From: a virus
Direction: 5' to 3' (one strand)
DNA: 58,450 bases
IMG/VR virus record: IMGVR_UViG_3300046804_002328
Coordinates: 1-58,450 of that record
Below the pieces are notes generated by a model. That model saw only the letters and a program-made list of their open reading frames with translations, ran no database searches and was not told where the DNA came from. Position 1 is the first letter of the stretch; every line of letters begins with the position of its first letter. Both the position numbers and the translations under genes were made by a program. Positions 1 to 58,450 of this stretch are shown piece after piece.

Positions 1-1
1 T

Positions 2-619
2 TCTTATTCTGAGTGGTTATGTGTTCGTGAATCCATTAGAGTCACAACTGTTAAGCCATCAGGGTCTGTATCAATTCTTTCTGGCGCAACTCCAGGAGTT
101 CATTGGGCACCAGGCGGAGATTATTTCTTGAGAGCAATTCGTTTTGGGAATACCGACCCAATGATTCATTTGTTCAAGGCTGCTGGATATAAGATGGAGG
201 CTGATCTTGTATCTGCGAATACAACTGTCGTATATTTCCCAGTTCACTCTGGACATCCACGATCTGAAAAAGATGTTACATTGTTTGAAAAGATTGCGCT
301 TGCTGCTACTGCTCAGAAATACTGGTCTGATAATGGCGTTTCTGTAACGCTTTCATTTGACAAAGAAACTGAAGCAAAGCACGTAGCGCCTGCTCTACAT
401 ATGTACGAGGGACAATTAAAGGCTGTTTCATTCTTGCCGATGGGAAATCATACTTATCCTCAACAACCATATACACAAATAACAGAAGAAGAATATAACA
501 GTTATATTGGTCAAATCAAAAAGATCGATTGGTCTGCTATTTATGACGGTGCTGAGAATTTAGAAGCACAAGGCGAAATGTATTGCACTACAGATGCTTG
601 TGAATTAAAAATATCGTAG
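2..619 (+). CDS. nrdJ: Adenosylcobalamin-dependent (class II) ribonucleotide reductase, C-terminal part
   Basis: The reading frame is open from the left edge (frame 2) to the stop at 617-619, giving the last 205 residues of a larger protein. It contains the segment TVKPSGSVSILSGATPGVH, typical of monomeric B12-dependent ribonucleoside-triphosphate reductases of the Lactobacillus type. The C-terminus carries a C-x4-C pair (CTTDAC) four residues before the end, which matches the redox-active tail that receives electrons from thioredoxin or a redoxin. The enzyme makes deoxynucleotides for phage DNA synthesis in the cytoplasm and needs adenosylcobalamin, presumably from the host. The CVQC redoxin at 38792-39031 is a plausible electron donor. 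The start lies outside the window; internal TTG/ATG codons near 128 are not the real start because the conserved motif lies upstream of them. Confidence 0.93.
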   Translation, partial: SYSEWLCVRESIRVTTVKPSGSVSILSGATPGVHWAPGGDYFLRAIRFGNTDPMIHLFKAAGYKMEADLVSANTTVVYFPVHSGHPRSEKDVTLFEKIALAATAQKYWSDNGVSVTLSFDKETEAKHVAPALHMYEGQLKAVSFLPMGNHTYPQQPYTQITEEEYNSYIGQIKKIDWSAIYDGAENLEAQGEMYCTTDACELKIS

Positions 620-621
620 TA

Positions 622-630
622 TGATAAAAT
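622..630 (+). promoter_or_regulatory. Extended -10 promoter, near-leaderless
   Basis: The motif TGaTAAAAT ends 9 nt before the ATG at 640. The predicted start of transcription is about 637, leaving a leader of about 3 nt. No Shine-Dalgarno sequence is present between the motif and the ATG, which fits leaderless translation. Confidence 0.45.
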
Positions 631-639
631 AGACCCATA

Positions 640-3600
640 ATGTCTATCTTGTCAAACTTATATGCAGATAAAGCCTTCTCAGAACACCCTTCTGGCTTAT
701 GGTCGTTAGATGATTCTGCAGACTATGTTTCGCTTATATCAAATTCAAATAGAAACGTTTATAACTGGACTACCACTGGTTGTACAGCAACACAGGTAAC
801 AAATGTAAAAAATGAACCATTTATAGATAGTAGTATAACAAGAATTGTTGTTGATGTTGTAGAAAATTTAGGTGACGGCGAAGCAACTTTTTTATGTCAA
901 AGTCCAGAGGTATTAGATTTTAGTCAATTACAAACAAGTCTTGGAACATTTGCAATTGGCGCATACGTATATACGGGAAGCCCCTATATAACTGGTTATG
1001 AATTAGGATATGAGTATTACAATCCAGCAACAGGTGGTTGGAGCCAAACTACAAAAATATTTAATATTGCAATAACAGAAAGATGGATATTTTTATCTGA
1101 AACATTTGAAATTCCAAATGAATCTGGGCCAGTGCGACTTATTCTTAAAGGAAGATTCCTGGGGGGATTCGAAGAATTTGAAAACTATATTCTTGTTAAT
1201 GGAGTTTCTTTTGGACAATGGTCAGAAGAATTTTCATCAACATCTTTAGGTATAGAACCAGTACAAATACCATCTGGAATATTTAGTGAAACAACATATG
1301 GATATCCAGCAAGATCCTATGGCTTGGAAGAAAATGATGGATACTATTTAATTAATCAAAATTCTTTACGTGCAAAAAATTCTGGTGCACCAATGGTTTA
1401 TGGAACATCTAGTTGCACTATTATTTATCCTAATGACAATAAGCCATCCTTAATTCTTCCCTCACTCGGGTTCTTAAATAATTCTGGTAAATATAAAACA
1501 TATACTGTAGAAATGTGGTTGCGGGTTAACTCAAGTACAACAGAACCTAAAAAAATATTTGGAAATATTGAAGACGACAATGGTCTGTATGTAGATGGAC
1601 CATTTATTGTATTAAAGATAGGCGACAAGTCTGGATCTCATTATGTAGGCGAATGGGTTAGACCAATGCTTGTTCATATATTATATTTAGAAGATTCATT
1701 TAAGTTATACATAAATGGCGAAGAGGTTATTTCTATATATCAAAAAACAGAAGATATAAACTTTACATCTTCTAAAGAATGGCTTGGTTTTTGGGCATAT
1801 GATGATGTAACCCCAATAGAACTAGATTGCGTTGGAATTTACCCATATAAAGTCTCAAACATTCTTGCAAAAAGAAGATTTGTTTATGGTCAAGGAGTTG
1901 AGGCTCCTGATAATATTAATACTGCTTATAGCGGTAAATCTTTATTAATTGATTATTCATTTGCAGATTATTCAAACAATTATTCATATCCAAATATTGG
2001 AAAATGGAATCAGGGTATTAATGATAATCTTTCTACAGAAAATAATACACTTTCAACTCCTAATTATTCTTTACCAAAATTTTTAATAAATCATCAGGGT
2101 GCAAATAGTGAGTCATACTATAAAGATTGGGTTAGCGCAAACTCATCTCTATCATCAGAACTAGGCGATGAATATTTTAAAGTAAGACCAAATGAAAACT
2201 ATAACGCACAGATATATTTTGAAAACTTAAATTTTTTACAGCAACAAGTAAAAACTATATATGGTGTATTTAAAAGAACTGGTGATCCTAGATATATAAA
2301 TAGTGTTGAGCAGCCAATGACATTATTTAAAATTATCGACTTAAACCAAAACTACCTTCATGTTTATTTATATGAAAATAGTTCAAAAATAAAATATGTT
2401 GTTAAGTTTGGAAATCAAGAACCAAAAGAAATTCATGAGCAAAGTATCTCAATTAATAAAGGAGAAAAGTTTTATGCAGGAATTTATTTACCAAATATAA
2501 TTAATTGGTTTGGCGCAGAGGTTGCTTCTATTTTAGGAAATATTTCTCAGTGTAAATTATATATAGGTAATGATGAATTTTCTGCTTCATGGTTTGATGG
2601 AAATATTTATAAATTTGGATTGTCAAATGATAGAAATACTTCATTAATTGCATCAGCATTTGGACCAAATGGATTACCAGCAGACTATTCAAGTATAGAT
2701 GATTATCAAAACGCTTTAGTTATTGATGCTGGCCTTTACAATAGAGAGTTATGGGATAGTTTAATAGACGGCGGAACTGTTGGACTTATGTTGTTTGATA
2801 AAATTTTAGATCACACGGCATCATATACTTTAGTGGCATCAAAATATTTAAATGAATATGGGCTAGACATAGATATTGCTGGATACTGGGAAGATTATCA
2901 ACCACTTACATATTATGCTCAATTTGTTGAAGACTCACAGGGTGATTATTTTTACGATTTAGATTTCTTGCAATTTAATATTGATTATCCAGCACCATCT
3001 AAATTTTATGAAGTAGAGTCTGCAGGAGAAGAATGGACATATGCAGAACTTTATAATCAATATAATTATCCAAGAAAAAGAAAATATGATTCATTAGATA
3101 ATTTCTTATTTACTGGATATAGAGATTATACTGATTTACAATATAATACAACAAGAACATATAAATATGATACATCTGATGCAAAGGTTAGATCATATAT
3201 TACTTTTCAATATGTCCAGAGTGGGGCAAACCAAACATCTAGATTTTTTACTAACATAGAGCCAGCAGCAAAAGAATCAACGGTAGAGCCAGGAGAAAAT
3301 TGGATTTCTACAAAGTATGAAACTATAGATAATATGATTATTTATCCTCCAAAGGGTGTTGATTTTAATGATCTTGCAATTGTTACTCATTTAGAGTTTG
3401 ATGTAAAAAATATATTGAGAAATAAAATAAGAATTAAAAAATTGGAATATTGTTCACAAGCATTTAATCAATCAAACAATCCTATCGGCACAAGTCCATA
3501 TGAAAAAATGTATCCATATAGAAAATCTGGAATTTATTATTCTTACAAAGGAAAGAACCCATATAGCATATATAAAGCAACATCTCCATATTTATATATG

Positions 3601-4347
3601 ACAAGAAATAGTGGGATACAACTAAGAGGAAAGTTTGATCCATTAGTTAACAGGGGATTGCTAATTCCAATTAATAAAGATGGACTGAGTAATTTTGATA
3701 AAGTTATGGCAATGCAACTTGCATTAAGATTTGACGAAGACTATTTTCCTTATGCTCCAACACAAATATTTGAAGTAGAGGCAAAAAATTCTTATATTAG
3801 ATTTTACATGGTTGCTACTGATCAAACTGGACAAAGAGCAAAGATATATGGAATTAATGCAAAAACTGGTAGAACAGAAGATGGAATTGCATTTTATCTA
3901 AATGGCAAAATTGTTAAAGATCCGATAATCTCAATAAAGCAGTGGTCTTTCTTAGGCATATCTTTTTCTAATCTACTTGATATTTCTGGAACATCTGGAT
4001 CAATAAAATTAAATGGTCCATTATTATTTAATAATATTTCCTACTATCAATCAACAAACTTACAAGAAGTTCAAAAGGTATCAAATAGACCATGGTTCCA
4101 AGTTAAGAGGTCTGGTCCACTTATTTTACATTGGGAAGACTGGCTTCCAGGCTTTTTCCTATGGCAGGGAGTGCTTGTTGCGTCCTCTATTAGTTACTAT
4201 GGTGTAAATCCAGAAGATATTTATAAGAGTTATGTTGGAACTAATAAACTTTCTGTGTCATCAGACAAGGTTTTTGGAATAGGTCAGTGTGAATATAGCG
4301 TATATCAAAACGTTCTTTGGCAACAAACAACCTCTTCAGCAGCATAA
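640..4347 (+). CDS. Large putative structural protein with LamG-like domains
   Basis: This is a 1235-residue beta-rich protein with many Tyr, Asn and Ser residues and no signal peptide. Around residues 280-400 there is a concanavalin/LamG-like stretch (VEMWLRV, then LYINGEEV, then a WLGFWAYDD segment), and a second similar stretch around residues 1020-1150 (MALQLALRF-like segment, FYLNGKIV, WSFLGISFS). Such modules bind carbohydrate or act as adhesins in phage tail tips and fibres. It stands just upstream of the head genes, so a virion-surface or tail-fibre role is the best guess, by inference only. The ATG at 640 follows an extended -10 motif with no SD. Base composition is strongly AT-rich like the tail genes at 24-30 kb. 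No specific family name can be assigned. Confidence 0.6.
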   Translation: MSILSNLYADKAFSEHPSGLWSLDDSADYVSLISNSNRNVYNWTTTGCTATQVTNVKNEPFIDSSITRIVVDVVENLGDGEATFLCQSPEVLDFSQLQTSLGTFAIGAYVYTGSPYITGYELGYEYYNPATGGWSQTTKIFNIAITERWIFLSETFEIPNESGPVRLILKGRFLGGFEEFENYILVNGVSFGQWSEEFSSTSLGIEPVQIPSGIFSETTYGYPARSYGLEENDGYYLINQNSLRAKNSGAPMVYGTSSCTIIYPNDNKPSLILPSLGFLNNSGKYKTYTVEMWLRVNSSTTEPKKIFGNIEDDNGLYVDGPFIVLKIGDKSGSHYVGEWVRPMLVHILYLEDSFKLYINGEEVISIYQKTEDINFTSSKEWLGFWAYDDVTPIELDCVGIYPYKVSNILAKRRFVYGQGVEAPDNINTAYSGKSLLIDYSFADYSNNYSYPNIGKWNQGINDNLSTENNTLSTPNYSLPKFLINHQGANSESYYKDWVSANSSLSSELGDEYFKVRPNENYNAQIYFENLNFLQQQVKTIYGVFKRTGDPRYINSVEQPMTLFKIIDLNQNYLHVYLYENSSKIKYVVKFGNQEPKEIHEQSISINKGEKFYAGIYLPNIINWFGAEVASILGNISQCKLYIGNDEFSASWFDGNIYKFGLSNDRNTSLIASAFGPNGLPADYSSIDDYQNALVIDAGLYNRELWDSLIDGGTVGLMLFDKILDHTASYTLVASKYLNEYGLDIDIAGYWEDYQPLTYYAQFVEDSQGDYFYDLDFLQFNIDYPAPSKFYEVESAGEEWTYAELYNQYNYPRKRKYDSLDNFLFTGYRDYTDLQYNTTRTYKYDTSDAKVRSYITFQYVQSGANQTSRFFTNIEPAAKESTVEPGENWISTKYETIDNMIIYPPKGVDFNDLAIVTHLEFDVKNILRNKIRIKKLEYCSQAFNQSNNPIGTSPYEKMYPYRKSGIYYSYKGKNPYSIYKATSPYLYMTRNSGIQLRGKFDPLVNRGLLIPINKDGLSNFDKVMAMQLALRFDEDYFPYAPTQIFEVEAKNSYIRFYMVATDQTGQRAKIYGINAKTGRTEDGIAFYLNGKIVKDPIISIKQWSFLGISFSNLLDISGTSGSIKLNGPLLFNNISYYQSTNLQEVQKVSNRPWFQVKRSGPLILHWEDWLPGFFLWQGVLVASSISYYGVNPEDIYKSYVGTNKLSVSSDKVFGIGQCEYSVYQNVLWQQTTSSAA

Positions 4348-4349
4348 TA

Positions 4350-4358
4350 TGGTATACT
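4350..4358 (+). promoter_or_regulatory. Extended -10 promoter (leaderless start)
   Basis: TGgTATACT ends at 4358. Placing the last base of the -10 at -7 puts transcription start at 4365, next to the ATG at 4366. No SD sequence can fit, so the next gene is probably translated from a leaderless mRNA. Confidence 0.55.
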
Positions 4359-4365
4359 TGTGGTA

Positions 4366-4770
4366 ATGAAAAACAATAATCAACTCCCATTTGGTAAAGA
4401 CGGTAAGCCAAGAATGCCTGGTCAGATTGGCGACACTAAGGTTACAATGATTGAAAAAAATTATGATTGGGGTTTATACGTTTGGAAAAAGGCAAACGGT
4501 AAATGGTTTACCGATGGCCAGGGAAATATTTTAAATATACCTTCAATGAAGGGTGATATTTCTAAAATTGCAGAATTAAAAAAGGCAGCAGCATATTACG
4601 GAGAACCAGAAGGGGAGCCTCATTTCTTTCCTGGTTTGGGCAGGGTAACGGATGAAGAATATTCAGAACAAAAACAAAGAATGATGGAAGGTTGGATTCC
4701 TAATCTAAACGACCTCGGCTCAGTATATGATGCACAACAAACTGTTAAGAAATACGGAGCACAAGACTAA
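4366..4770 (+). CDS. Hypothetical protein upstream of portal
   Basis: This is a 134-residue soluble protein, basic near the N-terminus (GKDGKPRMPG) with the segment YDWGLYVWKKANGKWF. I do not recognise a family. The ATG at 4366 is preferred over the in-frame GTG at 4360 because the -10 box TATACT at 4353-4358 predicts transcription starting at 4365-4366. Its stop overlaps the portal ATG by one base (TAATG), so it is co-transcribed with portal and capsid genes and may serve in head assembly; that role is inferred from position. Confidence 0.7.
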   Translation: MKNNNQLPFGKDGKPRMPGQIGDTKVTMIEKNYDWGLYVWKKANGKWFTDGQGNILNIPSMKGDISKIAELKKAAAYYGEPEGEPHFFPGLGRVTDEEYSEQKQRMMEGWIPNLNDLGSVYDAQQTVKKYGAQD

Positions 4771-6371
4771 TGTCAGAAGAACAAGAATTTATAATTGGTG
4801 CAAAAATTGATAATCTATCAAGTCCGTTAGATCAATTTAAAAGCGAAGATCCATTTAATGGTTCATGGAATACTATTAAATCATATTCTGGATTAGATAA
4901 TAATTTTAAACGCAGAACAGGAAGACTTGTAGACAAAGCATTATCTCCAGAAAACACACAGGGATATCTTGATAGTGCAAAAGCAGAACAGCAAGGTATT
5001 GATGGGGCAAAATCAAAAGAGATTAATCCTGGCGTTGTATATAGAAACGCCTATGGACTGTTTGATGTAATTACTCCACCATGGAACGTTTACGAACTTG
5101 CTAATTATTATGATACTTCATTTGCTAATCATGCTGCTATTGATGCTAAAGTAGAAAACATTGTTGGACTAGGTTATGACTTTGAGGTTTCTCCAAGTAC
5201 AATGCTTCGTCTTGAATCAAATCAAGATAAAGATCAAGTAGCAAGAGCACGAAATAGAATTGAAAGAGCCAAGATTGAAATGCATGCTTGGTTAGAATCT
5301 CTAAATGATGATGATTCTTTTACAACAACAATGACAAAAGTTTATACAGATATGCAGGCAATAGGAAATGGATATCTTGAAATTGGTAGAACTACGACTG
5401 GGCAAATTGGTTATGTAGGACATATTCCAGCAACAACTGTTCGTGTTCGCAGAGTTCGTGATGGCTACGTTCAGATTATAGGTCAAAAGGTTGTATATTT
5501 TAGAAATTTTGGTGCAACTAATCCTAATCCGATTACTGCAGATCCAAGACCAAATGAAATTATTCACTTTAAACAATATTCACCATTGAATACATTCTAT
5601 GGCGTTCCAGATGTTTTGTCTGCAATTAATTCATTACATGGAGATCATTTAGCATCTCAATATAACATTGATTATTTTAGTAACAAGGCTGTTCCTAGAT
5701 ATGTTGTTACATTAAAGGGTGCTCGTTTATCTGCAGACGCAGAAGACAAAATGTTTAGATTCCTACAAACAAATCTTAAAGGTCAATCACACAGAACCCT
5801 ATACATTCCACTTCCTGGAGATAGCGATACAAATAAGGTTGACTTCAAGATGGAGCCAATTGAGAACGGTATTCAAGAAGGTTCTTTTGAAAGATATCGT
5901 AAACAAAATCGTGATGATATTTTAATTGCACATCAAGTACCATTATCAAAAATTGGTGGAGGAGATTCTGGTGGAGTTGCAGCAGCACTTGCACAAGATC
6001 GAACATTCAAGGAGCAGGTTGCACGTCCAGCACAAAGAGAATTAGAGAAAATATTAAATAAAATTATTAAAGAACAAACTGATATTTTAGTTCTAAAGTT
6101 TAATGAACTTACATTAACTGATGAAATTGCTCAATCTCAGATTCTTGAAAGATATGTTAAAGCCCAAGTTATGCTTCCTAATGAAGCAAGAACTGTCTTG
6201 GGACTTCCACAAAGGGAAGGAGGAGACGAGCCTCTTCAACTTAAGCCACAAGATGCAGCAAATGCTACAGCAAATCGTGCAAGAGATGGAGAAAGATTAA
6301 ACAATCAGTCCGATGGACCTGCCACAATTTCTGGTAGAAATCCAAAGGGTGAGGGTAGATCGTCACAATAA
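4770..6371 (+). CDS. Portal protein (PBSX/HK97-type)
   Basis: This 533-residue protein forms the dodecameric ring at the capsid vertex through which DNA is packaged and ejected. Recognisable portal features include an N-terminal segment around residues 95-125 (ITPPWNVYELANYYD), a central part with FRNFGATNP and HFKQYSPLNTFYGVPD (about residues 245-285), and the late segment HQVPLSKIGGG with an adjacent glycine-rich stretch (about residues 385-400). The C-terminus is Asn/Arg/Gly-rich and probably disordered. It directly precedes an XkdF-like protease, capsid and connector genes, the standard order. Start ATG overlaps the previous stop (TAATG). Confidence 0.88.
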   Translation: MSEEQEFIIGAKIDNLSSPLDQFKSEDPFNGSWNTIKSYSGLDNNFKRRTGRLVDKALSPENTQGYLDSAKAEQQGIDGAKSKEINPGVVYRNAYGLFDVITPPWNVYELANYYDTSFANHAAIDAKVENIVGLGYDFEVSPSTMLRLESNQDKDQVARARNRIERAKIEMHAWLESLNDDDSFTTTMTKVYTDMQAIGNGYLEIGRTTTGQIGYVGHIPATTVRVRRVRDGYVQIIGQKVVYFRNFGATNPNPITADPRPNEIIHFKQYSPLNTFYGVPDVLSAINSLHGDHLASQYNIDYFSNKAVPRYVVTLKGARLSADAEDKMFRFLQTNLKGQSHRTLYIPLPGDSDTNKVDFKMEPIENGIQEGSFERYRKQNRDDILIAHQVPLSKIGGGDSGGVAAALAQDRTFKEQVARPAQRELEKILNKIIKEQTDILVLKFNELTLTDEIAQSQILERYVKAQVMLPNEARTVLGLPQREGGDEPLQLKPQDAANATANRARDGERLNNQSDGPATISGRNPKGEGRSSQ

Positions 6372-6392
6372 CTATCCACAGGTTTATACACA
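6372..6392 (+). other. Two DnaA-box-like nonamers
   Basis: CTATCCACA (6372-6380) and TTATACACA (6384-6392) each match the DnaA-box consensus TTATCCACA at 8 of 9 positions. They lie in the same orientation, 12 bp apart, in the short gap between portal and protease, just upstream of a promoter. They could be DnaA-binding or regulatory sites; an origin is possible but unproven. Confidence 0.4.
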
Positions 6393-6397
6393 GTTTA

Positions 6398-6427
6398 TTA
6401 ACATTTGTGTAAAAAAGGCTCTATAAT
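6398..6427 (+). promoter_or_regulatory. Sigma-A type promoter for the protease/capsid genes
   Basis: TTAACA (6398-6403), an 18-nt spacer and a perfect TATAAT (6422-6427). Predicted transcription start is about 6434, only about 4 nt before the ATG at 6438, with no SD between. Confidence 0.6.
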
Positions 6428-6437
6428 ATATTCTAGT

Positions 6438-7790
6438 ATGACTATATCTAAAGCCCATTGGGACACCGATGGCGAATCAGTAAGACTTTCCCTTCCATTT
6501 GCGAAGGTTGATAAGGAGAGACGTATCGTCTCAGGTTTTGCATCTCTTGACAATGTTGATAAGCAAGGTGATATTGTAACAGCAGACGCATCAATGAAAG
6601 CATTTTCTAATTTCCGTGGAAACATTCGTGAAATGCATCAACCATCAGCAGTAGGAAAGATGGTTTCATTTAAAGAAGATAAGTATTTTGATGCAGAATC
6701 TAAAAAGTTTTATTCTGGAGTTTTTGTTTCTGCATATATTTCTAAAGGTGCTAACGATGCATGGGAAAAAGTTTTGGACGGTACATATACAGGATTCTCA
6801 ATTGGTGGTCGTATGAATAAGTGGGATGATGGTTATGATGAGAAGTCAGATTCTACAATTAGAATTATTAAAGATTATGATCTTGTTGAGTTGAGTCTTG
6901 TAGATTCCCCAGCAAATCAGTTTGCAAACATTATGCATGTTGAAAAGGTAGATGGTGTTGCTGTTGTTAAAGGTGCAGATGTTGCACTTGAAAATGTTTT
7001 TTATGATGAAGAATCTGGAATTGTAATGGTTTCAGATCAAGAAACAGTTAATAGTCCAATAACTGGTAATGAAATGAAGAATATAGGTTTCGTTGAAAAA
7101 GAAGACAACGAAAAAATGGATATAGTCAAATTCTTAGTAGATAGTGCTAAAGGCATTGATGCTAAGATTTCAAAGGAGGAAAATCCTATGGCAAAAACAA
7201 AGAAAGTTACTGAAGAAGTAACAGAAATTGCTAAGTCAGAAGAAATCGCTCCAGAGGCAGTTGCCGAAACTCCTGCAGTTGAAACTGAGAAGGCTGACGA
7301 AGTTGTTGTTGAAACAACTGAATTTGCTGATACAGAAAAGGCTGCAAAGAAGCCACATCCAGATGAGGAAAATGCAGCAGAAGATGCAGCAGAAGGTCCA
7401 AATGCTGAGATGGAAGAAGAGGCTAAGGCAAAGAAGAAATCAGATGAAGTTATTGCTGAATCAATAGCAGACATCAAGAGCACAATCTCAACAGCCTTTA
7501 GCGATTTAGTTGAAACTGTAAAGTCTTTGCAGGCAGAAGTAGAAGTACTTAAGTCAAGCAAAGTTGATACAGATGCAGTAAAGAGTTCATTAGATGCAGT
7601 CGCCAAAGATATTGCTGCAATCAATGACCGTTTTAATAATTTTGGAAAGCGTGTTGACGCAGTAGAAGCAGATACAGCATTCCGAAAGTCTGGCGATCTA
7701 GGCGAGATCGTTCAGGAACAACCATCAGAAATGATGGAAAAATCCCTATGGGGCGGACGTTTCCTCAAAACAGCCGACTTATTTAGATAA
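6438..7790 (+). CDS. Prohead protease (XkdF/S78-like) with C-terminal scaffold domain
   Basis: This 450-residue protein has an N-terminal serine-protease domain (about residues 10-175) and a long Lys/Glu/Ala-rich, coiled-coil-prone C-terminal half (about 250-440). Candidate catalytic residues are H67 in REMHQPS and S121 in TGFSIGG, followed by the conserved VELSLVDSPAN segment. The enzyme matures the procapsid by cleaving scaffold and capsid proteins; the C-terminal half looks like a scaffold. The ATG at 6438 is chosen because a TTAACA-N18-TATAAT promoter predicts transcription starting just upstream of it; an upstream in-frame TTG at 6405 would lie inside the promoter. It sits between portal and major capsid genes. 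See the nested start at 7188. Confidence 0.85.
   Translation: MTISKAHWDTDGESVRLSLPFAKVDKERRIVSGFASLDNVDKQGDIVTADASMKAFSNFRGNIREMHQPSAVGKMVSFKEDKYFDAESKKFYSGVFVSAYISKGANDAWEKVLDGTYTGFSIGGRMNKWDDGYDEKSDSTIRIIKDYDLVELSLVDSPANQFANIMHVEKVDGVAVVKGADVALENVFYDEESGIVMVSDQETVNSPITGNEMKNIGFVEKEDNEKMDIVKFLVDSAKGIDAKISKEENPMAKTKKVTEEVTEIAKSEEIAPEAVAETPAVETEKADEVVVETTEFADTEKAAKKPHPDEENAAEDAAEGPNAEMEEEAKAKKKSDEVIAESIADIKSTISTAFSDLVETVKSLQAEVEVLKSSKVDTDAVKSSLDAVAKDIAAINDRFNNFGKRVDAVEADTAFRKSGDLGEIVQEQPSEMMEKSLWGGRFLKTADLFR
7172..7190 (+). promoter_or_regulatory. Internal Shine-Dalgarno and ATG within the protease gene
   Basis: AAAGGAGG (7172-7179) lies 8 nt upstream of an in-frame ATG (7188-7190), codon 251 of the protease gene. 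This is one of the best ribosome-binding sites in the window, whereas the protease itself has none. Confidence 0.7.
7188..7790 (+). CDS. Nested capsid scaffold protein (internal in-frame start)
   Basis: Initiation at the internal ATG 7188 would give a 200-residue protein identical to the C-terminal half of the protease. It begins MAKTKKVTEEV and is rich in Glu, Lys, Ala and Val. It has an acidic central stretch and a coiled-coil-like region with conserved spacing of leucines and valines (VETVKSLQAEVEVL). Separate scaffold production from a gene nested in the protease gene is known from lambda (C and Nu3). The strong internal SD is direct sequence evidence; the scaffold role is inferred from composition and from its place immediately before the capsid gene. 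Confidence 0.65.
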   Translation: MAKTKKVTEEVTEIAKSEEIAPEAVAETPAVETEKADEVVVETTEFADTEKAAKKPHPDEENAAEDAAEGPNAEMEEEAKAKKKSDEVIAESIADIKSTISTAFSDLVETVKSLQAEVEVLKSSKVDTDAVKSSLDAVAKDIAAINDRFNNFGKRVDAVEADTAFRKSGDLGEIVQEQPSEMMEKSLWGGRFLKTADLFR

Positions 7791-7813
7791 GTAAAAAACT
7801 TGGAGGTGACAAT

Positions 7814-8956
7814 ATGTCGGAAGAAATAAAGAAAAACCAACCAGGAGAATCTGGACAACTTGGCTCCACACAGCCAGGCCTTTATCAGGCACAAGGTGCA
7901 TTTGCATCTGGATCTGAAGCAGGTTCTAACATTCCTGGTAACTATACTGATGGTGGTGTCTTGGGTAATATCCCAAACGCTAACCTAGGTCTTACAACAG
8001 GACCAAACGCAGTAAATCCTTCAGGTGAGGCTGGAAGCGGTATCCTACGCCCTGAACAAGCACAACGTTTCATTGATTACGTTTGGGATGCTACAGTTCT
8101 CGCCCAGGATGGTCGCCGTGTCACAATGAGAGCAAACACCATGGAACTTGAAAAAGTTAACGTTGGTGAACGAGTAATTCGTGCTGCTGCTCAAGGTCTC
8201 GGAGATTATACAAATGCTGGTGCTACATTCACTAAGGTAGAACTTACAACCAAGAAGATTCGTCTTGATTGGGAAGTATCTGCTGAAGCACTTGAAGATA
8301 ATATTGAGGGGGCTGCGCTTGAAGATCATCTTGTTCGCTTGATGACAAATGCATTCGCTAATGATATCGAAGATCTTGCTATCAATGGTGATGCTTCTAC
8401 AGGCAACTTCCTTTCAATCATGAAGGGCTTTATTAAGAAGCATCAAGATAATGGAGACTCACATGAGGCTGCCGTTACTGTTGCTGATAATGCTTGGACA
8501 CCAGAAGTAATGCAGAATCTTATTCTTGCATTGCCACGTAAGTACCGTGCTCTTAAGAACAATCTTAAGTTCTATGTCGGTACAGATACATTTGCAGGTA
8601 TCGTAAAGCATAACGGAACTCTTGCTGATGCAATTGCTGAAGCAATGGGCAACCGTGTTGCTGGTACTGCTGCAAACCGTCAAGCATACCTTGATGGAAA
8701 CGGTCAGACATTCGGTGGAGCACGTACAACACGTGTTCTCGGAATTGACGTACAGGAAGTTCCTTACTATCCTGAAGGTTATGTCGATTTGACATTCCCT
8801 CAGAACCGTGTATGGGGTTTCCAGAGAGACATCGTTGTAAACCGTGAGTACAAGGCGAAGAAGGATACAATTGAATATACTGTATTCGTTCGCTTCGGTA
8901 TTCAATGGGAAGAAGAAGATGCAATCGTTTGGGCCGATGCTGCTTCAGATGAGTAA
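7814..8956 (+). CDS. Major capsid protein (HK97 fold)
   Basis: This 380-residue protein builds the icosahedral shell. It starts after a strong SD (GGAGGTG, 7802-7808). The N-terminal 75 residues are Gly/Pro/Asn/Gln-rich and probably form a flexible or processed arm. The core has the look of HK97-type coats: an LDWEVSAEALED-type segment around residues 155-170, followed by an ALEDHLVRLMTNAFANDIEDLAING-type helix-rich part, and a C-terminal beta domain with TVFVRFGIQWEEEDA. GC content and codon choice are visibly higher than in the flanking tail genes, as expected for a very highly expressed gene. An intrinsic terminator follows 20 nt after the stop. Confidence 0.9.
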   Translation: MSEEIKKNQPGESGQLGSTQPGLYQAQGAFASGSEAGSNIPGNYTDGGVLGNIPNANLGLTTGPNAVNPSGEAGSGILRPEQAQRFIDYVWDATVLAQDGRRVTMRANTMELEKVNVGERVIRAAAQGLGDYTNAGATFTKVELTTKKIRLDWEVSAEALEDNIEGAALEDHLVRLMTNAFANDIEDLAINGDASTGNFLSIMKGFIKKHQDNGDSHEAAVTVADNAWTPEVMQNLILALPRKYRALKNNLKFYVGTDTFAGIVKHNGTLADAIAEAMGNRVAGTAANRQAYLDGNGQTFGGARTTRVLGIDVQEVPYYPEGYVDLTFPQNRVWGFQRDIVVNREYKAKKDTIEYTVFVRFGIQWEEEDAIVWADAASDE

Positions 8957-8975
8957 TCTGTAACAGTAACCTTTG

Positions 8976-9016
8976 AGAGGGGGCAGGGGAATGATCTCCT
9001 CCCCCTCTTACTTTTT
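8976..9016 (+). terminator. Intrinsic terminator after the capsid gene
   Basis: The stem AGAGGGGG (8976-8983) pairs with CCCCCTCT (9001-9008), extended inward by AGGGGA/TCTCCT around a single bulged C, with loop ATGA. It is followed by CTTTTT (9011-9016). Confidence 0.85.
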
Positions 9017-9023
9017 AGTATTC

Positions 9024-9032
9024 TGTTATAAT
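9024..9032 (+). promoter_or_regulatory. Extended -10 promoter restarting the operon
   Basis: TGtTATAAT ends at 9032, just after the capsid terminator; an AGGAGG ribosome site follows at 9041-9046 before the ATG at 9054. Confidence 0.6.
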
Positions 9033-9053
9033 AGTTACATAGGAGGTTAAATA

Positions 9054-9545
9054 ATGGAAGAAAATAATTTTATTGAAGACGCACAACCAGTTGTTGCTGA
9101 ACCAGTTGCCGAACCAGTTGCTGAGTCAGTTGTTGAACCAGTTGTTGAGGCTCCTATGCCAGAGACAAAGGTAGAAGAACAAACACCAACACCAGAAGTT
9201 TCCGCATGGGAAAAATACAAAGTTACTGCAGCAGAAGAAAATAAAAATGCTGGAGTAATTACAACAGACAATATTGCACAGGGATCTAACACTGTTCAAG
9301 GTATGGGTTCTGTTGCAAATGGTGTTATTGGCGCAACACTTGTTGAAAAAACACCAGAGAAGCCTGCTGCTCCACAAAAGAAAACAGTTGCTATTCATTC
9401 TACAAAGAATGTTAGTCTGCCAGGAGTTGGCAAGGTATATCGTGGATATAACATCGTAACACCAGATCAGGCAGAAGCATGGCTTAAGAGAAGTCATATT
9501 CGTCTTGCTACATCAGAAGAAGTAGCAGAGGAGTTTGGTCGCTAA
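9054..9545 (+). CDS. Hypothetical virion-associated protein with Val/Glu/Pro repeats
   Basis: This 163-residue protein has an N-terminal repeat of PVAEPVAE-type units (residues about 11-33), encoded by degenerate GAACCAGTTGNN repeats. It also has a C-terminal 55-residue conserved-looking domain (KNVSLPGVGKVYRGYNIV, then EAWLKRSHIRLAT). The repeat region is probably disordered. The position right after the capsid gene and before the connector suggests a head decoration or head-tail joining role, but no family is recognised. It has its own promoter and a strong SD. Confidence 0.65.
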   Translation: MEENNFIEDAQPVVAEPVAEPVAESVVEPVVEAPMPETKVEEQTPTPEVSAWEKYKVTAAEENKNAGVITTDNIAQGSNTVQGMGSVANGVIGATLVEKTPEKPAAPQKKTVAIHSTKNVSLPGVGKVYRGYNIVTPDQAEAWLKRSHIRLATSEEVAEEFGR

Positions 9546-10466
9546 ATGGAAGTACTGAGAGTTCCACCCTATCCTCTAATAACTACATGGACATTACCCA
9601 TAGCAAATTATGAGTACATTGTCTATGTTGAGGATTTGGTGGATCACTCATTTGAAGAAACAAATTTATTTTCAGATGCAAATGGAACACTGGTTTATCA
9701 ATTACCATTATCAAAAGTTCAGTTCGATAGAGACTTTTTAATTAGATTTTATGATTCAGAACATGAGCATATTTTATATGAAGATAACCTAACAATTACA
9801 AGACCATATGTTAACCCATCAGATTATGGAACTACGGCATCTGAAATTAGTAAATATAAAATGTACGAACTTATTGCAAGATCAATTATCGATACATATG
9901 TTGGAGATGGATTCTATAACCATAAACTTGTTTTAAATGTTGTCGGACAAGGAACTGACTATTTGCATTTATGGCATGATTCAAACAAAGTTTTAAAAGT
10001 TTATGAAAATAATGTTTTAGTTTATGATGCAGAAGATGAAAGTAGTTATCCATATTCTTATGGAATATTGTATGATAATTCTGCAATCTATAGAGAAGAA
10101 AATGCAACGGCAACCGACGAAAGAAATAGACTTGAATATAACCCACCAAAAACTATGACTGCACACGGAGATTTGGGTTTTGCAGGTTATAAAATTGGTG
10201 ATTTCCCAAGAGGATTTGATTATACAGTAGTTATGGATGTCGGATATCGTGTTGTTCCTCCAGATGTTAGAGCAGCAACAAAAATGCTTATAGAAGATAT
10301 TGATTGTGGAAAGTTAGACTATTATAAACGATACATTAATTCATATAATACAGATCAATTTAAAATCCAGTTCGATAAGGCAATGATGTCGGGAACTGGA
10401 AATATGATTGTTGATAAAATTTTAGATAAATATCTTAAGGTCATAACTAAGCCAGGAGTTTTATAA
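9546..10466 (+). CDS. Putative head-tail connector (adaptor) protein
   Basis: This 306-residue soluble protein begins immediately after the previous stop (TAAATGG). It has beta-rich N-terminal and central parts and a C-terminal helical part (YRVVPPDVRAATKMLIEDI, then a Lys/Tyr-rich helix). The late helical segment with a VPPDVRAAT motif resembles the alpha-helical adaptor proteins that dock under the portal. Position between capsid and tail-completion genes supports this. The N-terminal half has no family I recognise, so the call rests mainly on gene order. Confidence 0.55.
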   Translation: MEVLRVPPYPLITTWTLPIANYEYIVYVEDLVDHSFEETNLFSDANGTLVYQLPLSKVQFDRDFLIRFYDSEHEHILYEDNLTITRPYVNPSDYGTTASEISKYKMYELIARSIIDTYVGDGFYNHKLVLNVVGQGTDYLHLWHDSNKVLKVYENNVLVYDAEDESSYPYSYGILYDNSAIYREENATATDERNRLEYNPPKTMTAHGDLGFAGYKIGDFPRGFDYTVVMDVGYRVVPPDVRAATKMLIEDIDCGKLDYYKRYINSYNTDQFKIQFDKAMMSGTGNMIVDKILDKYLKVITKPGVL

Positions 10467-10915
10467 TGGCTATATGCGAAACCACAGACTTCGCATTTCC
10501 TATGCAAGCAGATGTATATCATCCAATAGTTGAACAAGGACCTTACGGAAACGTTCAAAAAACTTGGGTTCTTGATAGAACAATTGCATGTTCATTTGCT
10601 CCTGCAGGTACTGCTTTTAGAGAAGAAGTTGTTCCCAATTTAAATATTACACAGGATAAAATATTAATTGGAAGAGTTAAAACTGATATTAGAATTTCTA
10701 GTTTAGATGATCGCAACTCTATAAACAATGTTATTATTACAAATATTAAAGATAATAACTGTAATGAAATATATTTAGAAACATCTGGGCCACGTTCTGG
10801 CAAGTCAACAATATTTGAAATAGCAACTCACGAACCATTTGTTGGACCTTTCGGTGGTGTTGAATATTATAAATTAATTATTCGTAGATCAGAAAATCAG
10901 GCGGTAAATATATGA
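10466..10915 (+). CDS. Putative head-closure (neck) protein
   Basis: This 149-residue beta-rich protein starts in a TAATG overlap with the preceding gene. It has a segment of the form QADVYHPIVEQGPYGNVQKTW near the N-terminus, which resembles the head-closure or stopper proteins that follow adaptors (small barrel proteins introduced by a 'polyd...G...kTW' strand). Its function would be to seal DNA in the filled head before tail joining. The call is from position and general pattern. Confidence 0.5.
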   Translation: MAICETTDFAFPMQADVYHPIVEQGPYGNVQKTWVLDRTIACSFAPAGTAFREEVVPNLNITQDKILIGRVKTDIRISSLDDRNSINNVIITNIKDNNCNEIYLETSGPRSGKSTIFEIATHEPFVGPFGGVEYYKLIIRRSENQAVNI

Positions 10916-11583
10916 AAGTAATTACTGATTCAAGAAAATTTAAACAAGAAATGAATAATATTATGGAGTATTCTTTTGGATTTTTGGAAGGAATGCAAAG
11001 AGGAAAGAGGGCATTATACTCAGCACTTGGACCACAAATTTCAGAATATGCTTCACAATTTATAGATGCAAATGCAAGAGTGGCACCACAACTTCTACAT
11101 CACGTATACGAGTGGGATAAAACAGGAAGCCCAGAGGCAAGACTTTTTGATATTAGTTTTACTATTAGCAATGTAGGACTTACATTTAAATCATCGTTTA
11201 AACAATCATCATCAATTAAGGACGGATCAAATGTTCCTTTTTATAATAAGGCAGAAATAATGGAAAAAGGAATTGCAGTTACTATTGCACCTAAAAAAGC
11301 AAATGCACTAAGATTTGAAATAGATGGAGAACCAGTATTTACAAAAAATCCTATAGTTGTAGAAAATCCAGGAGGACAGACACAAGGTCAATTTGAAAAT
11401 ACTATTAATAATTTTTTTGGTAATTACTTTAGACAATCATTTTTAAAGGCAAGTGGACTACAAGAACATTTTAAATATCCAAAAGTATATAAACAAAATA
11501 TTAGGGCTGGAAAATTACAAGGCAGATCTGCTGGTATTCGTACAGGATACCAATGGGTTGCTAGTGCAGGAGTGATTCGATAA
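10912..11583 (+). CDS. Putative neck/tail-completion protein (HK97 gp10-like position)
   Basis: This 223-residue protein overlaps the previous gene by 4 nt (ATGA). It is basic and helical at its N-terminus (residues 1-60), then beta-rich. The C-terminus contains YRTGYQWV-like residues (IRTGYQWVASAGVIR). Position between head-closure and tail-terminator genes matches the minor tail/neck component of HK97-type morphogenesis clusters. No defining motif is visible. Confidence 0.45.
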   Translation: MKVITDSRKFKQEMNNIMEYSFGFLEGMQRGKRALYSALGPQISEYASQFIDANARVAPQLLHHVYEWDKTGSPEARLFDISFTISNVGLTFKSSFKQSSSIKDGSNVPFYNKAEIMEKGIAVTIAPKKANALRFEIDGEPVFTKNPIVVENPGGQTQGQFENTINNFFGNYFRQSFLKASGLQEHFKYPKVYKQNIRAGKLQGRSAGIRTGYQWVASAGVIR

Positions 11584-12173
11584 TGGCTATATCTAATCCA
11601 ATAATTTTTATTAATGACTATTTAAGAGAAAAACTATCAGATCTTTTGCCACCAGCAAATATAGATGTAGATGTTCCATTTTTCCCAACAAGTCCATCAA
11701 CAATTGAACAATTAACACAAACTGCTGTTATAAATAATGAAGGACAATTATTTGCGGTATACGATAGAATGTTTAGATTGCGTAGAAGTCCTTTCCCACA
11801 CATTAAAGATGAACAGGCCATTTATTATTTTTATGCCTTAGATATTCCATACATGCTTGATGCTCTCCAGCATATATCAGACCTACTTGATAGGGGAGAC
11901 GAATCTGCTCAGGAACTAAATACCTGGATTAAATCTAAACTAGAAGATGATGTATATATTAAAAATAAGGGTACTACAAATGAAAAGTCATTTCTTCCAG
12001 TATATTTTCATGAAACAAACATCTACCATTTACAAGAAACTAGAGACATTATTGATTTTGGAACTGCCAGAACCTATGCAGGCAATAAGATTATAGTAAA
12101 CTACTGCTATCACAGTGTCGGTGAAAAACGTTCTGGGTCTAAAACTACATATAATGATACCCAAATAAACTAA
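11583..12173 (+). CDS. Putative tail terminator protein
   Basis: This 196-residue protein starts at an ATG overlapping the previous stop (TAATG). It has an N-terminal helix (IIFINDYLREKLSDLLPP), a central helical segment and a C-terminal strand-rich region. Its place directly before the major tail tube gene is where tail terminators (capping the tube and joining head to tail) are found. Assignment is by gene order; the sequence itself is not diagnostic. Confidence 0.45.
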   Translation: MAISNPIIFINDYLREKLSDLLPPANIDVDVPFFPTSPSTIEQLTQTAVINNEGQLFAVYDRMFRLRRSPFPHIKDEQAIYYFYALDIPYMLDALQHISDLLDRGDESAQELNTWIKSKLEDDVYIKNKGTTNEKSFLPVYFHETNIYHLQETRDIIDFGTARTYAGNKIIVNYCYHSVGEKRSGSKTTYNDTQIN

Positions 12174-12182
12174 TAAAAAGGC

Positions 12183-12190
12183 TGTATAAT
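12183..12190 (+). promoter_or_regulatory. -10 promoter element before the tail tube gene
   Basis: TGTATAAT ends at 12190. It lies within a long-loop inverted repeat (AAAAGGC 12176-12182 with GCCTTTT 12208-12214). Transcription would start near 12197, giving a leader of about 48 nt ahead of the AGAGGTG ribosome site. Confidence 0.45.
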
Positions 12191-12244
12191 TATCAATGAG
12201 GAAACACGCCTTTTAATTTCTAGAAAAATAAAGAGGTGAAATAT

Positions 12245-12868
12245 ATGGCTTATACTCGTGGTACAAGCAACAACATTATCGTTGGTGCTGCTGCCCTCTT
12301 CACATATGAAGATGGCGTTTTGCCAGAGGCTGGTGTCCTTCCAGGATATTCAGCAGGCGTATCTTACAAGACGACTCTTTCTGATGAAGAAGGGTTCCGT
12401 AACGTAGGATATACAATGAATGGTTTGGAACTTCAATTCCAGCCAGACTTTGGAGAAGTATCTGTCGATCAGGTTCTTGACGTTGCAAAGTTGTTCAAGC
12501 AAGGTATGAAGGTTAATCTTAATACTACATTTGCTGAAGCAACATTGGAAAATCTTTTGTTTGCACTTGCAAGCAAGGATAGCAATCTAACAAGCGTATC
12601 TGGTAATCCAACATTAAATCTTTCCGCAGGCGACATCGGTGAATGCCCAGTCGAACGTGGTTTGGTTGCTGTAGGACCTGGAACTGGTGATTGCGCTGCA
12701 TCTGACCAGATCGAAAGAGTTTATGTTGCATACCGTGCACTTTCAATTGAAAATGTAACCGTGTCTGCAAAGCGTGATGCTGCTTCTATGTTTGAAGTTT
12801 CATTCCGTCTTCTTCCAAATGATGCAGGTTCATATGGTAAGATCGTAGATCGTACTATCCCAGCATAA
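12245..12868 (+). CDS. Major tail tube protein
   Basis: This 207-residue protein has GC-richer, well-biased codons like the capsid gene, a sign of high expression. It opens MAYTRGTSNNIIVGAAALFTY and contains a GLELQFQPDFGEVSVDQV stretch, of the kind seen in tail tube proteins. It has an own -10 element, an AGAGGTG ribosome site 6 nt upstream of the ATG at 12245 (chosen over GTG 12236), and a strong terminator 20 nt after the stop. Its location after neck genes and before chaperones and tape measure fits the tube subunit. Confidence 0.75.
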   Translation: MAYTRGTSNNIIVGAAALFTYEDGVLPEAGVLPGYSAGVSYKTTLSDEEGFRNVGYTMNGLELQFQPDFGEVSVDQVLDVAKLFKQGMKVNLNTTFAEATLENLLFALASKDSNLTSVSGNPTLNLSAGDIGECPVERGLVAVGPGTGDCAASDQIERVYVAYRALSIENVTVSAKRDAASMFEVSFRLLPNDAGSYGKIVDRTIPA

Positions 12869-12889
12869 TACAACTTAATAATACAGGAG

Positions 12890-12914
12890 ACCCAGTCTTT
12901 ATGACTGGGTTTTT
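12890..12914 (+). terminator. Intrinsic terminator after the tail tube gene
   Basis: ACCCAGTC (12890-12897) and GACTGGGT (12903-12910) form an 8-bp perfect stem with loop TTTAT, followed by a T tract (12910-12914). Confidence 0.9.
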
Positions 12915-12920
12915 CTGTTT

Positions 12921-12929
12921 TGGTATAAT
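12921..12929 (+). promoter_or_regulatory. Extended -10 promoter with leaderless start
   Basis: TGgTATAAT ends at 12929, exactly 6 nt before the ATG at 12936, so the predicted transcription start is the A of the ATG. Confidence 0.65.
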
Positions 12930-12935
12930 GTATTT

Positions 12936-13622
12936 ATGCCAACTCAAATTTATGATAATACAATTGTGACATTAATTGATGGAACAGAACTATACATTAC
13001 TCCTTTAAAAATAAAATATTTAAAATTATTTATGCAAGAATTTGAACGGGTTAAAAAATCTAAAAATGATGATGAGGCAATAGATGCATTGGCATACTGC
13101 ACAACTATTATGATGAGGCAGTATTGTCCAGAAATAAAAACACAACAACAATTAGAGGATAGAATTGACCTTCCAACAGTATATAAAATATTAGAATATT
13201 CTGCAGGCATTAAAATAAATGAAAAATCTGAAAAACCAGTAAAAGAGCAAGCCGAAAAAAGTGGATCAACTTGGGATGACTTAGATTTGGCAGAATTAGA
13301 GTCAGAGGTTTTTCTTCTCGGTATTTGGAAAGATTATGAAGAACTAGAATCTTCAATGTCAATGCCAGAGATGACAGCAACTTTAAAAATAAAAAGAGAC
13401 TTAGATTATGAGCAAAAAAAGTTTTTGGCAGCAATGCAGGGTGTAGATTTAGATAAAGCAAGTGGTAAACAGGACGCATGGGAAGAAATGAAAGCCAGGG
13501 TATTTAGTGGTGGCAAAGCAGCAGACTCAAAAGACATATTAGCACTACAAGGACAAAATGCAACTACGGCTGGTTTTGGTATTGGTTTGGGATTAGAATA
13601 CGAAGATCTTACCCAAAAATAA
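12936..13622 (+). CDS. Tail assembly chaperone, long form
   Basis: This 228-residue protein sits between the tube and tape-measure genes, the usual place for G/GT-type tail assembly chaperones that coat the tape measure during tail building. Residues 1-90 align by eye with the next gene's product. Shared landmarks are LIDGTEL/LIDGSEL, PLKI, a central Asp-rich turn, a CPEIK/KPELS segment and DLPTVY followed by I-x6-G. Residues about 95-228 form an extra Glu/Asp/Lys-rich C-terminal region absent from the paralog. This pair looks like separate long (GT-like) and short (G-like) genes. Transcription and translation probably begin together at 12936 (leaderless). A terminator isolates it from the tube gene. 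Confidence 0.7.
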   Translation: MPTQIYDNTIVTLIDGTELYITPLKIKYLKLFMQEFERVKKSKNDDEAIDALAYCTTIMMRQYCPEIKTQQQLEDRIDLPTVYKILEYSAGIKINEKSEKPVKEQAEKSGSTWDDLDLAELESEVFLLGIWKDYEELESSMSMPEMTATLKIKRDLDYEQKKFLAAMQGVDLDKASGKQDAWEEMKARVFSGGKAADSKDILALQGQNATTAGFGIGLGLEYEDLTQK

Positions 13623-13632
13623 AGGTTGATTG

Positions 13633-13641
13633 TGGTATAAT
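13633..13641 (+). promoter_or_regulatory. Extended -10 promoter before the short chaperone
   Basis: TGgTATAAT (13633-13641) lies 26 nt before the ATG at 13668, with an AAGGAGG ribosome site between. It would allow the short chaperone and tape measure to be expressed separately from the long chaperone. Confidence 0.6.
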
Positions 13642-13667
13642 TATTTCACTTACCTTAAGGAGGAATA

Positions 13668-13991
13668 ATGGCAGAAAAGCCTACAAAAAAGACTGTAAAA
13701 CTCATCGATGGATCAGAACTTGCTGTACAACCATTAAAGATCTCATTGCTAAGACCTTTTATGAAGAAGTTTGCTGATTTAGCAACCGTTAGTGATGATA
13801 ATGATAAATCAATGGATATCTTGTTAGATTGTGTTCAGATTGCGATGAAACAATATAAACCAGAATTATCAGAAAATAAAGATGATTTAGAAAACTTACT
13901 AGATCTTCCTACAGTCTATGAAATTATTGATGCTGCAACAGGATTCCAAAATGCTGATGCAAGTACATTAATTAGTTCCATGTCTAAGTAA
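13668..13991 (+). CDS. Tail assembly chaperone, short form
   Basis: This 107-residue protein is homologous to residues 1-90 of the preceding gene: LIDGSEL, QPLKI, the Asp-rich SDDNDK turn, KPELS, then DLPTVYEIID. It lacks the long acidic tail. Its own extended -10 promoter and an AAGGAGG ribosome site suggest strong expression, as expected when the short chaperone is needed in excess over the long one. It directly precedes the tape measure gene. Confidence 0.72.
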   Translation: MAEKPTKKTVKLIDGSELAVQPLKISLLRPFMKKFADLATVSDDNDKSMDILLDCVQIAMKQYKPELSENKDDLENLLDLPTVYEIIDAATGFQNADASTLISSMSK

Positions 13992-14019
13992 AAATAAATA
14001 AAAAGAGGTGTTATGAAAA

Positions 14020-17000
14020 TTGGCAGATGTAAATTCTAATATTAATATAAATTTTAACACTGCCGATGCCTTAGCACAGTTAAGAAAATTACAGGCTGGC
14101 CTCAGCACGTTTCACCAGACTCTTGCTGAGGGTAACCTTGCTGCAGCAAATGCTCAAAAAGGTTTAAATGCTCAATTAATACAAACAATAGGTGCAACTG
14201 GAAAATTCTCTGCAAGTCAGACTAAGGTTGCATCAAGTACTTTATCTTTTACCAATGCATTAGAAAAAAATAAATTATCTCTTCGTGAATATTACAGATA
14301 CTCTATGGCTGCTGCTACAGCCAATACTACTCTTTTATCCAAGGCATTTGCACAAGAACGAGAAATTATTAATCGTGCTCGTAGAGATAGGGTAAAACTT
14401 CTTCAGTCACAATATATACAATTAAACAAAGCAAATGCTGGCTTTATTGATGCATTAAAAATAATGCCAAGGTCTTTGGCAATGGCCAATGGTAGATTTA
14501 CAGAACTTGGAACTAGAATTCAATATGCTGCACAGAGACAACAAATTTTAAATAAATTATTAATGCAAGGATCCACAAATCTCCTTAATTTTGGTAAAAA
14601 CATGCAATGGGCTGGCCGTCAGTTAATGGTTGGTTTATCTATACCAATGATGATGCTAGGTGGTTATGCATCTAAAGCATTTAGAGAATTAGAGCAAGCC
14701 ACTGTTAAGTTTAGACGTGTTTATGGTGATGCATTTACTAATGATTCAGAAGTAGAGGCAGCAGTACAAAATATTAAAATGCTTGCCAAAGAATATATTA
14801 AATATGGCGTTGCAGTTAAAGATACAATGGATATGGCATCTACTGCAGCAGCAGCAGGTTTCTCAGGTAAAGCATTAACACAGCAGGTTAATGCTGCGAC
14901 TAAACTTGCAGTTCTTGGACAAATTGATCAGCAAAAAGCACTTGAAACAACAATATCATTACAAAATGCCTTTGGGTTATCTGCAGATCAACTTGCAGAA
15001 AAGATTAACTTTTTAAATGCTGTTGAAAACCAAACAGTATTATCTATTGATGATTTAACAACTGCCATTCCTAAAGCAGCACCAGTTATTAAACAACTTG
15101 GTGGTAGTGTTGAAGATCTTGCATTCTTCCTTACAGCAATGAAAGAAGGTGGAATCAATGCAGCAGAAGGTGCCAACGCAATTAAGTCTGGCCTTGCAGC
15201 ATTAATTAATCCAACAAAACGAGCATCGGATATGCTTGCTGGATTTGGAATTAATATTAAAGGTTTGATAGAAGCCAATAAGGGCGACATTAAAGGTATA
15301 GTAGTTGGTTTTGCAAGAGCACTTGATACGCTTGATCCACTTAATCGTGCTCGTGCTATTGAACAGTTATTTGGTAAATTCCAATTTGCACGTTTATCTA
15401 CATTATTCCAAAATGTTGCAAAAGGTGGATCACAGGCATCAAGAGCATTTGATTTAGCAGGAGCATCTGTAGAAGAGTTAGCAATTTTGTCTGAACGAGA
15501 AATGAAAAAGGTTCAGGATGCAGTAGGTACAAAATTTCAGGCAGCAGTTGAACAGTTCAAACAAGACATAATGCCACTTGGCAAATCATTTTTAGAAGCA
15601 GTAACTCCTATAGTAAAGTTTTTTGGAAAGTTATTTGAAAAATTTAATAATTTAGGAGACGGAACCAAAAAAGTTATAACAATTATTGCAGGTTTGGTTG
15701 CTGGTTTAGGTCCAGTTTTATTAATGACATTCGGTCTTCTTGCAAATGGTTTGGCCAATTTAATTAAATTATTTGCAACAATTAGAGGTGGAATTGCTAA
15801 ACTTAATGGACAAACAAATGTTTTAGGTGCTGGTTTTAATTATGTAACACAAGAACAAATTGATCAACAGGCATCAGCACAAGCATTACATAATACACAT
15901 ACAAAACTAACAGAAGTTTTTAACGTTGAAAAAGTTGCAGCAATTCAATTAGCAGAAGCCTATATGCAATTAAGTAGTCAAATGAGAGCAATGGCACAAC
16001 AAAATCCAGGTCTATTTGTTGGGGGGATGGGTGGAACAGTTAAGGCTGTTAAAAATTTACCTCCGATTCCAAAAGTTAAAAAGTTTGCAGATGGAATAGT
16101 TAGTGTTCCAGGACCAAAGGGTGCTGGCGATGTTGTTCCAGCAATGGTTTCTCCAGGTGAGGCAATTATTCCTACCAAGACTTCTGAAAAATATCGTGGA
16201 CTCATTACTGCAATGTTTAATGATAATGTTCCAGGATTTGCAACTGGAAGATTACCATGGGGTTCAAATCATCCAATTAAACAGTCTGGCGCTGTGGATA
16301 TCGGTATGCCAAAGCGTTTTGCAGAAACAACACAATCAAGAGAAATTGCTGCAAGAATAGATGCTGCAGTTAGATCTGGAAAATTTTCTAAAATGCCTCC
16401 GACAGATTTTGGTACATTGCTACAACCATTCTCTGGCAGAAGTTTTCCAATTCGTGGAGTAGGTGGAGTATATAGAAAGCCAGATGGAAAACTTGTAGTT
16501 GTTAAGCCAACTATGGATGAGAAAACTGCTTTAGCAGAAGTTCGTGCTACAGAAATAGCAAGAGAAGTTCATGGCTTGACATCTCCAAAACAAGAAATTA
16601 GAACAATGATTGATCCAACAGATTCAACTGGTCAGAGAAAATTAATTGTTTTAGAATCACCATATGATCCAAAAATTGCAGCAGCAACTGGTAAATTTAC
16701 AAAGAGAGACATGATTAAACAGTTGGTTGCATCAACTTTAAGAGCAGATAAAGATTTACAACAAGCAAACATATCTGGAAATATATTGGCAGATGTTGGT
16801 ACTGCTGGTGTATTTGCAAGGGCTTCTGGCTTTAGAGATTATGCAAGTAATCTTCCAGGAATGGGAGAAATGGGATTAATAAACCTACTCGGTGTCAAGG
16901 GTGGCGCTAAAAAGTTTTTTGCACAAGAAACATCTTCTATAGCATCAGGCATGACTGCAAAGCAATATGAAGATGCCATATTAAAAGAAATTAATTCTGA

Positions 17001-20000
17001 TTTACCAAAATTAAGAAAATTAATAGATAAATGGAATCTAAATCCAGTTGAAAAGCAAGCATATGAGGCAATGTATCAAAGACTTGAAGAAGGCAAAAAG
17101 GTAGACTGGAAAAAATTACACTCTGTTCATATTGCTGCTGGAAATGTTACTAAAAAATATTCAGATGGTATAGATCCATCTCCTAACGAAAAAGTAATGA
17201 AAGAAGCAATATCTAGATATATGCTTGAGGGTAATCAATCAGATAAGATATTAGCAAATTTAAAAGGAGAGTTTGATACAAAATTTATAAATAAATTAAA
17301 TAAATTAAAAAATATAGATCCAGAAAGAGCAGCGCTAATACAACAAGCGTGGCATGGTGGTGGAAAGTATAAGCAAGGAAGACAATCTCAGTTCCATCAT
17401 GTATTAAAAGATATGGTTCCCATTAAAGTTGGCGAAGAAACCCTTTATATTTCTAAAACAGATTTTAATAAATTTGCATCGGATCCAGAAAAACAACTTA
17501 AATATGCAAGATCAAAAGATTATATAATTGATCGTGGTCTTTATAGAATGGGACTTGCTCCAGATCAAACTGGCAGATTTGTAGGTGGAGGAGATTTAAC
17601 AAAGTCACGAGCATTAAGTGCAAAACATTTTGCTTTTGATTTACAAACATCTAATAAATCAGCAGGTGGCGGAAGAGGATTATTATCTAAAACTGTTAGA
17701 AAAATTGCAGATGATCAAAGAAAAATATTTCAAGCATCAATGGGAGATCCATTAAAGACTACTGCAGGACAGATATTAAAGGATGCAAAATATTCTCCTG
17801 AAGATATTAAATATTTATTAAGACCAGAACTTTCTCACCTAGAAGGACATCAGTTGGGAGAAAGACAAGGTTCACAATCAATGAAAACTGGCTACGGTAT
17901 GTATGATGCCAGACTTGTAAATAATTTCATGAATTCTAAAAAACGACATAGCAAACTTCTTCAATGGAATGAAGATGAATATTCAAAACTAGCAAGTGGC
18001 AAAAAGGGATATCCATTTTTAAGTCCAGAACAAATAGATGAATATAAAAAGGCAGCAACCTTTATGTCTCTTGAAAGGCATCCAGTTAATGCCATAGAAA
18101 GAGAATTAGTTGCTAAAGCAGTAGAGTTAGATATTTTAGCATTAAATGCTAAAGAAAAAGGAATTAAGGTTCCAGGTACTACACAGAGTCCTTCAGCAAA
18201 CTTACGAGCACTTAAAGCAATACTTGATCCAAATAGTAAAATTAAACCAAGTAGTTTAATGGATCTTCAGGCTTTAGAATCAGGAAAGGTATTGGTTCAA
18301 CCAGGAGAAATTCAAGTTAATAATCAAACTGGAAAAATTTCTATAGTTCGTGGAGGAATGACTGCCCCAACTGGATCTGTAAGGATTGGCGGAAGTCAAG
18401 CAGATAAAATTATTGGCGATGAAAAAAAGAATACATATTATTCAAAAAAATCATTTATGCCTCAATCAACATCAAGAAGTTTGGCATTTTATGGAAGAGA
18501 AACTGGAACACCAGGTGCAATTGATAGATTAAGTAATAATGCTAGAGGCAGAATTACAAATGCAATAAGAGAGCAAGAAAGATTATTAAAACAACAAAAT
18601 AAATATACAAAAGAACAAATTGATTCTGCAATGAAATCATATAGAAGAAAATTGGTCGCTGATGAACAGGCAAAAGCAATTTCTTATAGACAGCAACAAA
18701 TAGCAAGAGAAGAAATAAGACAACAGCAAAGTAAAGTATTAAACGATAAACAGGCAGCATTGGCTGCAAAACAACAGCAAAAAGAAACTGTAAAACAAAA
18801 TAGAATGATGCGTCAAGAAAAGATTGGCAGATTTTCTGGTGGAACATCTATGGTTCTTGGAACTGCTGGAATGGCAGCAATGATGAGCGGTCATACTGGA
18901 GTTGGTGCAGCATTAACTGGAGCCTCTGCAATTGCTGGAATGGCACCTATGTTTGCTGGTATGGGTCCAATAGGAATTGGAGTAACAGCAGTTGCTGCAC
19001 TTGCTGGCGGTATGTATATGTTAGATCGTGCTGCCAAAAAGGCTGCAGAATCACAATCAAACTATATAGATTCTATTACCGCTACAACTAGTAAGATGGC
19101 ACAAATTGGAGAAATAACAAATAAAGTTGGTGCTTCTGAAATAATGGCAAGAAGAAGACTTGGAACTGTTTCAGATAAGTATACAACTGGATTTGAAAGA
19201 GGAAAACAACAATTTGGTACAACATTTTTAGATAGCAGTGTCGGCAAAGATATGTTAAAAACACTTACGGATAACTTACAAAAGTCAGGTACCGTTGCTG
19301 TAAAAAATATAGCAGCAGAACTTTCTGCTTATATTTCTGACGGTATTTTAACTGCTGAACAAGCACACAGTATTGCTCGTGCAATAGGAATTAATTTACA
19401 AGATATGACTCTTGCAATGAATATTAGTGCACAGGTAACAGATCTTGTTGGACCTAATGGAGAAAACTTAGTCAATAATCCATTACAAACAAGACTCAAC
19501 ATAGTTAATGCATCAATGTCTAATGCAGGTCTTATTCAATCTCAATTGGATAAAGAAAAGGCATCTGGAACTCCTTTTAGCAAAGAGGCAAGAAATTATA
19601 GAGCACAGCAGGCAGCATTGGGTGTTCAAGGATTAGAAATTAATCAAGCACAACTTGATTCTTATAATTTATATTATGAAAAACAAATTAAATCTTTGGA
19701 AACTCAAAAAGCAATTACTACAGACAAGCAAAAACAAAAAGATCTTGATACACAGATTAAAACACTTCAAGATGAACAACTTGCGGGTCAGGGAAAGTTT
19801 GCTGAAAATTCAAAGAAAATATTAGAGGATCAACTTAATGCATTTAAAGATGCACAAAAGTATGGTGGTCAAGTAGAGTCGGCATTTTTTAATTCTCTTA
19901 AAAATCAAGTAAAAACTAAATATAAAGGAACAGCACAAGAAGGATTTGTAGATTCACTATTAAAACAAACTGCTGAATTAAAGAGCAAAACACTAGAGGT

Positions 20001-23000
20001 TTCTATTGATACTGTTGTTGCTTCGGGAGAATTGCCTCCAGCAACAGCAATGAAGTTATTAGATACCTTTGCTGGAGATGAAGCAACATTAGAAAAAACC
20101 TTTAATGTATTAACTTCGGTACACGATGCTGGCGCAGTTACTGAACTTATTAATTCTTTAGGTGGAATAACTGATAAAGACATACAAAAAAATATAATAA
20201 TTTCTGCTGCAGGACTTAGTGGAGATAAACTTAAAGAATTTCAAAGTGTATTAAATTTATTAAATACTATGCAAGGTAAAGAAATAGATATTAATACATT
20301 TATTAAAAATAATGTTCCAAAAGATGGAAATCCAATAGAGGCTTTAACAAAACTTTCAAATCTTTTAAATAAGGTAGAAAAGTTTCCTAAAAAAATTACT
20401 CAAAAAACTTTAATTGATATACAGACATCGGATCCAGATATGCCGTCTATGCAAGGTTTAATCGATGTATGGAAACAATATGAAAATCTTCCAGATTCTG
20501 TTAAAAAAACTGTTGTTCAGGAATATATAAGTTTATATAAATCAATAGGGGCAGATGAAGCAAAAGCATTTATAGCAAAAAAGACAGCAGGACTTCCATC
20601 TGATGTTGCTGATCGTGTAGCAAAACAATATATAACTAGTTACAACAGCAAGGGAGAGCCAGTATATGACGTCGGTGCAATTGCAGCAGACATGATTCCT
20701 CAAAGCGTTAAAAGTGGTATATCGTCAAAAGATGGAAGCAAGTCTAACGCAGGTATCGGTGGTACAAAACAAGATCCATATGCAGATCTCTTAAAAAGAC
20801 TCAAAGAAGTTAGAAATGCAGCAATAGATGCTGCTGGAGGAATAAGTTCATTAAATAAGGCATTAGCAGAAGGCAATGTGTCATCAATTAAAAATAAATA
20901 TGCTGGTATTGAACAACAGTTACAGTCTCAAGGATATAATCAAGGATTTATAGATTTCTTACAGGGCATGGATCCTGCAGAACAAAAGAAATGGATGCAA
21001 ACAACCTACACAGCATCAAAGGGTAAATATAAAGGACAGGTCATTGATCCATTTACTAAGTTGCCAGCAGCGCAAGGAGTAAAAGAAGGTCAGGTAGTTT
21101 TATCAGCAAATGCTAAAAAACAGGCTCAAGGATTTGACGCATTAGTAAGCGGTGAATTTAATAGTGCAACACAAAAACAAATTAACTCTATCAAATATCA
21201 AAATGATTCATACAGAAAGTTAATTGCTGCAGGTTATGATCATTTGACTGCTCAAAAATTAATATCTGATGAGTATCTTGCTCAGGCTATAGCAACAGGA
21301 AAATTAACACAAGAAGAAATTAATCAAAATGCAATAATGGCAAAAGAAATTGTTACAAGAGAAAAAATTAATAGTCTTATTACTCAAGGAAGAGATGCAA
21401 TCAATCAACAAAATATGTATCTTAAAAATACAACAACTGGAGTATCTAAAGTTCAAGAACTGTTATTATTCTTACAAACAAGAGGAATGGCTTTTAGCGG
21501 AGATGCTATTAGAAATATAATTGGTGATCCAGAAACGCTTTCTACATTAATTGCTGGTATGGATAATGTAAAGGCTGGCATCGCTGGTGCAGCCGACGCA
21601 ATGAATGAATTAGTTGCTGGTGTTAAAGCACTTAAAGATAATTCAGACATAACTTTTGCTATTAAGTTTGCAACACAAACTATGTCTCAAAATGTTCAAT
21701 CTGGAATGCAATCTGCACAAAATATTAATAATGTTCTTAAAGGTGTTTATTCTAATTTAAATGTTGGGGAATTATCTAAGTTACAAAGTTTTAATCCAAT
21801 TAAAAAGACAACAACAAATGTTGGACAAAAAGCAATTGAAATGGTTAATGCCAACTATGCTGCTGCAGGTATGCCTATTCCAAAAATATCTGCAACAGAT
21901 ACTCTAAAAAGTATTCAAAAACAAAAATCAGTAAAAGAAACTCAACTTAATTTGGCAAGAACACAAGAACAATATATTCAAAATGAATATAATAGCATTA
22001 CAGATCAAATTAATAATATTGATAAAAACTTGCAAGAATCTATAGATGGAATTAATAAAACTGCAGATGCAGCAATTAAAATACAACAAGATCAAATAGA
22101 TGCTAATGAAAAATTAATTAAAGATAAATTTGAAGCGCCTACTCAAAAACTTGATGCTGAAAATAAAAAACTAAGCAATGATCTTGCAATTATTGATCAT
22201 GCTGCAGAACAAATTAATAAAAAATATGATGCACAAGTTCAAGCATTAGAAGAAGTTAATAAAGTAAATCAGCAAATTCTTGATAGTCAAAAACAACAAC
22301 TTGATATTGCAGATGCATTAACACAGGGTGATATTGCTGCTGCAGCAAAGTCTGCACAAGATATGAGAGCAGCAAGTGCTGCCAATTATGCAGATAATAT
22401 TTCAAACGCTATCGAACAATCTAGACAAAATGATTTAGCAGCATTACGTGGTACAGAAACAGGAATGACAAAGGATCAAATTGCTGAAAGACAATATCAA
22501 ATTAGCCAAGAGTTATATAAATTAGAAACTGATCCAGAAAGATTAAAACTTGAACAAGCAATTGAAGATGCAAAAAATAATATTTCAAAAATTGAAGAAC
22601 AAAGAACAAAAGATATTCAAACACAAACTGATTTAGCAGAAAAACAAAAAGTAACTCTTGAGGCACAACAAAAAGCGGTAGAGCAACAATTAGCAGATCA
22701 AACCAAAATAACTACAGCCTTAGAAACCGATGTTTCTAAATTAACCGATATGGAAACATATATGCAGTCAATTGCTGATGCAGCAGCAGAGTTAGATGAT
22801 TCTACAGGAATGACCTTAGAAGATTGGTTAACTTTATCTGAAAAACTTCCAGATATTTCAAAATTAACAGAAGATTATAAAAATTCATTGGTTGCAGCAG
22901 CAACAAGTTCTGGAGAAATGGCTACAAGTTGGTCTAGTGTGTTGGCATCTATTAATGCAATACCTTCAAAAATTAATATAAGTTCTGTTTTGGATATTGT

Positions 23001-23706
23001 TAAGAATATAACAGAAAATATTACAAGATATATAAAGACCGTTTATGATAATGCCTCAGACGGTACTGGAAACGGTAACGGTAATGCCAACGGTAGTGGA
23101 ACACAAAAACCAGGTGCTGCATGGATATCAGATGGAAAGGGTGGTTGGAAAAAACCAGATAAACCATTCGGCGATTATGAATGGGATGATAATAAAGGAT
23201 GGAACAAGCAGGGTTCTGGTCTTGCAATAACTGGAGAAGGTGACAGCAAATCAGGAACTGAAAAAATTGCAGCAGATAAGGCAGCAGCAGATGCAGCAGC
23301 AGCAAAGGCAGCAGCAGACAAGGCAGCAGCAGAAGGACATAAGGGAACATATGCCGAAGGATTAGCAATTTATCCATGGGTTGCTAGTACAGGATCAGCA
23401 GCACCAAGCATCTTAAGAGGATATGGATATTGGGCAAAGGGCGGTATGATTCCAAGAGGAACTGATACAGTTCCAGCAATGTTAACTCCAGGCGAATTTA
23501 TTATGAGCAAATATGCAGTTGATAAATATGGTGTTGATAATTTAAGATCAATAAATAATGGAAACTCTGTTGGTGATTCAGTGTATAATTATAGTATTAA
23601 TGTCAATGTTAAATCAGATGCAAATCCTGATGACATTGCCAAAACAGTTATGGCTCATATTCAAAGAGTTAACTCACAACAAATTAGGGGTGTTAAAATA
23701 TCATGA
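14020..23706 (+). CDS. Tape measure protein (3228 aa)
   Basis: This protein sets tail length and is ejected ahead of the DNA. Residues about 215-420 match the phage minor-tail/TP901-type tape measure domain (FRELEQATVKFRRVYGDAF, then AASTAAAAGFSG). Hydrophobic segments lie near residues 551-585 and 1608-1675. Long Gln/Lys/Ala-rich coiled coils fill about 1525-1605 and 2640-2920. Two copies of a VPAM-x-PGE motif occur near residues 705 and 3150. Residues about 794-1047 look like an inserted globular domain. An Ala/Lys/Asp tract lies near 3085-3110. Start is TTG 14020, 9 nt after AGAGGTG; an ATG at 14013 opens only an 8-codon frame. At roughly 0.15 nm per residue the tail would be about 480 nm. 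Confidence 0.92.
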   Translation: MADVNSNININFNTADALAQLRKLQAGLSTFHQTLAEGNLAAANAQKGLNAQLIQTIGATGKFSASQTKVASSTLSFTNALEKNKLSLREYYRYSMAAATANTTLLSKAFAQEREIINRARRDRVKLLQSQYIQLNKANAGFIDALKIMPRSLAMANGRFTELGTRIQYAAQRQQILNKLLMQGSTNLLNFGKNMQWAGRQLMVGLSIPMMMLGGYASKAFRELEQATVKFRRVYGDAFTNDSEVEAAVQNIKMLAKEYIKYGVAVKDTMDMASTAAAAGFSGKALTQQVNAATKLAVLGQIDQQKALETTISLQNAFGLSADQLAEKINFLNAVENQTVLSIDDLTTAIPKAAPVIKQLGGSVEDLAFFLTAMKEGGINAAEGANAIKSGLAALINPTKRASDMLAGFGINIKGLIEANKGDIKGIVVGFARALDTLDPLNRARAIEQLFGKFQFARLSTLFQNVAKGGSQASRAFDLAGASVEELAILSEREMKKVQDAVGTKFQAAVEQFKQDIMPLGKSFLEAVTPIVKFFGKLFEKFNNLGDGTKKVITIIAGLVAGLGPVLLMTFGLLANGLANLIKLFATIRGGIAKLNGQTNVLGAGFNYVTQEQIDQQASAQALHNTHTKLTEVFNVEKVAAIQLAEAYMQLSSQMRAMAQQNPGLFVGGMGGTVKAVKNLPPIPKVKKFADGIVSVPGPKGAGDVVPAMVSPGEAIIPTKTSEKYRGLITAMFNDNVPGFATGRLPWGSNHPIKQSGAVDIGMPKRFAETTQSREIAARIDAAVRSGKFSKMPPTDFGTLLQPFSGRSFPIRGVGGVYRKPDGKLVVVKPTMDEKTALAEVRATEIAREVHGLTSPKQEIRTMIDPTDSTGQRKLIVLESPYDPKIAAATGKFTKRDMIKQLVASTLRADKDLQQANISGNILADVGTAGVFARASGFRDYASNLPGMGEMGLINLLGVKGGAKKFFAQETSSIASGMTAKQYEDAILKEINSDLPKLRKLIDKWNLNPVEKQAYEAMYQRLEEGKKVDWKKLHSVHIAAGNVTKKYSDGIDPSPNEKVMKEAISRYMLEGNQSDKILANLKGEFDTKFINKLNKLKNIDPERAALIQQAWHGGGKYKQGRQSQFHHVLKDMVPIKVGEETLYISKTDFNKFASDPEKQLKYARSKDYIIDRGLYRMGLAPDQTGRFVGGGDLTKSRALSAKHFAFDLQTSNKSAGGGRGLLSKTVRKIADDQRKIFQASMGDPLKTTAGQILKDAKYSPEDIKYLLRPELSHLEGHQLGERQGSQSMKTGYGMYDARLVNNFMNSKKRHSKLLQWNEDEYSKLASGKKGYPFLSPEQIDEYKKAATFMSLERHPVNAIERELVAKAVELDILALNAKEKGIKVPGTTQSPSANLRALKAILDPNSKIKPSSLMDLQALESGKVLVQPGEIQVNNQTGKISIVRGGMTAPTGSVRIGGSQADKIIGDEKKNTYYSKKSFMPQSTSRSLAFYGRETGTPGAIDRLSNNARGRITNAIREQERLLKQQNKYTKEQIDSAMKSYRRKLVADEQAKAISYRQQQIAREEIRQQQSKVLNDKQAALAAKQQQKETVKQNRMMRQEKIGRFSGGTSMVLGTAGMAAMMSGHTGVGAALTGASAIAGMAPMFAGMGPIGIGVTAVAALAGGMYMLDRAAKKAAESQSNYIDSITATTSKMAQIGEITNKVGASEIMARRRLGTVSDKYTTGFERGKQQFGTTFLDSSVGKDMLKTLTDNLQKSGTVAVKNIAAELSAYISDGILTAEQAHSIARAIGINLQDMTLAMNISAQVTDLVGPNGENLVNNPLQTRLNIVNASMSNAGLIQSQLDKEKASGTPFSKEARNYRAQQAALGVQGLEINQAQLDSYNLYYEKQIKSLETQKAITTDKQKQKDLDTQIKTLQDEQLAGQGKFAENSKKILEDQLNAFKDAQKYGGQVESAFFNSLKNQVKTKYKGTAQEGFVDSLLKQTAELKSKTLEVSIDTVVASGELPPATAMKLLDTFAGDEATLEKTFNVLTSVHDAGAVTELINSLGGITDKDIQKNIIISAAGLSGDKLKEFQSVLNLLNTMQGKEIDINTFIKNNVPKDGNPIEALTKLSNLLNKVEKFPKKITQKTLIDIQTSDPDMPSMQGLIDVWKQYENLPDSVKKTVVQEYISLYKSIGADEAKAFIAKKTAGLPSDVADRVAKQYITSYNSKGEPVYDVGAIAADMIPQSVKSGISSKDGSKSNAGIGGTKQDPYADLLKRLKEVRNAAIDAAGGISSLNKALAEGNVSSIKNKYAGIEQQLQSQGYNQGFIDFLQGMDPAEQKKWMQTTYTASKGKYKGQVIDPFTKLPAAQGVKEGQVVLSANAKKQAQGFDALVSGEFNSATQKQINSIKYQNDSYRKLIAAGYDHLTAQKLISDEYLAQAIATGKLTQEEINQNAIMAKEIVTREKINSLITQGRDAINQQNMYLKNTTTGVSKVQELLLFLQTRGMAFSGDAIRNIIGDPETLSTLIAGMDNVKAGIAGAADAMNELVAGVKALKDNSDITFAIKFATQTMSQNVQSGMQSAQNINNVLKGVYSNLNVGELSKLQSFNPIKKTTTNVGQKAIEMVNANYAAAGMPIPKISATDTLKSIQKQKSVKETQLNLARTQEQYIQNEYNSITDQINNIDKNLQESIDGINKTADAAIKIQQDQIDANEKLIKDKFEAPTQKLDAENKKLSNDLAIIDHAAEQINKKYDAQVQALEEVNKVNQQILDSQKQQLDIADALTQGDIAAAAKSAQDMRAASAANYADNISNAIEQSRQNDLAALRGTETGMTKDQIAERQYQISQELYKLETDPERLKLEQAIEDAKNNISKIEEQRTKDIQTQTDLAEKQKVTLEAQQKAVEQQLADQTKITTALETDVSKLTDMETYMQSIADAAAELDDSTGMTLEDWLTLSEKLPDISKLTEDYKNSLVAAATSSGEMATSWSSVLASINAIPSKINISSVLDIVKNITENITRYIKTVYDNASDGTGNGNGNANGSGTQKPGAAWISDGKGGWKKPDKPFGDYEWDDNKGWNKQGSGLAITGEGDSKSGTEKIAADKAAADAAAAKAAADKAAAEGHKGTYAEGLAIYPWVASTGSAAPSILRGYGYWAKGGMIPRGTDTVPAMLTPGEFIMSKYAVDKYGVDNLRSINNGNSVGDSVYNYSINVNVKSDANPDDIAKTVMAHIQRVNSQQIRGVKIS

Positions 23707-24356
23707 CAACATCAACATACATGACAGGTCGTAAAAAATATCAAAGACCACAGGCGATGTTGTGGTCAGAAAATTCTGGAAAAATTGAAAATGGTATTTA
23801 TATTCCAAATGGTCTTGAAATTAATGCTAATCCAGGTTCAGAAACAAATCCAGATAATATAGATCAATTTTTAATATTATCTGATAACAATAGATCAACA
23901 ATAGATTTTGGATATGAAAGAATTGAAAAAAGAGAAAGAATGATTAATGGTCGCATGAGATCATATCATATTGCTGATAAGTTAACTATTTCTTTTTCAT
24001 ATACAGATTTACCATCAAGATCATTTGCTTTGCCTGCAGACTTTGATTCAACTGGAAAATCTCAAATGAATGGTGCATATGGAAAACCAAACTTACCAGA
24101 TGCCCAGTATACAACCGACGGCGGTGCTGGAGGAGTTGATATTTTGGACTGGTATGAAAAGCATCAGGGTTCATTTTGGTGTTATTTGGCCTATGATAAA
24201 TATTATAATTTTGGAAAAGATGAATCCGCATACGGGTATTTACCACAGTATAATCAATTAGTTGAAGTATTTTTTGCAGATTTTTCATATAATGTAAAAA
24301 AACGTGGTAGTAATTTTGATTTTTGGGATATTTCAATTAAGTTGGAAGAGGCATAA
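23703..24356 (+). CDS. Putative distal tail protein
   Basis: This 217-residue protein overlaps the tape measure stop by 4 nt (ATGA). It has a beta-rich composition with segments such as DNNRSTIDFGYERIEKRERMI and LTISFSYTDLPSR, and a C-terminal NFDFWDISIKLEEA. Such proteins following the tape measure form the hexameric hub (Dit) linking the tube to the tail tip. The call is mainly by position and size. Confidence 0.55.
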   Translation: MTTSTYMTGRKKYQRPQAMLWSENSGKIENGIYIPNGLEINANPGSETNPDNIDQFLILSDNNRSTIDFGYERIEKRERMINGRMRSYHIADKLTISFSYTDLPSRSFALPADFDSTGKSQMNGAYGKPNLPDAQYTTDGGAGGVDILDWYEKHQGSFWCYLAYDKYYNFGKDESAYGYLPQYNQLVEVFFADFSYNVKKRGSNFDFWDISIKLEEA

Positions 24357-27300
24357 TGTTTGAGGATGTTGATCTTAAAAAACATTTAGAGAGTTCTTCT
24401 GTAGTTAGAACAAAGACTGCAGTTGTGGCAGAGTGGAATTTAAACTCTCCTAATAATATTTTTAAAATTGGAAACTATCGATATAGGCCAACACAAACTG
24501 ATTCTAATTATAAATTAATTCCAAATACATTTGATGCATATGAGGATGAAAACACATCAATACCATTTTATTTTAATGCCACAGACTCTGATGTTATTGT
24601 AGATGGTGGTTATGACGATGATGGTTTGCCTGTAAGTTTAAAACAAAATAAAGAAAAATTAAAAATGCTTTATTCCTTGGAAGATTGTTTTAAAATGTTT
24701 AGGCCAAGATCAGGAATCAATAAAGCAAGATTTTTGCCAGGTAGTTATTTACATCATCCAAATATAAATATGGCTAACAGACCAAGATATTATATGCCAG
24801 ATAAAAAAGATCCCTTTAAATATTGGACATCTTTTAGAACAGAGAATGGCCTAGAGTATGGAATATCTATTGCAAAAAATGGAGAAAATGCAATAGAAGA
24901 TACTGCACCATTTATTGTTTATAAAGAAGATGTTGCTGCAAATAGAATTATTGTTAAGATGCAAACCCACGTTGGAGAAATAGATTTAGGAACATTTTCT
25001 TCAGCATCACAGGCAATATCTGATCCATTTTATGGAGACACAAATAAAGCAACACCTGTGAAATGGAAAGTTCAAGCATTAAAAAATAATACGTGGTCAG
25101 ATATTATTTCATTTAATCAATCATCTAAAAGATCAGACGGCACACCAATAATTGGCTCTGATGGTTATGTAGAACTATCATATGGATTAAAGGTGCCAAA
25201 ACAATATAAAGATATTTTTATTTTTGCAGAACAGTATTCATCTACTACCTTATTACCAGAACAATCTGTTAATGGTTATTCATATTTAATTATTGAAAAT
25301 TCAAATGACATAGGTACATTTTATATTTGGCTTGATGAGGTTAACGAATACAGAACATTCATACCAGATTACGGGTGGCACTTAGAAGAATCTGAGGTAG
25401 ATAGGCTTACTAACTTTGTAACAGATATGACAGATCCTTCAAAATATCTAACATCTGGAACATCTTATAAATTTAGAGAATTTGAAAAAATAAGAGGAGT
25501 AAGACTTGTTGTAGAAACAATGAATAAAGCAAATTGTACATTTGACCTAATAGAGATTTCACCAAGACTTTGTGCTAATATTTCAGACAAAGTAAAATCT
25601 TTTTCATTAAGAAAAAATGCTTCAGACTTAGGCGTTAGTGGAATGCCTGTTGGACAACTACTTGCCTCAAATGGATCTATTGAGATTTTTGATTATGACG
25701 ATGCCTTTAATTCTAATAATGAAAATAGCATTATTAAAAATTTAATTAATAGACATATACAGTTTAAGTTTTATGATATTGTTTTTAATGTTGATGGTTG
25801 GGATTATTTTGTTCCTTTAAAAACTCTATACTCAGATGGATTTGCACAAATTAATAATACAGATCAAACAGTGCAATTAGAGTTAAGAGATTTATTCTTT
25901 TATCTTGAAAGTATGACAGCACCGCAAACACTTATGACAAATGTTTCTTTAAGTTCTGCGGTTGCTATGTTACTTGATTCAATAGGTTTTTCAAACTATG
26001 TTATAAAAAGAGTAGATGGTGAAACAGAATTAATTATTCCATATTTTTATGTTGAGCCAGACGTTAGTGTGGCAGAAGTTTTGCAAAATCTTGCTATATC
26101 TACACAAACAGCAATGTTCTTTGATGAATATAATGATTTTGTTATGATGAGTAAAGACTATATGATGCCAACATTAGACCAAAGAGAAACATCAATAATT
26201 TTGTCTGGCAACGAAAAAGAATCTGACTCTGATGTTTTACCAAATATTATAGAACTCTCAGCCCAAGAAAATCAAGTTTACAATGACGGCAAAATAAATT
26301 ATTCACAAAAATATATACAAAGATCTGTTGGAACAATTAAACAGGCAAGTTTAATTGATATGGATAGGTCTTGGATATATAAACCAGTATTGCTGTGGGA
26401 AGTTGCTGGAACAGAAAATACAAAATCTATTAATGGTGAAACAGCGTCACAATCTAGTTATATTCTTTCTGCAATTCCATTAAATTCAAATTTATCAGAT
26501 AGTTTACCTACAGTTGTCAATAGGCAGGTAATAAATAATGTGATGGATCTTGGAGAAGGAGTTTACTGGATTGCTAGATATAATGGATATTTTTATTCAA
26601 ATGGAGAAATTATTAAGTATGATGCTGTTCAATTTAATGTTAGCGGGGAAGGCAATGTTTGGATTAGCAGTAATCAAGAGTATCAGTATTACTTTTCTAA
26701 ATTACCCTTTAATGGAAAGATATATCCAACTGGGCTAGTTAGAATTTATTCAGAACCAGATTATGAACAAGTTAGTGGATTTTTAAAATTAAAAAATGGT
26801 GCTGTATCAAAGCATGGTCGTGGACAATTTGGAACATCTATAACAACACATAATTCTGGACTTTCTGATTATTGGACAGACAATACAAATGTACGTGGCT
26901 GTATGATGCAGTCAAAATACTTATTTCAAAATGATTTAACGTTGCCTACAACTGTACAAGGAACTGCTGGCCGAAATGATGCATTGGCACAAAAAAGTAC
27001 AAGGACTGGAGTAATTAAAAACTTCATGTCATCAACTTATAATTCAGAGTCTGATATAAATACATTTAAACAAACTAAACCTGGAACGATACAATCATCA
27101 GCGTTAGTTATGCAAGGACCTTCCTTTTCAGCCACAGATAAACCAAAAGATTTTATTTCGTATATTTATAAACCATTACAAAATAGTTTTAGGCATTTTG
27201 GTACAAGAATGAGAATTATTGGAAAAATTGAAAATGGTGCAAACAGAATTCAAACTGCAAATGGAAGTACAAACTATTTTACTATTCCAGGACTTACACC

Positions 27301-28609
27301 AGATAAAGATATTACAATTTCTGGCGGTGGCGGTGGATTAGCCGTTATGATTAATCCAGAAACAAATAATGGATATTATTTAGAACTAGGTGCTTTAGGT
27401 AGCGCAAGTATAACCTCCTTGGAAAAACAAAACGTACACAATGTATTATTTTATAAAATAAAAAAGGACTCTGCTTCATCTGATGCAATTCCTGTAAAAA
27501 TTTGGGAAGGTTTAGGAAATATTATTGTTGACGATGGTAAGTTTACTGGTCAATACAGAATGGTAGCAGAGCAAAATCCTACAGTTTATGATATAGGAAT
27601 TGAATATGAGAATATAGGAAATTCAAGAAAATTTTATATTTATATGAATGGTTCTCTTTTAACTACTGTTGTAGACCAAGATCCACTTCCAGTTTATAAT
27701 AATATGGCTCTTTTTGTGCGTGGTTCATCAAGAGTAATGTTTGAAAACATATATGCACTTGCAAATAACTATAGTCAAAATACACAATTTGCTCTAAACA
27801 CTCCAGTTAATTCTATTTTTGATAATGAGATCGATGCAACAGAGTCTTTCAGAAAATATGCAATGAGTGGTGTCGTTCAAGGAACATACCTATCTGGTAT
27901 TAATAGTTCAGAAGCACCTAAGTATAGTATTTATTTTGAAGAGTTTGGAACAATTATGAGAGAGGCAGCAACATTTAATATTAGATATGATAAGGCTTAT
28001 CCAGCACTATATGCAAAATTATCACCAACCTTTAATAGAATAAAGGGTTATACCATTTCAGGCTTTAGGGCAGGATCTTATGGTGCAGAGTTTATGATAT
28101 TTAATGCAACAGATACTGCTTTAAGTTTAGACGAAACAACTGGTAATTATTTAAGAATTCAGGGTGTAACATTTACACAACAATCAAATAACGAACTTTC
28201 TGTTGATGACTATTTTTCAAAAAATAGTTCTTTGTCAGATCCAGTAATTGAAGGATCAACAGTGGTAGTTAATCCATTTAAAGTTGCCAAAGATTATGAA
28301 GATATTAAGTTAAGCAGAATGACATATGGACGAAAAGATTTTTCTATCACGACATCATATGTTCAAACACAAGATGATGCTAACAACTTAATGAAATGGA
28401 TACTAAGTAAAATTACAAAACCAAGAAAATCTTTAGGTGTTAGAATTTTTAGCAATCCAACAATTCAACTCGGGGATATTGTTTCTGTTAAATATAAAAA
28501 AGATGATGTTGAAAAAATAGAAAATGCTAGATATGTGGTATACTCAATTGAATACTCTAAAGATATCAGTGGACCAAGCATGAGTTTATATTTAAGTGAG
28601 GTAGCGTAA
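24356..28609 (+). CDS. Large tail-tip protein (Tal-like position)
   Basis: This 1417-residue protein starts in a TAATG overlap with the distal tail gene. N-terminal residues 1-700 resemble hub-type proteins (segments FSLRKNASDLGVSGMPVGQ, VQLELRDLFFYLESMTAPQ and a SIGFSNYVIKR stretch). A central beta-rich region around 950-1130 has LamG-like features (GLAVMINPETNNGYYLELG, then KFYIYMNGSLLTTV). The C-terminal 100 residues contain a hub-like IQLGDIVSVKYKKD segment seen at the end of many tail-tip proteins. It probably forms the tail tip that contacts the host envelope. No peptidase or lytic motif was recognised. Confidence 0.6.
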   Translation: MFEDVDLKKHLESSSVVRTKTAVVAEWNLNSPNNIFKIGNYRYRPTQTDSNYKLIPNTFDAYEDENTSIPFYFNATDSDVIVDGGYDDDGLPVSLKQNKEKLKMLYSLEDCFKMFRPRSGINKARFLPGSYLHHPNINMANRPRYYMPDKKDPFKYWTSFRTENGLEYGISIAKNGENAIEDTAPFIVYKEDVAANRIIVKMQTHVGEIDLGTFSSASQAISDPFYGDTNKATPVKWKVQALKNNTWSDIISFNQSSKRSDGTPIIGSDGYVELSYGLKVPKQYKDIFIFAEQYSSTTLLPEQSVNGYSYLIIENSNDIGTFYIWLDEVNEYRTFIPDYGWHLEESEVDRLTNFVTDMTDPSKYLTSGTSYKFREFEKIRGVRLVVETMNKANCTFDLIEISPRLCANISDKVKSFSLRKNASDLGVSGMPVGQLLASNGSIEIFDYDDAFNSNNENSIIKNLINRHIQFKFYDIVFNVDGWDYFVPLKTLYSDGFAQINNTDQTVQLELRDLFFYLESMTAPQTLMTNVSLSSAVAMLLDSIGFSNYVIKRVDGETELIIPYFYVEPDVSVAEVLQNLAISTQTAMFFDEYNDFVMMSKDYMMPTLDQRETSIILSGNEKESDSDVLPNIIELSAQENQVYNDGKINYSQKYIQRSVGTIKQASLIDMDRSWIYKPVLLWEVAGTENTKSINGETASQSSYILSAIPLNSNLSDSLPTVVNRQVINNVMDLGEGVYWIARYNGYFYSNGEIIKYDAVQFNVSGEGNVWISSNQEYQYYFSKLPFNGKIYPTGLVRIYSEPDYEQVSGFLKLKNGAVSKHGRGQFGTSITTHNSGLSDYWTDNTNVRGCMMQSKYLFQNDLTLPTTVQGTAGRNDALAQKSTRTGVIKNFMSSTYNSESDINTFKQTKPGTIQSSALVMQGPSFSATDKPKDFISYIYKPLQNSFRHFGTRMRIIGKIENGANRIQTANGSTNYFTIPGLTPDKDITISGGGGGLAVMINPETNNGYYLELGALGSASITSLEKQNVHNVLFYKIKKDSASSDAIPVKIWEGLGNIIVDDGKFTGQYRMVAEQNPTVYDIGIEYENIGNSRKFYIYMNGSLLTTVVDQDPLPVYNNMALFVRGSSRVMFENIYALANNYSQNTQFALNTPVNSIFDNEIDATESFRKYAMSGVVQGTYLSGINSSEAPKYSIYFEEFGTIMREAATFNIRYDKAYPALYAKLSPTFNRIKGYTISGFRAGSYGAEFMIFNATDTALSLDETTGNYLRIQGVTFTQQSNNELSVDDYFSKNSSLSDPVIEGSTVVVNPFKVAKDYEDIKLSRMTYGRKDFSITTSYVQTQDDANNLMKWILSKITKPRKSLGVRIFSNPTIQLGDIVSVKYKKDDVEKIENARYVVYSIEYSKDISGPSMSLYLSEVA

Positions 28610-29154
28610 TGGTTGAAGCAACTCCAAATATTCCTACTGCATCGACAACACAGCCAGTAACTTCTGCAGTTAAGGTCGCTACACCAGATTTAATATTAAA
28701 GCCAAATGAATCTACACCTATAGAAATAATGACAGACCTGATATTTGAAGATATCGGAGGAATTGAATTAATTAATATATCTAGAAATGATTTAATTAAT
28801 GGTCAGAATGTTATTTATAAACCAATTAAAAACTTAAGTTCAATATTTTTTCAATATAATCCACAAAATGTTTTGTCTTTACAAAAAACATCAGAATCAT
28901 ATTTTAAAAACTTTCCCATAAAATTAGGAGACAGGGTTCCAGATTGCGGAACAGGATATACTAGAACATATAACAACCCCTTAGATTTAGAAGACTATAC
29001 CGATACTGGAAATTGTAAAATTGTTTATTGTGATCCAGTCGATGGAAGCCTTGTAATTAATGTTATTAATATGGGCAAAGAAGAACAGGTAGAGGTAGAA
29101 ATTCTTCAACGGGGCGTTGTTCTTAGTGATACAATATACCAGGTGATATTATGA
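28609..29154 (+). CDS. Minor tail protein, unknown family
   Basis: This 181-residue protein has a Thr/Pro/Val-rich N-terminus (about residues 3-30, probably disordered) followed by a beta-rich region. It overlaps both neighbours (TAATG at the start, ATGATAA region at the end), so it belongs to the tail operon. No diagnostic motif is seen. Confidence 0.5.
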   Translation: MVEATPNIPTASTTQPVTSAVKVATPDLILKPNESTPIEIMTDLIFEDIGGIELINISRNDLINGQNVIYKPIKNLSSIFFQYNPQNVLSLQKTSESYFKNFPIKLGDRVPDCGTGYTRTYNNPLDLEDYTDTGNCKIVYCDPVDGSLVINVINMGKEEQVEVEILQRGVVLSDTIYQVIL

Positions 29155-30323
29155 TAACAAATAACGGTAAAAATATAATAGCAAAATATCTTGTAGGCCA
29201 ATCCCCAGCGTATGCCTCATATATTGCAGTTGGCTGCGGATCAAAACCATTAGATACAGACGGTACATTTGGAAACTATTCTGCAAAGGAAGCATTAGAT
29301 TTTGAGATGTTCCGTGTTCCTATAACCTCCAGGGGATTTATTAAAGACGAGGATGGCACAGCAAAGATTGTATTAACTGCAGAACTTCCAACAGAAGAAA
29401 GATATGAGATTTCTGAAATTGGAGTTTATTCTGCAGGAGCAAATCCAACTGCTGGAGCATATGATAGTAAAACATTATTTGCTTTTTCTGAAGAGGAAAG
29501 TTGGAAGTATAATAATATTTCTGCATTAACTTCAAAATATGAACCATTAGATTCAACTGGCGAGGCTGGAAATATTCATATTAAAATTCCTACAGGTCAG
29601 CCAAATGCGGGAGAAGATTTAATGGCATTTCAAACTAATGCTAATAATAGAATATTCACTAACCCTTCTAGAGAAACAAGATATGAAAGATGTAGATTTT
29701 TAAATAATATAGTAATTACAAATGGATATATGTCTGATTTAACAACTCAGGTTGTAAGTGGGCAAACAAAATTAACAGCAGGTCCTGGCAGCAACTACAT
29801 CTCATTATCTGCGACAAGTCTTTCTTTAAATAAAAATGCACCAACAGATCAACTAAAACTTGCATTTTCTGTTATTAATAAAAACAAAAATACTGTTTCT
29901 CCAGTAAATCCAGAAAAAGTTTATATTCTTATAGAATTTTCTAATAGCGATACTTTTGGAGAAGGACAGTGGGCAAGGTTTGAAACAATTCTTGATAACA
30001 GTAATTATGATTTTTCCTTAAACCGTTATTTTGTATCTACAAAAACATTACAAGAACTTACAAAAAGTTCAGACGGTTTTGATTGGTCTGCTGTTACTAA
30101 TGTTAAAATTTATACTACCGTAATTGCAAATGGCTCAAAATCTGGAGACTTTTATGTATGTCTTGATGCACTAAGATTAGAAAATGTAACATCTGTAAAT
30201 CCATTGTATGGTCTTGTTGGTTATACTGTAATTAAAAATACAGATGCAAAGACAATTATTAAAAATGCAAATACTACAAGTTATATAGAATTTAGATTTG
30301 CAGTAGGCGTTAATAATGTCTAA
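29151..30323 (+). CDS. Putative tail fibre/baseplate-type protein
   Basis: This 390-residue protein begins MITNNGKNIIAKYLVGQ and contains YIAVGCGSKP and RYEISEIGVYSAG. Phage tail-fibre and baseplate proteins often begin with this kind of 'IAVG...G' domain followed by an EIGVY strand. The C-terminal half (residues 180-380) is a beta-rich carbohydrate-binding-like region (YILIEFSNSDTFGEGQWARFE, FYVCLDALRLENV). Position within the tail operon supports a receptor-contact role. Confidence 0.55.
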   Translation: MITNNGKNIIAKYLVGQSPAYASYIAVGCGSKPLDTDGTFGNYSAKEALDFEMFRVPITSRGFIKDEDGTAKIVLTAELPTEERYEISEIGVYSAGANPTAGAYDSKTLFAFSEEESWKYNNISALTSKYEPLDSTGEAGNIHIKIPTGQPNAGEDLMAFQTNANNRIFTNPSRETRYERCRFLNNIVITNGYMSDLTTQVVSGQTKLTAGPGSNYISLSATSLSLNKNAPTDQLKLAFSVINKNKNTVSPVNPEKVYILIEFSNSDTFGEGQWARFETILDNSNYDFSLNRYFVSTKTLQELTKSSDGFDWSAVTNVKIYTTVIANGSKSGDFYVCLDALRLENVTSVNPLYGLVGYTVIKNTDAKTIIKNANTTSYIEFRFAVGVNNV

Positions 30324-30747
30324 TACTCCAGATTCAGGAATTAAAAAAGTTATAATTCCAAGATCATCATTACCACCAGTTGGAAAAGATGGAAAGTATT
30401 TAGTTAGATATAGAATAGTTTCAACAGATAGAAACAGATATTCTCACTGGTCCCCAATATATAATATATCAGGAAAGACTGTAGAAACAGTTACAGGTTC
30501 TGTTCAAAAAGTAGGAAACATTATAATGGTTGCTTGGAATATGGTTTCCGATATATCTTCCTATGATATTTTTATTAAATATGATAGTGAAACTAATTAC
30601 ACATATCACGGATCAACATCTTCCAATAATTACTCCATTATCAGTCAGGGAACAACTACTGCTAATGTTGCTGTACAAATAGGCGGAATTATTAAAGAAC
30701 AGAACAATGCTAATACTATTTATACTGGAACTATAAGTTTGGTATAA
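30316..30747 (+). CDS. Small tail protein with fibronectin-III-like strand pattern
   Basis: This 143-residue protein overlaps the preceding gene by 8 nt. The pattern YLVRYRIVSTDRNRYSHWSPIYNI followed later by MVAWNMVSDISSYDIFIKYD is that of fibronectin-III-like modules common in phage tail proteins. No other motif is seen. Confidence 0.5.
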   Translation: MSNTPDSGIKKVIIPRSSLPPVGKDGKYLVRYRIVSTDRNRYSHWSPIYNISGKTVETVTGSVQKVGNIIMVAWNMVSDISSYDIFIKYDSETNYTYHGSTSSNNYSIISQGTTTANVAVQIGGIIKEQNNANTIYTGTISLV

Positions 30748-30748
30748 T
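30740..30748 (+). promoter_or_regulatory. Extended -10 promoter
   Basis: TGgTATAAT overlaps the end of the upstream gene and is followed by a CAGGAGGA ribosome site before the ATG at 30764. Confidence 0.55.
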
Positions 30749-30763
30749 TATCCAGGAGGAATT

Positions 30764-31207
30764 ATGGCAAAAGTACCACTACCAGAACGAGGACAACCAT
30801 TAGACGTAAACTATTTGTTTACCTTAGCAAATGCTATTAATGAGGTGGCTCAATCAATTTCGCCATCCTCTTCTAAATATGTAACCATAGATGTTGCAGG
30901 CACAGACAGACAATCTGTCAAAGCATCAGAAGCAAGAATAATTGGCACATATAAGGTAGTAGTTACCGACTCTTCAAGAAATGTTGGAGACGAAGAACCA
31001 TTTGAATATGCTTATCCAGCAGAATTTAAATTTAAACCAATTGCAGTTGCTACTGCAGAAAATATTGGATTGACTAATGCTGGAGAAAATGTTTCAGTAG
31101 TTTTAAAGAGTGTTGGAACTTCAAAGGTAGAAGGGTTGGTAAGATTTAATGAAACTGGCAAACTGTCAGTTGCCGTTAATATTCTGGTCGTCGGCATACC
31201 GCTTTAA
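30764..31207 (+). CDS. Probable virion protein, unknown family
   Basis: This 147-residue protein has an N-terminal helix (YLFTLANAINEVAQS) and a beta-rich remainder (YVTIDVAGTDRQSV, then a PIAVATAENIGL strand). Own promoter and strong SD suggest good expression. It closes the tail gene block; a structural or fibre-accessory role is guessed from position. Confidence 0.5.
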   Translation: MAKVPLPERGQPLDVNYLFTLANAINEVAQSISPSSSKYVTIDVAGTDRQSVKASEARIIGTYKVVVTDSSRNVGDEEPFEYAYPAEFKFKPIAVATAENIGLTNAGENVSVVLKSVGTSKVEGLVRFNETGKLSVAVNILVVGIPL

Positions 31208-31398
31208 TGATAAATTGTATAAAGTGTTCAAGAAAAATGATGATAGACAGAGTTTACAATTCTGTATCTCATTTAGAAATATACTGCCTTTGTTGTGGAT
31301 CAAGAAAGTTTTTCCATCCACCGTCTGATTCGGAGGAAGGTAAATGGCTACTAAAAAAGGAAATAGAACGAGCGAAGAATACAATCTCGCCTCTGTAA
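31207..31398 (+). CDS. Small zinc-ribbon-like protein
   Basis: This 63-residue protein has two cysteine pairs (CIKC at residues 4-7 and CLCC at 28-31), the pattern of a zinc ribbon, and a Lys/Glu-rich C-terminal helix. It starts in a TAATG overlap and overlaps the next gene by 55 nt. Function unknown; it may bind nucleic acid or protein. Confidence 0.55.
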   Translation: MINCIKCSRKMMIDRVYNSVSHLEIYCLCCGSRKFFHPPSDSEEGKWLLKKEIERAKNTISPL

Positions 31399-31886
31399 TA
31401 CCTGGAAATAAAAAAGTTTGGTTTTTAAATAAAGATCTTGTTAGAGTTGTGCATTATAACAGATCAAATGGCATTATGTCAATTTATAACATTAATAAAG
31501 ATAGATTAGAAAGTTGCTTGATAAATGATTTTAAAACCAAAAGAGAACGGGCATATACAGTAGGAGAAACTGCTGATTTAGTTAATAGACATAAAAAGTA
31601 TATGCCCTCATTAATGAAGCGTGGAATTATTCCATTTCCAACAGGATCGCAAAAGGGTGGTGCTCGTGGATGGCAAGTAAGATCTTATTATTCAGAATCG
31701 CAAGTTCGTGAGATTCGTGATATACTGGCTACATACCATATTGGTAGACCAAGAAAAGATAATTTAATAACAAATGATATCACTCCCACAAAGGCTGAGT
31801 TGACACGCAGAATGGGAGATGGTATACTGACATATACGAAGACTGAAGATGGAAGATTCATTCCAGTTTGGTCAGAATCAATTTAA
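31344..31886 (+). CDS. Putative DNA-binding protein (MerR-like HTH)
   Basis: This 180-residue basic protein starts at ATG 31344 after a GGAGGAAGG ribosome site. Around residues 72-105 the YTVGETADLVNRHKKYMPSL segment followed by RGIIPFP resembles the MerR/excisionase-type winged helix that reads 'tvgeaA.l...r....l..lG.ip'. A later GGARGWQVRSY stretch fits the DNA-contacting wing. It stands at the junction of structural and replication genes, so a regulator or small packaging/replication factor is possible. A strong promoter for the replication genes lies inside its 3' end. Confidence 0.5.
   Translation: MATKKGNRTSEEYNLASVIPGNKKVWFLNKDLVRVVHYNRSNGIMSIYNINKDRLESCLINDFKTKRERAYTVGETADLVNRHKKYMPSLMKRGIIPFPTGSQKGGARGWQVRSYYSESQVREIRDILATYHIGRPRKDNLITNDITPTKAELTRRMGDGILTYTKTEDGRFIPVWSESI
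31800..31828 (+). promoter_or_regulatory. Consensus sigma-A promoter for replication genes
   Basis: TTGACA (31800-31805), a 17-nt spacer ending in TGg, and TATACT (31823-31828). This is close to ideal and lies inside the preceding gene. Predicted start about 31835, about 65 nt before the ATG at 31901. Confidence 0.7.
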
Positions 31887-31900
31887 CAGAAGGGTATGAA

Positions 31901-32107
31901 ATGGAAGATACTAAAGTATCAGTAACGCTTGGGTATACACTAAACCTTGGAAATTTCCAATCTTTAAGACTAGATCTTGGCGTTGTAGACTCAAAGCGTG
32001 ATGGAGAAAATACAGATCAGGCGTTTGAGCGTGTATATAAATTTGTTGAAGATAAACTAACAGCAAAAATAGCAGAAGCGAAAGTTGAACTAGCAGAAAG
32101 CGAATAA
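31901..32107 (+). CDS. Small hypothetical protein, first gene of the replication operon
   Basis: This 68-residue acidic protein begins MEDTKVSVTLGYTLNLG and has a C-terminal helix rich in Lys, Ala and Glu. The ATG at 31901 follows an AGAAGGG ribosome site; an upstream in-frame ATG at 31868 lacks one and overlaps the previous gene. Transcribed from the consensus promoter at 31800-31828. Family unknown. Confidence 0.6.
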   Translation: MEDTKVSVTLGYTLNLGNFQSLRLDLGVVDSKRDGENTDQAFERVYKFVEDKLTAKIAEAKVELAESE

Positions 32108-32108
32108 T

Positions 32109-32417
32109 GTGACCGACAAACAGAAGCGCATGGCTCTGTTAAGTAGGTTTGATAAACATTATAAGTTTAAACTAGAACAGAAGCCACAGTACAATAGGTG
32201 GGTAGAGCAGTGGTCTGCTGATGCACTTATTGAGTCGTACGGCTTAGATAAGTGCTATGAATTATTAGAATATTATTTTGATATTACTCCAAACCCTTCT
32301 TGGAATCATTTTGCATATATTGCAGATGATATACTGGTAAGTATACAGGAACAAGAAAAAGATTTAAAAGAACGAGAACAGCGTAGACAGAAAGCGAAGG
32401 AATGGCTAAGTGAATAA
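32109..32417 (+). CDS. Hypothetical protein upstream of the helicase
   Basis: This 102-residue protein starts at GTG 32109 and overlaps the helicase gene by 8 nt. It is helical and basic with Trp/Tyr-rich segments (YNRWVEQWSADALIESYG) and a Glu/Arg/Lys-rich C-terminal helix. Small proteins in this spot may be helicase loaders or partners, but nothing in the sequence proves it. Confidence 0.5.
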   Translation: MTDKQKRMALLSRFDKHYKFKLEQKPQYNRWVEQWSADALIESYGLDKCYELLEYYFDITPNPSWNHFAYIADDILVSIQEQEKDLKEREQRRQKAKEWLSE

Positions 32418-33636
32418 TTCAGAAGTAAGATTAATATCAGCCGTTCTCAAAGACAAGCAAGCACATGTCATGTTGCAGGCAAACGTTGAGGGTATTCTAA
32501 AAACACATTTAGATGTTTGGCAGTTTATTAGAAAATATTATGAGCATAATGGAACAGTTCCTCCAGTAGAACTAGTTGTAGAAAAGTTTAGAGACTTTGA
32601 AGTTGTAGATGGTATTGGATCAACAAAACATCACCTTGAAGAATTACAGTCAGAATATTTAGTTAATAGTTTAAAAGATATATTAAGATCTGCTGCAACA
32701 GATGTTCAGGGTGGACTTGGATTAGAAGCATTAGAGTCTTTAATTGCTAAGACTGCAGAACTTAGAAAAAACACAGCAGCCATTCGTGACATTGATGTAA
32801 CAGATCTTGATTCTGCTGTTGCATATTTTGAAAATCTTAAGAAGCAACAAGAGGCTGGTGCACTTGGAATTAAAACTGGTCTTCCAGGGTTCGATAACTA
32901 CCTACCTTCTGGAATCATGCCAGGGCAGTTAGGAGTCTTTCTTGCATATCCAGGCATAGGAAAGTCATGGTTGTCTCTCTATTTCGCTGTACAGGCTTGG
33001 AAACAGGGTCGTAGCCCAATGATCATAAGTCTTGAAATGTCTGAAGTTGAAGTTAGAAATCGTGTATTTGCAATTATGGGAGAGGGCGTTTGGTCTCATC
33101 GTAAATTAAGTGCGGGACAGGTAGAGATGGACATGCTTAAATCATGGCATACTAAAACAGTTAAGGGTAAGCCAGAGTTCCACATTATTTCAAACGATAC
33201 TGGTGGTGATATCAATCCTATGGTTCTTCGTGGAAAGATTGATCAATATAAACCAGATTTCGTTATTGTTGATTACCTCCAACTTATGTCTCCAAATCAA
33301 AAGTCAGATAACGAAACTGTAAGAATGAAAAATCTTTCACGTGAATTAAAGTTAATGGCTATTGCAGAAGAAGTTCCTATTATTGCTATTTCGTCTGCCA
33401 CCCCTGATGATGTAACTAAACTTGAAACCGTTCCAACACTTGGTCAAACTGCATGGTCAAGACAGATTGCCTACGACGCAGACTGGGTTTTGGCACTTGG
33501 TCGAGGTACAAATAGTGATATTATAGAATGCGTATTTCGAAAGAACCGTAATGGTTTTATGGGCGAATTCTTAGTTCAGGCTGATTTTGACAAGGGATAT
33601 TATAGATACAAGGATTATGAAGATAAGTCAGTATAA
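32410..33636 (+). CDS. Replicative DNA helicase (DnaB-type)
   Basis: This 408-residue protein is a RecA-fold, DnaB-family helicase that unwinds DNA at the fork. The Walker A motif AYPGIGKS covers residues 179-186 with K185; the Walker B region FVIVDYLQLM has D288. An EMSEVEVRNR segment (about residues 214-223) matches the DnaB 'SLEMS...' motif after the first strand. An N-terminal domain of about 110 residues resembles the DnaB N-domain (RLISAVLKDKQAH). The start is GTG 32410 overlapping the previous gene. The neighbouring primase, polymerase and single-strand-binding genes complete a replisome. Confidence 0.9.
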   Translation: MNNSEVRLISAVLKDKQAHVMLQANVEGILKTHLDVWQFIRKYYEHNGTVPPVELVVEKFRDFEVVDGIGSTKHHLEELQSEYLVNSLKDILRSAATDVQGGLGLEALESLIAKTAELRKNTAAIRDIDVTDLDSAVAYFENLKKQQEAGALGIKTGLPGFDNYLPSGIMPGQLGVFLAYPGIGKSWLSLYFAVQAWKQGRSPMIISLEMSEVEVRNRVFAIMGEGVWSHRKLSAGQVEMDMLKSWHTKTVKGKPEFHIISNDTGGDINPMVLRGKIDQYKPDFVIVDYLQLMSPNQKSDNETVRMKNLSRELKLMAIAEEVPIIAISSATPDDVTKLETVPTLGQTAWSRQIAYDADWVLALGRGTNSDIIECVFRKNRNGFMGEFLVQADFDKGYYRYKDYEDKSV

Positions 33637-33637
33637 T
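33632..33637 (+). promoter_or_regulatory. -10 element with leaderless start
   Basis: TATAAT (33632-33637) overlaps the helicase stop and ends 7 nt before the ATG at 33645. No -35 match or TGn extension is evident and no SD precedes the gene. Confidence 0.45.
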
Positions 33638-33644
33638 ATGCGGT

Positions 33645-33971
33645 ATGGAGACATATCAGCACAAACCAATAAAAAGGTTTGGAATGGACGGAGTAATCTA
33701 CGATGACTCATCCATATATAGATTGCAGCAAGAATATATCAGGTTACTGGTATCTGAGATGCGTCTATCTGGGTATGTTCCAAGGTTTGATATTGATCCA
33801 CAATTTACAATAGAATATAATGAAAAAAATAATACATATAACTTTATACTAAGCATATACGGAATATATATAGGGAGAAAGAAAAGCGAATGGATATTAG
33901 GAATAGACGGAACGAAAGCAATGCCTATACAGCCAACCAAATCAAGAGAGTACTCGCAGGATCTGGCTTAA
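33645..33971 (+). CDS. Hypothetical protein between helicase and primase
   Basis: This 108-residue protein is Tyr- and Ile-rich, with segments YRLQQEYIRLLVSEMRLSG and YNFILSIYGIYIGRKKS. Its last 82 nt overlap the start of the primase gene in another frame. The predicted transcription start is one base before its ATG. Family unknown; a replication-accessory role is possible from position. Confidence 0.5.
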   Translation: METYQHKPIKRFGMDGVIYDDSSIYRLQQEYIRLLVSEMRLSGYVPRFDIDPQFTIEYNEKNNTYNFILSIYGIYIGRKKSEWILGIDGTKAMPIQPTKSREYSQDLA

Positions 33972-34834
33972 ACATAGAAAAAGAAACAGAATCTGAGTAT
34001 GTTGTTTTTTGTCCATTCCATGCAAACCATAGAACCCCTGCTGGCGAAATAAATAAATATAGCGGTTTGTTTTTTTGTTTTTCATGTAGCCATACCGCAG
34101 ATTTAGTAGAGTTGGTAATGGTTTGCTCTAATAGAACATATTTTGAGGCTGTTAGATTTATTAAAAGCAAAGAAGTAGAGACAAATATTGTTTCTGATAT
34201 TTCTTCCAAGTTAGTTGAAAAAGAAGAATGGCCAGAGTTAGATATGTCTATAGTAAATAAACTATATGGGCAGGCATTAAAAAGTGAAAGAGCAATAAAT
34301 TACTTTACTAGTAGAAAAATAAATCAAGATTCTATAAATAAGTTTAAACTTGGATATTCTGAAAATCAAGATATGGTTACTATTCCTGTACAAAATCATG
34401 AAGGTCTGTGTGTTGGATTTGTTGGAAGATCTGTAGAGGGTAAAATTTTTAAAAATACAACGGGACTTCCAAAATCAAAAGTATTATTTAATTTAAATCG
34501 TGTCAAGACTGCAAGTCGTGTTTATGTAGTAGAGTCATCGTTTGATGCTATAAGACTTGACCAAGTTGGACTACCAGCAGTTGCTACCCTTGGGGCCAAT
34601 GTTTCCTCAAAACAAATAGGTTTGCTTCAGAAGTACTTTAGCGATATAATGATTATTGCTGATAATGATGAGGCAGGCGGTAACATGAAAGAAAAAATAA
34701 TTGAAAGATTAGGTTCTCATGTTACTGTAATAAATATAGATAAACAATATAAGGATATAGGCGATATGGATGATAAGTCAATAAAAGAACTGGACTTGCA
34801 GTTTGACAAATCAATACTGTCTATGCTAAACTAG
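33890..34834 (+). CDS. DNA primase (DnaG-like, CHC2 zinc finger and TOPRIM)
   Basis: This 314-residue protein makes RNA primers for the phage replisome. The zinc finger is seen as CPFH (C41, H44) and CFSC (C63, C66). The TOPRIM domain has the acidic residue E215 in YVVESSFDAI and D258/D260 in ADNDEAG. It is much shorter than bacterial DnaG (about 600 aa) because the C-terminal helicase-binding domain is missing, as is common in phages. It overlaps the upstream gene by 82 nt. Confidence 0.88.
   Translation: MDIRNRRNESNAYTANQIKRVLAGSGLNIEKETESEYVVFCPFHANHRTPAGEINKYSGLFFCFSCSHTADLVELVMVCSNRTYFEAVRFIKSKEVETNIVSDISSKLVEKEEWPELDMSIVNKLYGQALKSERAINYFTSRKINQDSINKFKLGYSENQDMVTIPVQNHEGLCVGFVGRSVEGKIFKNTTGLPKSKVLFNLNRVKTASRVYVVESSFDAIRLDQVGLPAVATLGANVSSKQIGLLQKYFSDIMIIADNDEAGGNMKEKIIERLGSHVTVINIDKQYKDIGDMDDKSIKELDLQFDKSILSMLN
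34802..34832 (+). promoter_or_regulatory. Promoter before the ssDNA-binding/polymerase genes
   Basis: TTGACA (34802-34807) and TGcTAAACT (-10 at 34827-34832), spacer 19 nt. It overlaps the primase 3' end and is followed by an AAAGGAG ribosome site before ATG 34855. Confidence 0.5.
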
Positions 34835-34854
34835 AGAAAACAAAGGAGAAAACT

Positions 34855-35517
34855 ATGAGCGTTATTAAAGGACTAAAAAATATTAATGCCTTGCTCGATA
34901 AGAAAAATGATGACAATGCACCAAAAGTGCGTTGGTTAAAGTTGGCAGATGGGCAATCTGTAAAGATTCGTTTCATTGAAGAACTAGATGAGGACTCTGC
35001 ACATTATGCAGAACCTCGTGGACTTGCACTTGTTGTTAAGGAACATACAAATCCAAAAGATTACAAGCGTAAAGCCGTAGATACATTAGATACAGAAGGT
35101 CGTGATTGGGCTGAAGAGATGTATCGTAAAGATCCAAAGGGAAATAGTGGATGGCGTGGTCGTCTTCGTTTTTATTGCAATGTTCTTGTTGAAGACGGAA
35201 TTGAAGATAAGCCTTACGTTGCTATTTGGTCAATGGGTGTAAGCAAGCAATCTGCTTTTAATACAATTCGTGAATATGCTCTTGAAACAGGAAGCATTTC
35301 AAATGTAGTCTGGAAATTAAAGCGTAATGGTCAGGGAACTGAGACATCATATACTTTGATTCCATCTGCTCCAGATAAGGAGCCATTTAAGTGGGAAGGC
35401 ATTGAGCCATATCCATTGGAGAAAGCACTTCGTCGTGTTCCATATGCGGAGCAAGAAGCGTTTTATCTTGGATTTGATTCTCCATCTACAACATCAGCGA
35501 CGAATATCGACTGGTAG
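34855..35517 (+). CDS. Putative single-stranded DNA-binding protein
   Basis: This 220-residue protein has a gp32/SSB-like architecture. The N-terminal region is followed by a beta-rich core (VRWLKLADGQSVKIRFIEEL, then GRLRFYCNVLVEDG and YVAIWSMGVSKQSAF). The tail ends in IDW, similar to the acidic-aromatic C-terminal tips SSBs use to recruit partners. GC-richer codons suggest high expression, as expected for an SSB. It stands between primase and polymerase genes under its own promoter. Confidence is moderate because the fold is inferred. Confidence 0.6.
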   Translation: MSVIKGLKNINALLDKKNDDNAPKVRWLKLADGQSVKIRFIEELDEDSAHYAEPRGLALVVKEHTNPKDYKRKAVDTLDTEGRDWAEEMYRKDPKGNSGWRGRLRFYCNVLVEDGIEDKPYVAIWSMGVSKQSAFNTIREYALETGSISNVVWKLKRNGQGTETSYTLIPSAPDKEPFKWEGIEPYPLEKALRRVPYAEQEAFYLGFDSPSTTSATNIDW

Positions 35518-35520
35518 TAG

Positions 35521-38500
35521 ATGAACTACGTTCCATTACATTTACATACTCACTTTTCGTTATTCGATGGTATTGGGTTGCCATCAGAATATGTAGAACG
35601 TGCTGCAAAGTTGGGTATGCCTGCAATTGCGATTACAGACCATGGCTCCCTTTCTGGCCACAGAGAAATGTATCGTGTTGCTAAATCTAATGGGGTAAAA
35701 CCTATTCTTGGCATAGAAGGGTATATGTGTGAAGATAGATTTGATCAGCGAGACAAAGCAGATCGAACAACTCCACTCGATATGGTTTATAATCATATTA
35801 TCCTTCTTGCCAAGAATCAGGTTGGTCTAGAAAATCTTAATAAGTTAAATGAGATAGCGTGGACAGAGGGTTATTATAAAAAACCACGCATTGATTTTGA
35901 AGTACTATCTAAATATAAAGAAGGTATTATAGTTTCTTCAGCATGTCCAAGTGGAATTATTGCTAAGTCTATTGAACTTGAAGAACTTGGAATGGCAAAA
36001 AAATATATTAAATGGTTTAAAGAACAGTTTGGTGATGATTATTATCTTGAGGTAATGCCACATAATGATGAGTCAATCAACAGAAATATTTTATTATTAG
36101 CAGATGAGTTTAACGTTAAGCCAATCGTTACTCCAGACTGCCACCATGTTGATCCTTCACAAAAAGAAGTTCAGGAATTAAAATTAATTCTTAATACTTA
36201 TTCTAATAAGATTCAAAAAGATGCCACATATGAAAAGTCAAAAAAGCAAGGGGACTTAATGAAACGTCTTGACTATTTGTATGGTGCAGATAGACAGATG
36301 TCATTTAATAAGTTTAACATTCACCTATTGTCATTTGAAGAGATTCAGGCTGCTATGGAGGAACAGGCAATCTGGAGAACTGATATTTATGAAAACACTA
36401 TTGACCTTGCTAATAAAATTGAAGACTATGATATTAAAGATGGATTAAATCTTCTGCCAGTTCAATATAAGAACCCTGATAAGCAATTATCTGATCTTGC
36501 ATACGAAGGTTTAAAGAATAAAGGTTTGGCAGATAATAAAGAGTATGTTGATAGACTTGAAGAAGAATTAAAGGTTATCAAAGATAAAAAGTTTGGTCCA
36601 TACTTTCTTGTTGTTCAGAGTATGATTTCTTGGGCTAAGAAAGAAGGAATCATGGTAGGTCCAGGTCGTGGATCATCTGCTGGCTCATTACTTTGCTACA
36701 CACTTGGTATTACAGATATTGATCCAATAGAACACGGACTTTTGTTCTTCCGCTTTATTAATCCAGAGCGTAATGATTTTCCAGATATTGATACAGATAT
36801 TCAAGATTCTCGTCGTGATGAGGTTAAAGATTATCTTGTTAGACAATATAAACATGTTGCATCAATTGCTACATTTTTAGAATTTAAAGACAAGGGTGTT
36901 GTAAGAGATGTTGCTCGTGTTTTAAATATTCCTCTTGTCGATGTAAACAAGGTATTGAAATTAGTAGACACATGGGATGAATACTGTACATCAAAAACCA
37001 CTGCGTGGTTTAGAGAGAAATATCCAGAGGTAGAACAATATGGAGAACAACTTCGTGGTCGTATTAGAGGTACTGGCATACACGCTGCTGGTGTTGTCAC
37101 TAGTAAAAATCCTATTTTTAGATACGCACCAATGGAGACACGCAATTCTCCTGGTAGCGATGATCGTATTCCAGTTGTGGCTGTTGACATGGAAGAGGCT
37201 GAAAAGATTGGCCTTATCAAAATAGATGCCCTAGGACTTAAAACATTAAGTGTAATTAACGACACATTAAAAATTATTAAAGAGCGTGAAGGCACAGATA
37301 TTAATTTGCTTAATATTGATATGTCTGATCAAAAAGTTTATCAAATGCTTTCTGAAGGATACACTAAGGGTGTCTTCCAATGCGAAGCAACACCATATAC
37401 TAACCTACTTGTAAAGATGGGTGTAAAGAGTCTTGCAGAACTATCTGCTTCCAACGCTTTGGTTCGTCCAGGTGCTATGAATACAATTGGCAAAGACTAT
37501 ATTGAAAGAAAACATGGCAGACAAGCAGTCAATTATCTGCACCAAACCATGAAACCTTTTACAGAAGAGACATATGGGTGTATCCTATACCAAGAGCAGG
37601 TTATGCAGGCCTGCGTTGAATTAGGAGGCATGTCTTGGTCTGAGGCTGATAAGGTTCGTAAAATTATCGGCAAGAAAAAAGATGCAAGAGAGTTTGATGC
37701 GTTTCAGGAACAATTCGTTAAAGGTGCTTCTAGGTTTATTAGTCCTAATCAGGCTCGTGATTTATGGCATGACTTTGAGGCGCATGCGGGTTATTCGTTC
37801 AACAAGTCTCATGCGGTTGCTTATTCTACGCTCTCGTATTGGACAGCGTGGCTAAAATATTATTATCCAATTGAATTTATGTATTCATTGTTGAAAAATG
37901 AAAGGGACAAAGATGCACGAACTGAATATCTTATTGAAGCAAAAAGAATGGGCATTAGCATTAAGTTACCTCACATTAACGATTCGGATATTGATTTTAA
38001 GATTGAGGGTAAAGGTATTCGGTTCGGACTTAGTGCTATCAAGTTCATATCTGACAAAATTGCACAGAGATATATTGAATCACGACCATTCGGTTCGTAC
38101 AAAGAACTTGAAGAATTTACATTCACAAAAGGAAACGGAGTAAACAGCCGTGCACTTCAAGCATTAAGAATTATTGGTGCAGCAACATTTCCAGATAATC
38201 CAAGAAATGATAATGAGATTAAAGAAAATCTTTATGAGTATTTGGGCTTACCAGAGTTTACGCAAACAGTACCTTCTCACTTTCATGCTTTTATTAATCC
38301 CGTAGAAGACTTTGAAGAAAAAGGATCTTTTATTCTTATGGGAATGGTTAAGGGAATTAAGCGTGGTAAAGGTTGGTCACGTGTAGAAATATTAGACAAA
38401 ACAGGAAGCATAGGAGTATTTGATGAAGAGCAAACTACAATTGAGGCTGGACGAAGTTATATTGCACTCTGTTCTGATAACAGAATTGTTAGTGCTGTTC

Positions 38501-38799
38501 CTGTGGACGAGATAAAGGGATCAGATTCAGCATTAGTAAAGTTTTTAAATTATAGAATGCTTCCATATAAAGACGATGAGTTATTCGTGGTATCATTTAA
38601 ACCAAGAGTAACGAAAGCAGGCAAAAAGATGGCATCTCTGACTCTAGCAGATACTTCTAGAGAACTTCATCCAGTTACAGTGTTTCCTACTGCCTTTGCA
38701 AAAGCATATATGAAGATTGAAGAAGGCCATGCCTATAAATTTGATTTAGGTAAAACAAAAGATGGAACAGTTATATTGGAGGATATTAAAAATGGATAA
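35521..38799 (+). CDS. dnaE: DNA polymerase III alpha subunit (family C)
   Basis: This 1092-residue polymerase copies the phage genome. An N-terminal PHP domain begins LHLHTHFS (residues 6-13) with further histidines in ITDHGSLSGH. Catalytic aspartates are D422/D424 in the PDIDTDI motif and D569 in IKIDALGLKTL. The late segment GYSFNKSHAVAYS (about residues 755-770) and an OB-fold at about 935-1010 are typical of DnaE. It begins 3 nt after the previous stop and overlaps the redoxin gene by 8 nt. Its presence shows a self-sufficient, bacterial-type replisome. Confidence 0.95.
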   Translation: MNYVPLHLHTHFSLFDGIGLPSEYVERAAKLGMPAIAITDHGSLSGHREMYRVAKSNGVKPILGIEGYMCEDRFDQRDKADRTTPLDMVYNHIILLAKNQVGLENLNKLNEIAWTEGYYKKPRIDFEVLSKYKEGIIVSSACPSGIIAKSIELEELGMAKKYIKWFKEQFGDDYYLEVMPHNDESINRNILLLADEFNVKPIVTPDCHHVDPSQKEVQELKLILNTYSNKIQKDATYEKSKKQGDLMKRLDYLYGADRQMSFNKFNIHLLSFEEIQAAMEEQAIWRTDIYENTIDLANKIEDYDIKDGLNLLPVQYKNPDKQLSDLAYEGLKNKGLADNKEYVDRLEEELKVIKDKKFGPYFLVVQSMISWAKKEGIMVGPGRGSSAGSLLCYTLGITDIDPIEHGLLFFRFINPERNDFPDIDTDIQDSRRDEVKDYLVRQYKHVASIATFLEFKDKGVVRDVARVLNIPLVDVNKVLKLVDTWDEYCTSKTTAWFREKYPEVEQYGEQLRGRIRGTGIHAAGVVTSKNPIFRYAPMETRNSPGSDDRIPVVAVDMEEAEKIGLIKIDALGLKTLSVINDTLKIIKEREGTDINLLNIDMSDQKVYQMLSEGYTKGVFQCEATPYTNLLVKMGVKSLAELSASNALVRPGAMNTIGKDYIERKHGRQAVNYLHQTMKPFTEETYGCILYQEQVMQACVELGGMSWSEADKVRKIIGKKKDAREFDAFQEQFVKGASRFISPNQARDLWHDFEAHAGYSFNKSHAVAYSTLSYWTAWLKYYYPIEFMYSLLKNERDKDARTEYLIEAKRMGISIKLPHINDSDIDFKIEGKGIRFGLSAIKFISDKIAQRYIESRPFGSYKELEEFTFTKGNGVNSRALQALRIIGAATFPDNPRNDNEIKENLYEYLGLPEFTQTVPSHFHAFINPVEDFEEKGSFILMGMVKGIKRGKGWSRVEILDKTGSIGVFDEEQTTIEAGRSYIALCSDNRIVSAVPVDEIKGSDSALVKFLNYRMLPYKDDELFVVSFKPRVTKAGKKMASLTLADTSRELHPVTVFPTAFAKAYMKIEEGHAYKFDLGKTKDGTVILEDIKNG

Positions 38800-39031
38800 A
38801 GTTATTGTATATACAAATCCTAATTGCGTTCAATGCGAACAAACTAAAAAATTTTTAGATCGTGAGTCTATTGATTATGAAGTAAAAGATTTAACAGAAA
38901 ACAAAGATGATCTTGTAAGATTTATTAATATGGGTTTTAAATCTGCTCCAATTGTAGAAACAGAAGACGACATATGGTCAGGTTTTAGAATAGATAAATT
39001 AAAGACACTAGCAGTAAGGAGAAGTCAATGA
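38792..39031 (+). CDS. nrdH: NrdH-like glutaredoxin
   Basis: This 79-residue redoxin has the active site CVQC (C12, C15) preceded by YTNPN, and the LDRESIDYEVKDLTEN segment typical of actinobacterial NrdH. It donates electrons to ribonucleotide reductase. The ATG at 38792, 9 nt after GGAGG, is preferred over the in-frame ATG at 38762, which would lie within the polymerase gene. The likely partner is the class II reductase at 2-619. It overlaps the RecA-like gene by 4 nt. Confidence 0.85.
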   Translation: MDKVIVYTNPNCVQCEQTKKFLDRESIDYEVKDLTENKDDLVRFINMGFKSAPIVETEDDIWSGFRIDKLKTLAVRRSQ

Positions 39032-40041
39032 CAGTTTCTTTAGAAGATGTATTAGCACAATTAAATCCAAAACTAAGAAAAAATATTTTAGTTGGAAATG
39101 AAGTTCCTAAAACAGAGTATGCAAAAACACCAAGTTATGGCTTAAATCGTGCTCTTAATGGTGGCCTTCCGTACGGCAGACAGGTTCTTGTTTGGGGAAG
39201 TAAGTCAAGTGCTAAATCTTCTTTATGTCTTCAAATTATTGCAGAGGCACAAAAAGAAAACAAAGTCTGCGCTTGGATTGATGCAGAAATGTCATATGAT
39301 AAAGATTGGGCAGCCAAACTTGGTGTAGATACTACAAAGTTAATTGTTTCACAGGCAAGAACCATTAATGAAATGGTTGATGTTGGAGTTCAATTAATGG
39401 AAGCAGGTGTAGACCTTATTGTTGTAGATAGTATTACTTCTTTGCTTCCAGCAATTTATTTTGAAAAAGATTCTGATGAACTAAAGGCTTTAGAAAACAC
39501 CAAACAAATTGGTGCTGAGTCAAGAGATTTTAGTAACGCATGGAAGATGATTAACTATGCTAATAACAAGGTTAAACCAACATTGTTTATTTTAATTTCA
39601 CAATCTAGAAATAATATTAATGCAATGTATACAAGCCAACAACCTACAGGTGGACAAGCAACCAAATTTTATTCATCTACAGTTGTTAAACTATTTTCAT
39701 CAGAATCAGATAATCAAGCACTGAAAGGAAAAATTCATGTTGGCGACAAGGTTATTGAAGAAAAGATTGGCAGAAAAGTCAGATGGGAATTACAGTTTTC
39801 AAAAACTTCTCCTGCTTTTCAGTCTGGCGAGTATGATTTCTATTTTAGAGGTGATAATCTTGGCGTGGATAGTGTGGGAGATCTCGTCGATACTGCTGAG
39901 TTAATGGGAATTGTAGAAAGAACTGGTGCGTGGTATTTACTTCCAGATGGTTCCAAGGTTCAGGGCAGAGAAGGATTTGTCAATAGAGTGAGAGAGGATC
40001 TTGATCTACAAGATATGATTAAGAGTAAACTTAGTGAATAA
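39028..40041 (+). CDS. RecA-like recombinase
   Basis: This 337-residue protein is a RecA/UvsX-type strand-exchange ATPase for recombination-dependent replication and repair. Its core aligns with RecA: a Walker A-like GSKSSAKS (57-64), an AWIDAEMSYD strand (about 83-92), and a Walker B-like LIVVDSITSLLP (about 129-140). The C-terminal end GREGFVNRVREDLDL resembles bacterial RecA C-terminal regions. The usual Gly before the Walker A Lys is Ala (A62). It sits among recombination genes and overlaps the redoxin (ATGA) and the next zinc-ribbon gene. Confidence 0.85.
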   Translation: MTVSLEDVLAQLNPKLRKNILVGNEVPKTEYAKTPSYGLNRALNGGLPYGRQVLVWGSKSSAKSSLCLQIIAEAQKENKVCAWIDAEMSYDKDWAAKLGVDTTKLIVSQARTINEMVDVGVQLMEAGVDLIVVDSITSLLPAIYFEKDSDELKALENTKQIGAESRDFSNAWKMINYANNKVKPTLFILISQSRNNINAMYTSQQPTGGQATKFYSSTVVKLFSSESDNQALKGKIHVGDKVIEEKIGRKVRWELQFSKTSPAFQSGEYDFYFRGDNLGVDSVGDLVDTAELMGIVERTGAWYLLPDGSKVQGREGFVNRVREDLDLQDMIKSKLSE

Positions 40042-40225
40042 GTATACTATCTATGAAGGTAAGTTTCCTTGTAAAACTTGTCACGAAGAAGTAAAAACAA
40101 TTAGATTTTATAAAGATACTGGATCAGCATCTTGGATGTGTTCGCAAAAACATTTATCACAAGTTGAAATATGTCATATAGGATATAAAAAGAAAAAGGA
40201 TTATGAGCGAGAAAAACGAAAGTAA
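40034..40225 (+). CDS. Small zinc-ribbon protein
   Basis: This 63-residue protein starts at GTG 40034, overlapping the recombinase. It has CKTC (residues 13-16) and later single cysteines (SWMCSQ, VEICH), consistent with a zinc-binding fold, and a Lys/Glu/Arg-rich C-terminus. Function unknown. Confidence 0.5.
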   Translation: MNKYTIYEGKFPCKTCHEEVKTIRFYKDTGSASWMCSQKHLSQVEICHIGYKKKKDYEREKRK

Positions 40226-40493
40226 AAGAATAGGTGCCAAGCAGCATAAAAATTCTGGTAGAAATACCAAGAAGGGCGATGCTACATGGGAAAATTTTAC
40301 TGTAGATTTTAAAGAGAACTCAAAATCATTTACATTAAACCAAGATGTATGGGCTAAGGCTACTACAGACGCTATAAGAAATGGCAACGACCCAGCAATA
40401 GTTGTCGTGCTTGGCGAGGGAAATAAAAAGACTAGACTTGCTATAATAGAGTTAGAACTACTAGAACAAATGGTGAATAATGGAACAGAATAA
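40203..40493 (+). CDS. Putative Hjc-like nuclease (PD-(D/E)XK fold)
   Basis: This 96-residue protein has the pattern NSGR-x3-KGDATWENFTVDFKE (about residues 17-38). D26, D35 and K37 fit the catalytic core of archaeal-type Holliday junction resolvases and related phage nucleases. It is followed by a serine-containing strand and a helix before PAIVVVLGEG and RLAIIELELLEQM. It would cut branched DNA during recombination. It overlaps both neighbours by 14-23 nt and lies near a Cas4-like nuclease and a RuvC-like gene, supporting a DNA-processing role. The fold call is inferred from motif spacing. Confidence 0.5.
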   Translation: MSEKNESKRIGAKQHKNSGRNTKKGDATWENFTVDFKENSKSFTLNQDVWAKATTDAIRNGNDPAIVVVLGEGNKKTRLAIIELELLEQMVNNGTE

Positions 40494-40785
40494 AACAACA
40501 CTTGAAATGATTAATGGTTTGTCAGAAATAGCAGAGTTTATGGAAGATGAGGAGTTAACTGCAGCCCTTACTTTTATTGCTAAACTAATTATAAAGCCCG
40601 ATATCCCAATGAATGTAGCAACTGTAGAAATAGTAAGGCTTCAGGCTATAGCAGCAAAAATGGCCTTTAAGGCTACATGGATGGCTAACGTGGATAAGTC
40701 AGATCGTGGCAAAAAGAATATTTACTATACCGCAGCAGAATCTATTAATAATCTTGTATCTGCTCTAAAATATATCACTCGTTGA
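40480..40785 (+). CDS. Hypothetical helical protein
   Basis: This 101-residue all-helical protein starts in a 14-nt overlap with the nuclease gene. It contains EIAEFMEDEELTAALTFIAK and a second Lys-rich helix pair. The position between two nuclease genes suggests a recombination or repair accessory, but no family is recognised. Confidence 0.5.
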   Translation: MEQNKTTLEMINGLSEIAEFMEDEELTAALTFIAKLIIKPDIPMNVATVEIVRLQAIAAKMAFKATWMANVDKSDRGKKNIYYTAAESINNLVSALKYITR

Positions 40786-40789
40786 TATC

Positions 40790-40798
40790 TGATATAAT
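40790..40798 (+). promoter_or_regulatory. Extended -10 promoter
   Basis: TGaTATAAT (40790-40798) in the 33-nt gap before the Cas4-like gene, followed by an AAAGGA ribosome site at 40808-40813. Confidence 0.55.
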
Positions 40799-40818
40799 TA
40801 TATAAACAAAGGATAATA

Positions 40819-41679
40819 ATGAAAAATTTACTAAAAGAAGTAATGATTAAAGATACAAAGAAAACAAAGGGTGCAGGCAATTCAGAAGATACAGGTTTTG
40901 TCGATGGCCTAATTGAAAAAATACAGTCAGGTTATTTAACTAAAACTAAACCTAAGTTTAGTAAGAAGACTAACTTTTCTGCTTCAGGATTAACTTATGG
41001 TGCTGGGGAATGTCCAAGATATTGGTACTTAGCATTTGATGGTGCAGTGTTTCATGATAACTCAGATGCATATGGAGTAGCAAATAGAACTAATGGAACA
41101 TTGGGTCATGAAAGAATTCAGGGTGCTATAGAAGCATCTGGCCTATTGGACCAAACTATGGTTATGGATCCAATACCAAGAAAATATAACAAACAAACTC
41201 ATCCAGCAATGGAATTTAGAGTAAGTTCAGAAAATCCTCCGTTTGATGGATACGGAGATGTAATGTTAAATATTAATGATGAAAGAGTTATAGGAGAAAT
41301 TAAAACTATAACTAATGAAGGTTTTGAATATAAAAAGAATAGCCGAAAGCCTAAGATGGGTCATCTTATGCAGTTATTAATTTATATGGATGTATGGAAT
41401 ATTAATAAAGGTGTAATGATTTATGAAAATAAAAATAATCATGAGTTATTAACTTTACCAATTGTTATGAACAATCATTACCGTCGGTGGGTAGACCAGG
41501 CATTTGATTGGATGAGAGAGGTATATGCAAATTGGAAAAAGCAGGAGTTGCCACAAAAACCCTATAGATCCAATTCTAAAATATGCAAAGTTTGTCCAAT
41601 TCAAAAAGCATGTGCTGAAGCAGAGACAGGGGTAATTAAACTTAAACCTCTGGAGTTGCTGGAAGATGAAAAATTGTAA
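40819..41679 (+). CDS. Cas4/RecB-like exonuclease
   Basis: This 286-residue protein is a PD-(D/E)XK exonuclease with a likely iron-sulfur cluster. C65 in GECPRYWY and the C-terminal C256, C259 and C265 (CKVCPIQKAC) match the four cysteines of Cas4 and AddB-type enzymes. The nuclease core shows GYGDVML followed by VIGEIKTI, then GHLMQLLIYMDV. There are no CRISPR arrays or other cas genes in the window, so it probably serves phage recombination or genome processing. Own extended -10 promoter. Confidence 0.8.
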   Translation: MKNLLKEVMIKDTKKTKGAGNSEDTGFVDGLIEKIQSGYLTKTKPKFSKKTNFSASGLTYGAGECPRYWYLAFDGAVFHDNSDAYGVANRTNGTLGHERIQGAIEASGLLDQTMVMDPIPRKYNKQTHPAMEFRVSSENPPFDGYGDVMLNINDERVIGEIKTITNEGFEYKKNSRKPKMGHLMQLLIYMDVWNINKGVMIYENKNNHELLTLPIVMNNHYRRWVDQAFDWMREVYANWKKQELPQKPYRSNSKICKVCPIQKACAEAETGVIKLKPLELLEDEKL

Positions 41680-41956
41680 ATGGTGCGATAAAAATTTTGA
41701 TTCCAATATTTCTTATCAAATATATTGTTCAGAACAATGCAGAGAAGAAGCAACCAAAGAAAAAATAGCACAAAGGTATATTCAGTCTAGAAGACAAAAG
41801 CGAAAGGGCAAAAATAGGTTATGCAAACAGTGTGGAGAAAAGTTATCTATTTATAATGATGAGCCATTGTGCAACCAATGTAACATTAATCCAAATGATG
41901 TTAAAAAGGCTTTAAAACAAATTAAAGGAATGACAAATGATAAACGCAAAAAATAA
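41666..41956 (+). CDS. Small double zinc-ribbon protein
   Basis: This 96-residue basic protein has cysteine pairs CKWC (4-7), C-x3-C near residue 21-25, CKQC (53-56) and CNQC (69-72), with a Lys/Arg-rich linker. This suggests two zinc fingers that bind nucleic acid. It overlaps the nuclease by 14 nt and the RuvC-like gene by 20 nt. Function unknown. Confidence 0.55.
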   Translation: MKNCKWCDKNFDSNISYQIYCSEQCREEATKEKIAQRYIQSRRQKRKGKNRLCKQCGEKLSIYNDEPLCNQCNINPNDVKKALKQIKGMTNDKRKK

Positions 41957-42509
41957 ACCATCGGTTATCTGTGCTATCGATGCAAGCACAAATAGTTTGG
42001 CATTTGCTTTATTTGATACAACACAAAATAACTTAGGGGTTACTGGAAAAATTAATTTTGAAGGTAAAGATGTTTATGAAAAAGTCATGGATGCTGGTAA
42101 AAAGGTAAAAGCATTTCTTGATTACTATGGTGGGTTTGAGGCAATAGTAATTGAACATACTGTATTTATGAATAGTCCAAAGACTGCTGCAGATCTTGCT
42201 TTGGTTCAGGGAGCAATCCTTGGCGCAGCAGGACAGGCGGGTACAAAGATTATAGGTAAAGTATCTCCAATAACATGGCAGTCATACTTGGGAAATAAAA
42301 AACTAACTAAAGAAGAACAGTTAGCAATTAGGGCTAAGAACCCTGGGAAATCTTTATCTTGGTATAAAACCTATGAGCGTAACTTTAGAAAAGAAAGAAC
42401 CATGAGATTAATCGATGTTGTTTACAGCAGACAGATCGGAGATAATGATGTTGCAGATGCCTGCGGTATTGGACATTGGGCTATCAATAATTGGGATAAA
42501 GCGGTTTGA
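41937..42509 (+). CDS. RuvC-like Holliday junction resolvase
   Basis: This 190-residue protein has an RNase H-type fold. The first acidic residue is D15 in ICAIDAST, the second E73 in AIVIEHTVF, and the C-terminal D171/D174 in GDNDVADA. This spacing matches RuvC and related phage resolvases that cut four-way junctions before packaging. It overlaps the previous gene by 20 nt and lies close upstream of the terminase genes. With the Hjc-like gene at 40203 the phage may carry two junction-cutting nucleases. Confidence 0.8.
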   Translation: MINAKNKPSVICAIDASTNSLAFALFDTTQNNLGVTGKINFEGKDVYEKVMDAGKKVKAFLDYYGGFEAIVIEHTVFMNSPKTAADLALVQGAILGAAGQAGTKIIGKVSPITWQSYLGNKKLTKEEQLAIRAKNPGKSLSWYKTYERNFRKERTMRLIDVVYSRQIGDNDVADACGIGHWAINNWDKAV

Positions 42510-42534
42510 CAGGAGAGACTATGGCTGCTAAACT
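42506..42534 (+). promoter_or_regulatory. Promoter overlapping the start of an HTH gene
   Basis: TTGACA (42506-42511), a 17-nt spacer and TGcTAAACT (-10 42529-42534). The -10 lies over codons 3-5 of the 53-codon HTH gene at 42521, so transcripts from it would begin inside that gene and serve the downstream genes. Confidence 0.5.
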
Positions 42535-42682
42535 ATATACAAATGAACTATGGCTTAAGAAAAGATTTCATATTGATAAGAAATCTCCTGAAGCAATAGC
42601 AAAGGAGTGTGGAGTTACTGTGGAAACTATCTATGTATATCTTGCTAAATTTGGATTAAGGAAGTCAAACAGAAATGCGTAA
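42521..42682 (+). CDS. Small helix-turn-helix protein (53 aa)
   Basis: ATG 42521 follows an AGGAGA ribosome site. The product has a clear helix-turn-helix around residues 23-48: SPEAIAKECGVTVETIYVYLAKFGL pattern, shown here as SPEAIAKECG then VTVETIYVYL. Such small HTH proteins bind DNA as regulators or packaging factors. It ends with an 8-nt overlap into the methyltransferase gene. A consensus-like promoter overlaps its first codons, making autoregulation conceivable. Confidence 0.7.
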   Translation: MAAKLYTNELWLKKRFHIDKKSPEAIAKECGVTVETIYVYLAKFGLRKSNRNA

Positions 42683-43346
42683 TGAAATAACAATGAAAAC
42701 AAAAACTAAAAAAAATATTTTTAATCAAAAAAATGAAGAAGTTTTTGTTCCAGTATGGACACCAGACGATTTTTTAATCAACGATCACAGTACTCCATTT
42801 GCTGCAATAGCAGCATATAAATTTAATGGCGATTTAAAAAATGGTACATACATAGAAATCGGTGCTGGTCATTATAAACATCAAAACAACACATACTTGT
42901 TAGAAACAGAACATGCATGGAAGGGTGTGTCTATAGATATATCAGATATATTAACAAATGATTTTAATTCTAATAGAATAAATCCATGCATAATGAGTGA
43001 TGCTATAACCTTTGATTGGTCTAAGTATTTAATTGAAAATAATTTTCCAGCAGTTATTGATTTCCTTTCTATTGATATTGATTTTGAAACACATGAGTCT
43101 GCAAATTTATTAGCATTAATTAATTTACCACTAACTCAATATAAATTTAATATTATATCAATAGAGCATATGGCTTCAATGTTTTATAAATTTAAAAAAT
43201 TAAGGGATATACAAAGAGATATTTTAACAATGCTGGGATATCATTTATTGATTCCTGGAAAAAATGAAGACCTTTGGACAATTCAAGAACCCAATAGTGC
43301 AAATGGATTTGACCACATTTCAGGCATGTTTGGTATAGGAGTATAA
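42675..43346 (+). CDS. FkbM-type SAM-dependent methyltransferase
   Basis: This 223-residue protein has a Rossmann methyltransferase core. Motif I is YIEIGAG (residues 59-65), the acidic end of strand 2 is GVSIDIS (84-90), and a conserved FLSIDIDFETHES stretch lies near 125-137, followed by IISIEH. This resembles FkbM-domain O-methyltransferases that often modify sugars or small molecules. Substrate unknown; host surface glycans, virion glycans or nucleic acid are all possible. ATG 42675 follows AAGGAAG. The adjacent DUF1599-like gene raises the chance of a nucleotide-modification role. More AT-rich than the neighbours. Confidence 0.65.
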   Translation: MRNEITMKTKTKKNIFNQKNEEVFVPVWTPDDFLINDHSTPFAAIAAYKFNGDLKNGTYIEIGAGHYKHQNNTYLLETEHAWKGVSIDISDILTNDFNSNRINPCIMSDAITFDWSKYLIENNFPAVIDFLSIDIDFETHESANLLALINLPLTQYKFNIISIEHMASMFYKFKKLRDIQRDILTMLGYHLLIPGKNEDLWTIQEPNSANGFDHISGMFGIGV

Positions 43347-43347
43347 A

Positions 43348-43707
43348 ATGCTAAAACCAGTATTTGAAGATATAAAACATTTTAGTTGTCAGGATTTATA
43401 TTTATTGACTGTAGGAACATCTGCAGGTGGAGAAATATACCAATCTTGTCATGAAATTGCACATATGCTTATTAAAAAAAATATTGCTTATGGAAATTCT
43501 GCACTTGAGCCAGTTCGTATTTTTAGCAAAGCAGATGCAAGAGAACAACTTCATGTTCGTATTGATGATAAATTAAGTAGAATTATGCGTGGAACATCAT
43601 ATATTGGAGACAATGATATTGATGATCTTATAGGATATTTAGTATTATTAAAGATAGCAAAAGCAAAAGAACTTGCCGATAAAGAGGAGTCTGGCCTTGT
43701 CGACTGA
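43348..43707 (+). CDS. DUF1599/Nmad1-like protein
   Basis: This 119-residue helical protein contains KKNIAYGNSA, then R-x3-DKLSRIM and D-x-IDDLIGYLVLLK. That order (N-x-YG, R-x2-DK-x2-R, D-x2-D-x2-GY) is typical of DUF1599, named nucleotide modification associated domain 1 because it occurs near base-modification genes in phages. Its exact role is unknown. It starts 2 nt after the methyltransferase stop and overlaps the terminase small subunit by 11 nt. Confidence 0.6.
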   Translation: MLKPVFEDIKHFSCQDLYLLTVGTSAGGEIYQSCHEIAHMLIKKNIAYGNSALEPVRIFSKADAREQLHVRIDDKLSRIMRGTSYIGDNDIDDLIGYLVLLKIAKAKELADKEESGLVD

Positions 43708-44230
43708 AGAAGATTTAATTAAGCATCTAGATGAGATTAACACGGTTGTTGGAGAATACCTAAAAGGTAATGATGCAACTAAAATTTCTAAAGATCTTGC
43801 TATTCCAAGAACTCGTGTAGTTCAACATATCAATGAGTGGAAGGTTATGGCTTCTGCTAATGATGCAATTCGTGCTCGTGCAAAAGAAGCACTTGCAGTT
43901 GCTGACACACATTACAATAAACTTATTAGTAAATCATATGAAGTTATTGATGAAGCATCAATGACAAATAATCTAAGTGCAAAAACGGCAGCAATCAAAC
44001 TTGTTATGGACATTGAGTCTAAGAGAATTGATATGTTACAAAAAGCAGGGCTTCTTGAAAACAAAGAACTTGCAGAAGAAATGCTACAGATAGAAAAGAA
44101 ACAAGAAGTTTTAATGGCAATTCTTCGAGATATAGCATCAGAACATCCAGAGATTCGTGATGAGATTATGCGTAGACTTTCTGATATTGCTAAAAAGGAT
44201 GAAGTGATTACAATTGTCCATGAAGTTTGA
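43697..44230 (+). CDS. terS: Terminase small subunit
   Basis: This 177-residue protein starts at TTG 43697, 7 nt after AGAGGAG; an upstream in-frame TTG at 43673 has no such site. It has an N-terminal helix-turn-helix (residues about 12-45: GNDATKISKDLAIPRTRV) for recognising the packaging site, and a long helical C-terminal part for oligomer formation. It overlaps the large subunit gene by 11 nt, the standard pairing. Confidence 0.75.
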   Translation: MSTEEDLIKHLDEINTVVGEYLKGNDATKISKDLAIPRTRVVQHINEWKVMASANDAIRARAKEALAVADTHYNKLISKSYEVIDEASMTNNLSAKTAAIKLVMDIESKRIDMLQKAGLLENKELAEEMLQIEKKQEVLMAILRDIASEHPEIRDEIMRRLSDIAKKDEVITIVHEV

Positions 44231-45998
44231 TGATTTTCTTGAGGCTCTTGCCGATAATCACTTTGAAGAAACCCCAGTAGACGCTAAGACATTTGTCGAG
44301 TCTCCAGATTATTTGGGGCAGCCTGGATTATCAGATATTCAATATGACATTGTTGAAGCAATGAGTCAGATATATAGAAAAGAAGATCTTCAAATAATAA
44401 TGGGAGAAGAGGAAGGCGCAAGATATTTTGAAAAATTTACTAAGAATGAAATTATCCTCCAATTGGGCAAGGGTAGTGGAAAAGATTTTACTTCTACTGT
44501 TGCTTGTGCTTACATTGTGTATAAGTTATTATGCCTTAAGGACCCAGCAAAATATTTCGGTAAACCCAGTGGCGATGCCATAGATCTTATCAATGTTGCT
44601 ATTAACGCACAGCAAGCAAAAAATGTTTTCTTTAAAGGTTTTAAATCAAAGATCGAAAGATCCCCATGGTTTGCTGGTAAGTATGAGGCAAAGGTAGACT
44701 CTATTAGTTTTGAGAAGTCTGTAACTGTTTACTCTGGTCACTCAGAAAGAGAATCACATGAGGGACTTAATCTTTTGCTTGCAGTTCTTGATGAGATTTC
44801 AGGTTTTGCGTCTGAGGTAGCAACAGGTAATGAGCAGGGTAAAACAGCAGATAATATCTATAAGGCTTTCCGTGGATCAGTTGATTCCCGTTTCCCAGAT
44901 CTTGGAAAGGTAGTTCTTCTTTCTTTCCCAAGATACAATGGTGACTTTATTTCTGAGCGGTATGAAGCAGTAATTGCTGAAAAAGAAACAGTATCAAAGA
45001 CACATAGATTTATTATTAATCCATTATTACCTGAAGATGATAAGGATAATTGGTTTGATATTGCTTGGGATGAAGACCATATCAAATCTTATAAATACCC
45101 TGGAGTATTTGCAATTAAAAGACCTACATGGGAAGTAAATCCAACTCGTAAAATTGATGATTTTAAGATTGCATTTATGACAGACCTTGGTGATGCTATG
45201 ATGCGTTTCGCTTGTGTTCCTACATATGCTTCTGATGCATTTTTTAAGCAGGCAGATAAAGTAAGAGCATGTATGAGTATTAGGAATCCACTGGATAATT
45301 TCAGAAGATTTGAAGAAAATTTTAAGCCAGATCCAGAAAAGGTTTATTATGTGCATGCTGACCTTGCACAAAAACATGACAAGTGTGCAGTAGCAATTGC
45401 ACATGTTGAGAAATGGGTTAATGTTCAGGTAATTAAAGATTATGAACAGATCTCTCCAGTAGTGGTTGTAGATGCTGTTGCTTGGTGGGAGCCAAAGGTA
45501 GAGGGTCCAGTAAATCTATCTGAGGTAAAGCAATGGATCCAAAATCTACGCAGACTTGGTTTTAATATTGGTTTAGTTACATTTGACCGTTGGCAATCAT
45601 TTGATATTCAAAATGAATTGCAGGCTGTAGGAATGAGAACAGAGACCGTATCTGTAGCAAAGAAACACTATGAGGATATGGCAATGCTTGTATATGAAGA
45701 AAGACTTGCTATGCCTGCTATCGAACTTTTATTTGAAGAATTAACAGAACTCAAAATTATGAAAAATGATAAAGTTGACCACCCACGCAAAAAATCTAAG
45801 GACCTTGCAGATGCCGTGTGTGGATCTATTTTTGGTGCTATCTCATATACTCCAAGAGATCAAAACCTTGAAGTTGAAATACATACTTTTAGGGATAAAC
45901 CTAAGCGGGTTGACAACCTCCCAGAGAATGTGATACACTATAAACCTAAACAAATAGAAGAAATAAATGACTATTTGGATAGATTAAAAACAATATAA
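44220..45998 (+). CDS. terL: Terminase large subunit
   Basis: This 592-residue packaging motor cuts concatemeric DNA and pumps it into proheads. The ATPase domain has Walker A GKGSGKD (residues 83-89) and Walker B-like LLLAVLDEISG (about residues 183-193). The C-terminal nuclease domain starts near residue 375 (YYVHADLAQKHDKCAVAIAH), with further acidic residues in FDRWQS and KDLADAVCGSIFG. ATG 44220 is chosen; TTG 44214 is also possible. It lies with replication and recombination genes, far from the portal at 4.8 kb. Confidence 0.93.
   Translation: MKFDDFLEALADNHFEETPVDAKTFVESPDYLGQPGLSDIQYDIVEAMSQIYRKEDLQIIMGEEEGARYFEKFTKNEIILQLGKGSGKDFTSTVACAYIVYKLLCLKDPAKYFGKPSGDAIDLINVAINAQQAKNVFFKGFKSKIERSPWFAGKYEAKVDSISFEKSVTVYSGHSERESHEGLNLLLAVLDEISGFASEVATGNEQGKTADNIYKAFRGSVDSRFPDLGKVVLLSFPRYNGDFISERYEAVIAEKETVSKTHRFIINPLLPEDDKDNWFDIAWDEDHIKSYKYPGVFAIKRPTWEVNPTRKIDDFKIAFMTDLGDAMMRFACVPTYASDAFFKQADKVRACMSIRNPLDNFRRFEENFKPDPEKVYYVHADLAQKHDKCAVAIAHVEKWVNVQVIKDYEQISPVVVVDAVAWWEPKVEGPVNLSEVKQWIQNLRRLGFNIGLVTFDRWQSFDIQNELQAVGMRTETVSVAKKHYEDMAMLVYEERLAMPAIELLFEELTELKIMKNDKVDHPRKKSKDLADAVCGSIFGAISYTPRDQNLEVEIHTFRDKPKRVDNLPENVIHYKPKQIEEINDYLDRLKTI
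45910..45939 (+). promoter_or_regulatory. Promoter inside the terminase 3' end
   Basis: TTGACA (45910-45915), an 18-nt spacer and TGaTACACT (-10 45934-45939). It would drive the surface-protein gene at 46022 with a leader of about 75 nt. Confidence 0.45.
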
Positions 45999-46021
45999 AC
46001 AGAATGAATAAAAGGAGAAAA

Positions 46022-47176
46022 ATGAATTCATTTAAGAAGATCGCTCTCGCCATGGTTGCAGCCATGACACTGGGCACACTTGGAGTAGCAACTGCAAATG
46101 CTGCCCCCATGTCAGTCGCTTTGACTGTTAATGGTTCCGCCCCTGCGACAGCAGGAACAGCAACAACAACTGCAATCGAACTTCCAGTTCCTGCAGATAA
46201 TTCGGTAGATGCTGCCGATGCTCTTAAGTTTGTTGTAACTGCAGATACTGGAACAACAGTAACTGCCTCTGCAACAAATGCAACTATTGTTTCAGCACTT
46301 GCAACTGCTGCTGCTCCAGTAACTGCCTCAAGCGGTTCTGCGACAACATCTATTGCAACTGGAACAGGAACAACTGCAACGTTCTATGTATATACTAAAA
46401 CGACTGCCGTTGGAACAATTTCAATTACAAACCAAGGTGAAACTAAGGTTTATTATGTTCAGGGAGCAGTCGGTAAGATCAATACACTTTCCGTATCTGG
46501 TCTTGAGGTTGGCGCTTCTGGAACACAAGTAACTCTTACAGTTACTGCAACAGACGTATTTGGAAACAAGGTTTCTGGAAAGTCTATTACTGCTGTAGTT
46601 GCTAACGGTACACTTGATACCACAACTGCAAATACTGGTACTGGTCTTACTGATTTTGGTACTCGTGATTTTAAAGTTACAATGCCAACTACTGGTTCGG
46701 CTGCTGTAATTTTCTCAGTAACAAACTCATCTGATCTTGCAACTGCTGTAACTGGTTTTAACACCGTTACATCATCTGTTGCAAAGAACATTGCCGTTCG
46801 TGACCTTGCTGCAGAATTAGCAACTGCTCAAGCATCGCTTGCTGCTGAAAAGGCTGCTCGTGCTGCTGATGCAACTGCTGCTGCATCTGCTGCTGCTTCT
46901 GCTAAGGCTACTACTGATGCTGCTGCTGCTAAGGCTGCTGCTGATTTGGTAACTGCTAATGCAGAGATTGCTAAGTTAAAGGCTGATGCTGTAATCGCTA
47001 AGGTTGCTTCTGATAAGGCTCTTGCTGATGCACAGGCTGCTGCTAAGGCAGAACTTGATTCTGTAAAGGCTGCAAATGCAAAGGCTATTGCTGATATTAA
47101 GACTGCTTATAATGACTTGATTAAGTCTATTAAGAAGGCTTATCCAAAGGCAAAGTTGCCTGCACCACTTAAGTAA
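46022..47176 (+). CDS. Exported surface-type protein (Ig-like domains plus Ala-rich coiled coil)
   Basis: This 384-residue protein starts at ATG 46022 after AAAAGGAG (ATG 46004 overlaps that site). It has a signal peptide: KK at positions 5-6, hydrophobic core LAMVAAMTLGTLGVATA, and likely cleavage after ANAA. The mature part is Thr/Ala/Val-rich and beta-sheet like; around residues 155-250 a LTVTATDVFGNKVSG motif marks a bacterial Ig-like (Big-type) domain. Residues about 260-365 are an Ala/Lys/Asp-rich coiled coil ending in a basic tail. Composition is GC-richer and less AT-biased than neighbours, so it may have come from a host cell-surface (S-layer-like) gene. It could coat the infected cell, alter receptor access, or be virion-associated. 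Confidence 0.7.
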   Translation: MNSFKKIALAMVAAMTLGTLGVATANAAPMSVALTVNGSAPATAGTATTTAIELPVPADNSVDAADALKFVVTADTGTTVTASATNATIVSALATAAAPVTASSGSATTSIATGTGTTATFYVYTKTTAVGTISITNQGETKVYYVQGAVGKINTLSVSGLEVGASGTQVTLTVTATDVFGNKVSGKSITAVVANGTLDTTTANTGTGLTDFGTRDFKVTMPTTGSAAVIFSVTNSSDLATAVTGFNTVTSSVAKNIAVRDLAAELATAQASLAAEKAARAADATAAASAAASAKATTDAAAAKAAADLVTANAEIAKLKADAVIAKVASDKALADAQAAAKAELDSVKAANAKAIADIKTAYNDLIKSIKKAYPKAKLPAPLK

Positions 47177-47197
47177 TCAAATTACTTTCTAAGATTA

Positions 47198-47230
47198 GGG
47201 CGGAGATTTATTCTCCGCTCTTTTCTTTTT
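47198..47230 (+). terminator. Intrinsic terminator after the surface-protein gene
   Basis: GCGGAGA (47200-47206) pairs with TCTCCGC (47212-47218), extended by flanking G-T and G-C pairs, loop TTTAT, followed by TTTTCTTTTT (47221-47230). Confidence 0.88.
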
Positions 47231-47238
47231 AAATAAAA

Positions 47239-47247
47239 TGTTATAAT
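47239..47247 (+). promoter_or_regulatory. Extended -10 promoter for the second surface protein
   Basis: TGtTATAAT (47239-47247) directly after the terminator, followed by a GGAGG site at 47263-47267. Confidence 0.6.
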
Positions 47248-47278
47248 AACCTTACTATAACTGGAGGAAGAAAGGAAA

Positions 47279-48787
47279 ATTAAAAAATTAATCAGAATAT
47301 TAACAGCAATATTATTAGCCTTCGGATTTAATTTATGGCTACCAATAAATGCAAATGCAACATGTGTTAATTATTTAGAATCTCAAACCATAGCAGCAGC
47401 ATATGAAGGCGATGAAGTTCCGACGGTACACACAATGGATACCTGCGGTGGAGATGACACTTCATATCAAATCCCTATAGCAACTACAATTACATTTGAT
47501 GGCGTACAATACTCTAATATTTATGCAACAACTAATTCAGTAATAACCTTTGGTCAGCCAGACAATACATACTGGACTTATCCATCTACACCCTCTATCT
47601 CTTTGTATTCTATGGACTGGGTTTCTGGTTGGTATAACGCACATGATACTTTAAATATATCTTATTCTGAAGGTGGTTTTCAATTAGGTCTAGAGGTTAT
47701 CCCATTTGGACAATGGGGGGCACAATCAAGTAATATTAATATTCTTGTTGCTATTACTAATACTGGTGGAATTGCTGTTTCATATTCATATCAAGGTCCA
47801 GAATATCCTAATCTTAGGACTGGTGTTCGCCTACATGACGGGTCTATAGTATCCCTTGAGGCTTGGGGAGCCACACAGATTCAGGCAGGATCTCCTACCC
47901 CTACCTTGTCTGCAGAACCCGTCCCAGAGCCTTCTCCAAGCCCTACAGGGCCTTCTCAGCAAGAATTGGCAGTTCAGGAAGAGGCAAGAATCACATCGTC
48001 TTTAATAGCAAATGCTATAGCGTCTTTGCAAAATACTACACCTGAGCCAACACCTCAGCCAACTCAATCAACTGAACCCACTCCAACTCCAAGTCCTGAA
48101 ATAACTGTGACACCAGATCCAACTCCAAGTCCTGAGTCAACGCCCACTGCTGAGCCTTCACCAGAACCTTCACCTCAGCCAACGGATATAAATCCAACTC
48201 CTGAGCCAACACCAGCGCCATCTCCTGTTGAACCTTCTCCAGAACCATCTACTGATAATAACACAGAACCAGAAGTTATTGTTATTGATCCAGAAATAAT
48301 TACTCCAGAAGATCCAAGATTTCCAGACGAAGTAATTCCAACACCATCAAAAGAAACAAATGACTTAATAAAACAACTTTCTGATCTTACAAGTAAGGAT
48401 ACATTAACTAAATTAACTTCAGAACAAAAGGTTGCAGTAGCACAAACACTTGGTATCAAACCAACAGAAATTGCAATAGTAGCAAACCTTGCAAAATCAA
48501 ACGAATCGGTTGCTGAAGCCCTTGCTACATTTTCTGAAAAATCTGCGGAAAATGCAAATGCTCCTATGCCTTATACATTAGCAGATGCTATTACTGAGGT
48601 GCAGGCTGATAAGTTTTTAGAAAATCCAATAGCAGCATTAACAAATATAGATTTAGAAAAGGTTTTTAGTCCATCTGAATGGGGCAAAGATATGACAGAT
48701 GACCAAAGAGAGAAAGTTCAAGAAGTCGTAATACCAGTTATAATAGCATCAAATATCGTGGCAGCGTCCATGACGAGGAGGAAATAA
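47279..48787 (+). CDS. Exported protein with Pro/Glu/Thr repeat region, probable ATT start
   Basis: The frame is open from 47261. Starting at ATT 47279, 11 nt after GGAGG, gives 502 residues with a clear signal peptide: KKLIRI, then a hydrophobic core ending in a NANA cleavage site. The first ATG in frame (47435) would lose it. Residues about 30-190 form a beta-rich domain with tryptophans and glycines. Residues about 205-330 are PEPTP/PSPEP repeats, a stalk-like cell-wall spacer. The C-terminus has a hydrophobic stretch (VVIPVIIASNIVAAS) followed by MTRRK, a possible membrane anchor. CTG 47261 is an alternative start. Possible roles are host surface modification or lysis; none is proven. Confidence 0.65.
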   Translation: MKKLIRILTAILLAFGFNLWLPINANATCVNYLESQTIAAAYEGDEVPTVHTMDTCGGDDTSYQIPIATTITFDGVQYSNIYATTNSVITFGQPDNTYWTYPSTPSISLYSMDWVSGWYNAHDTLNISYSEGGFQLGLEVIPFGQWGAQSSNINILVAITNTGGIAVSYSYQGPEYPNLRTGVRLHDGSIVSLEAWGATQIQAGSPTPTLSAEPVPEPSPSPTGPSQQELAVQEEARITSSLIANAIASLQNTTPEPTPQPTQSTEPTPTPSPEITVTPDPTPSPESTPTAEPSPEPSPQPTDINPTPEPTPAPSPVEPSPEPSTDNNTEPEVIVIDPEIITPEDPRFPDEVIPTPSKETNDLIKQLSDLTSKDTLTKLTSEQKVAVAQTLGIKPTEIAIVANLAKSNESVAEALATFSEKSAENANAPMPYTLADAITEVQADKFLENPIAALTNIDLEKVFSPSEWGKDMTDDQREKVQEVVIPVIIASNIVAASMTRRK

Positions 48788-48981
48788 TGAATATACTTAA
48801 AGGCGTATTAAAATATGCATTGGAAGTGGTGAAAGAAAGCATTGCTCAGATTTTTACCCTCCTTGGATTTTTTATCGCATGGTTGACTCTTACTGGCACA
48901 GCCCAGCAAGTAGTCGGGGTAGCAACAGTAATATCTACCATTATTTGGCTTGCCACTATCCCATTAAGAAAAGAAGATTAA
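48787..48981 (+). CDS. Small membrane protein (holin-like)
   Basis: This 64-residue protein has two predicted membrane segments (about residues 21-38 and 42-58), a short positive N-terminal helix and a charged RKED end. It overlaps the previous stop (TAATG) and has a GAGGAGG site. Size and position at the head of the lysis cassette fit a holin or pore regulator, but this is inferred. Confidence 0.55.
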   Translation: MNILKGVLKYALEVVKESIAQIFTLLGFFIAWLTLTGTAQQVVGVATVISTIIWLATIPLRKED

Positions 48982-48988
48982 ATAGTAT

Positions 48989-48997
48989 TGGTATAAT
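48989..48997 (+). promoter_or_regulatory. Extended -10 promoter with leaderless start
   Basis: TGgTATAAT ends at 48997, exactly 6 nt before ATG 49004; no SD is present. Confidence 0.6.
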
Positions 48998-49003
48998 GGC
49001 TTT

Positions 49004-49219
49004 ATGAAAATGCATAGAGTCCTTTTATCGTGTATACTTATACTAAGTCTTAGTGGTTGTGGCTATAATGGTTTTTATCGCTACGAATGTCAAGACCCAG
49101 CAAACTGGGAAGCAAAGGAATGTAATCCTCCAGTTTGTGAGCCTACTGGAACTTGTTCAAGAGACTTGGTAGGTAAAACAGTATGGGACGAATACCAGAA
49201 CGGAAAGAAAAATGGCTAA
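49004..49219 (+). CDS. Small lipoprotein
   Basis: This 71-residue protein has a lipobox LSGC with the modified cysteine at residue 19 after a hydrophobic signal (VLLSCILILSL), then a Cys/Pro-rich exported domain with five more cysteines. It would be anchored to the outer face of the membrane. It lies within the lysis cassette under its own leaderless promoter. An exclusion or lysis-timing function is conceivable; not proven. Confidence 0.65.
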   Translation: MKMHRVLLSCILILSLSGCGYNGFYRYECQDPANWEAKECNPPVCEPTGTCSRDLVGKTVWDEYQNGKKNG

Positions 49220-49655
49220 ACAAAGATTAACACCATCAGAGTTAGATGCTCGTTTAAAATTTATTTTAGGTTGCACACTTGGTGCAATTCTTTTATTCAC
49301 AGCACTTGGAATTTTATATGGTTTGTTGTTTGTTACACAACCAGTTGGAGCACAATCAGAAAATGATAAGATGTTCTTCAATGTGCTTGGATCAGTTGCA
49401 ACATTCATTACAGGAACATTAGCAGGATTATTAATTGGACAATCTGGTGCTAAAGATATTATGGCAGCACAATTGTCTAATAAAGAAATGGATGCAAAAA
49501 ATACACAGGCTGATAAGAAACTCGAATCAGAACTGGAAATTGCTGAGAATAAGGCTCAAGCAGAAATTGATGCTACTATGGCAAGACTTGCTGCTAAACC
49601 AGATGGTCAAATGCCAGAAGAGCAACCAGTTGATTTAGATTGGCATAAGGAGTAA
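49212..49655 (+). CDS. Membrane protein with coiled coil (candidate holin)
   Basis: This 147-residue protein has two membrane segments (about 17-40 and 54-77) followed by a charged coiled coil (residues about 90-130) and an acidic end. Directly upstream of the endolysin, so it is the best holin candidate together with the gene at 48787. Overlaps the lipoprotein gene by 8 nt. Confidence 0.6.
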   Translation: MAKQRLTPSELDARLKFILGCTLGAILLFTALGILYGLLFVTQPVGAQSENDKMFFNVLGSVATFITGTLAGLLIGQSGAKDIMAAQLSNKEMDAKNTQADKKLESELEIAENKAQAEIDATMARLAAKPDGQMPEEQPVDLDWHKE

Positions 49656-49657
49656 TC

Positions 49658-50254
49658 ATGGCAGAACAAGGTACAGCAGCACGACTTATTGAAGTTGCTA
49701 AAGGTGAATTAGGAACAATTGAAGGTCCAAAAGATAACGAAACAAAGTATGGTGCATTTACAAAGGCTAATTTTCAGCCATGGTGTGGTTCTTTTGTTAT
49801 GTGGTGTGCAAATGAGGCAGGTGTAAAAGTTCCAAATACTGTTTATACTCCAGGCGGTGCACAAGCATTTAAGAAAGCAGGCGCATGGATTGATGGAGAT
49901 GTAGCAGATCCAGAACCAGGTGATATTGCTTATTTTGATTTTCCATCAGATGGAGTAGATAGAATCTCACATGTTGGTATTGTTATTGCAGATAACGAAG
50001 ATGGGACTGTTTGGTGCATTGAAGGAAATACTAGCCCAGATAAAAAGGGTAGCCAAAGAAATGGTGGACAAGTATCCAAAAAACTTCGTGCATTTAAAAA
50101 GAATAAGGCTGGAGAAATGATTTCTATTGTAGGGTTTGGTCGTCCAAAATTTGGTGGATCAGCAAAGCCTGCAGCAAAATCTTCTGCTCCAGTATCAAAT
50201 AAAACTACTAAACCAAAAACTTGTCCAGCATGCGGACAAGAAGTCAATAAGTAA
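49658..50254 (+). CDS. CHAP-domain endolysin
   Basis: This 198-residue enzyme has a CHAP amidase/peptidase domain over residues 1-155. The catalytic Cys is C43 in QPWCGSF, the His is H105 in RISHVGIV and a polar residue follows in IEGNTS (about 122-126). It cleaves host peptidoglycan at the end of infection. After a Lys/Pro/Ser linker the C-terminus carries a lone CPAC knuckle (C189, C192) that resembles half of a zinc ribbon. No signal peptide, so holin-dependent export is expected. SD AAGGAG precedes the ATG. Confidence 0.88.
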   Translation: MAEQGTAARLIEVAKGELGTIEGPKDNETKYGAFTKANFQPWCGSFVMWCANEAGVKVPNTVYTPGGAQAFKKAGAWIDGDVADPEPGDIAYFDFPSDGVDRISHVGIVIADNEDGTVWCIEGNTSPDKKGSQRNGGQVSKKLRAFKKNKAGEMISIVGFGRPKFGGSAKPAAKSSAPVSNKTTKPKTCPACGQEVNK

Positions 50255-50283
50255 TTGACAAAACATTTTTTTATTGATATACT
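50255..50283 (+). promoter_or_regulatory. Consensus sigma-A promoter for the Ntn-hydrolase gene
   Basis: TTGACA (50255-50260), a 17-nt spacer ending in TGa, TATACT (50278-50283). The leader to ATG 50309 is about 19 nt and contains AGAAAGG. Confidence 0.75.
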
Positions 50284-50308
50284 GATATAAACGATCAGAA
50301 AGGCTACC

Positions 50309-50842
50309 ATGACTTGTATAGCAGTTGTGCGTGATAAAATAAATAATAAACTATGGATGGCAGGAGATCGTGGTGTCTCTGATGATAATGTAATTAATGT
50401 TTCATCAAGCCCTAAGATTTGGAAAAAAGAAGGTTACTTATTCGGGTATGCTGGATCTATGGATGGTGATAGAATAAAACATTTATTTGTTCCGCCAGAG
50501 TATGAAGGTCGTGGCAGTATTGATAAATTTATGTATAGTAAATTTCTTAAAGCCCTTAGAACATTTTATGAAAATTGGTGGGTAGATACATCAAATGGTT
50601 CTGATTTTGGTATGATCATTTGTGTGCGTGGAAAAATATATGAGCACAATGCTGCGGATATGTCATTAACACAATATGAACAAGATTATCTTGCCATGGG
50701 GTCTGGGGGTGATCTTGCATTAGGGTCATTGTATTCAACACAAAAACAAAAGGATGCAAGAAAAAGAGCGGTACTTGCAGTAAATGCTGCCATTAATCAC
50801 TCTATGTCTTGTAAAGGTCCTATTGACATTCTAAGTGTTTAA
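50309..50842 (+). CDS. Proteasome/HslV-like Ntn-hydrolase
   Basis: This 177-residue protein has an N-terminal nucleophile architecture. After removal of Met1, Thr2 would be the nucleophile, with D20 in MAGDRG and K36 in SSSPKIW at the spacing seen in HslV and proteasome beta subunits. Later segments FGYAGSMDGDR and AMGSGGDLALGSL resemble the beta-type core and the SGG loop. The family is found scattered in phages; function is likely peptidase or amide hydrolysis in the host cytoplasm. It has one of the strongest promoters in the window, suggesting a prominent role. Confidence 0.75.
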   Translation: MTCIAVVRDKINNKLWMAGDRGVSDDNVINVSSSPKIWKKEGYLFGYAGSMDGDRIKHLFVPPEYEGRGSIDKFMYSKFLKALRTFYENWWVDTSNGSDFGMIICVRGKIYEHNAADMSLTQYEQDYLAMGSGGDLALGSLYSTQKQKDARKRAVLAVNAAINHSMSCKGPIDILSV

Positions 50843-50851
50843 GAGTATACT
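50823..50851 (+). promoter_or_regulatory. Consensus promoter with leaderless start
   Basis: TTGACA (50823-50828), a 17-nt spacer and TATACT (50846-50851), ending exactly 6 nt before ATG 50858. The -35 lies inside the Ntn-hydrolase 3' end. No SD. Confidence 0.75.
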
Positions 50852-50857
50852 AAATAT

Positions 50858-51061
50858 ATGAATCATATGGGTATGGAAGACTTGTCTCCAGAGGAGCAGG
50901 AGTTTGGTATTTGGTTAACTAATGGCATCGAAAGAGGCTGGATTAGTGACCCTTATTGTCACACACATGACGGTGGCTATCAATATATGAGTGAAGAAGA
51001 AATAGAAGAATGGGAAGCAGGAGGCGACCCATGCGAACATGTAGTAAGAATATTCATCTAA
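50858..51061 (+). CDS. Small acidic hypothetical protein (leaderless)
   Basis: This 67-residue acidic protein contains EEQEFGIWLTNGIERGW, a CHTHDGG segment and a later C-x2-HV. The Cys/His residues could bind metal. Predicted transcription start is the A of its ATG. Family unknown. Confidence 0.6.
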   Translation: MNHMGMEDLSPEEQEFGIWLTNGIERGWISDPYCHTHDGGYQYMSEEEIEEWEAGGDPCEHVVRIFI

Positions 51062-51076
51062 CAGAAAGGTAACACA

Positions 51077-51913
51077 ATGAAAAAATTATTAGTAACAATC
51101 CTAACAGCATTAACTATTTTTGCACCTATGCAAATTGCAAAGGCAGCAGATGAAAGAGTCGTAGCAATTATTGATTCTGCAATTGATTCAAGCAAATTTA
51201 CTTCAATTATTTATGAGGCATGTTTTACAGAAAATAAATCTTGTCCAAATAAAACTAATTTTATGGAAGGCAAAGGATCTGCTAATTCTCCAGTTTGGCC
51301 AACATCTATGTTGAGTGGTGTCTATCATGGACAATCAATGGTTCAAACTTCAATTAATACAAATTCTAATATTAAAATTGTTTTTGTTAGAATTGCAGAT
51401 ATTTTTCCAGACGGAAGTTCGATAAATTCTGGAAATAGTATGGCAAATGCTATTAAGTGGGTAAATGAGAATGCAATAAAATATAGTATTGATGCTATTT
51501 CAATTAGTCAATCAAGAGTTAATTTTGCTGATGGAACATGTCCAATAGATCTAACAATTTCTAATGCAGTTAAATCATTAAATGATAAAAATATTCCAAC
51601 ATTTGCTGCAACTGGAAATGATAAACTTACAACTAAGGTCGGATTTCCTTCATGCTTAGATGGAGTTATTGGTGTTGGTGCTCTTACTGCTAAAGGCGAT
51701 GCATTTGCTGCTGCAACAAACAGAGGGCCTGGACTTGATGTGGTAGCCATTGGAGATATGAGTATTATTAGGTACAATGGAACCACTGCTACAGTTTCTG
51801 GTACTTCAGTTGCCAATGCTGTAGCAGCAACAAAGTATGTTGGTCAAACAAATACGTTTTCTCAATTTATTTCTGGGCTAACTAAGTTTCTAACATATCC
51901 ATTTATTAAGTAA
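51077..51913 (+). CDS. Secreted subtilisin-like serine protease
   Basis: This 278-residue protein has a signal peptide (MKKLLVTILTALTIFAP then cleavage near AKA, residue 23). The subtilase catalytic set is complete: D33 in AIIDSAID, H84 in GVYHGQS, oxyanion N181 in AATGN and S244 in SGTSVANA. The mature enzyme is compact, without a recognisable propeptide. It would act outside the cytoplasmic membrane, perhaps on host surface proteins, competing phage receptors or wall proteins. RBS AGAAAGG precedes the ATG. Cysteines at about 49, 56, 155 and 193 could form disulfides. Confidence 0.85.
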   Translation: MKKLLVTILTALTIFAPMQIAKAADERVVAIIDSAIDSSKFTSIIYEACFTENKSCPNKTNFMEGKGSANSPVWPTSMLSGVYHGQSMVQTSINTNSNIKIVFVRIADIFPDGSSINSGNSMANAIKWVNENAIKYSIDAISISQSRVNFADGTCPIDLTISNAVKSLNDKNIPTFAATGNDKLTTKVGFPSCLDGVIGVGALTAKGDAFAAATNRGPGLDVVAIGDMSIIRYNGTTATVSGTSVANAVAATKYVGQTNTFSQFISGLTKFLTYPFIK

Positions 51914-51950
51914 TTCAAAGTCCTGGGCATGACTAAAACTGCCCAATGAA

Positions 51951-51959
51951 TGCTATAAT
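51951..51959 (+). promoter_or_regulatory. Extended -10 promoter
   Basis: TGcTATAAT (51951-51959) in the gap after the subtilase, followed by AAAGGAGG and ATG 51988. A 6-bp hairpin (TGGGCA 51924-51929 with TGCCCA 51940-51945) lies just upstream but has no T tract. Confidence 0.55.
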
Positions 51960-51987
51960 TGTATATATTCCAAAAGGAGGAATAAAA

Positions 51988-52215
51988 ATGGAATCAATTA
52001 AAAGAATTTCTTTAAAGGCAACCTGCTATACGATATATCATGTAACCATTGCTACTTTAATTTTTTCTACTGTAATATATTTTATTACTGGGAAATGGGA
52101 GTACGAATATTTTGAAAAAATAGGGATGGGTCTTTTTGGATACATTATTTGGGAAATTTTTGGGTACTCTCTTTTTGAAATAATGTGGTCTAAGTTTAGA
52201 AAGAAGGTAAACTAA
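51988..52215 (+). CDS. DUF2061-like membrane protein
   Basis: This 75-residue protein has the pattern ESIKRISLKATCYTIYH, two membrane segments (about 18-36 and 45-60) and ends in WSKFRKK. That is the DUF2061 pattern (a small predicted membrane protein in bacteria and phages). ATG 51988 after AAAGGAGG is preferred over ATG 51946, which lies in the promoter. Function unknown. Confidence 0.65.
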   Translation: MESIKRISLKATCYTIYHVTIATLIFSTVIYFITGKWEYEYFEKIGMGLFGYIIWEIFGYSLFEIMWSKFRKKVN

Positions 52216-52316
52216 TGCGTATTAAGATTATTAGATTTGTTGCTAAAGTGTTGGGTTATGAGTTAAGTTCTGCACCACGTGGAATACCTGTTTGGCAACT
52301 ACGAAAGAAAAAGTAG
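52215..52316 (+). CDS. Very small basic protein (33 aa)
   Basis: ATG 52215 overlaps the previous stop (TAATG) and the frame runs to TAG 52314-52316. The product is basic with WQLRKKK at the end. Coding is supported only by the tight overlap and fit between neighbours. Function unknown. Confidence 0.45.
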   Translation: MRIKIIRFVAKVLGYELSSAPRGIPVWQLRKKK

Positions 52317-52317
52317 T

Positions 52318-52503
52318 ATGCCAGCATATGAATATGATTGCATGCCTTGCGGTTTGCGTTATACCAAGGTTAGAGGTATGTCAGAGGATGATCCAGGGTA
52401 TTTATGTGATACTTGCCAAAAGCCTTTGGTACGTGTATACTCTAGTATAGGAGTTACATTCAATGGCTCTGGATTCTATAAAACTGATAATAGAAAGGTA
52501 TAA
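52318..52503 (+). CDS. FmdB-type zinc-ribbon protein
   Basis: This 61-residue protein begins MPAYEYDC and has C8, C11, C30 and C33 in CMPC and CDTC, followed by a GSGFYKTD end. This is the FmdB/CxxC-CxxC-SSSS family of putative regulators. ATG 52318 starts the conserved MPAYEY; the upstream ATG 52279 belongs to another gene. Confidence 0.8.
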   Translation: MPAYEYDCMPCGLRYTKVRGMSEDDPGYLCDTCQKPLVRVYSSIGVTFNGSGFYKTDNRKV

Positions 52504-52504
52504 T

Positions 52505-52759
52505 ATGTTTACCATGTTAAAGTCTGAAGAAGAAAAAGTTTGGCTTTTAGATGCTACAGATAGATGTGATCGTTGTGGTGCACAAGCATACGTAAAGATT
52601 TTTGGTAAAAATGGATTTGATTTATTATTTTGTGCACATCATTATAATAAGGCTATGGATAATGCCGTTGGATATGATAATATGATGAAATTTATGGTTA
52701 GTGTAGTTGATGAAAGAGAAAGACTTATTGAAAATAAACTCACGGGGAGTGAAAACTAA
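52505..52759 (+). CDS. DUF7455-like zinc protein
   Basis: This 84-residue protein has TDRCDRCGAQAYV (C21, C24) and LFCAHHY (C43, H45/H46), a metal-binding site common in small actinobacterial and actinophage proteins. ATG 52505 is used; ATG 52514 is alternative because a TATAAT at 52499-52504 could start transcription near 52511. It ends in a one-base overlap with the nuclease gene. Confidence 0.75.
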   Translation: MFTMLKSEEEKVWLLDATDRCDRCGAQAYVKIFGKNGFDLLFCAHHYNKAMDNAVGYDNMMKFMVSVVDERERLIENKLTGSEN

Positions 52760-53166
52760 TGTATGAATATAGAGTAAAAAAGATTACTAATGTTGTAGAC
52801 GGTGACACAATTGATGTAGACATTGATCTTGGATTTGATGTATCATTTTCTCAACGGGTACGTCTTGCTGGTATAGATACACCAGAATCAAGAACATCTG
52901 ATAAGTTTGAAAAAACATTGGGTCTTGAGGCTAAAGAATATCTTAAGAAGAAACTTAAAGATGCCAAAGATGTTGTTATTAAAACAGAAAAGCCAGACTC
53001 ATCAGAAAAGTATGGTCGTATTCTTGGTTGGTTATATGTTGATGGAGATACAATCTCTGTTAATGATCATATGATAGAAGACGGGTATGCTTGGGGATAC
53101 CTTGGCGATACTAAAGTAAAAGATTTTGCTGCACTTGCTGCACAAAGAAAAAAGTCTGGCAAGTAA
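52759..53166 (+). CDS. Staphylococcal-type (thermo)nuclease
   Basis: This 135-residue protein is an SNase-fold nuclease. It has VVDGDTI (residues 12-18), R35 and E43 in RLAGIDTPE, and R87 in KYGRILG, the same positions as the catalytic residues of staphylococcal nuclease. No signal peptide, so it works inside the cell, perhaps in host DNA breakdown. Confidence 0.88.
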   Translation: MYEYRVKKITNVVDGDTIDVDIDLGFDVSFSQRVRLAGIDTPESRTSDKFEKTLGLEAKEYLKKKLKDAKDVVIKTEKPDSSEKYGRILGWLYVDGDTISVNDHMIEDGYAWGYLGDTKVKDFAALAAQRKKSGK

Positions 53167-53391
53167 ATGGATGCTCGAACTAATGCTTTAGTAGAGCATT
53201 TAGTTTTACAAGGTGGTCTTGAAATTGCTGATATTGATCTTGAAAGCGGAGAAACTTATTACAGTATTACAGATAAGTTAAAAGAACTTGCTCCAGAAAT
53301 TTATCAAGAACTTGAAGATCAGTTTAAACACCATCTATTTATTTTAAATAAACGTGGTCCTAAATCAATGACGTGGAGAATAAGGGGTTAA
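53167..53391 (+). CDS. Small paralog A (tandem pair)
   Basis: This 74-residue protein begins right after the nuclease stop. Residues 10-60 share with the next gene the pattern L-x-L-x-G, then L-x-E-x-GE-x-Y-x-T-x-KL, then P-x(5)-E and a late hydrophobic helix. This shows a tandem duplication. Function unknown. Confidence 0.6.
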   Translation: MDARTNALVEHLVLQGGLEIADIDLESGETYYSITDKLKELAPEIYQELEDQFKHHLFILNKRGPKSMTWRIRG

Positions 53392-53392
53392 T

Positions 53393-53707
53393 ATGGAAAT
53401 CGAGGATTTAATTTTAAGTGGTGCTGTTGAACCAGCAGGGCTAGATCCAGAAACTGGAGAAATGTTATATACATTTACTAATAAGTTAGAAGAAGTTAGT
53501 CCCATGCTACACAGAGAGGTAGCAAATATGTTTGACTATCATATGATGCAATTATGGGAAGTTGGTATGGTAAATATGAATGTAATGGATAAAAATCCAA
53601 TTGTTACCTTGACACCAAAAGCCTTTGATGAGGAATCAATAAAGTCATTAGATAAAGATCTTTCTTTTATTTTAAAAGAAATTAAGCGGGGCCTTGTAAC
53701 AGAGTAG
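53393..53707 (+). CDS. Small paralog B (tandem pair)
   Basis: This 104-residue protein is homologous to the preceding gene over its first 60 residues (LILSGAVEPAGLDPETGEM against LVLQGGLEIADIDLESGET). It adds a 45-residue C-terminal helix-rich extension. Starts 2 nt after the previous stop. Function unknown. Confidence 0.6.
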   Translation: MEIEDLILSGAVEPAGLDPETGEMLYTFTNKLEEVSPMLHREVANMFDYHMMQLWEVGMVNMNVMDKNPIVTLTPKAFDEESIKSLDKDLSFILKEIKRGLVTE

Positions 53708-53713
53708 TATAAT
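53708..53713 (+). promoter_or_regulatory. -10 element before a membrane protein gene
   Basis: TATAAT immediately after the preceding stop; the predicted start is about 53720, 9 nt before ATG 53729. No -35 match seen. Confidence 0.4.
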
Positions 53714-53728
53714 TGTCTTGGTGATAAT

Positions 53729-54154
53729 ATGAAATACTACATAGGCTTTGGTTTTGCTTTTATTTTAATATATATCGTTGCCATGTTACAGTCAAGATAT
53801 AATATTTTAAATGAACCTAAGATAAAAACGGGCATGCGTCAAAGTGAAATTTATTTGCTTTTACTTTCAATGGAAAAATTTCCAAAAATTAAAAACAAAG
53901 TAAAAAAACAAAGGCAGTCAACAGTGCATGATGCAAGGACTAACATAAAGGTAATAATTATGGATAACCAAGCGTACTGGATTAAAGATAATGTCTTCTA
54001 TACCGCAGATATGGAAGGGGACAATGTTGACAAAGATACCACAAGGAAAGTTGACACAATGACTATGAATAAGGTACAATTAGATAAAATGATGTTTATA
54101 ATCGATAGATTACGAGAAGGGAACTTAAATGATCGTGGGGGTACAGGGAACTAG
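53729..54154 (+). CDS. Membrane-anchored hypothetical protein
   Basis: This 141-residue protein has one N-terminal membrane segment (residues 4-21) and a basic cytoplasmic or external domain with a KKQRQ stretch and a C-terminal helix. No family recognised. Confidence 0.55.
   Translation: MKYYIGFGFAFILIYIVAMLQSRYNILNEPKIKTGMRQSEIYLLLLSMEKFPKIKNKVKKQRQSTVHDARTNIKVIIMDNQAYWIKDNVFYTADMEGDNVDKDTTRKVDTMTMNKVQLDKMMFIIDRLREGNLNDRGGTGN
54051..54080 (+). promoter_or_regulatory. Possible internal promoter
   Basis: TTGACA (54051-54056), an 18-nt spacer and TACAAT (54075-54080), inside a coding region, about 42 nt upstream of ATG 54129. Confidence 0.3.
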
Positions 54155-54479
54155 TAGTTTTGAAGACTACCAGGTTTTCCTCCGTGCTATGGGCGTAGCC
54201 CTGTCAAGCATGCCAGAAAACGATGAGTATTTTTATATTTATACTGCAGGACCTGCAAAAGTAAATTCAATGGTTATGGAGTTTACTAATGTGTCAGAAA
54301 AAGGTATGAAGTCCCGTGGCAAAAAAATAAAAATGTATAAGGTTGCACCGTCATGGCTTGCGGATAATTTTTCAGAAATTAATTATTTTGTTTATCTTTC
54401 TAAGCCAAACGAAAATAATTCAAAGTTAGTTGCACAAGCACAATTAAATAATGTTGAAGTCGGAATATTTAAATACTAG
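54129..54479 (+). CDS. SLOG-like (YspA-type) protein
   Basis: This 116-residue protein has a Rossmann-like pattern: IVGVQGTSSFEDY, FYIYTAGPAKVNSM, a VAPSWL segment and INYFVYLSKP-x-NNSKLV near the C-terminus. This order resembles SLOG/DprA-like proteins thought to bind nucleotide ligands in signalling or defence. Role in the phage unknown. It overlaps the previous gene by 26 nt. Confidence 0.45.
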   Translation: MIVGVQGTSSFEDYQVFLRAMGVALSSMPENDEYFYIYTAGPAKVNSMVMEFTNVSEKGMKSRGKKIKMYKVAPSWLADNFSEINYFVYLSKPNENNSKLVAQAQLNNVEVGIFKY

Positions 54480-54486
54480 GAGAATA

Positions 54487-54711
54487 ATGATTATAGAAAC
54501 ATTAGAACAAATGGAATTAATAGTGTCTAAAAGTAAAGAACTGTTTTGGGATGGCTGGACTGTTGTAAGCAGATATAAGTCTGACAAAGCAAAAACTTCT
54601 AAGCATGGGGTTTACTATAAAGGAAATTGGTACATGGCTAGAAGGTTTGAACCAAACAGGAATGGCTGGGATATTCCAGAAAGGTTTATAGTAGGACATG
54701 CACAAACTTAA
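54487..54711 (+). CDS. Small hypothetical protein
   Basis: This 74-residue protein starts at ATG 54487 behind AGGAG; ATG 54451 overlaps the upstream gene. Contains ELFWDGWTVVSRYKSDKAK and GVYYKGNWYMARRFEP, with many aromatic and basic residues. Family unknown; overlaps whiB by 14 nt. Confidence 0.55.
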   Translation: MIIETLEQMELIVSKSKELFWDGWTVVSRYKSDKAKTSKHGVYYKGNWYMARRFEPNRNGWDIPERFIVGHAQT

Positions 54712-54991
54712 ATGGAAAGATAATGCATCTTGTTTTGAATATGATACAAATTTATTTTTTGAAAAATATGAAGAAGAAACAGCATTAAGACCTGCTATAG
54801 ATCTTCTTTGTTTAAACTGTTCTGTTGCCAAAACATGTTTTGCTGTTGGTGTTTCCACTAAAGAGTGGGGTGTTTGGGGTGGAATATATTTAGAGAGTGG
54901 AGAAATATCTAAAGAATTTAATAACCACAAAACTTCAACAGAATGGTCAAATATTTGGCAAAATTTAACTTTGGATAAAAATGAACAATAA
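54698..54991 (+). CDS. whiB: WhiB-family iron-sulfur transcription factor
   Basis: This 97-residue protein has the four WhiB cysteines C12, C38, C41 and C47 and the GVWGG turn (residues 58-62) after the cluster site. WhiB proteins hold a [4Fe-4S] cluster and modulate sigma factor A-dependent transcription; they are confined to actinobacteria and their phages. The WhiB-type basic C-terminal segment is short and little charged here. It may steer host or phage transcription. Confidence 0.88.
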   Translation: MHKLKWKDNASCFEYDTNLFFEKYEEETALRPAIDLLCLNCSVAKTCFAVGVSTKEWGVWGGIYLESGEISKEFNNHKTSTEWSNIWQNLTLDKNEQ

Positions 54992-55190
54992 AGAATATCT
55001 TGAATTTTTGAGACAAAGAAATAAAAAACTTATGTCTCAATGTTTTTATTGTAATGCATTTGCAATTACAATAAGGGCAGATGGATATTCTATTCATCCA
55101 GTTTGTAAAAATCATATGGATGATCGAGATCTTGAAGAAGTAGAAAATAAAATAAATGAGATGTTTGAAAATCAAAAGGATTTTGAATAA
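54981..55190 (+). CDS. Small zinc-binding-like protein
   Basis: This 69-residue protein has CFYC (residues 21-24) and later C-x2-H (VCKNH), a possible metal site, within a charged helical background. Overlaps whiB by 11 nt and the next gene by one base. Function unknown. Confidence 0.55.
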   Translation: MNNKEYLEFLRQRNKKLMSQCFYCNAFAITIRADGYSIHPVCKNHMDDRDLEEVENKINEMFENQKDFE

Positions 55191-55426
55191 TGTATACACC
55201 ACAAATGGCTAATGCATTTAAATCTGTTGCACATTTTTGCCCTGATGGTTTTGTTTTAGATGTAGTTGATAATGAACATTTTATTACATTAAGGGCAAGC
55301 GAACCAAATTTTATGAGATTAACTGGGGAAGATAAAATTCGTGCTGCAGAATATATGATCCGTGCCAAAAAAGCACTTGAGGATAATGGCGCAATAGTTT
55401 TGCTTGTCAGAGAGGGTGGCGTATGA
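55190..55426 (+). CDS. Hypothetical protein
   Basis: This 78-residue protein has a PDGFVLDVVDNEHFITLR beta segment and a C-terminal helix (KIRAAEYMIRAKKALED). No family recognised. Overlaps both neighbours. Confidence 0.5.
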   Translation: MYTPQMANAFKSVAHFCPDGFVLDVVDNEHFITLRASEPNFMRLTGEDKIRAAEYMIRAKKALEDNGAIVLLVREGGV

Positions 55427-55560
55427 AAAAGAAAATTATAATGCTTTTACTAAGTTTATTAGCAATATTTACAATAATTTTATTTTGGATAAAGCAATTG
55501 ACAAATATAGGAAATTTTGATATATTTGGAGATATAGATGAAGAAGAGGATTGGAACTAA
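55423..55560 (+). CDS. Small membrane protein (45 aa)
   Basis: ATG 55423 overlaps the previous stop (ATGA). The frame reaches TAA 55558-55560. It has one membrane segment (about residues 5-23) after MKKK and an acidic DIDEEED end. Support is the overlapping arrangement with the next ATG (TAATG). Function unknown. Confidence 0.55.
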   Translation: MKKKIIMLLLSLLAIFTIILFWIKQLTNIGNFDIFGDIDEEEDWN

Positions 55561-56042
55561 TGCAAACATTTTTACCGTCAGCAAATGCTACACTTACTGC
55601 TAGTTGGCTTGATAGCAAACGCTTAAATAAACAAATTCTTGAATGTTATCAAATTCTTAATGTTTTGTCTGGCAAGTCACCTACTGGTGGTTGGCGCAAT
55701 CATCCTGCTGTCCTTATGTGGAAGGGTTATGAGCGTGGTCTATGGCAATATGTACAGGCAATGATTCATGAGGCTCGTGGGCGAGGTATTCGTACAGAAA
55801 ACAACGAAGCCAATCTTAATAGATTAAAAGATCAGTGCTGGGACATATGGGGAGATAATAAACCTTCGTTTTGGTCAGACACCAATAAACTTATGCGTAT
55901 AGTAACTACACATAAGGCTAGTTTGTTTGATAAAGATCCTATGTTTTATGCCAAGTTTGGCTACGCAAAGCACAGTATTTATAATAATCCATGCTGCTCT
56001 ACCTGCAAATATTATTGGGTAACTCATGAAGATAGGAAATAA
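55560..56042 (+). CDS. Pyrimidine dimer DNA glycosylase-like protein
   Basis: This 160-residue protein begins MQTFLPSANATLTASWLDSKRLNKQ. It has a GGWRNHPAVLMWKGYE motif (about residues 43-58) and a later His-rich KASLFDKDP segment. These match the Pyr_excise (endonuclease V/DenV-like) family that cuts UV-damaged DNA. Start ATG 55560 (TAATG overlap) gives the conserved MQTF start. UV repair would suit a phage of sunlit water, by inference. C-terminal CCSTC may bind metal. Confidence 0.72.
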   Translation: MQTFLPSANATLTASWLDSKRLNKQILECYQILNVLSGKSPTGGWRNHPAVLMWKGYERGLWQYVQAMIHEARGRGIRTENNEANLNRLKDQCWDIWGDNKPSFWSDTNKLMRIVTTHKASLFDKDPMFYAKFGYAKHSIYNNPCCSTCKYYWVTHEDRK

Positions 56043-56045
56043 TAT

Positions 56046-56414
56046 ATGATTGATTTATTTACATTTATAGTTTTTGGAATACTATTTATTTTATTTATTA
56101 CAATTAATTTAAGGTTAAGAAATAAAAATTTAGAACTTTTGTTAAGATTAAATGAGGCTATAGTAATTGCTGAAATTTCACAAAAGAAATTTAATAAAGA
56201 TAATGCCGTAGACCAAGAACACCTTTTGTCTTTTTTAAACGAAACAAGGGATACCGCCTATAGATATATCGAAGATGTTCATGATGCATTAATAGAATAT
56301 AGAAATGAAATTGCTTTTGACTTAGAAAATCCTAATGATTTGTCTATTTTAAGATTTAGATCTGCTTTTGATAAACTGCAAAAAATCTATCCAGAAGATA
56401 GTGATAGAATATAA
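56046..56414 (+). CDS. Membrane-anchored coiled-coil protein
   Basis: This 122-residue protein has one N-terminal membrane segment (residues 4-22) followed by a helical, charged domain (KNLELLLRLNEAIVIAE and later helices). No family recognised; could be a membrane-bound effector or regulator. Confidence 0.5.
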   Translation: MIDLFTFIVFGILFILFITINLRLRNKNLELLLRLNEAIVIAEISQKKFNKDNAVDQEHLLSFLNETRDTAYRYIEDVHDALIEYRNEIAFDLENPNDLSILRFRSAFDKLQKIYPEDSDRI

Positions 56415-56416
56415 AT

Positions 56417-57301
56417 ATGATATTTTATTACTTCGGTGGTGTTTTTAATGATAAAACTGTTCTAGAGCATGCATCTAGTTTAGAGAAGCATCATTTTTCT
56501 GGAGTAATGTATACATATGATCCAACTCAAGGAGATATGTTTGTAAGAGTTGCTAGAGAAATAAACAATGAAGAAAAAATTAAATATTTGGTTGCAATTA
56601 GACCATATACTATTTCACCACAATATCTTTATGCAATTACAAAATCAATTAATCAAATGTCAGCAAATAGACTTCAAATAAATATTGTATCTGGCTATAT
56701 TAAAGATCATGAAAAAAATATAGGTGGCATAGTTGGAGAAGTAAATGATTTGTCAAGTTCCGTTGATAGATCAAACTATACTATTAGTTTTATTAAAGAA
56801 TTAAATGAAATGTCAAAAAAAATTAATAATAGTAAAGATGCAAATGGTGATCAATTAGAAAATACTTTAGATTTTTATGTCTCTACAACAAATAGTTACG
56901 TTTTTGATATAATAAAAGAATATAATAATAAAATTATATTTCCATATAATATATATAAACGTGGATTTTTTTCTGATCAATATAAAGATCCTTCATCAAT
57001 GATTGATTTTGATATAAAAAATATAGATGTAATGTTAACAATGACACCAATCATTAGAGAAACAGAAGAAGAACTTTTATCTTTAAAAGATTATGCAGTG
57101 AGACCAATTTGGAAAAAAGGAGAGGCATCACAAATAGTTGATGATGTTGAATATTTTACTCCTGAAAGTTTTGATGAATTCATTACAATGCTTGAAGATA
57201 ATGGAATAAATCATTTACTTATTAATGCAGTGCCAAGAGAAGAATTTGAAGTGATAATTCCATTTATTAAACAATATGTAGAATCAAAAGGTTTAAAATG
57301 A
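56417..57301 (+). CDS. Luciferase-like (LLM) TIM-barrel oxidoreductase
   Basis: This 294-residue protein carries the luciferase-like monooxygenase signature. A strand LVAIRPYTISPQ (residues 56-67) is followed by a helix and NRLQINIVSGY (about 82-92), matching the 'RP..sP..a......ls.GR..lNvVtG' motif. The C-terminal part FDEFITMLEDNGINHLLINA (about 255-274) matches the end of LLM proteins. They use FMN or F420, the latter typical of actinobacteria. It is shorter than usual (about 340 aa) and very AT-rich. Cofactor, substrate and activity are unknown. Confidence 0.58.
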   Translation: MIFYYFGGVFNDKTVLEHASSLEKHHFSGVMYTYDPTQGDMFVRVAREINNEEKIKYLVAIRPYTISPQYLYAITKSINQMSANRLQINIVSGYIKDHEKNIGGIVGEVNDLSSSVDRSNYTISFIKELNEMSKKINNSKDANGDQLENTLDFYVSTTNSYVFDIIKEYNNKIIFPYNIYKRGFFSDQYKDPSSMIDFDIKNIDVMLTMTPIIRETEEELLSLKDYAVRPIWKKGEASQIVDDVEYFTPESFDEFITMLEDNGINHLLINAVPREEFEVIIPFIKQYVESKGLK

Positions 57302-57495
57302 TTAATGCAAGAGGTATTCCAACATGTGTTTGTCCTGAATGTGGGTTTGATCTACTAAAGGTCAGTGTAAAAATTGATCCAGTAGATTATGAATTAGGAA
57401 TGTATATGTTGGATGGTGAGTGTGCTAAATGTGGAACATTAATAACAGTAGCAACACCACTTGATCATCCAAATAACAAAAAGGAAGAAAAATGA
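57298..57495 (+). CDS. Small zinc-ribbon protein
   Basis: This 65-residue protein has CPEC (about residues 12-15) and CAKC (about 42-45), a classic four-Cys zinc ribbon, and a charged C-terminus. ATGA overlap with the LLM gene. Function unknown. Confidence 0.6.
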   Translation: MINARGIPTCVCPECGFDLLKVSVKIDPVDYELGMYMLDGECAKCGTLITVATPLDHPNNKKEEK

Positions 57496-57650
57496 AAGAT
57501 ATTATTTTTTCAACTCTGACTGGTTTTGGCTGCGGAGTTATATTTGCAGCGTTTAAATTACCAGTTCCAGCACCACCAGTATTTGCTGGCGTTGCTGGTA
57601 TAATTGGTTTATGGCTCGGTTTCGATGTCATAACAAGGTTAATATCCTAG
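57492..57650 (+). CDS. XapX-domain small membrane protein (52 aa)
   Basis: ATG 57492 overlaps the zinc-ribbon stop (ATGA) and the frame ends at TAG 57648-57650. The product has two membrane segments around a conserved KLPVPAPPVFAG motif (residues 22-33), typical of the XapX domain. Function unknown, presumably membrane-located. Confidence 0.7.
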   Translation: MKDIIFSTLTGFGCGVIFAAFKLPVPAPPVFAGVAGIIGLWLGFDVITRLIS

Positions 57651-57660
57651 GAGGAATAAC

Positions 57661-57969
57661 ATGAATAAACAAACAAAGGCAATGCTTGCATCATACGGAC
57701 GCTCTGTTCTTGGTGCTGCAATCGCATTATATATGTCTGGCGTTACAGATCTTAAAACACTTGCATACTCACTTGTTGCAGCAGTTGCACCAGTGGCATT
57801 GAGAGCATTTAATCCAAACGATCCAGCATTCGGTAAGATGCCAGCAGTTACTGCTTTGACAGATGCACTTGCTAAACTTGAAGTAAAGTCTCCTGCAAAG
57901 AAGGCTCCTGCAAAGAAGGCTCCTGCAAAGAAATCTGGCGGTAGCGGTAAGCCAGCAAATATGGCATAA
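57661..57969 (+). CDS. Membrane protein with KKAPA-type basic tail
   Basis: This 102-residue protein has two hydrophobic segments (about 10-27 and 30-48), the second followed by RAFNPNDPAFG, and a Lys/Ala/Pro tail with three PAKKA repeats at about residues 76-92. The tail resembles histone H1 or nucleoid-associated tails. A holin or membrane-DNA tether role is possible; not proven. SD AGGAGG at 57650-57655. A terminator follows. Confidence 0.6.
   Translation: MNKQTKAMLASYGRSVLGAAIALYMSGVTDLKTLAYSLVAAVAPVALRAFNPNDPAFGKMPAVTALTDALAKLEVKSPAKKAPAKKAPAKKSGGSGKPANMA
57889..57933 (+). repeat. Three tandem 15-nt repeats encoding PAKKA
   Basis: Units of the form GCTCCTGCAAAGAAG occur at 57889-57903 (first base T), 57904-57918 and 57919-57933 (last base A), within the preceding gene. 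Confidence 0.85.
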
Positions 57970-57987
57970 GTTAATTAAATAAAATTT

Positions 57988-58020
57988 GGAGATGTTATTA
58001 ATTTGACATCTCCATTTTTT
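57988..58020 (+). terminator. Intrinsic terminator before hsp20
   Basis: GGAGATGT (57988-57995) pairs with ACATCTCC (58006-58013), loop of 10 nt, followed by ATTTTTT (58014-58020). Confidence 0.88.
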
Positions 58021-58030
58021 ATGCTATAAT
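58003..58030 (+). promoter_or_regulatory. hsp20 promoter overlapping the terminator
   Basis: TTGACA (58003-58008) sits in the loop and descending arm of the terminator hairpin; a 16-nt spacer ending in TGc leads to a perfect TATAAT (58025-58030). Predicted start is about 58037, leaving a leader of about 51 nt. Confidence 0.75.
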
Positions 58031-58037
58031 ATAAAAG

Positions 58038-58083
58038 TACCTGCCCAAAGGGGGGTATATATTGAACTCGCTTAACAAGGAGG
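58038..58083 (+). promoter_or_regulatory. ROSE-like RNA thermometer candidate in the hsp20 leader
   Basis: The leader can fold into two hairpins. The first (58038-58057) pairs TACCT-(G bulge)-CCC with GGGGGGTA around loop AAA. The second (58067-58082) pairs CTC-(G bulge)-CTT with AAGGAG, loop AAC, hiding the Shine-Dalgarno sequence. TCGCT opposite AAGGA matches the UYGCU motif with bulged G that defines ROSE elements of small heat-shock genes. Fold energy was not computed. Confidence 0.55.
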
Positions 58084-58087
58084 AAAC

Positions 58088-58450
58088 ATGGTAAGTTCAT
58101 TTGCATTGGATCTTTTTAAGGATCCATTTTTTATTGGTTTCAACAGAGAGTTGGACCGTTTTTCTAATATCCATCGTGAGGCAACTCGTCAATCTTATCC
58201 ACCATATGATGTGGTAAAACTTGATGAGGACACTTACAAGTTATCTTTGGCCATTGCTGGTTTCAGCAAGGACGAAGTTGAGGTTTCTGTAAATAATGGA
58301 AGTTTAATTATCAAGGGTGAGAAAACCGAAGAAGAGAACAGTAATGTTCTACATAAGGGTATCGCAACTCGCAAATTCACACGCACCTTTGCTCTTGGAG
58401 AGTATATGGAGGTAGATCGTGCTGAAATGGCAGACGGTATTCTTAGCGTC
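58088..58450 (+). CDS. hsp20: Small heat-shock protein (IbpA-like Hsp20), cut by right edge
   Basis: The first 121 residues are present. The product starts MVSSFALDLFKDPFF, then has SYPPYDVVKLDEDTYKLSL and an alpha-crystallin domain (about residues 38-121) with VEVSVNNGSLIIKGEK and ATRKFTRTFALGEYMEV. The YPPYNV-type start of the domain and the GIA-x-R-x-F motif resemble IbpA. It holds unfolded proteins in the cytoplasm; phages may use it to protect capsid assembly or cope with heat. ATG 58088 lies 5 nt after the AAGGAGG of the thermometer hairpin. The C-terminal end, with its IxI motif, is outside the window. Confidence 0.92.
   Translation, partial: MVSSFALDLFKDPFFIGFNRELDRFSNIHREATRQSYPPYDVVKLDEDTYKLSLAIAGFSKDEVEVSVNNGSLIIKGEKTEEENSNVLHKGIATRKFTRTFALGEYMEVDRAEMADGILSV

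Follow-up and report, generated by a model that had tools for sequence, protein, structure and literature searches.

Two adjacent genes in a 58,450-nucleotide viral stretch (IMG/VR record IMGVR_UViG_3300046804_002328, positions 1 to 58,450, hereafter the window) probably encode the long and short tail assembly chaperones (GT and G) of a long-tailed, actinophage-like virus, as a fused gene followed by a stand-alone paralogue rather than as a frameshift pair. Our overall explanation, to which we give a probability of about 0.8, is that both forms once came from a single frameshifting gene, that this gene was duplicated in tandem, and that the two products are now balanced through promoters and translation initiation. 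Few known recoding events are as well conserved as the G/GT frameshift, and a conserved −1 frameshift in phage tail genes was reportedly described by Xu, Hendrix and Duda in 2004. Candidate reasons for its conservation include a fixed ratio, the coupling of two products, and genome economy. Since a whole lineage appears to have lost the frameshift while near relatives kept it, the two groups offer a comparison of the same proteins in the presence and absence of slippage.

Two paralogous genes in the tail module

The long gene, GT (12936–13622, plus strand), encodes 228 aa in one uninterrupted frame and has no Shine-Dalgarno sequence, as expected of a leaderless gene. The short gene, G (13668–13991, plus strand), encodes 107 aa and is a stand-alone paralogue of the GT N-domain. 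Both open reading frames lie exactly where the first-pass annotation had placed them, long gene first. As chaperone genes do, the pair sits between a major tail protein gene and a tape measure gene. The upstream neighbor (12236–12868, plus strand) belongs to a major-tail/Ig-domain protein family (phrog_2175) and is syntenic with Streptomyces major tail protein genes, and the downstream neighbor (14020–23706, plus strand), which encodes 3228 aa from a TTG start after GAGGTG, is syntenic with tape measure genes.

The first-pass annotation had proposed that the 228-aa and 107-aa products share an N-terminal domain, and alignment and profile comparison of both proteins agree that the N-domains are related. 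BLASTP aligns them at 42% identity over 85 aa (E 5e-21), profiles of the N-domain family (32 members) align across 97 columns with 99.9% probability (E 4e-34), and GT and G alike match phrog_10504. Within GT, this G domain, delimited by its BLASTP and profile match to the short protein, spans residues 1–97 (12936–13226, plus strand) and is confidently modeled by AlphaFold. The first-pass annotation had also given a long acidic tail to the first protein only. The extension is real, but the label is not: the extra 130 residues consist of a linker and a conserved T domain (residues 113–228; 13272–13619, plus strand), recognized by alignment and by the match of the C-terminal part of GT to phrog_10474, and homologous to the second-frame T open reading frame of Streptomyces Stanwilliamsviridae phages. 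By domain content, the first gene is an in-frame G–T fusion and the second encodes G alone. All three domains are under purifying selection (median dN/dS 0.06–0.15).

Several searches bear on the identity of these proteins. A tblastn search of 50,697 phage records returned matches in Streptomyces phages only, 127 records in all, many of them annotated as tail assembly chaperone (E about 1e-26). The matches fall in two pieces, the N-terminal part of GT to one open reading frame and the C-terminal part to the next, and because the Streptomyces phages encode the matching parts as two open reading frames, the 228-aa protein reads as a G–T fusion in a single frame. The Streptomyces records that were fetched belong to the Stanwilliamsviridae (Samistivirus, Karimacvirus), and their matching open reading frames are annotated as tail assembly chaperones. 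Some environmental family members match the chaperone families phrog_1932 and Phage_TAC_19; a Pfam search with the window's own two proteins gave no match. The AlphaFold model of G consists of a β-hairpin and helices (pLDDT 80), and among named viral models a tail assembly chaperone matches it best (E 1.5e-6, TM 0.76). In a structure search of the PDB, the HK97 chaperone 2ob9 ranks first at a non-significant score (E 1.3, TM 0.44). A sequence profile search of the PDB found no relative, and neither did a scan of genome contigs for a host or prophage. We infer that GT and G function as tail assembly chaperones, and the Streptomyces phage relatives suggest an actinobacterial host. With this assignment, phrog_10504 and phrog_10474, two PHROG families so far lacking a function, would gain a role.

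Fused and split relatives

The survey of relatives covered 329 loci, taken from four IMG/VR scans (the best 80 loci each) and from Streptomyces records, with some contigs repeated; given this capped sampling, the counts are not a measure of prevalence. Domain searches of this set (best 80 per scan) identified 292 loci with GT then G, 26 with split G and T frames, and nine with GT alone. Within the same best-80 sampling, G comes next in 292 of the 301 fused-GT loci, and the nine GT-alone loci stop at contig ends within about 110 nt past the GT stop. The long-then-short order seen in the window thus recurs in all 292 loci of sufficient length. In every one of 11 fused contigs of 100–125 kb, a G profile matched at exactly two places; in 9/9 split contigs it matched a single gene, which in one case was hit as two pieces.

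The Streptomyces Stanwilliamsviridae phages (Samistivirus, Karimacvirus; Yaboi gp59/60 and Targaryen gp58/59) resemble the window in their homologous G and T domains (36–39% identity) and in gene order, the chaperones being flanked by the genes for the major tail protein and the tape measure. Unlike the window, they carry one copy of G, with T in a second, overlapping frame offset by 2 (equivalent to −1), the two being joined in the Yaboi annotation. Unlike the window's GT, their G is preceded by a leader and a Shine-Dalgarno sequence. Split environmental relatives carry a slippery sequence in the G/T overlap, which is GGGAAAC in three loci (L263, L283, and L304) and CCCAAAT in four others (L260, L261, L310, and L319). 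The Samistivirus-type split genes (L001, L002, and L259) have no X_XXY_YYZ heptamer in the overlap and a conserved GACCCGGAACTG there instead, which may point to an unusual slip site. In split relatives L261, L262, and L268, the G domain has an insertion of about 30 residues.

For the fused genes, nothing points to expression of G and GT by frameshifting, and the first-pass view that this is no frameshift pair is supported. In the window, the first G and T share a reading frame, nothing T-like follows the second G, and a conserved X_XXY_YYZ slippery heptamer, sought at the G/T junction of 175 distinct fused genes, was not found. Any slippery heptamer at all occurs at the junction in 36/175 fused genes, the commonest column accounts for only 25/175, and synonymous conservation at the junction is not raised. 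The same data weigh on recoding in the reverse direction, as in dnaX, where slippage by −1 or +1 in the A-rich stretch joining G to T (GAA AAA AGT) would yield a G-length protein and the 107-aa gene would be an extra paralogue. The window does have an A6 run close to where G meets T, and a slip there into either alternative frame would reach a stop within about eight codons. However, close relatives such as L005 and L010 do not have the A6 run, and given this and the unremarkable junction of the fused genes, we consider such recoding very improbable.

A two-gene arrangement is not unprecedented, since some T4-like phages are described, in a later article, as carrying a short gene alongside a fused long one, with no frameshift (PMC10885494, citing Vladimirov, Gautam and Davidson, 2022, Virology 566:9–15). 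The likeness is one of description: in that account, too, a short gene is accompanied by a second gene in which the short form is fused to an extra domain. The window likewise has two genes, one short and one fused, and no frameshift, and we claim a shared solution only, not membership in that group. In the window's lineage, frameshifting sister lineages and conserved leaderless and leadered signals are observed. No published description of such a pair in actinophages was found in the open literature searched. As far as that literature shows, the new elements are the fixation of the pair in a lineage related to the Streptomyces Stanwilliamsviridae phages, the presence of frameshifting sisters with intact slippery sites, and the leaderless/leadered contrast. 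For annotators, the implication is that a frameshift should not be forced on such gene pairs.

Origin of the pair

In a tree of G sequences (84 rows), the G domains of fused genes (G1) form one clade (100/89) and the stand-alone Gs (G2) form another (99/86), with no mixing between them. These separate clades indicate that the pair arose once, by one old duplication, and was never homogenized. Split relatives with the GGGAAAC heptamer group with G2 in the G tree (99/94), not outside G1 and G2 together; in the T tree they adjoin the clade of fused T domains. A single clade of G1 and G2 is not rejected by the AU test (p 0.395). The T tree is not firm on one fused clade, which the AU test does not reject (p 0.46) and which receives 80% of bootstraps without the long-branch pair L310/L319; one origin of the fused T clade is therefore favored but not proven. 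In L310 and L319, which are split-frame loci with CCCAAAT, the T domain falls within the fused clade as a long branch and G lies with L260/L261, and these loci are possible recombinants.

The simplest reading of the trees is that the frameshift is ancestral and that one duplication took place, after which the second copy would have kept the ancestral short form and the first would have become fused and faster-evolving. The G domain of GT is indeed the faster-evolving one, with a mean identity of 52.5% vs. 65.7% for stand-alone G. Both orders of the duplication and the lineage split are compatible with the trees, given the two AU values. An origin other than simple duplication, in which GT, either entire or in its G part alone, recombined in from another phage beside a resident G, would agree with the grouping of the frameshift relatives' G with G2, apart from G1. 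We regard it as unlikely, however: for their T domains, the fused genes have these frameshift relatives as closest neighbors, so that at least T was inherited vertically, and the AU test accommodates G1 and G2 in one clade.

The long separate evolution of G1 and G2 in distinct clades, together with the faster change of the G domain of GT, could also mean that the 107-aa protein has become a tail accessory protein and is no longer the short chaperone isoform, leaving GT to act alone. Two observations make this divergence of function quite improbable. First, it is the stand-alone G, not the G domain of GT, that groups with the G of frameshifting relatives, as retention of the ancestral short-form role predicts. 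Second, stand-alone G is never absent beside GT on contigs that are long enough. Under the duplication reading, the ancestor would have made both forms from one gene via a −1 ribosomal frameshift, and tandem duplication would have given rise to an in-frame G–T fusion in the first copy and a G without T in the second, with loss of the frameshift site.

Start signals and the GT:G ratio

The first-pass annotation had assigned each gene its own promoter, with one gene leaderless and the other equipped with a strong Shine-Dalgarno sequence, and these signals, extended −10 elements and AAGGAGG, are kept in 175 distinct relatives. The putative GT promoter (12901–12929, plus strand) has a weak −35 element (ATGACT), a 17-nt spacer, and an extended −10 element, TGGTATAAT, at 12921–12929, which ends 6 nt before the ATG. 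The predicted transcription start is the A of the ATG at 12936. In relatives, TGnTAnnnT ends 5–7 nt before the GT start in 156/175 sequences, compared with 0/175 at G (G2) starts and 0.29% of other ATGs, and the spacing from the GT −10 element to the start is 6 nt in 139 of the 175 distinct sequences. The putative G promoter has its own extended −10 TGGTATAAT inside the GT–G gap (13633–13641, plus strand), followed by the Shine-Dalgarno AAGGAGG (13657–13663, plus strand), which pairs strongly with the anti-Shine-Dalgarno in relatives. TGnTATnnT is found 24–37 nt before G, mostly 24–28 nt, in 174/175 relatives. Median anti-Shine-Dalgarno pairing over the 175 distinct sequences is −11.1 kcal/mol for G vs. 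−2.9 kcal/mol for GT, with every G at or below −6, in a comparison where the G start was picked among candidates by Shine-Dalgarno score, which favors strong G pairing, and where the same starts are seen in the alignment. The transcription start sites of both genes are thus predictions from conserved signals.

After the major tail protein gene, and directly upstream of the GT promoter, comes an intrinsic-terminator-like hairpin with a T-tract (12886–12914, plus strand; fold −21.3 kcal/mol, z −6.2), absent from the first-pass annotation. A hairpin and T-tract upstream of GT occur in 168/173 distinct relatives vs. 2/173 shuffles, and such a site was found only once in the GT–G gaps. In all split relatives examined (15/15), the single G is preceded by a 22–42 nt leader and a Shine-Dalgarno sequence (−8 to −11 kcal/mol). 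As the split relatives carry only the leadered form, loss of the leader goes with the fusion, and G2 keeps the ancestral start.

These signals suggest how the pair may work. Transcription of the major tail gene would end at the terminator, and the GT promoter, placed for a transcription start at the ATG, would produce a leaderless message from which few GT molecules are expected. The second promoter, with its 5′ leader and strong Shine-Dalgarno sequence, together with read-through of the GT message, would supply G in larger amounts and continue into the tape measure gene. By analogy with lambda, G would coat the tape measure and GT would recruit tail-tube subunits. Lambda gpG and gpGT are likewise a short and a long form with a common N-domain, encoded upstream of the tape measure gene. 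In lambda, however, one recoded gene supplies both and slippage sets the ratio, whereas with two genes the ratio would depend on transcription and initiation. The ratio of the two lambda forms, 30:1, is known to matter (PMC5009743).

Control of the GT:G ratio probably lies with a pair of promoters and two modes of initiation rather than with slippage, because the start signals are conserved over 175 sequences and split relatives carry only the leadered form. The first-pass suggestion that these signals may set the ratio is thereby well supported, by inference from conserved sequence rather than by demonstration. Leaderless messages are not always poorly translated, which counts against the low GT output assumed above: in mycobacteria, protein/mRNA ratios of leaderless messages are not systematically different, though predicted transcript production was lower for leaderless reporters (PMC7148126). 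On balance, we favor the view that gene duplication took the place of a near-universal recoding event in a widespread phage lineage and that the chaperone ratio is now controlled by paired promoters, the long form being leaderless and the short form having a strong Shine-Dalgarno sequence, while a terminator insulates the pair from the tail-tube gene. Being conserved, the leaderless/leadered contrast makes a clear prediction on how the GT:G ratio is maintained.

Leaderless starts as a phage-wide habit were considered and rejected, as only a few window genes look leaderless (12936, 49004, and perhaps 33645). The gene at 49004–49219, a 71-aa open reading frame with a lipobox-like N-terminus (MKMHRVLLSCILILSLSGCGYN), lies just upstream of the endolysin gene (49658–50254). 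It has TGGTATAAT exactly 6 nt before its ATG and is likely a second leaderless gene. The ATG at 33645, with TATAAT 7 nt upstream and no Shine-Dalgarno sequence, possibly marks another. Elsewhere in the window, a small protein encoded at 52463–52759 matches DUF7455 (E 2e-17).
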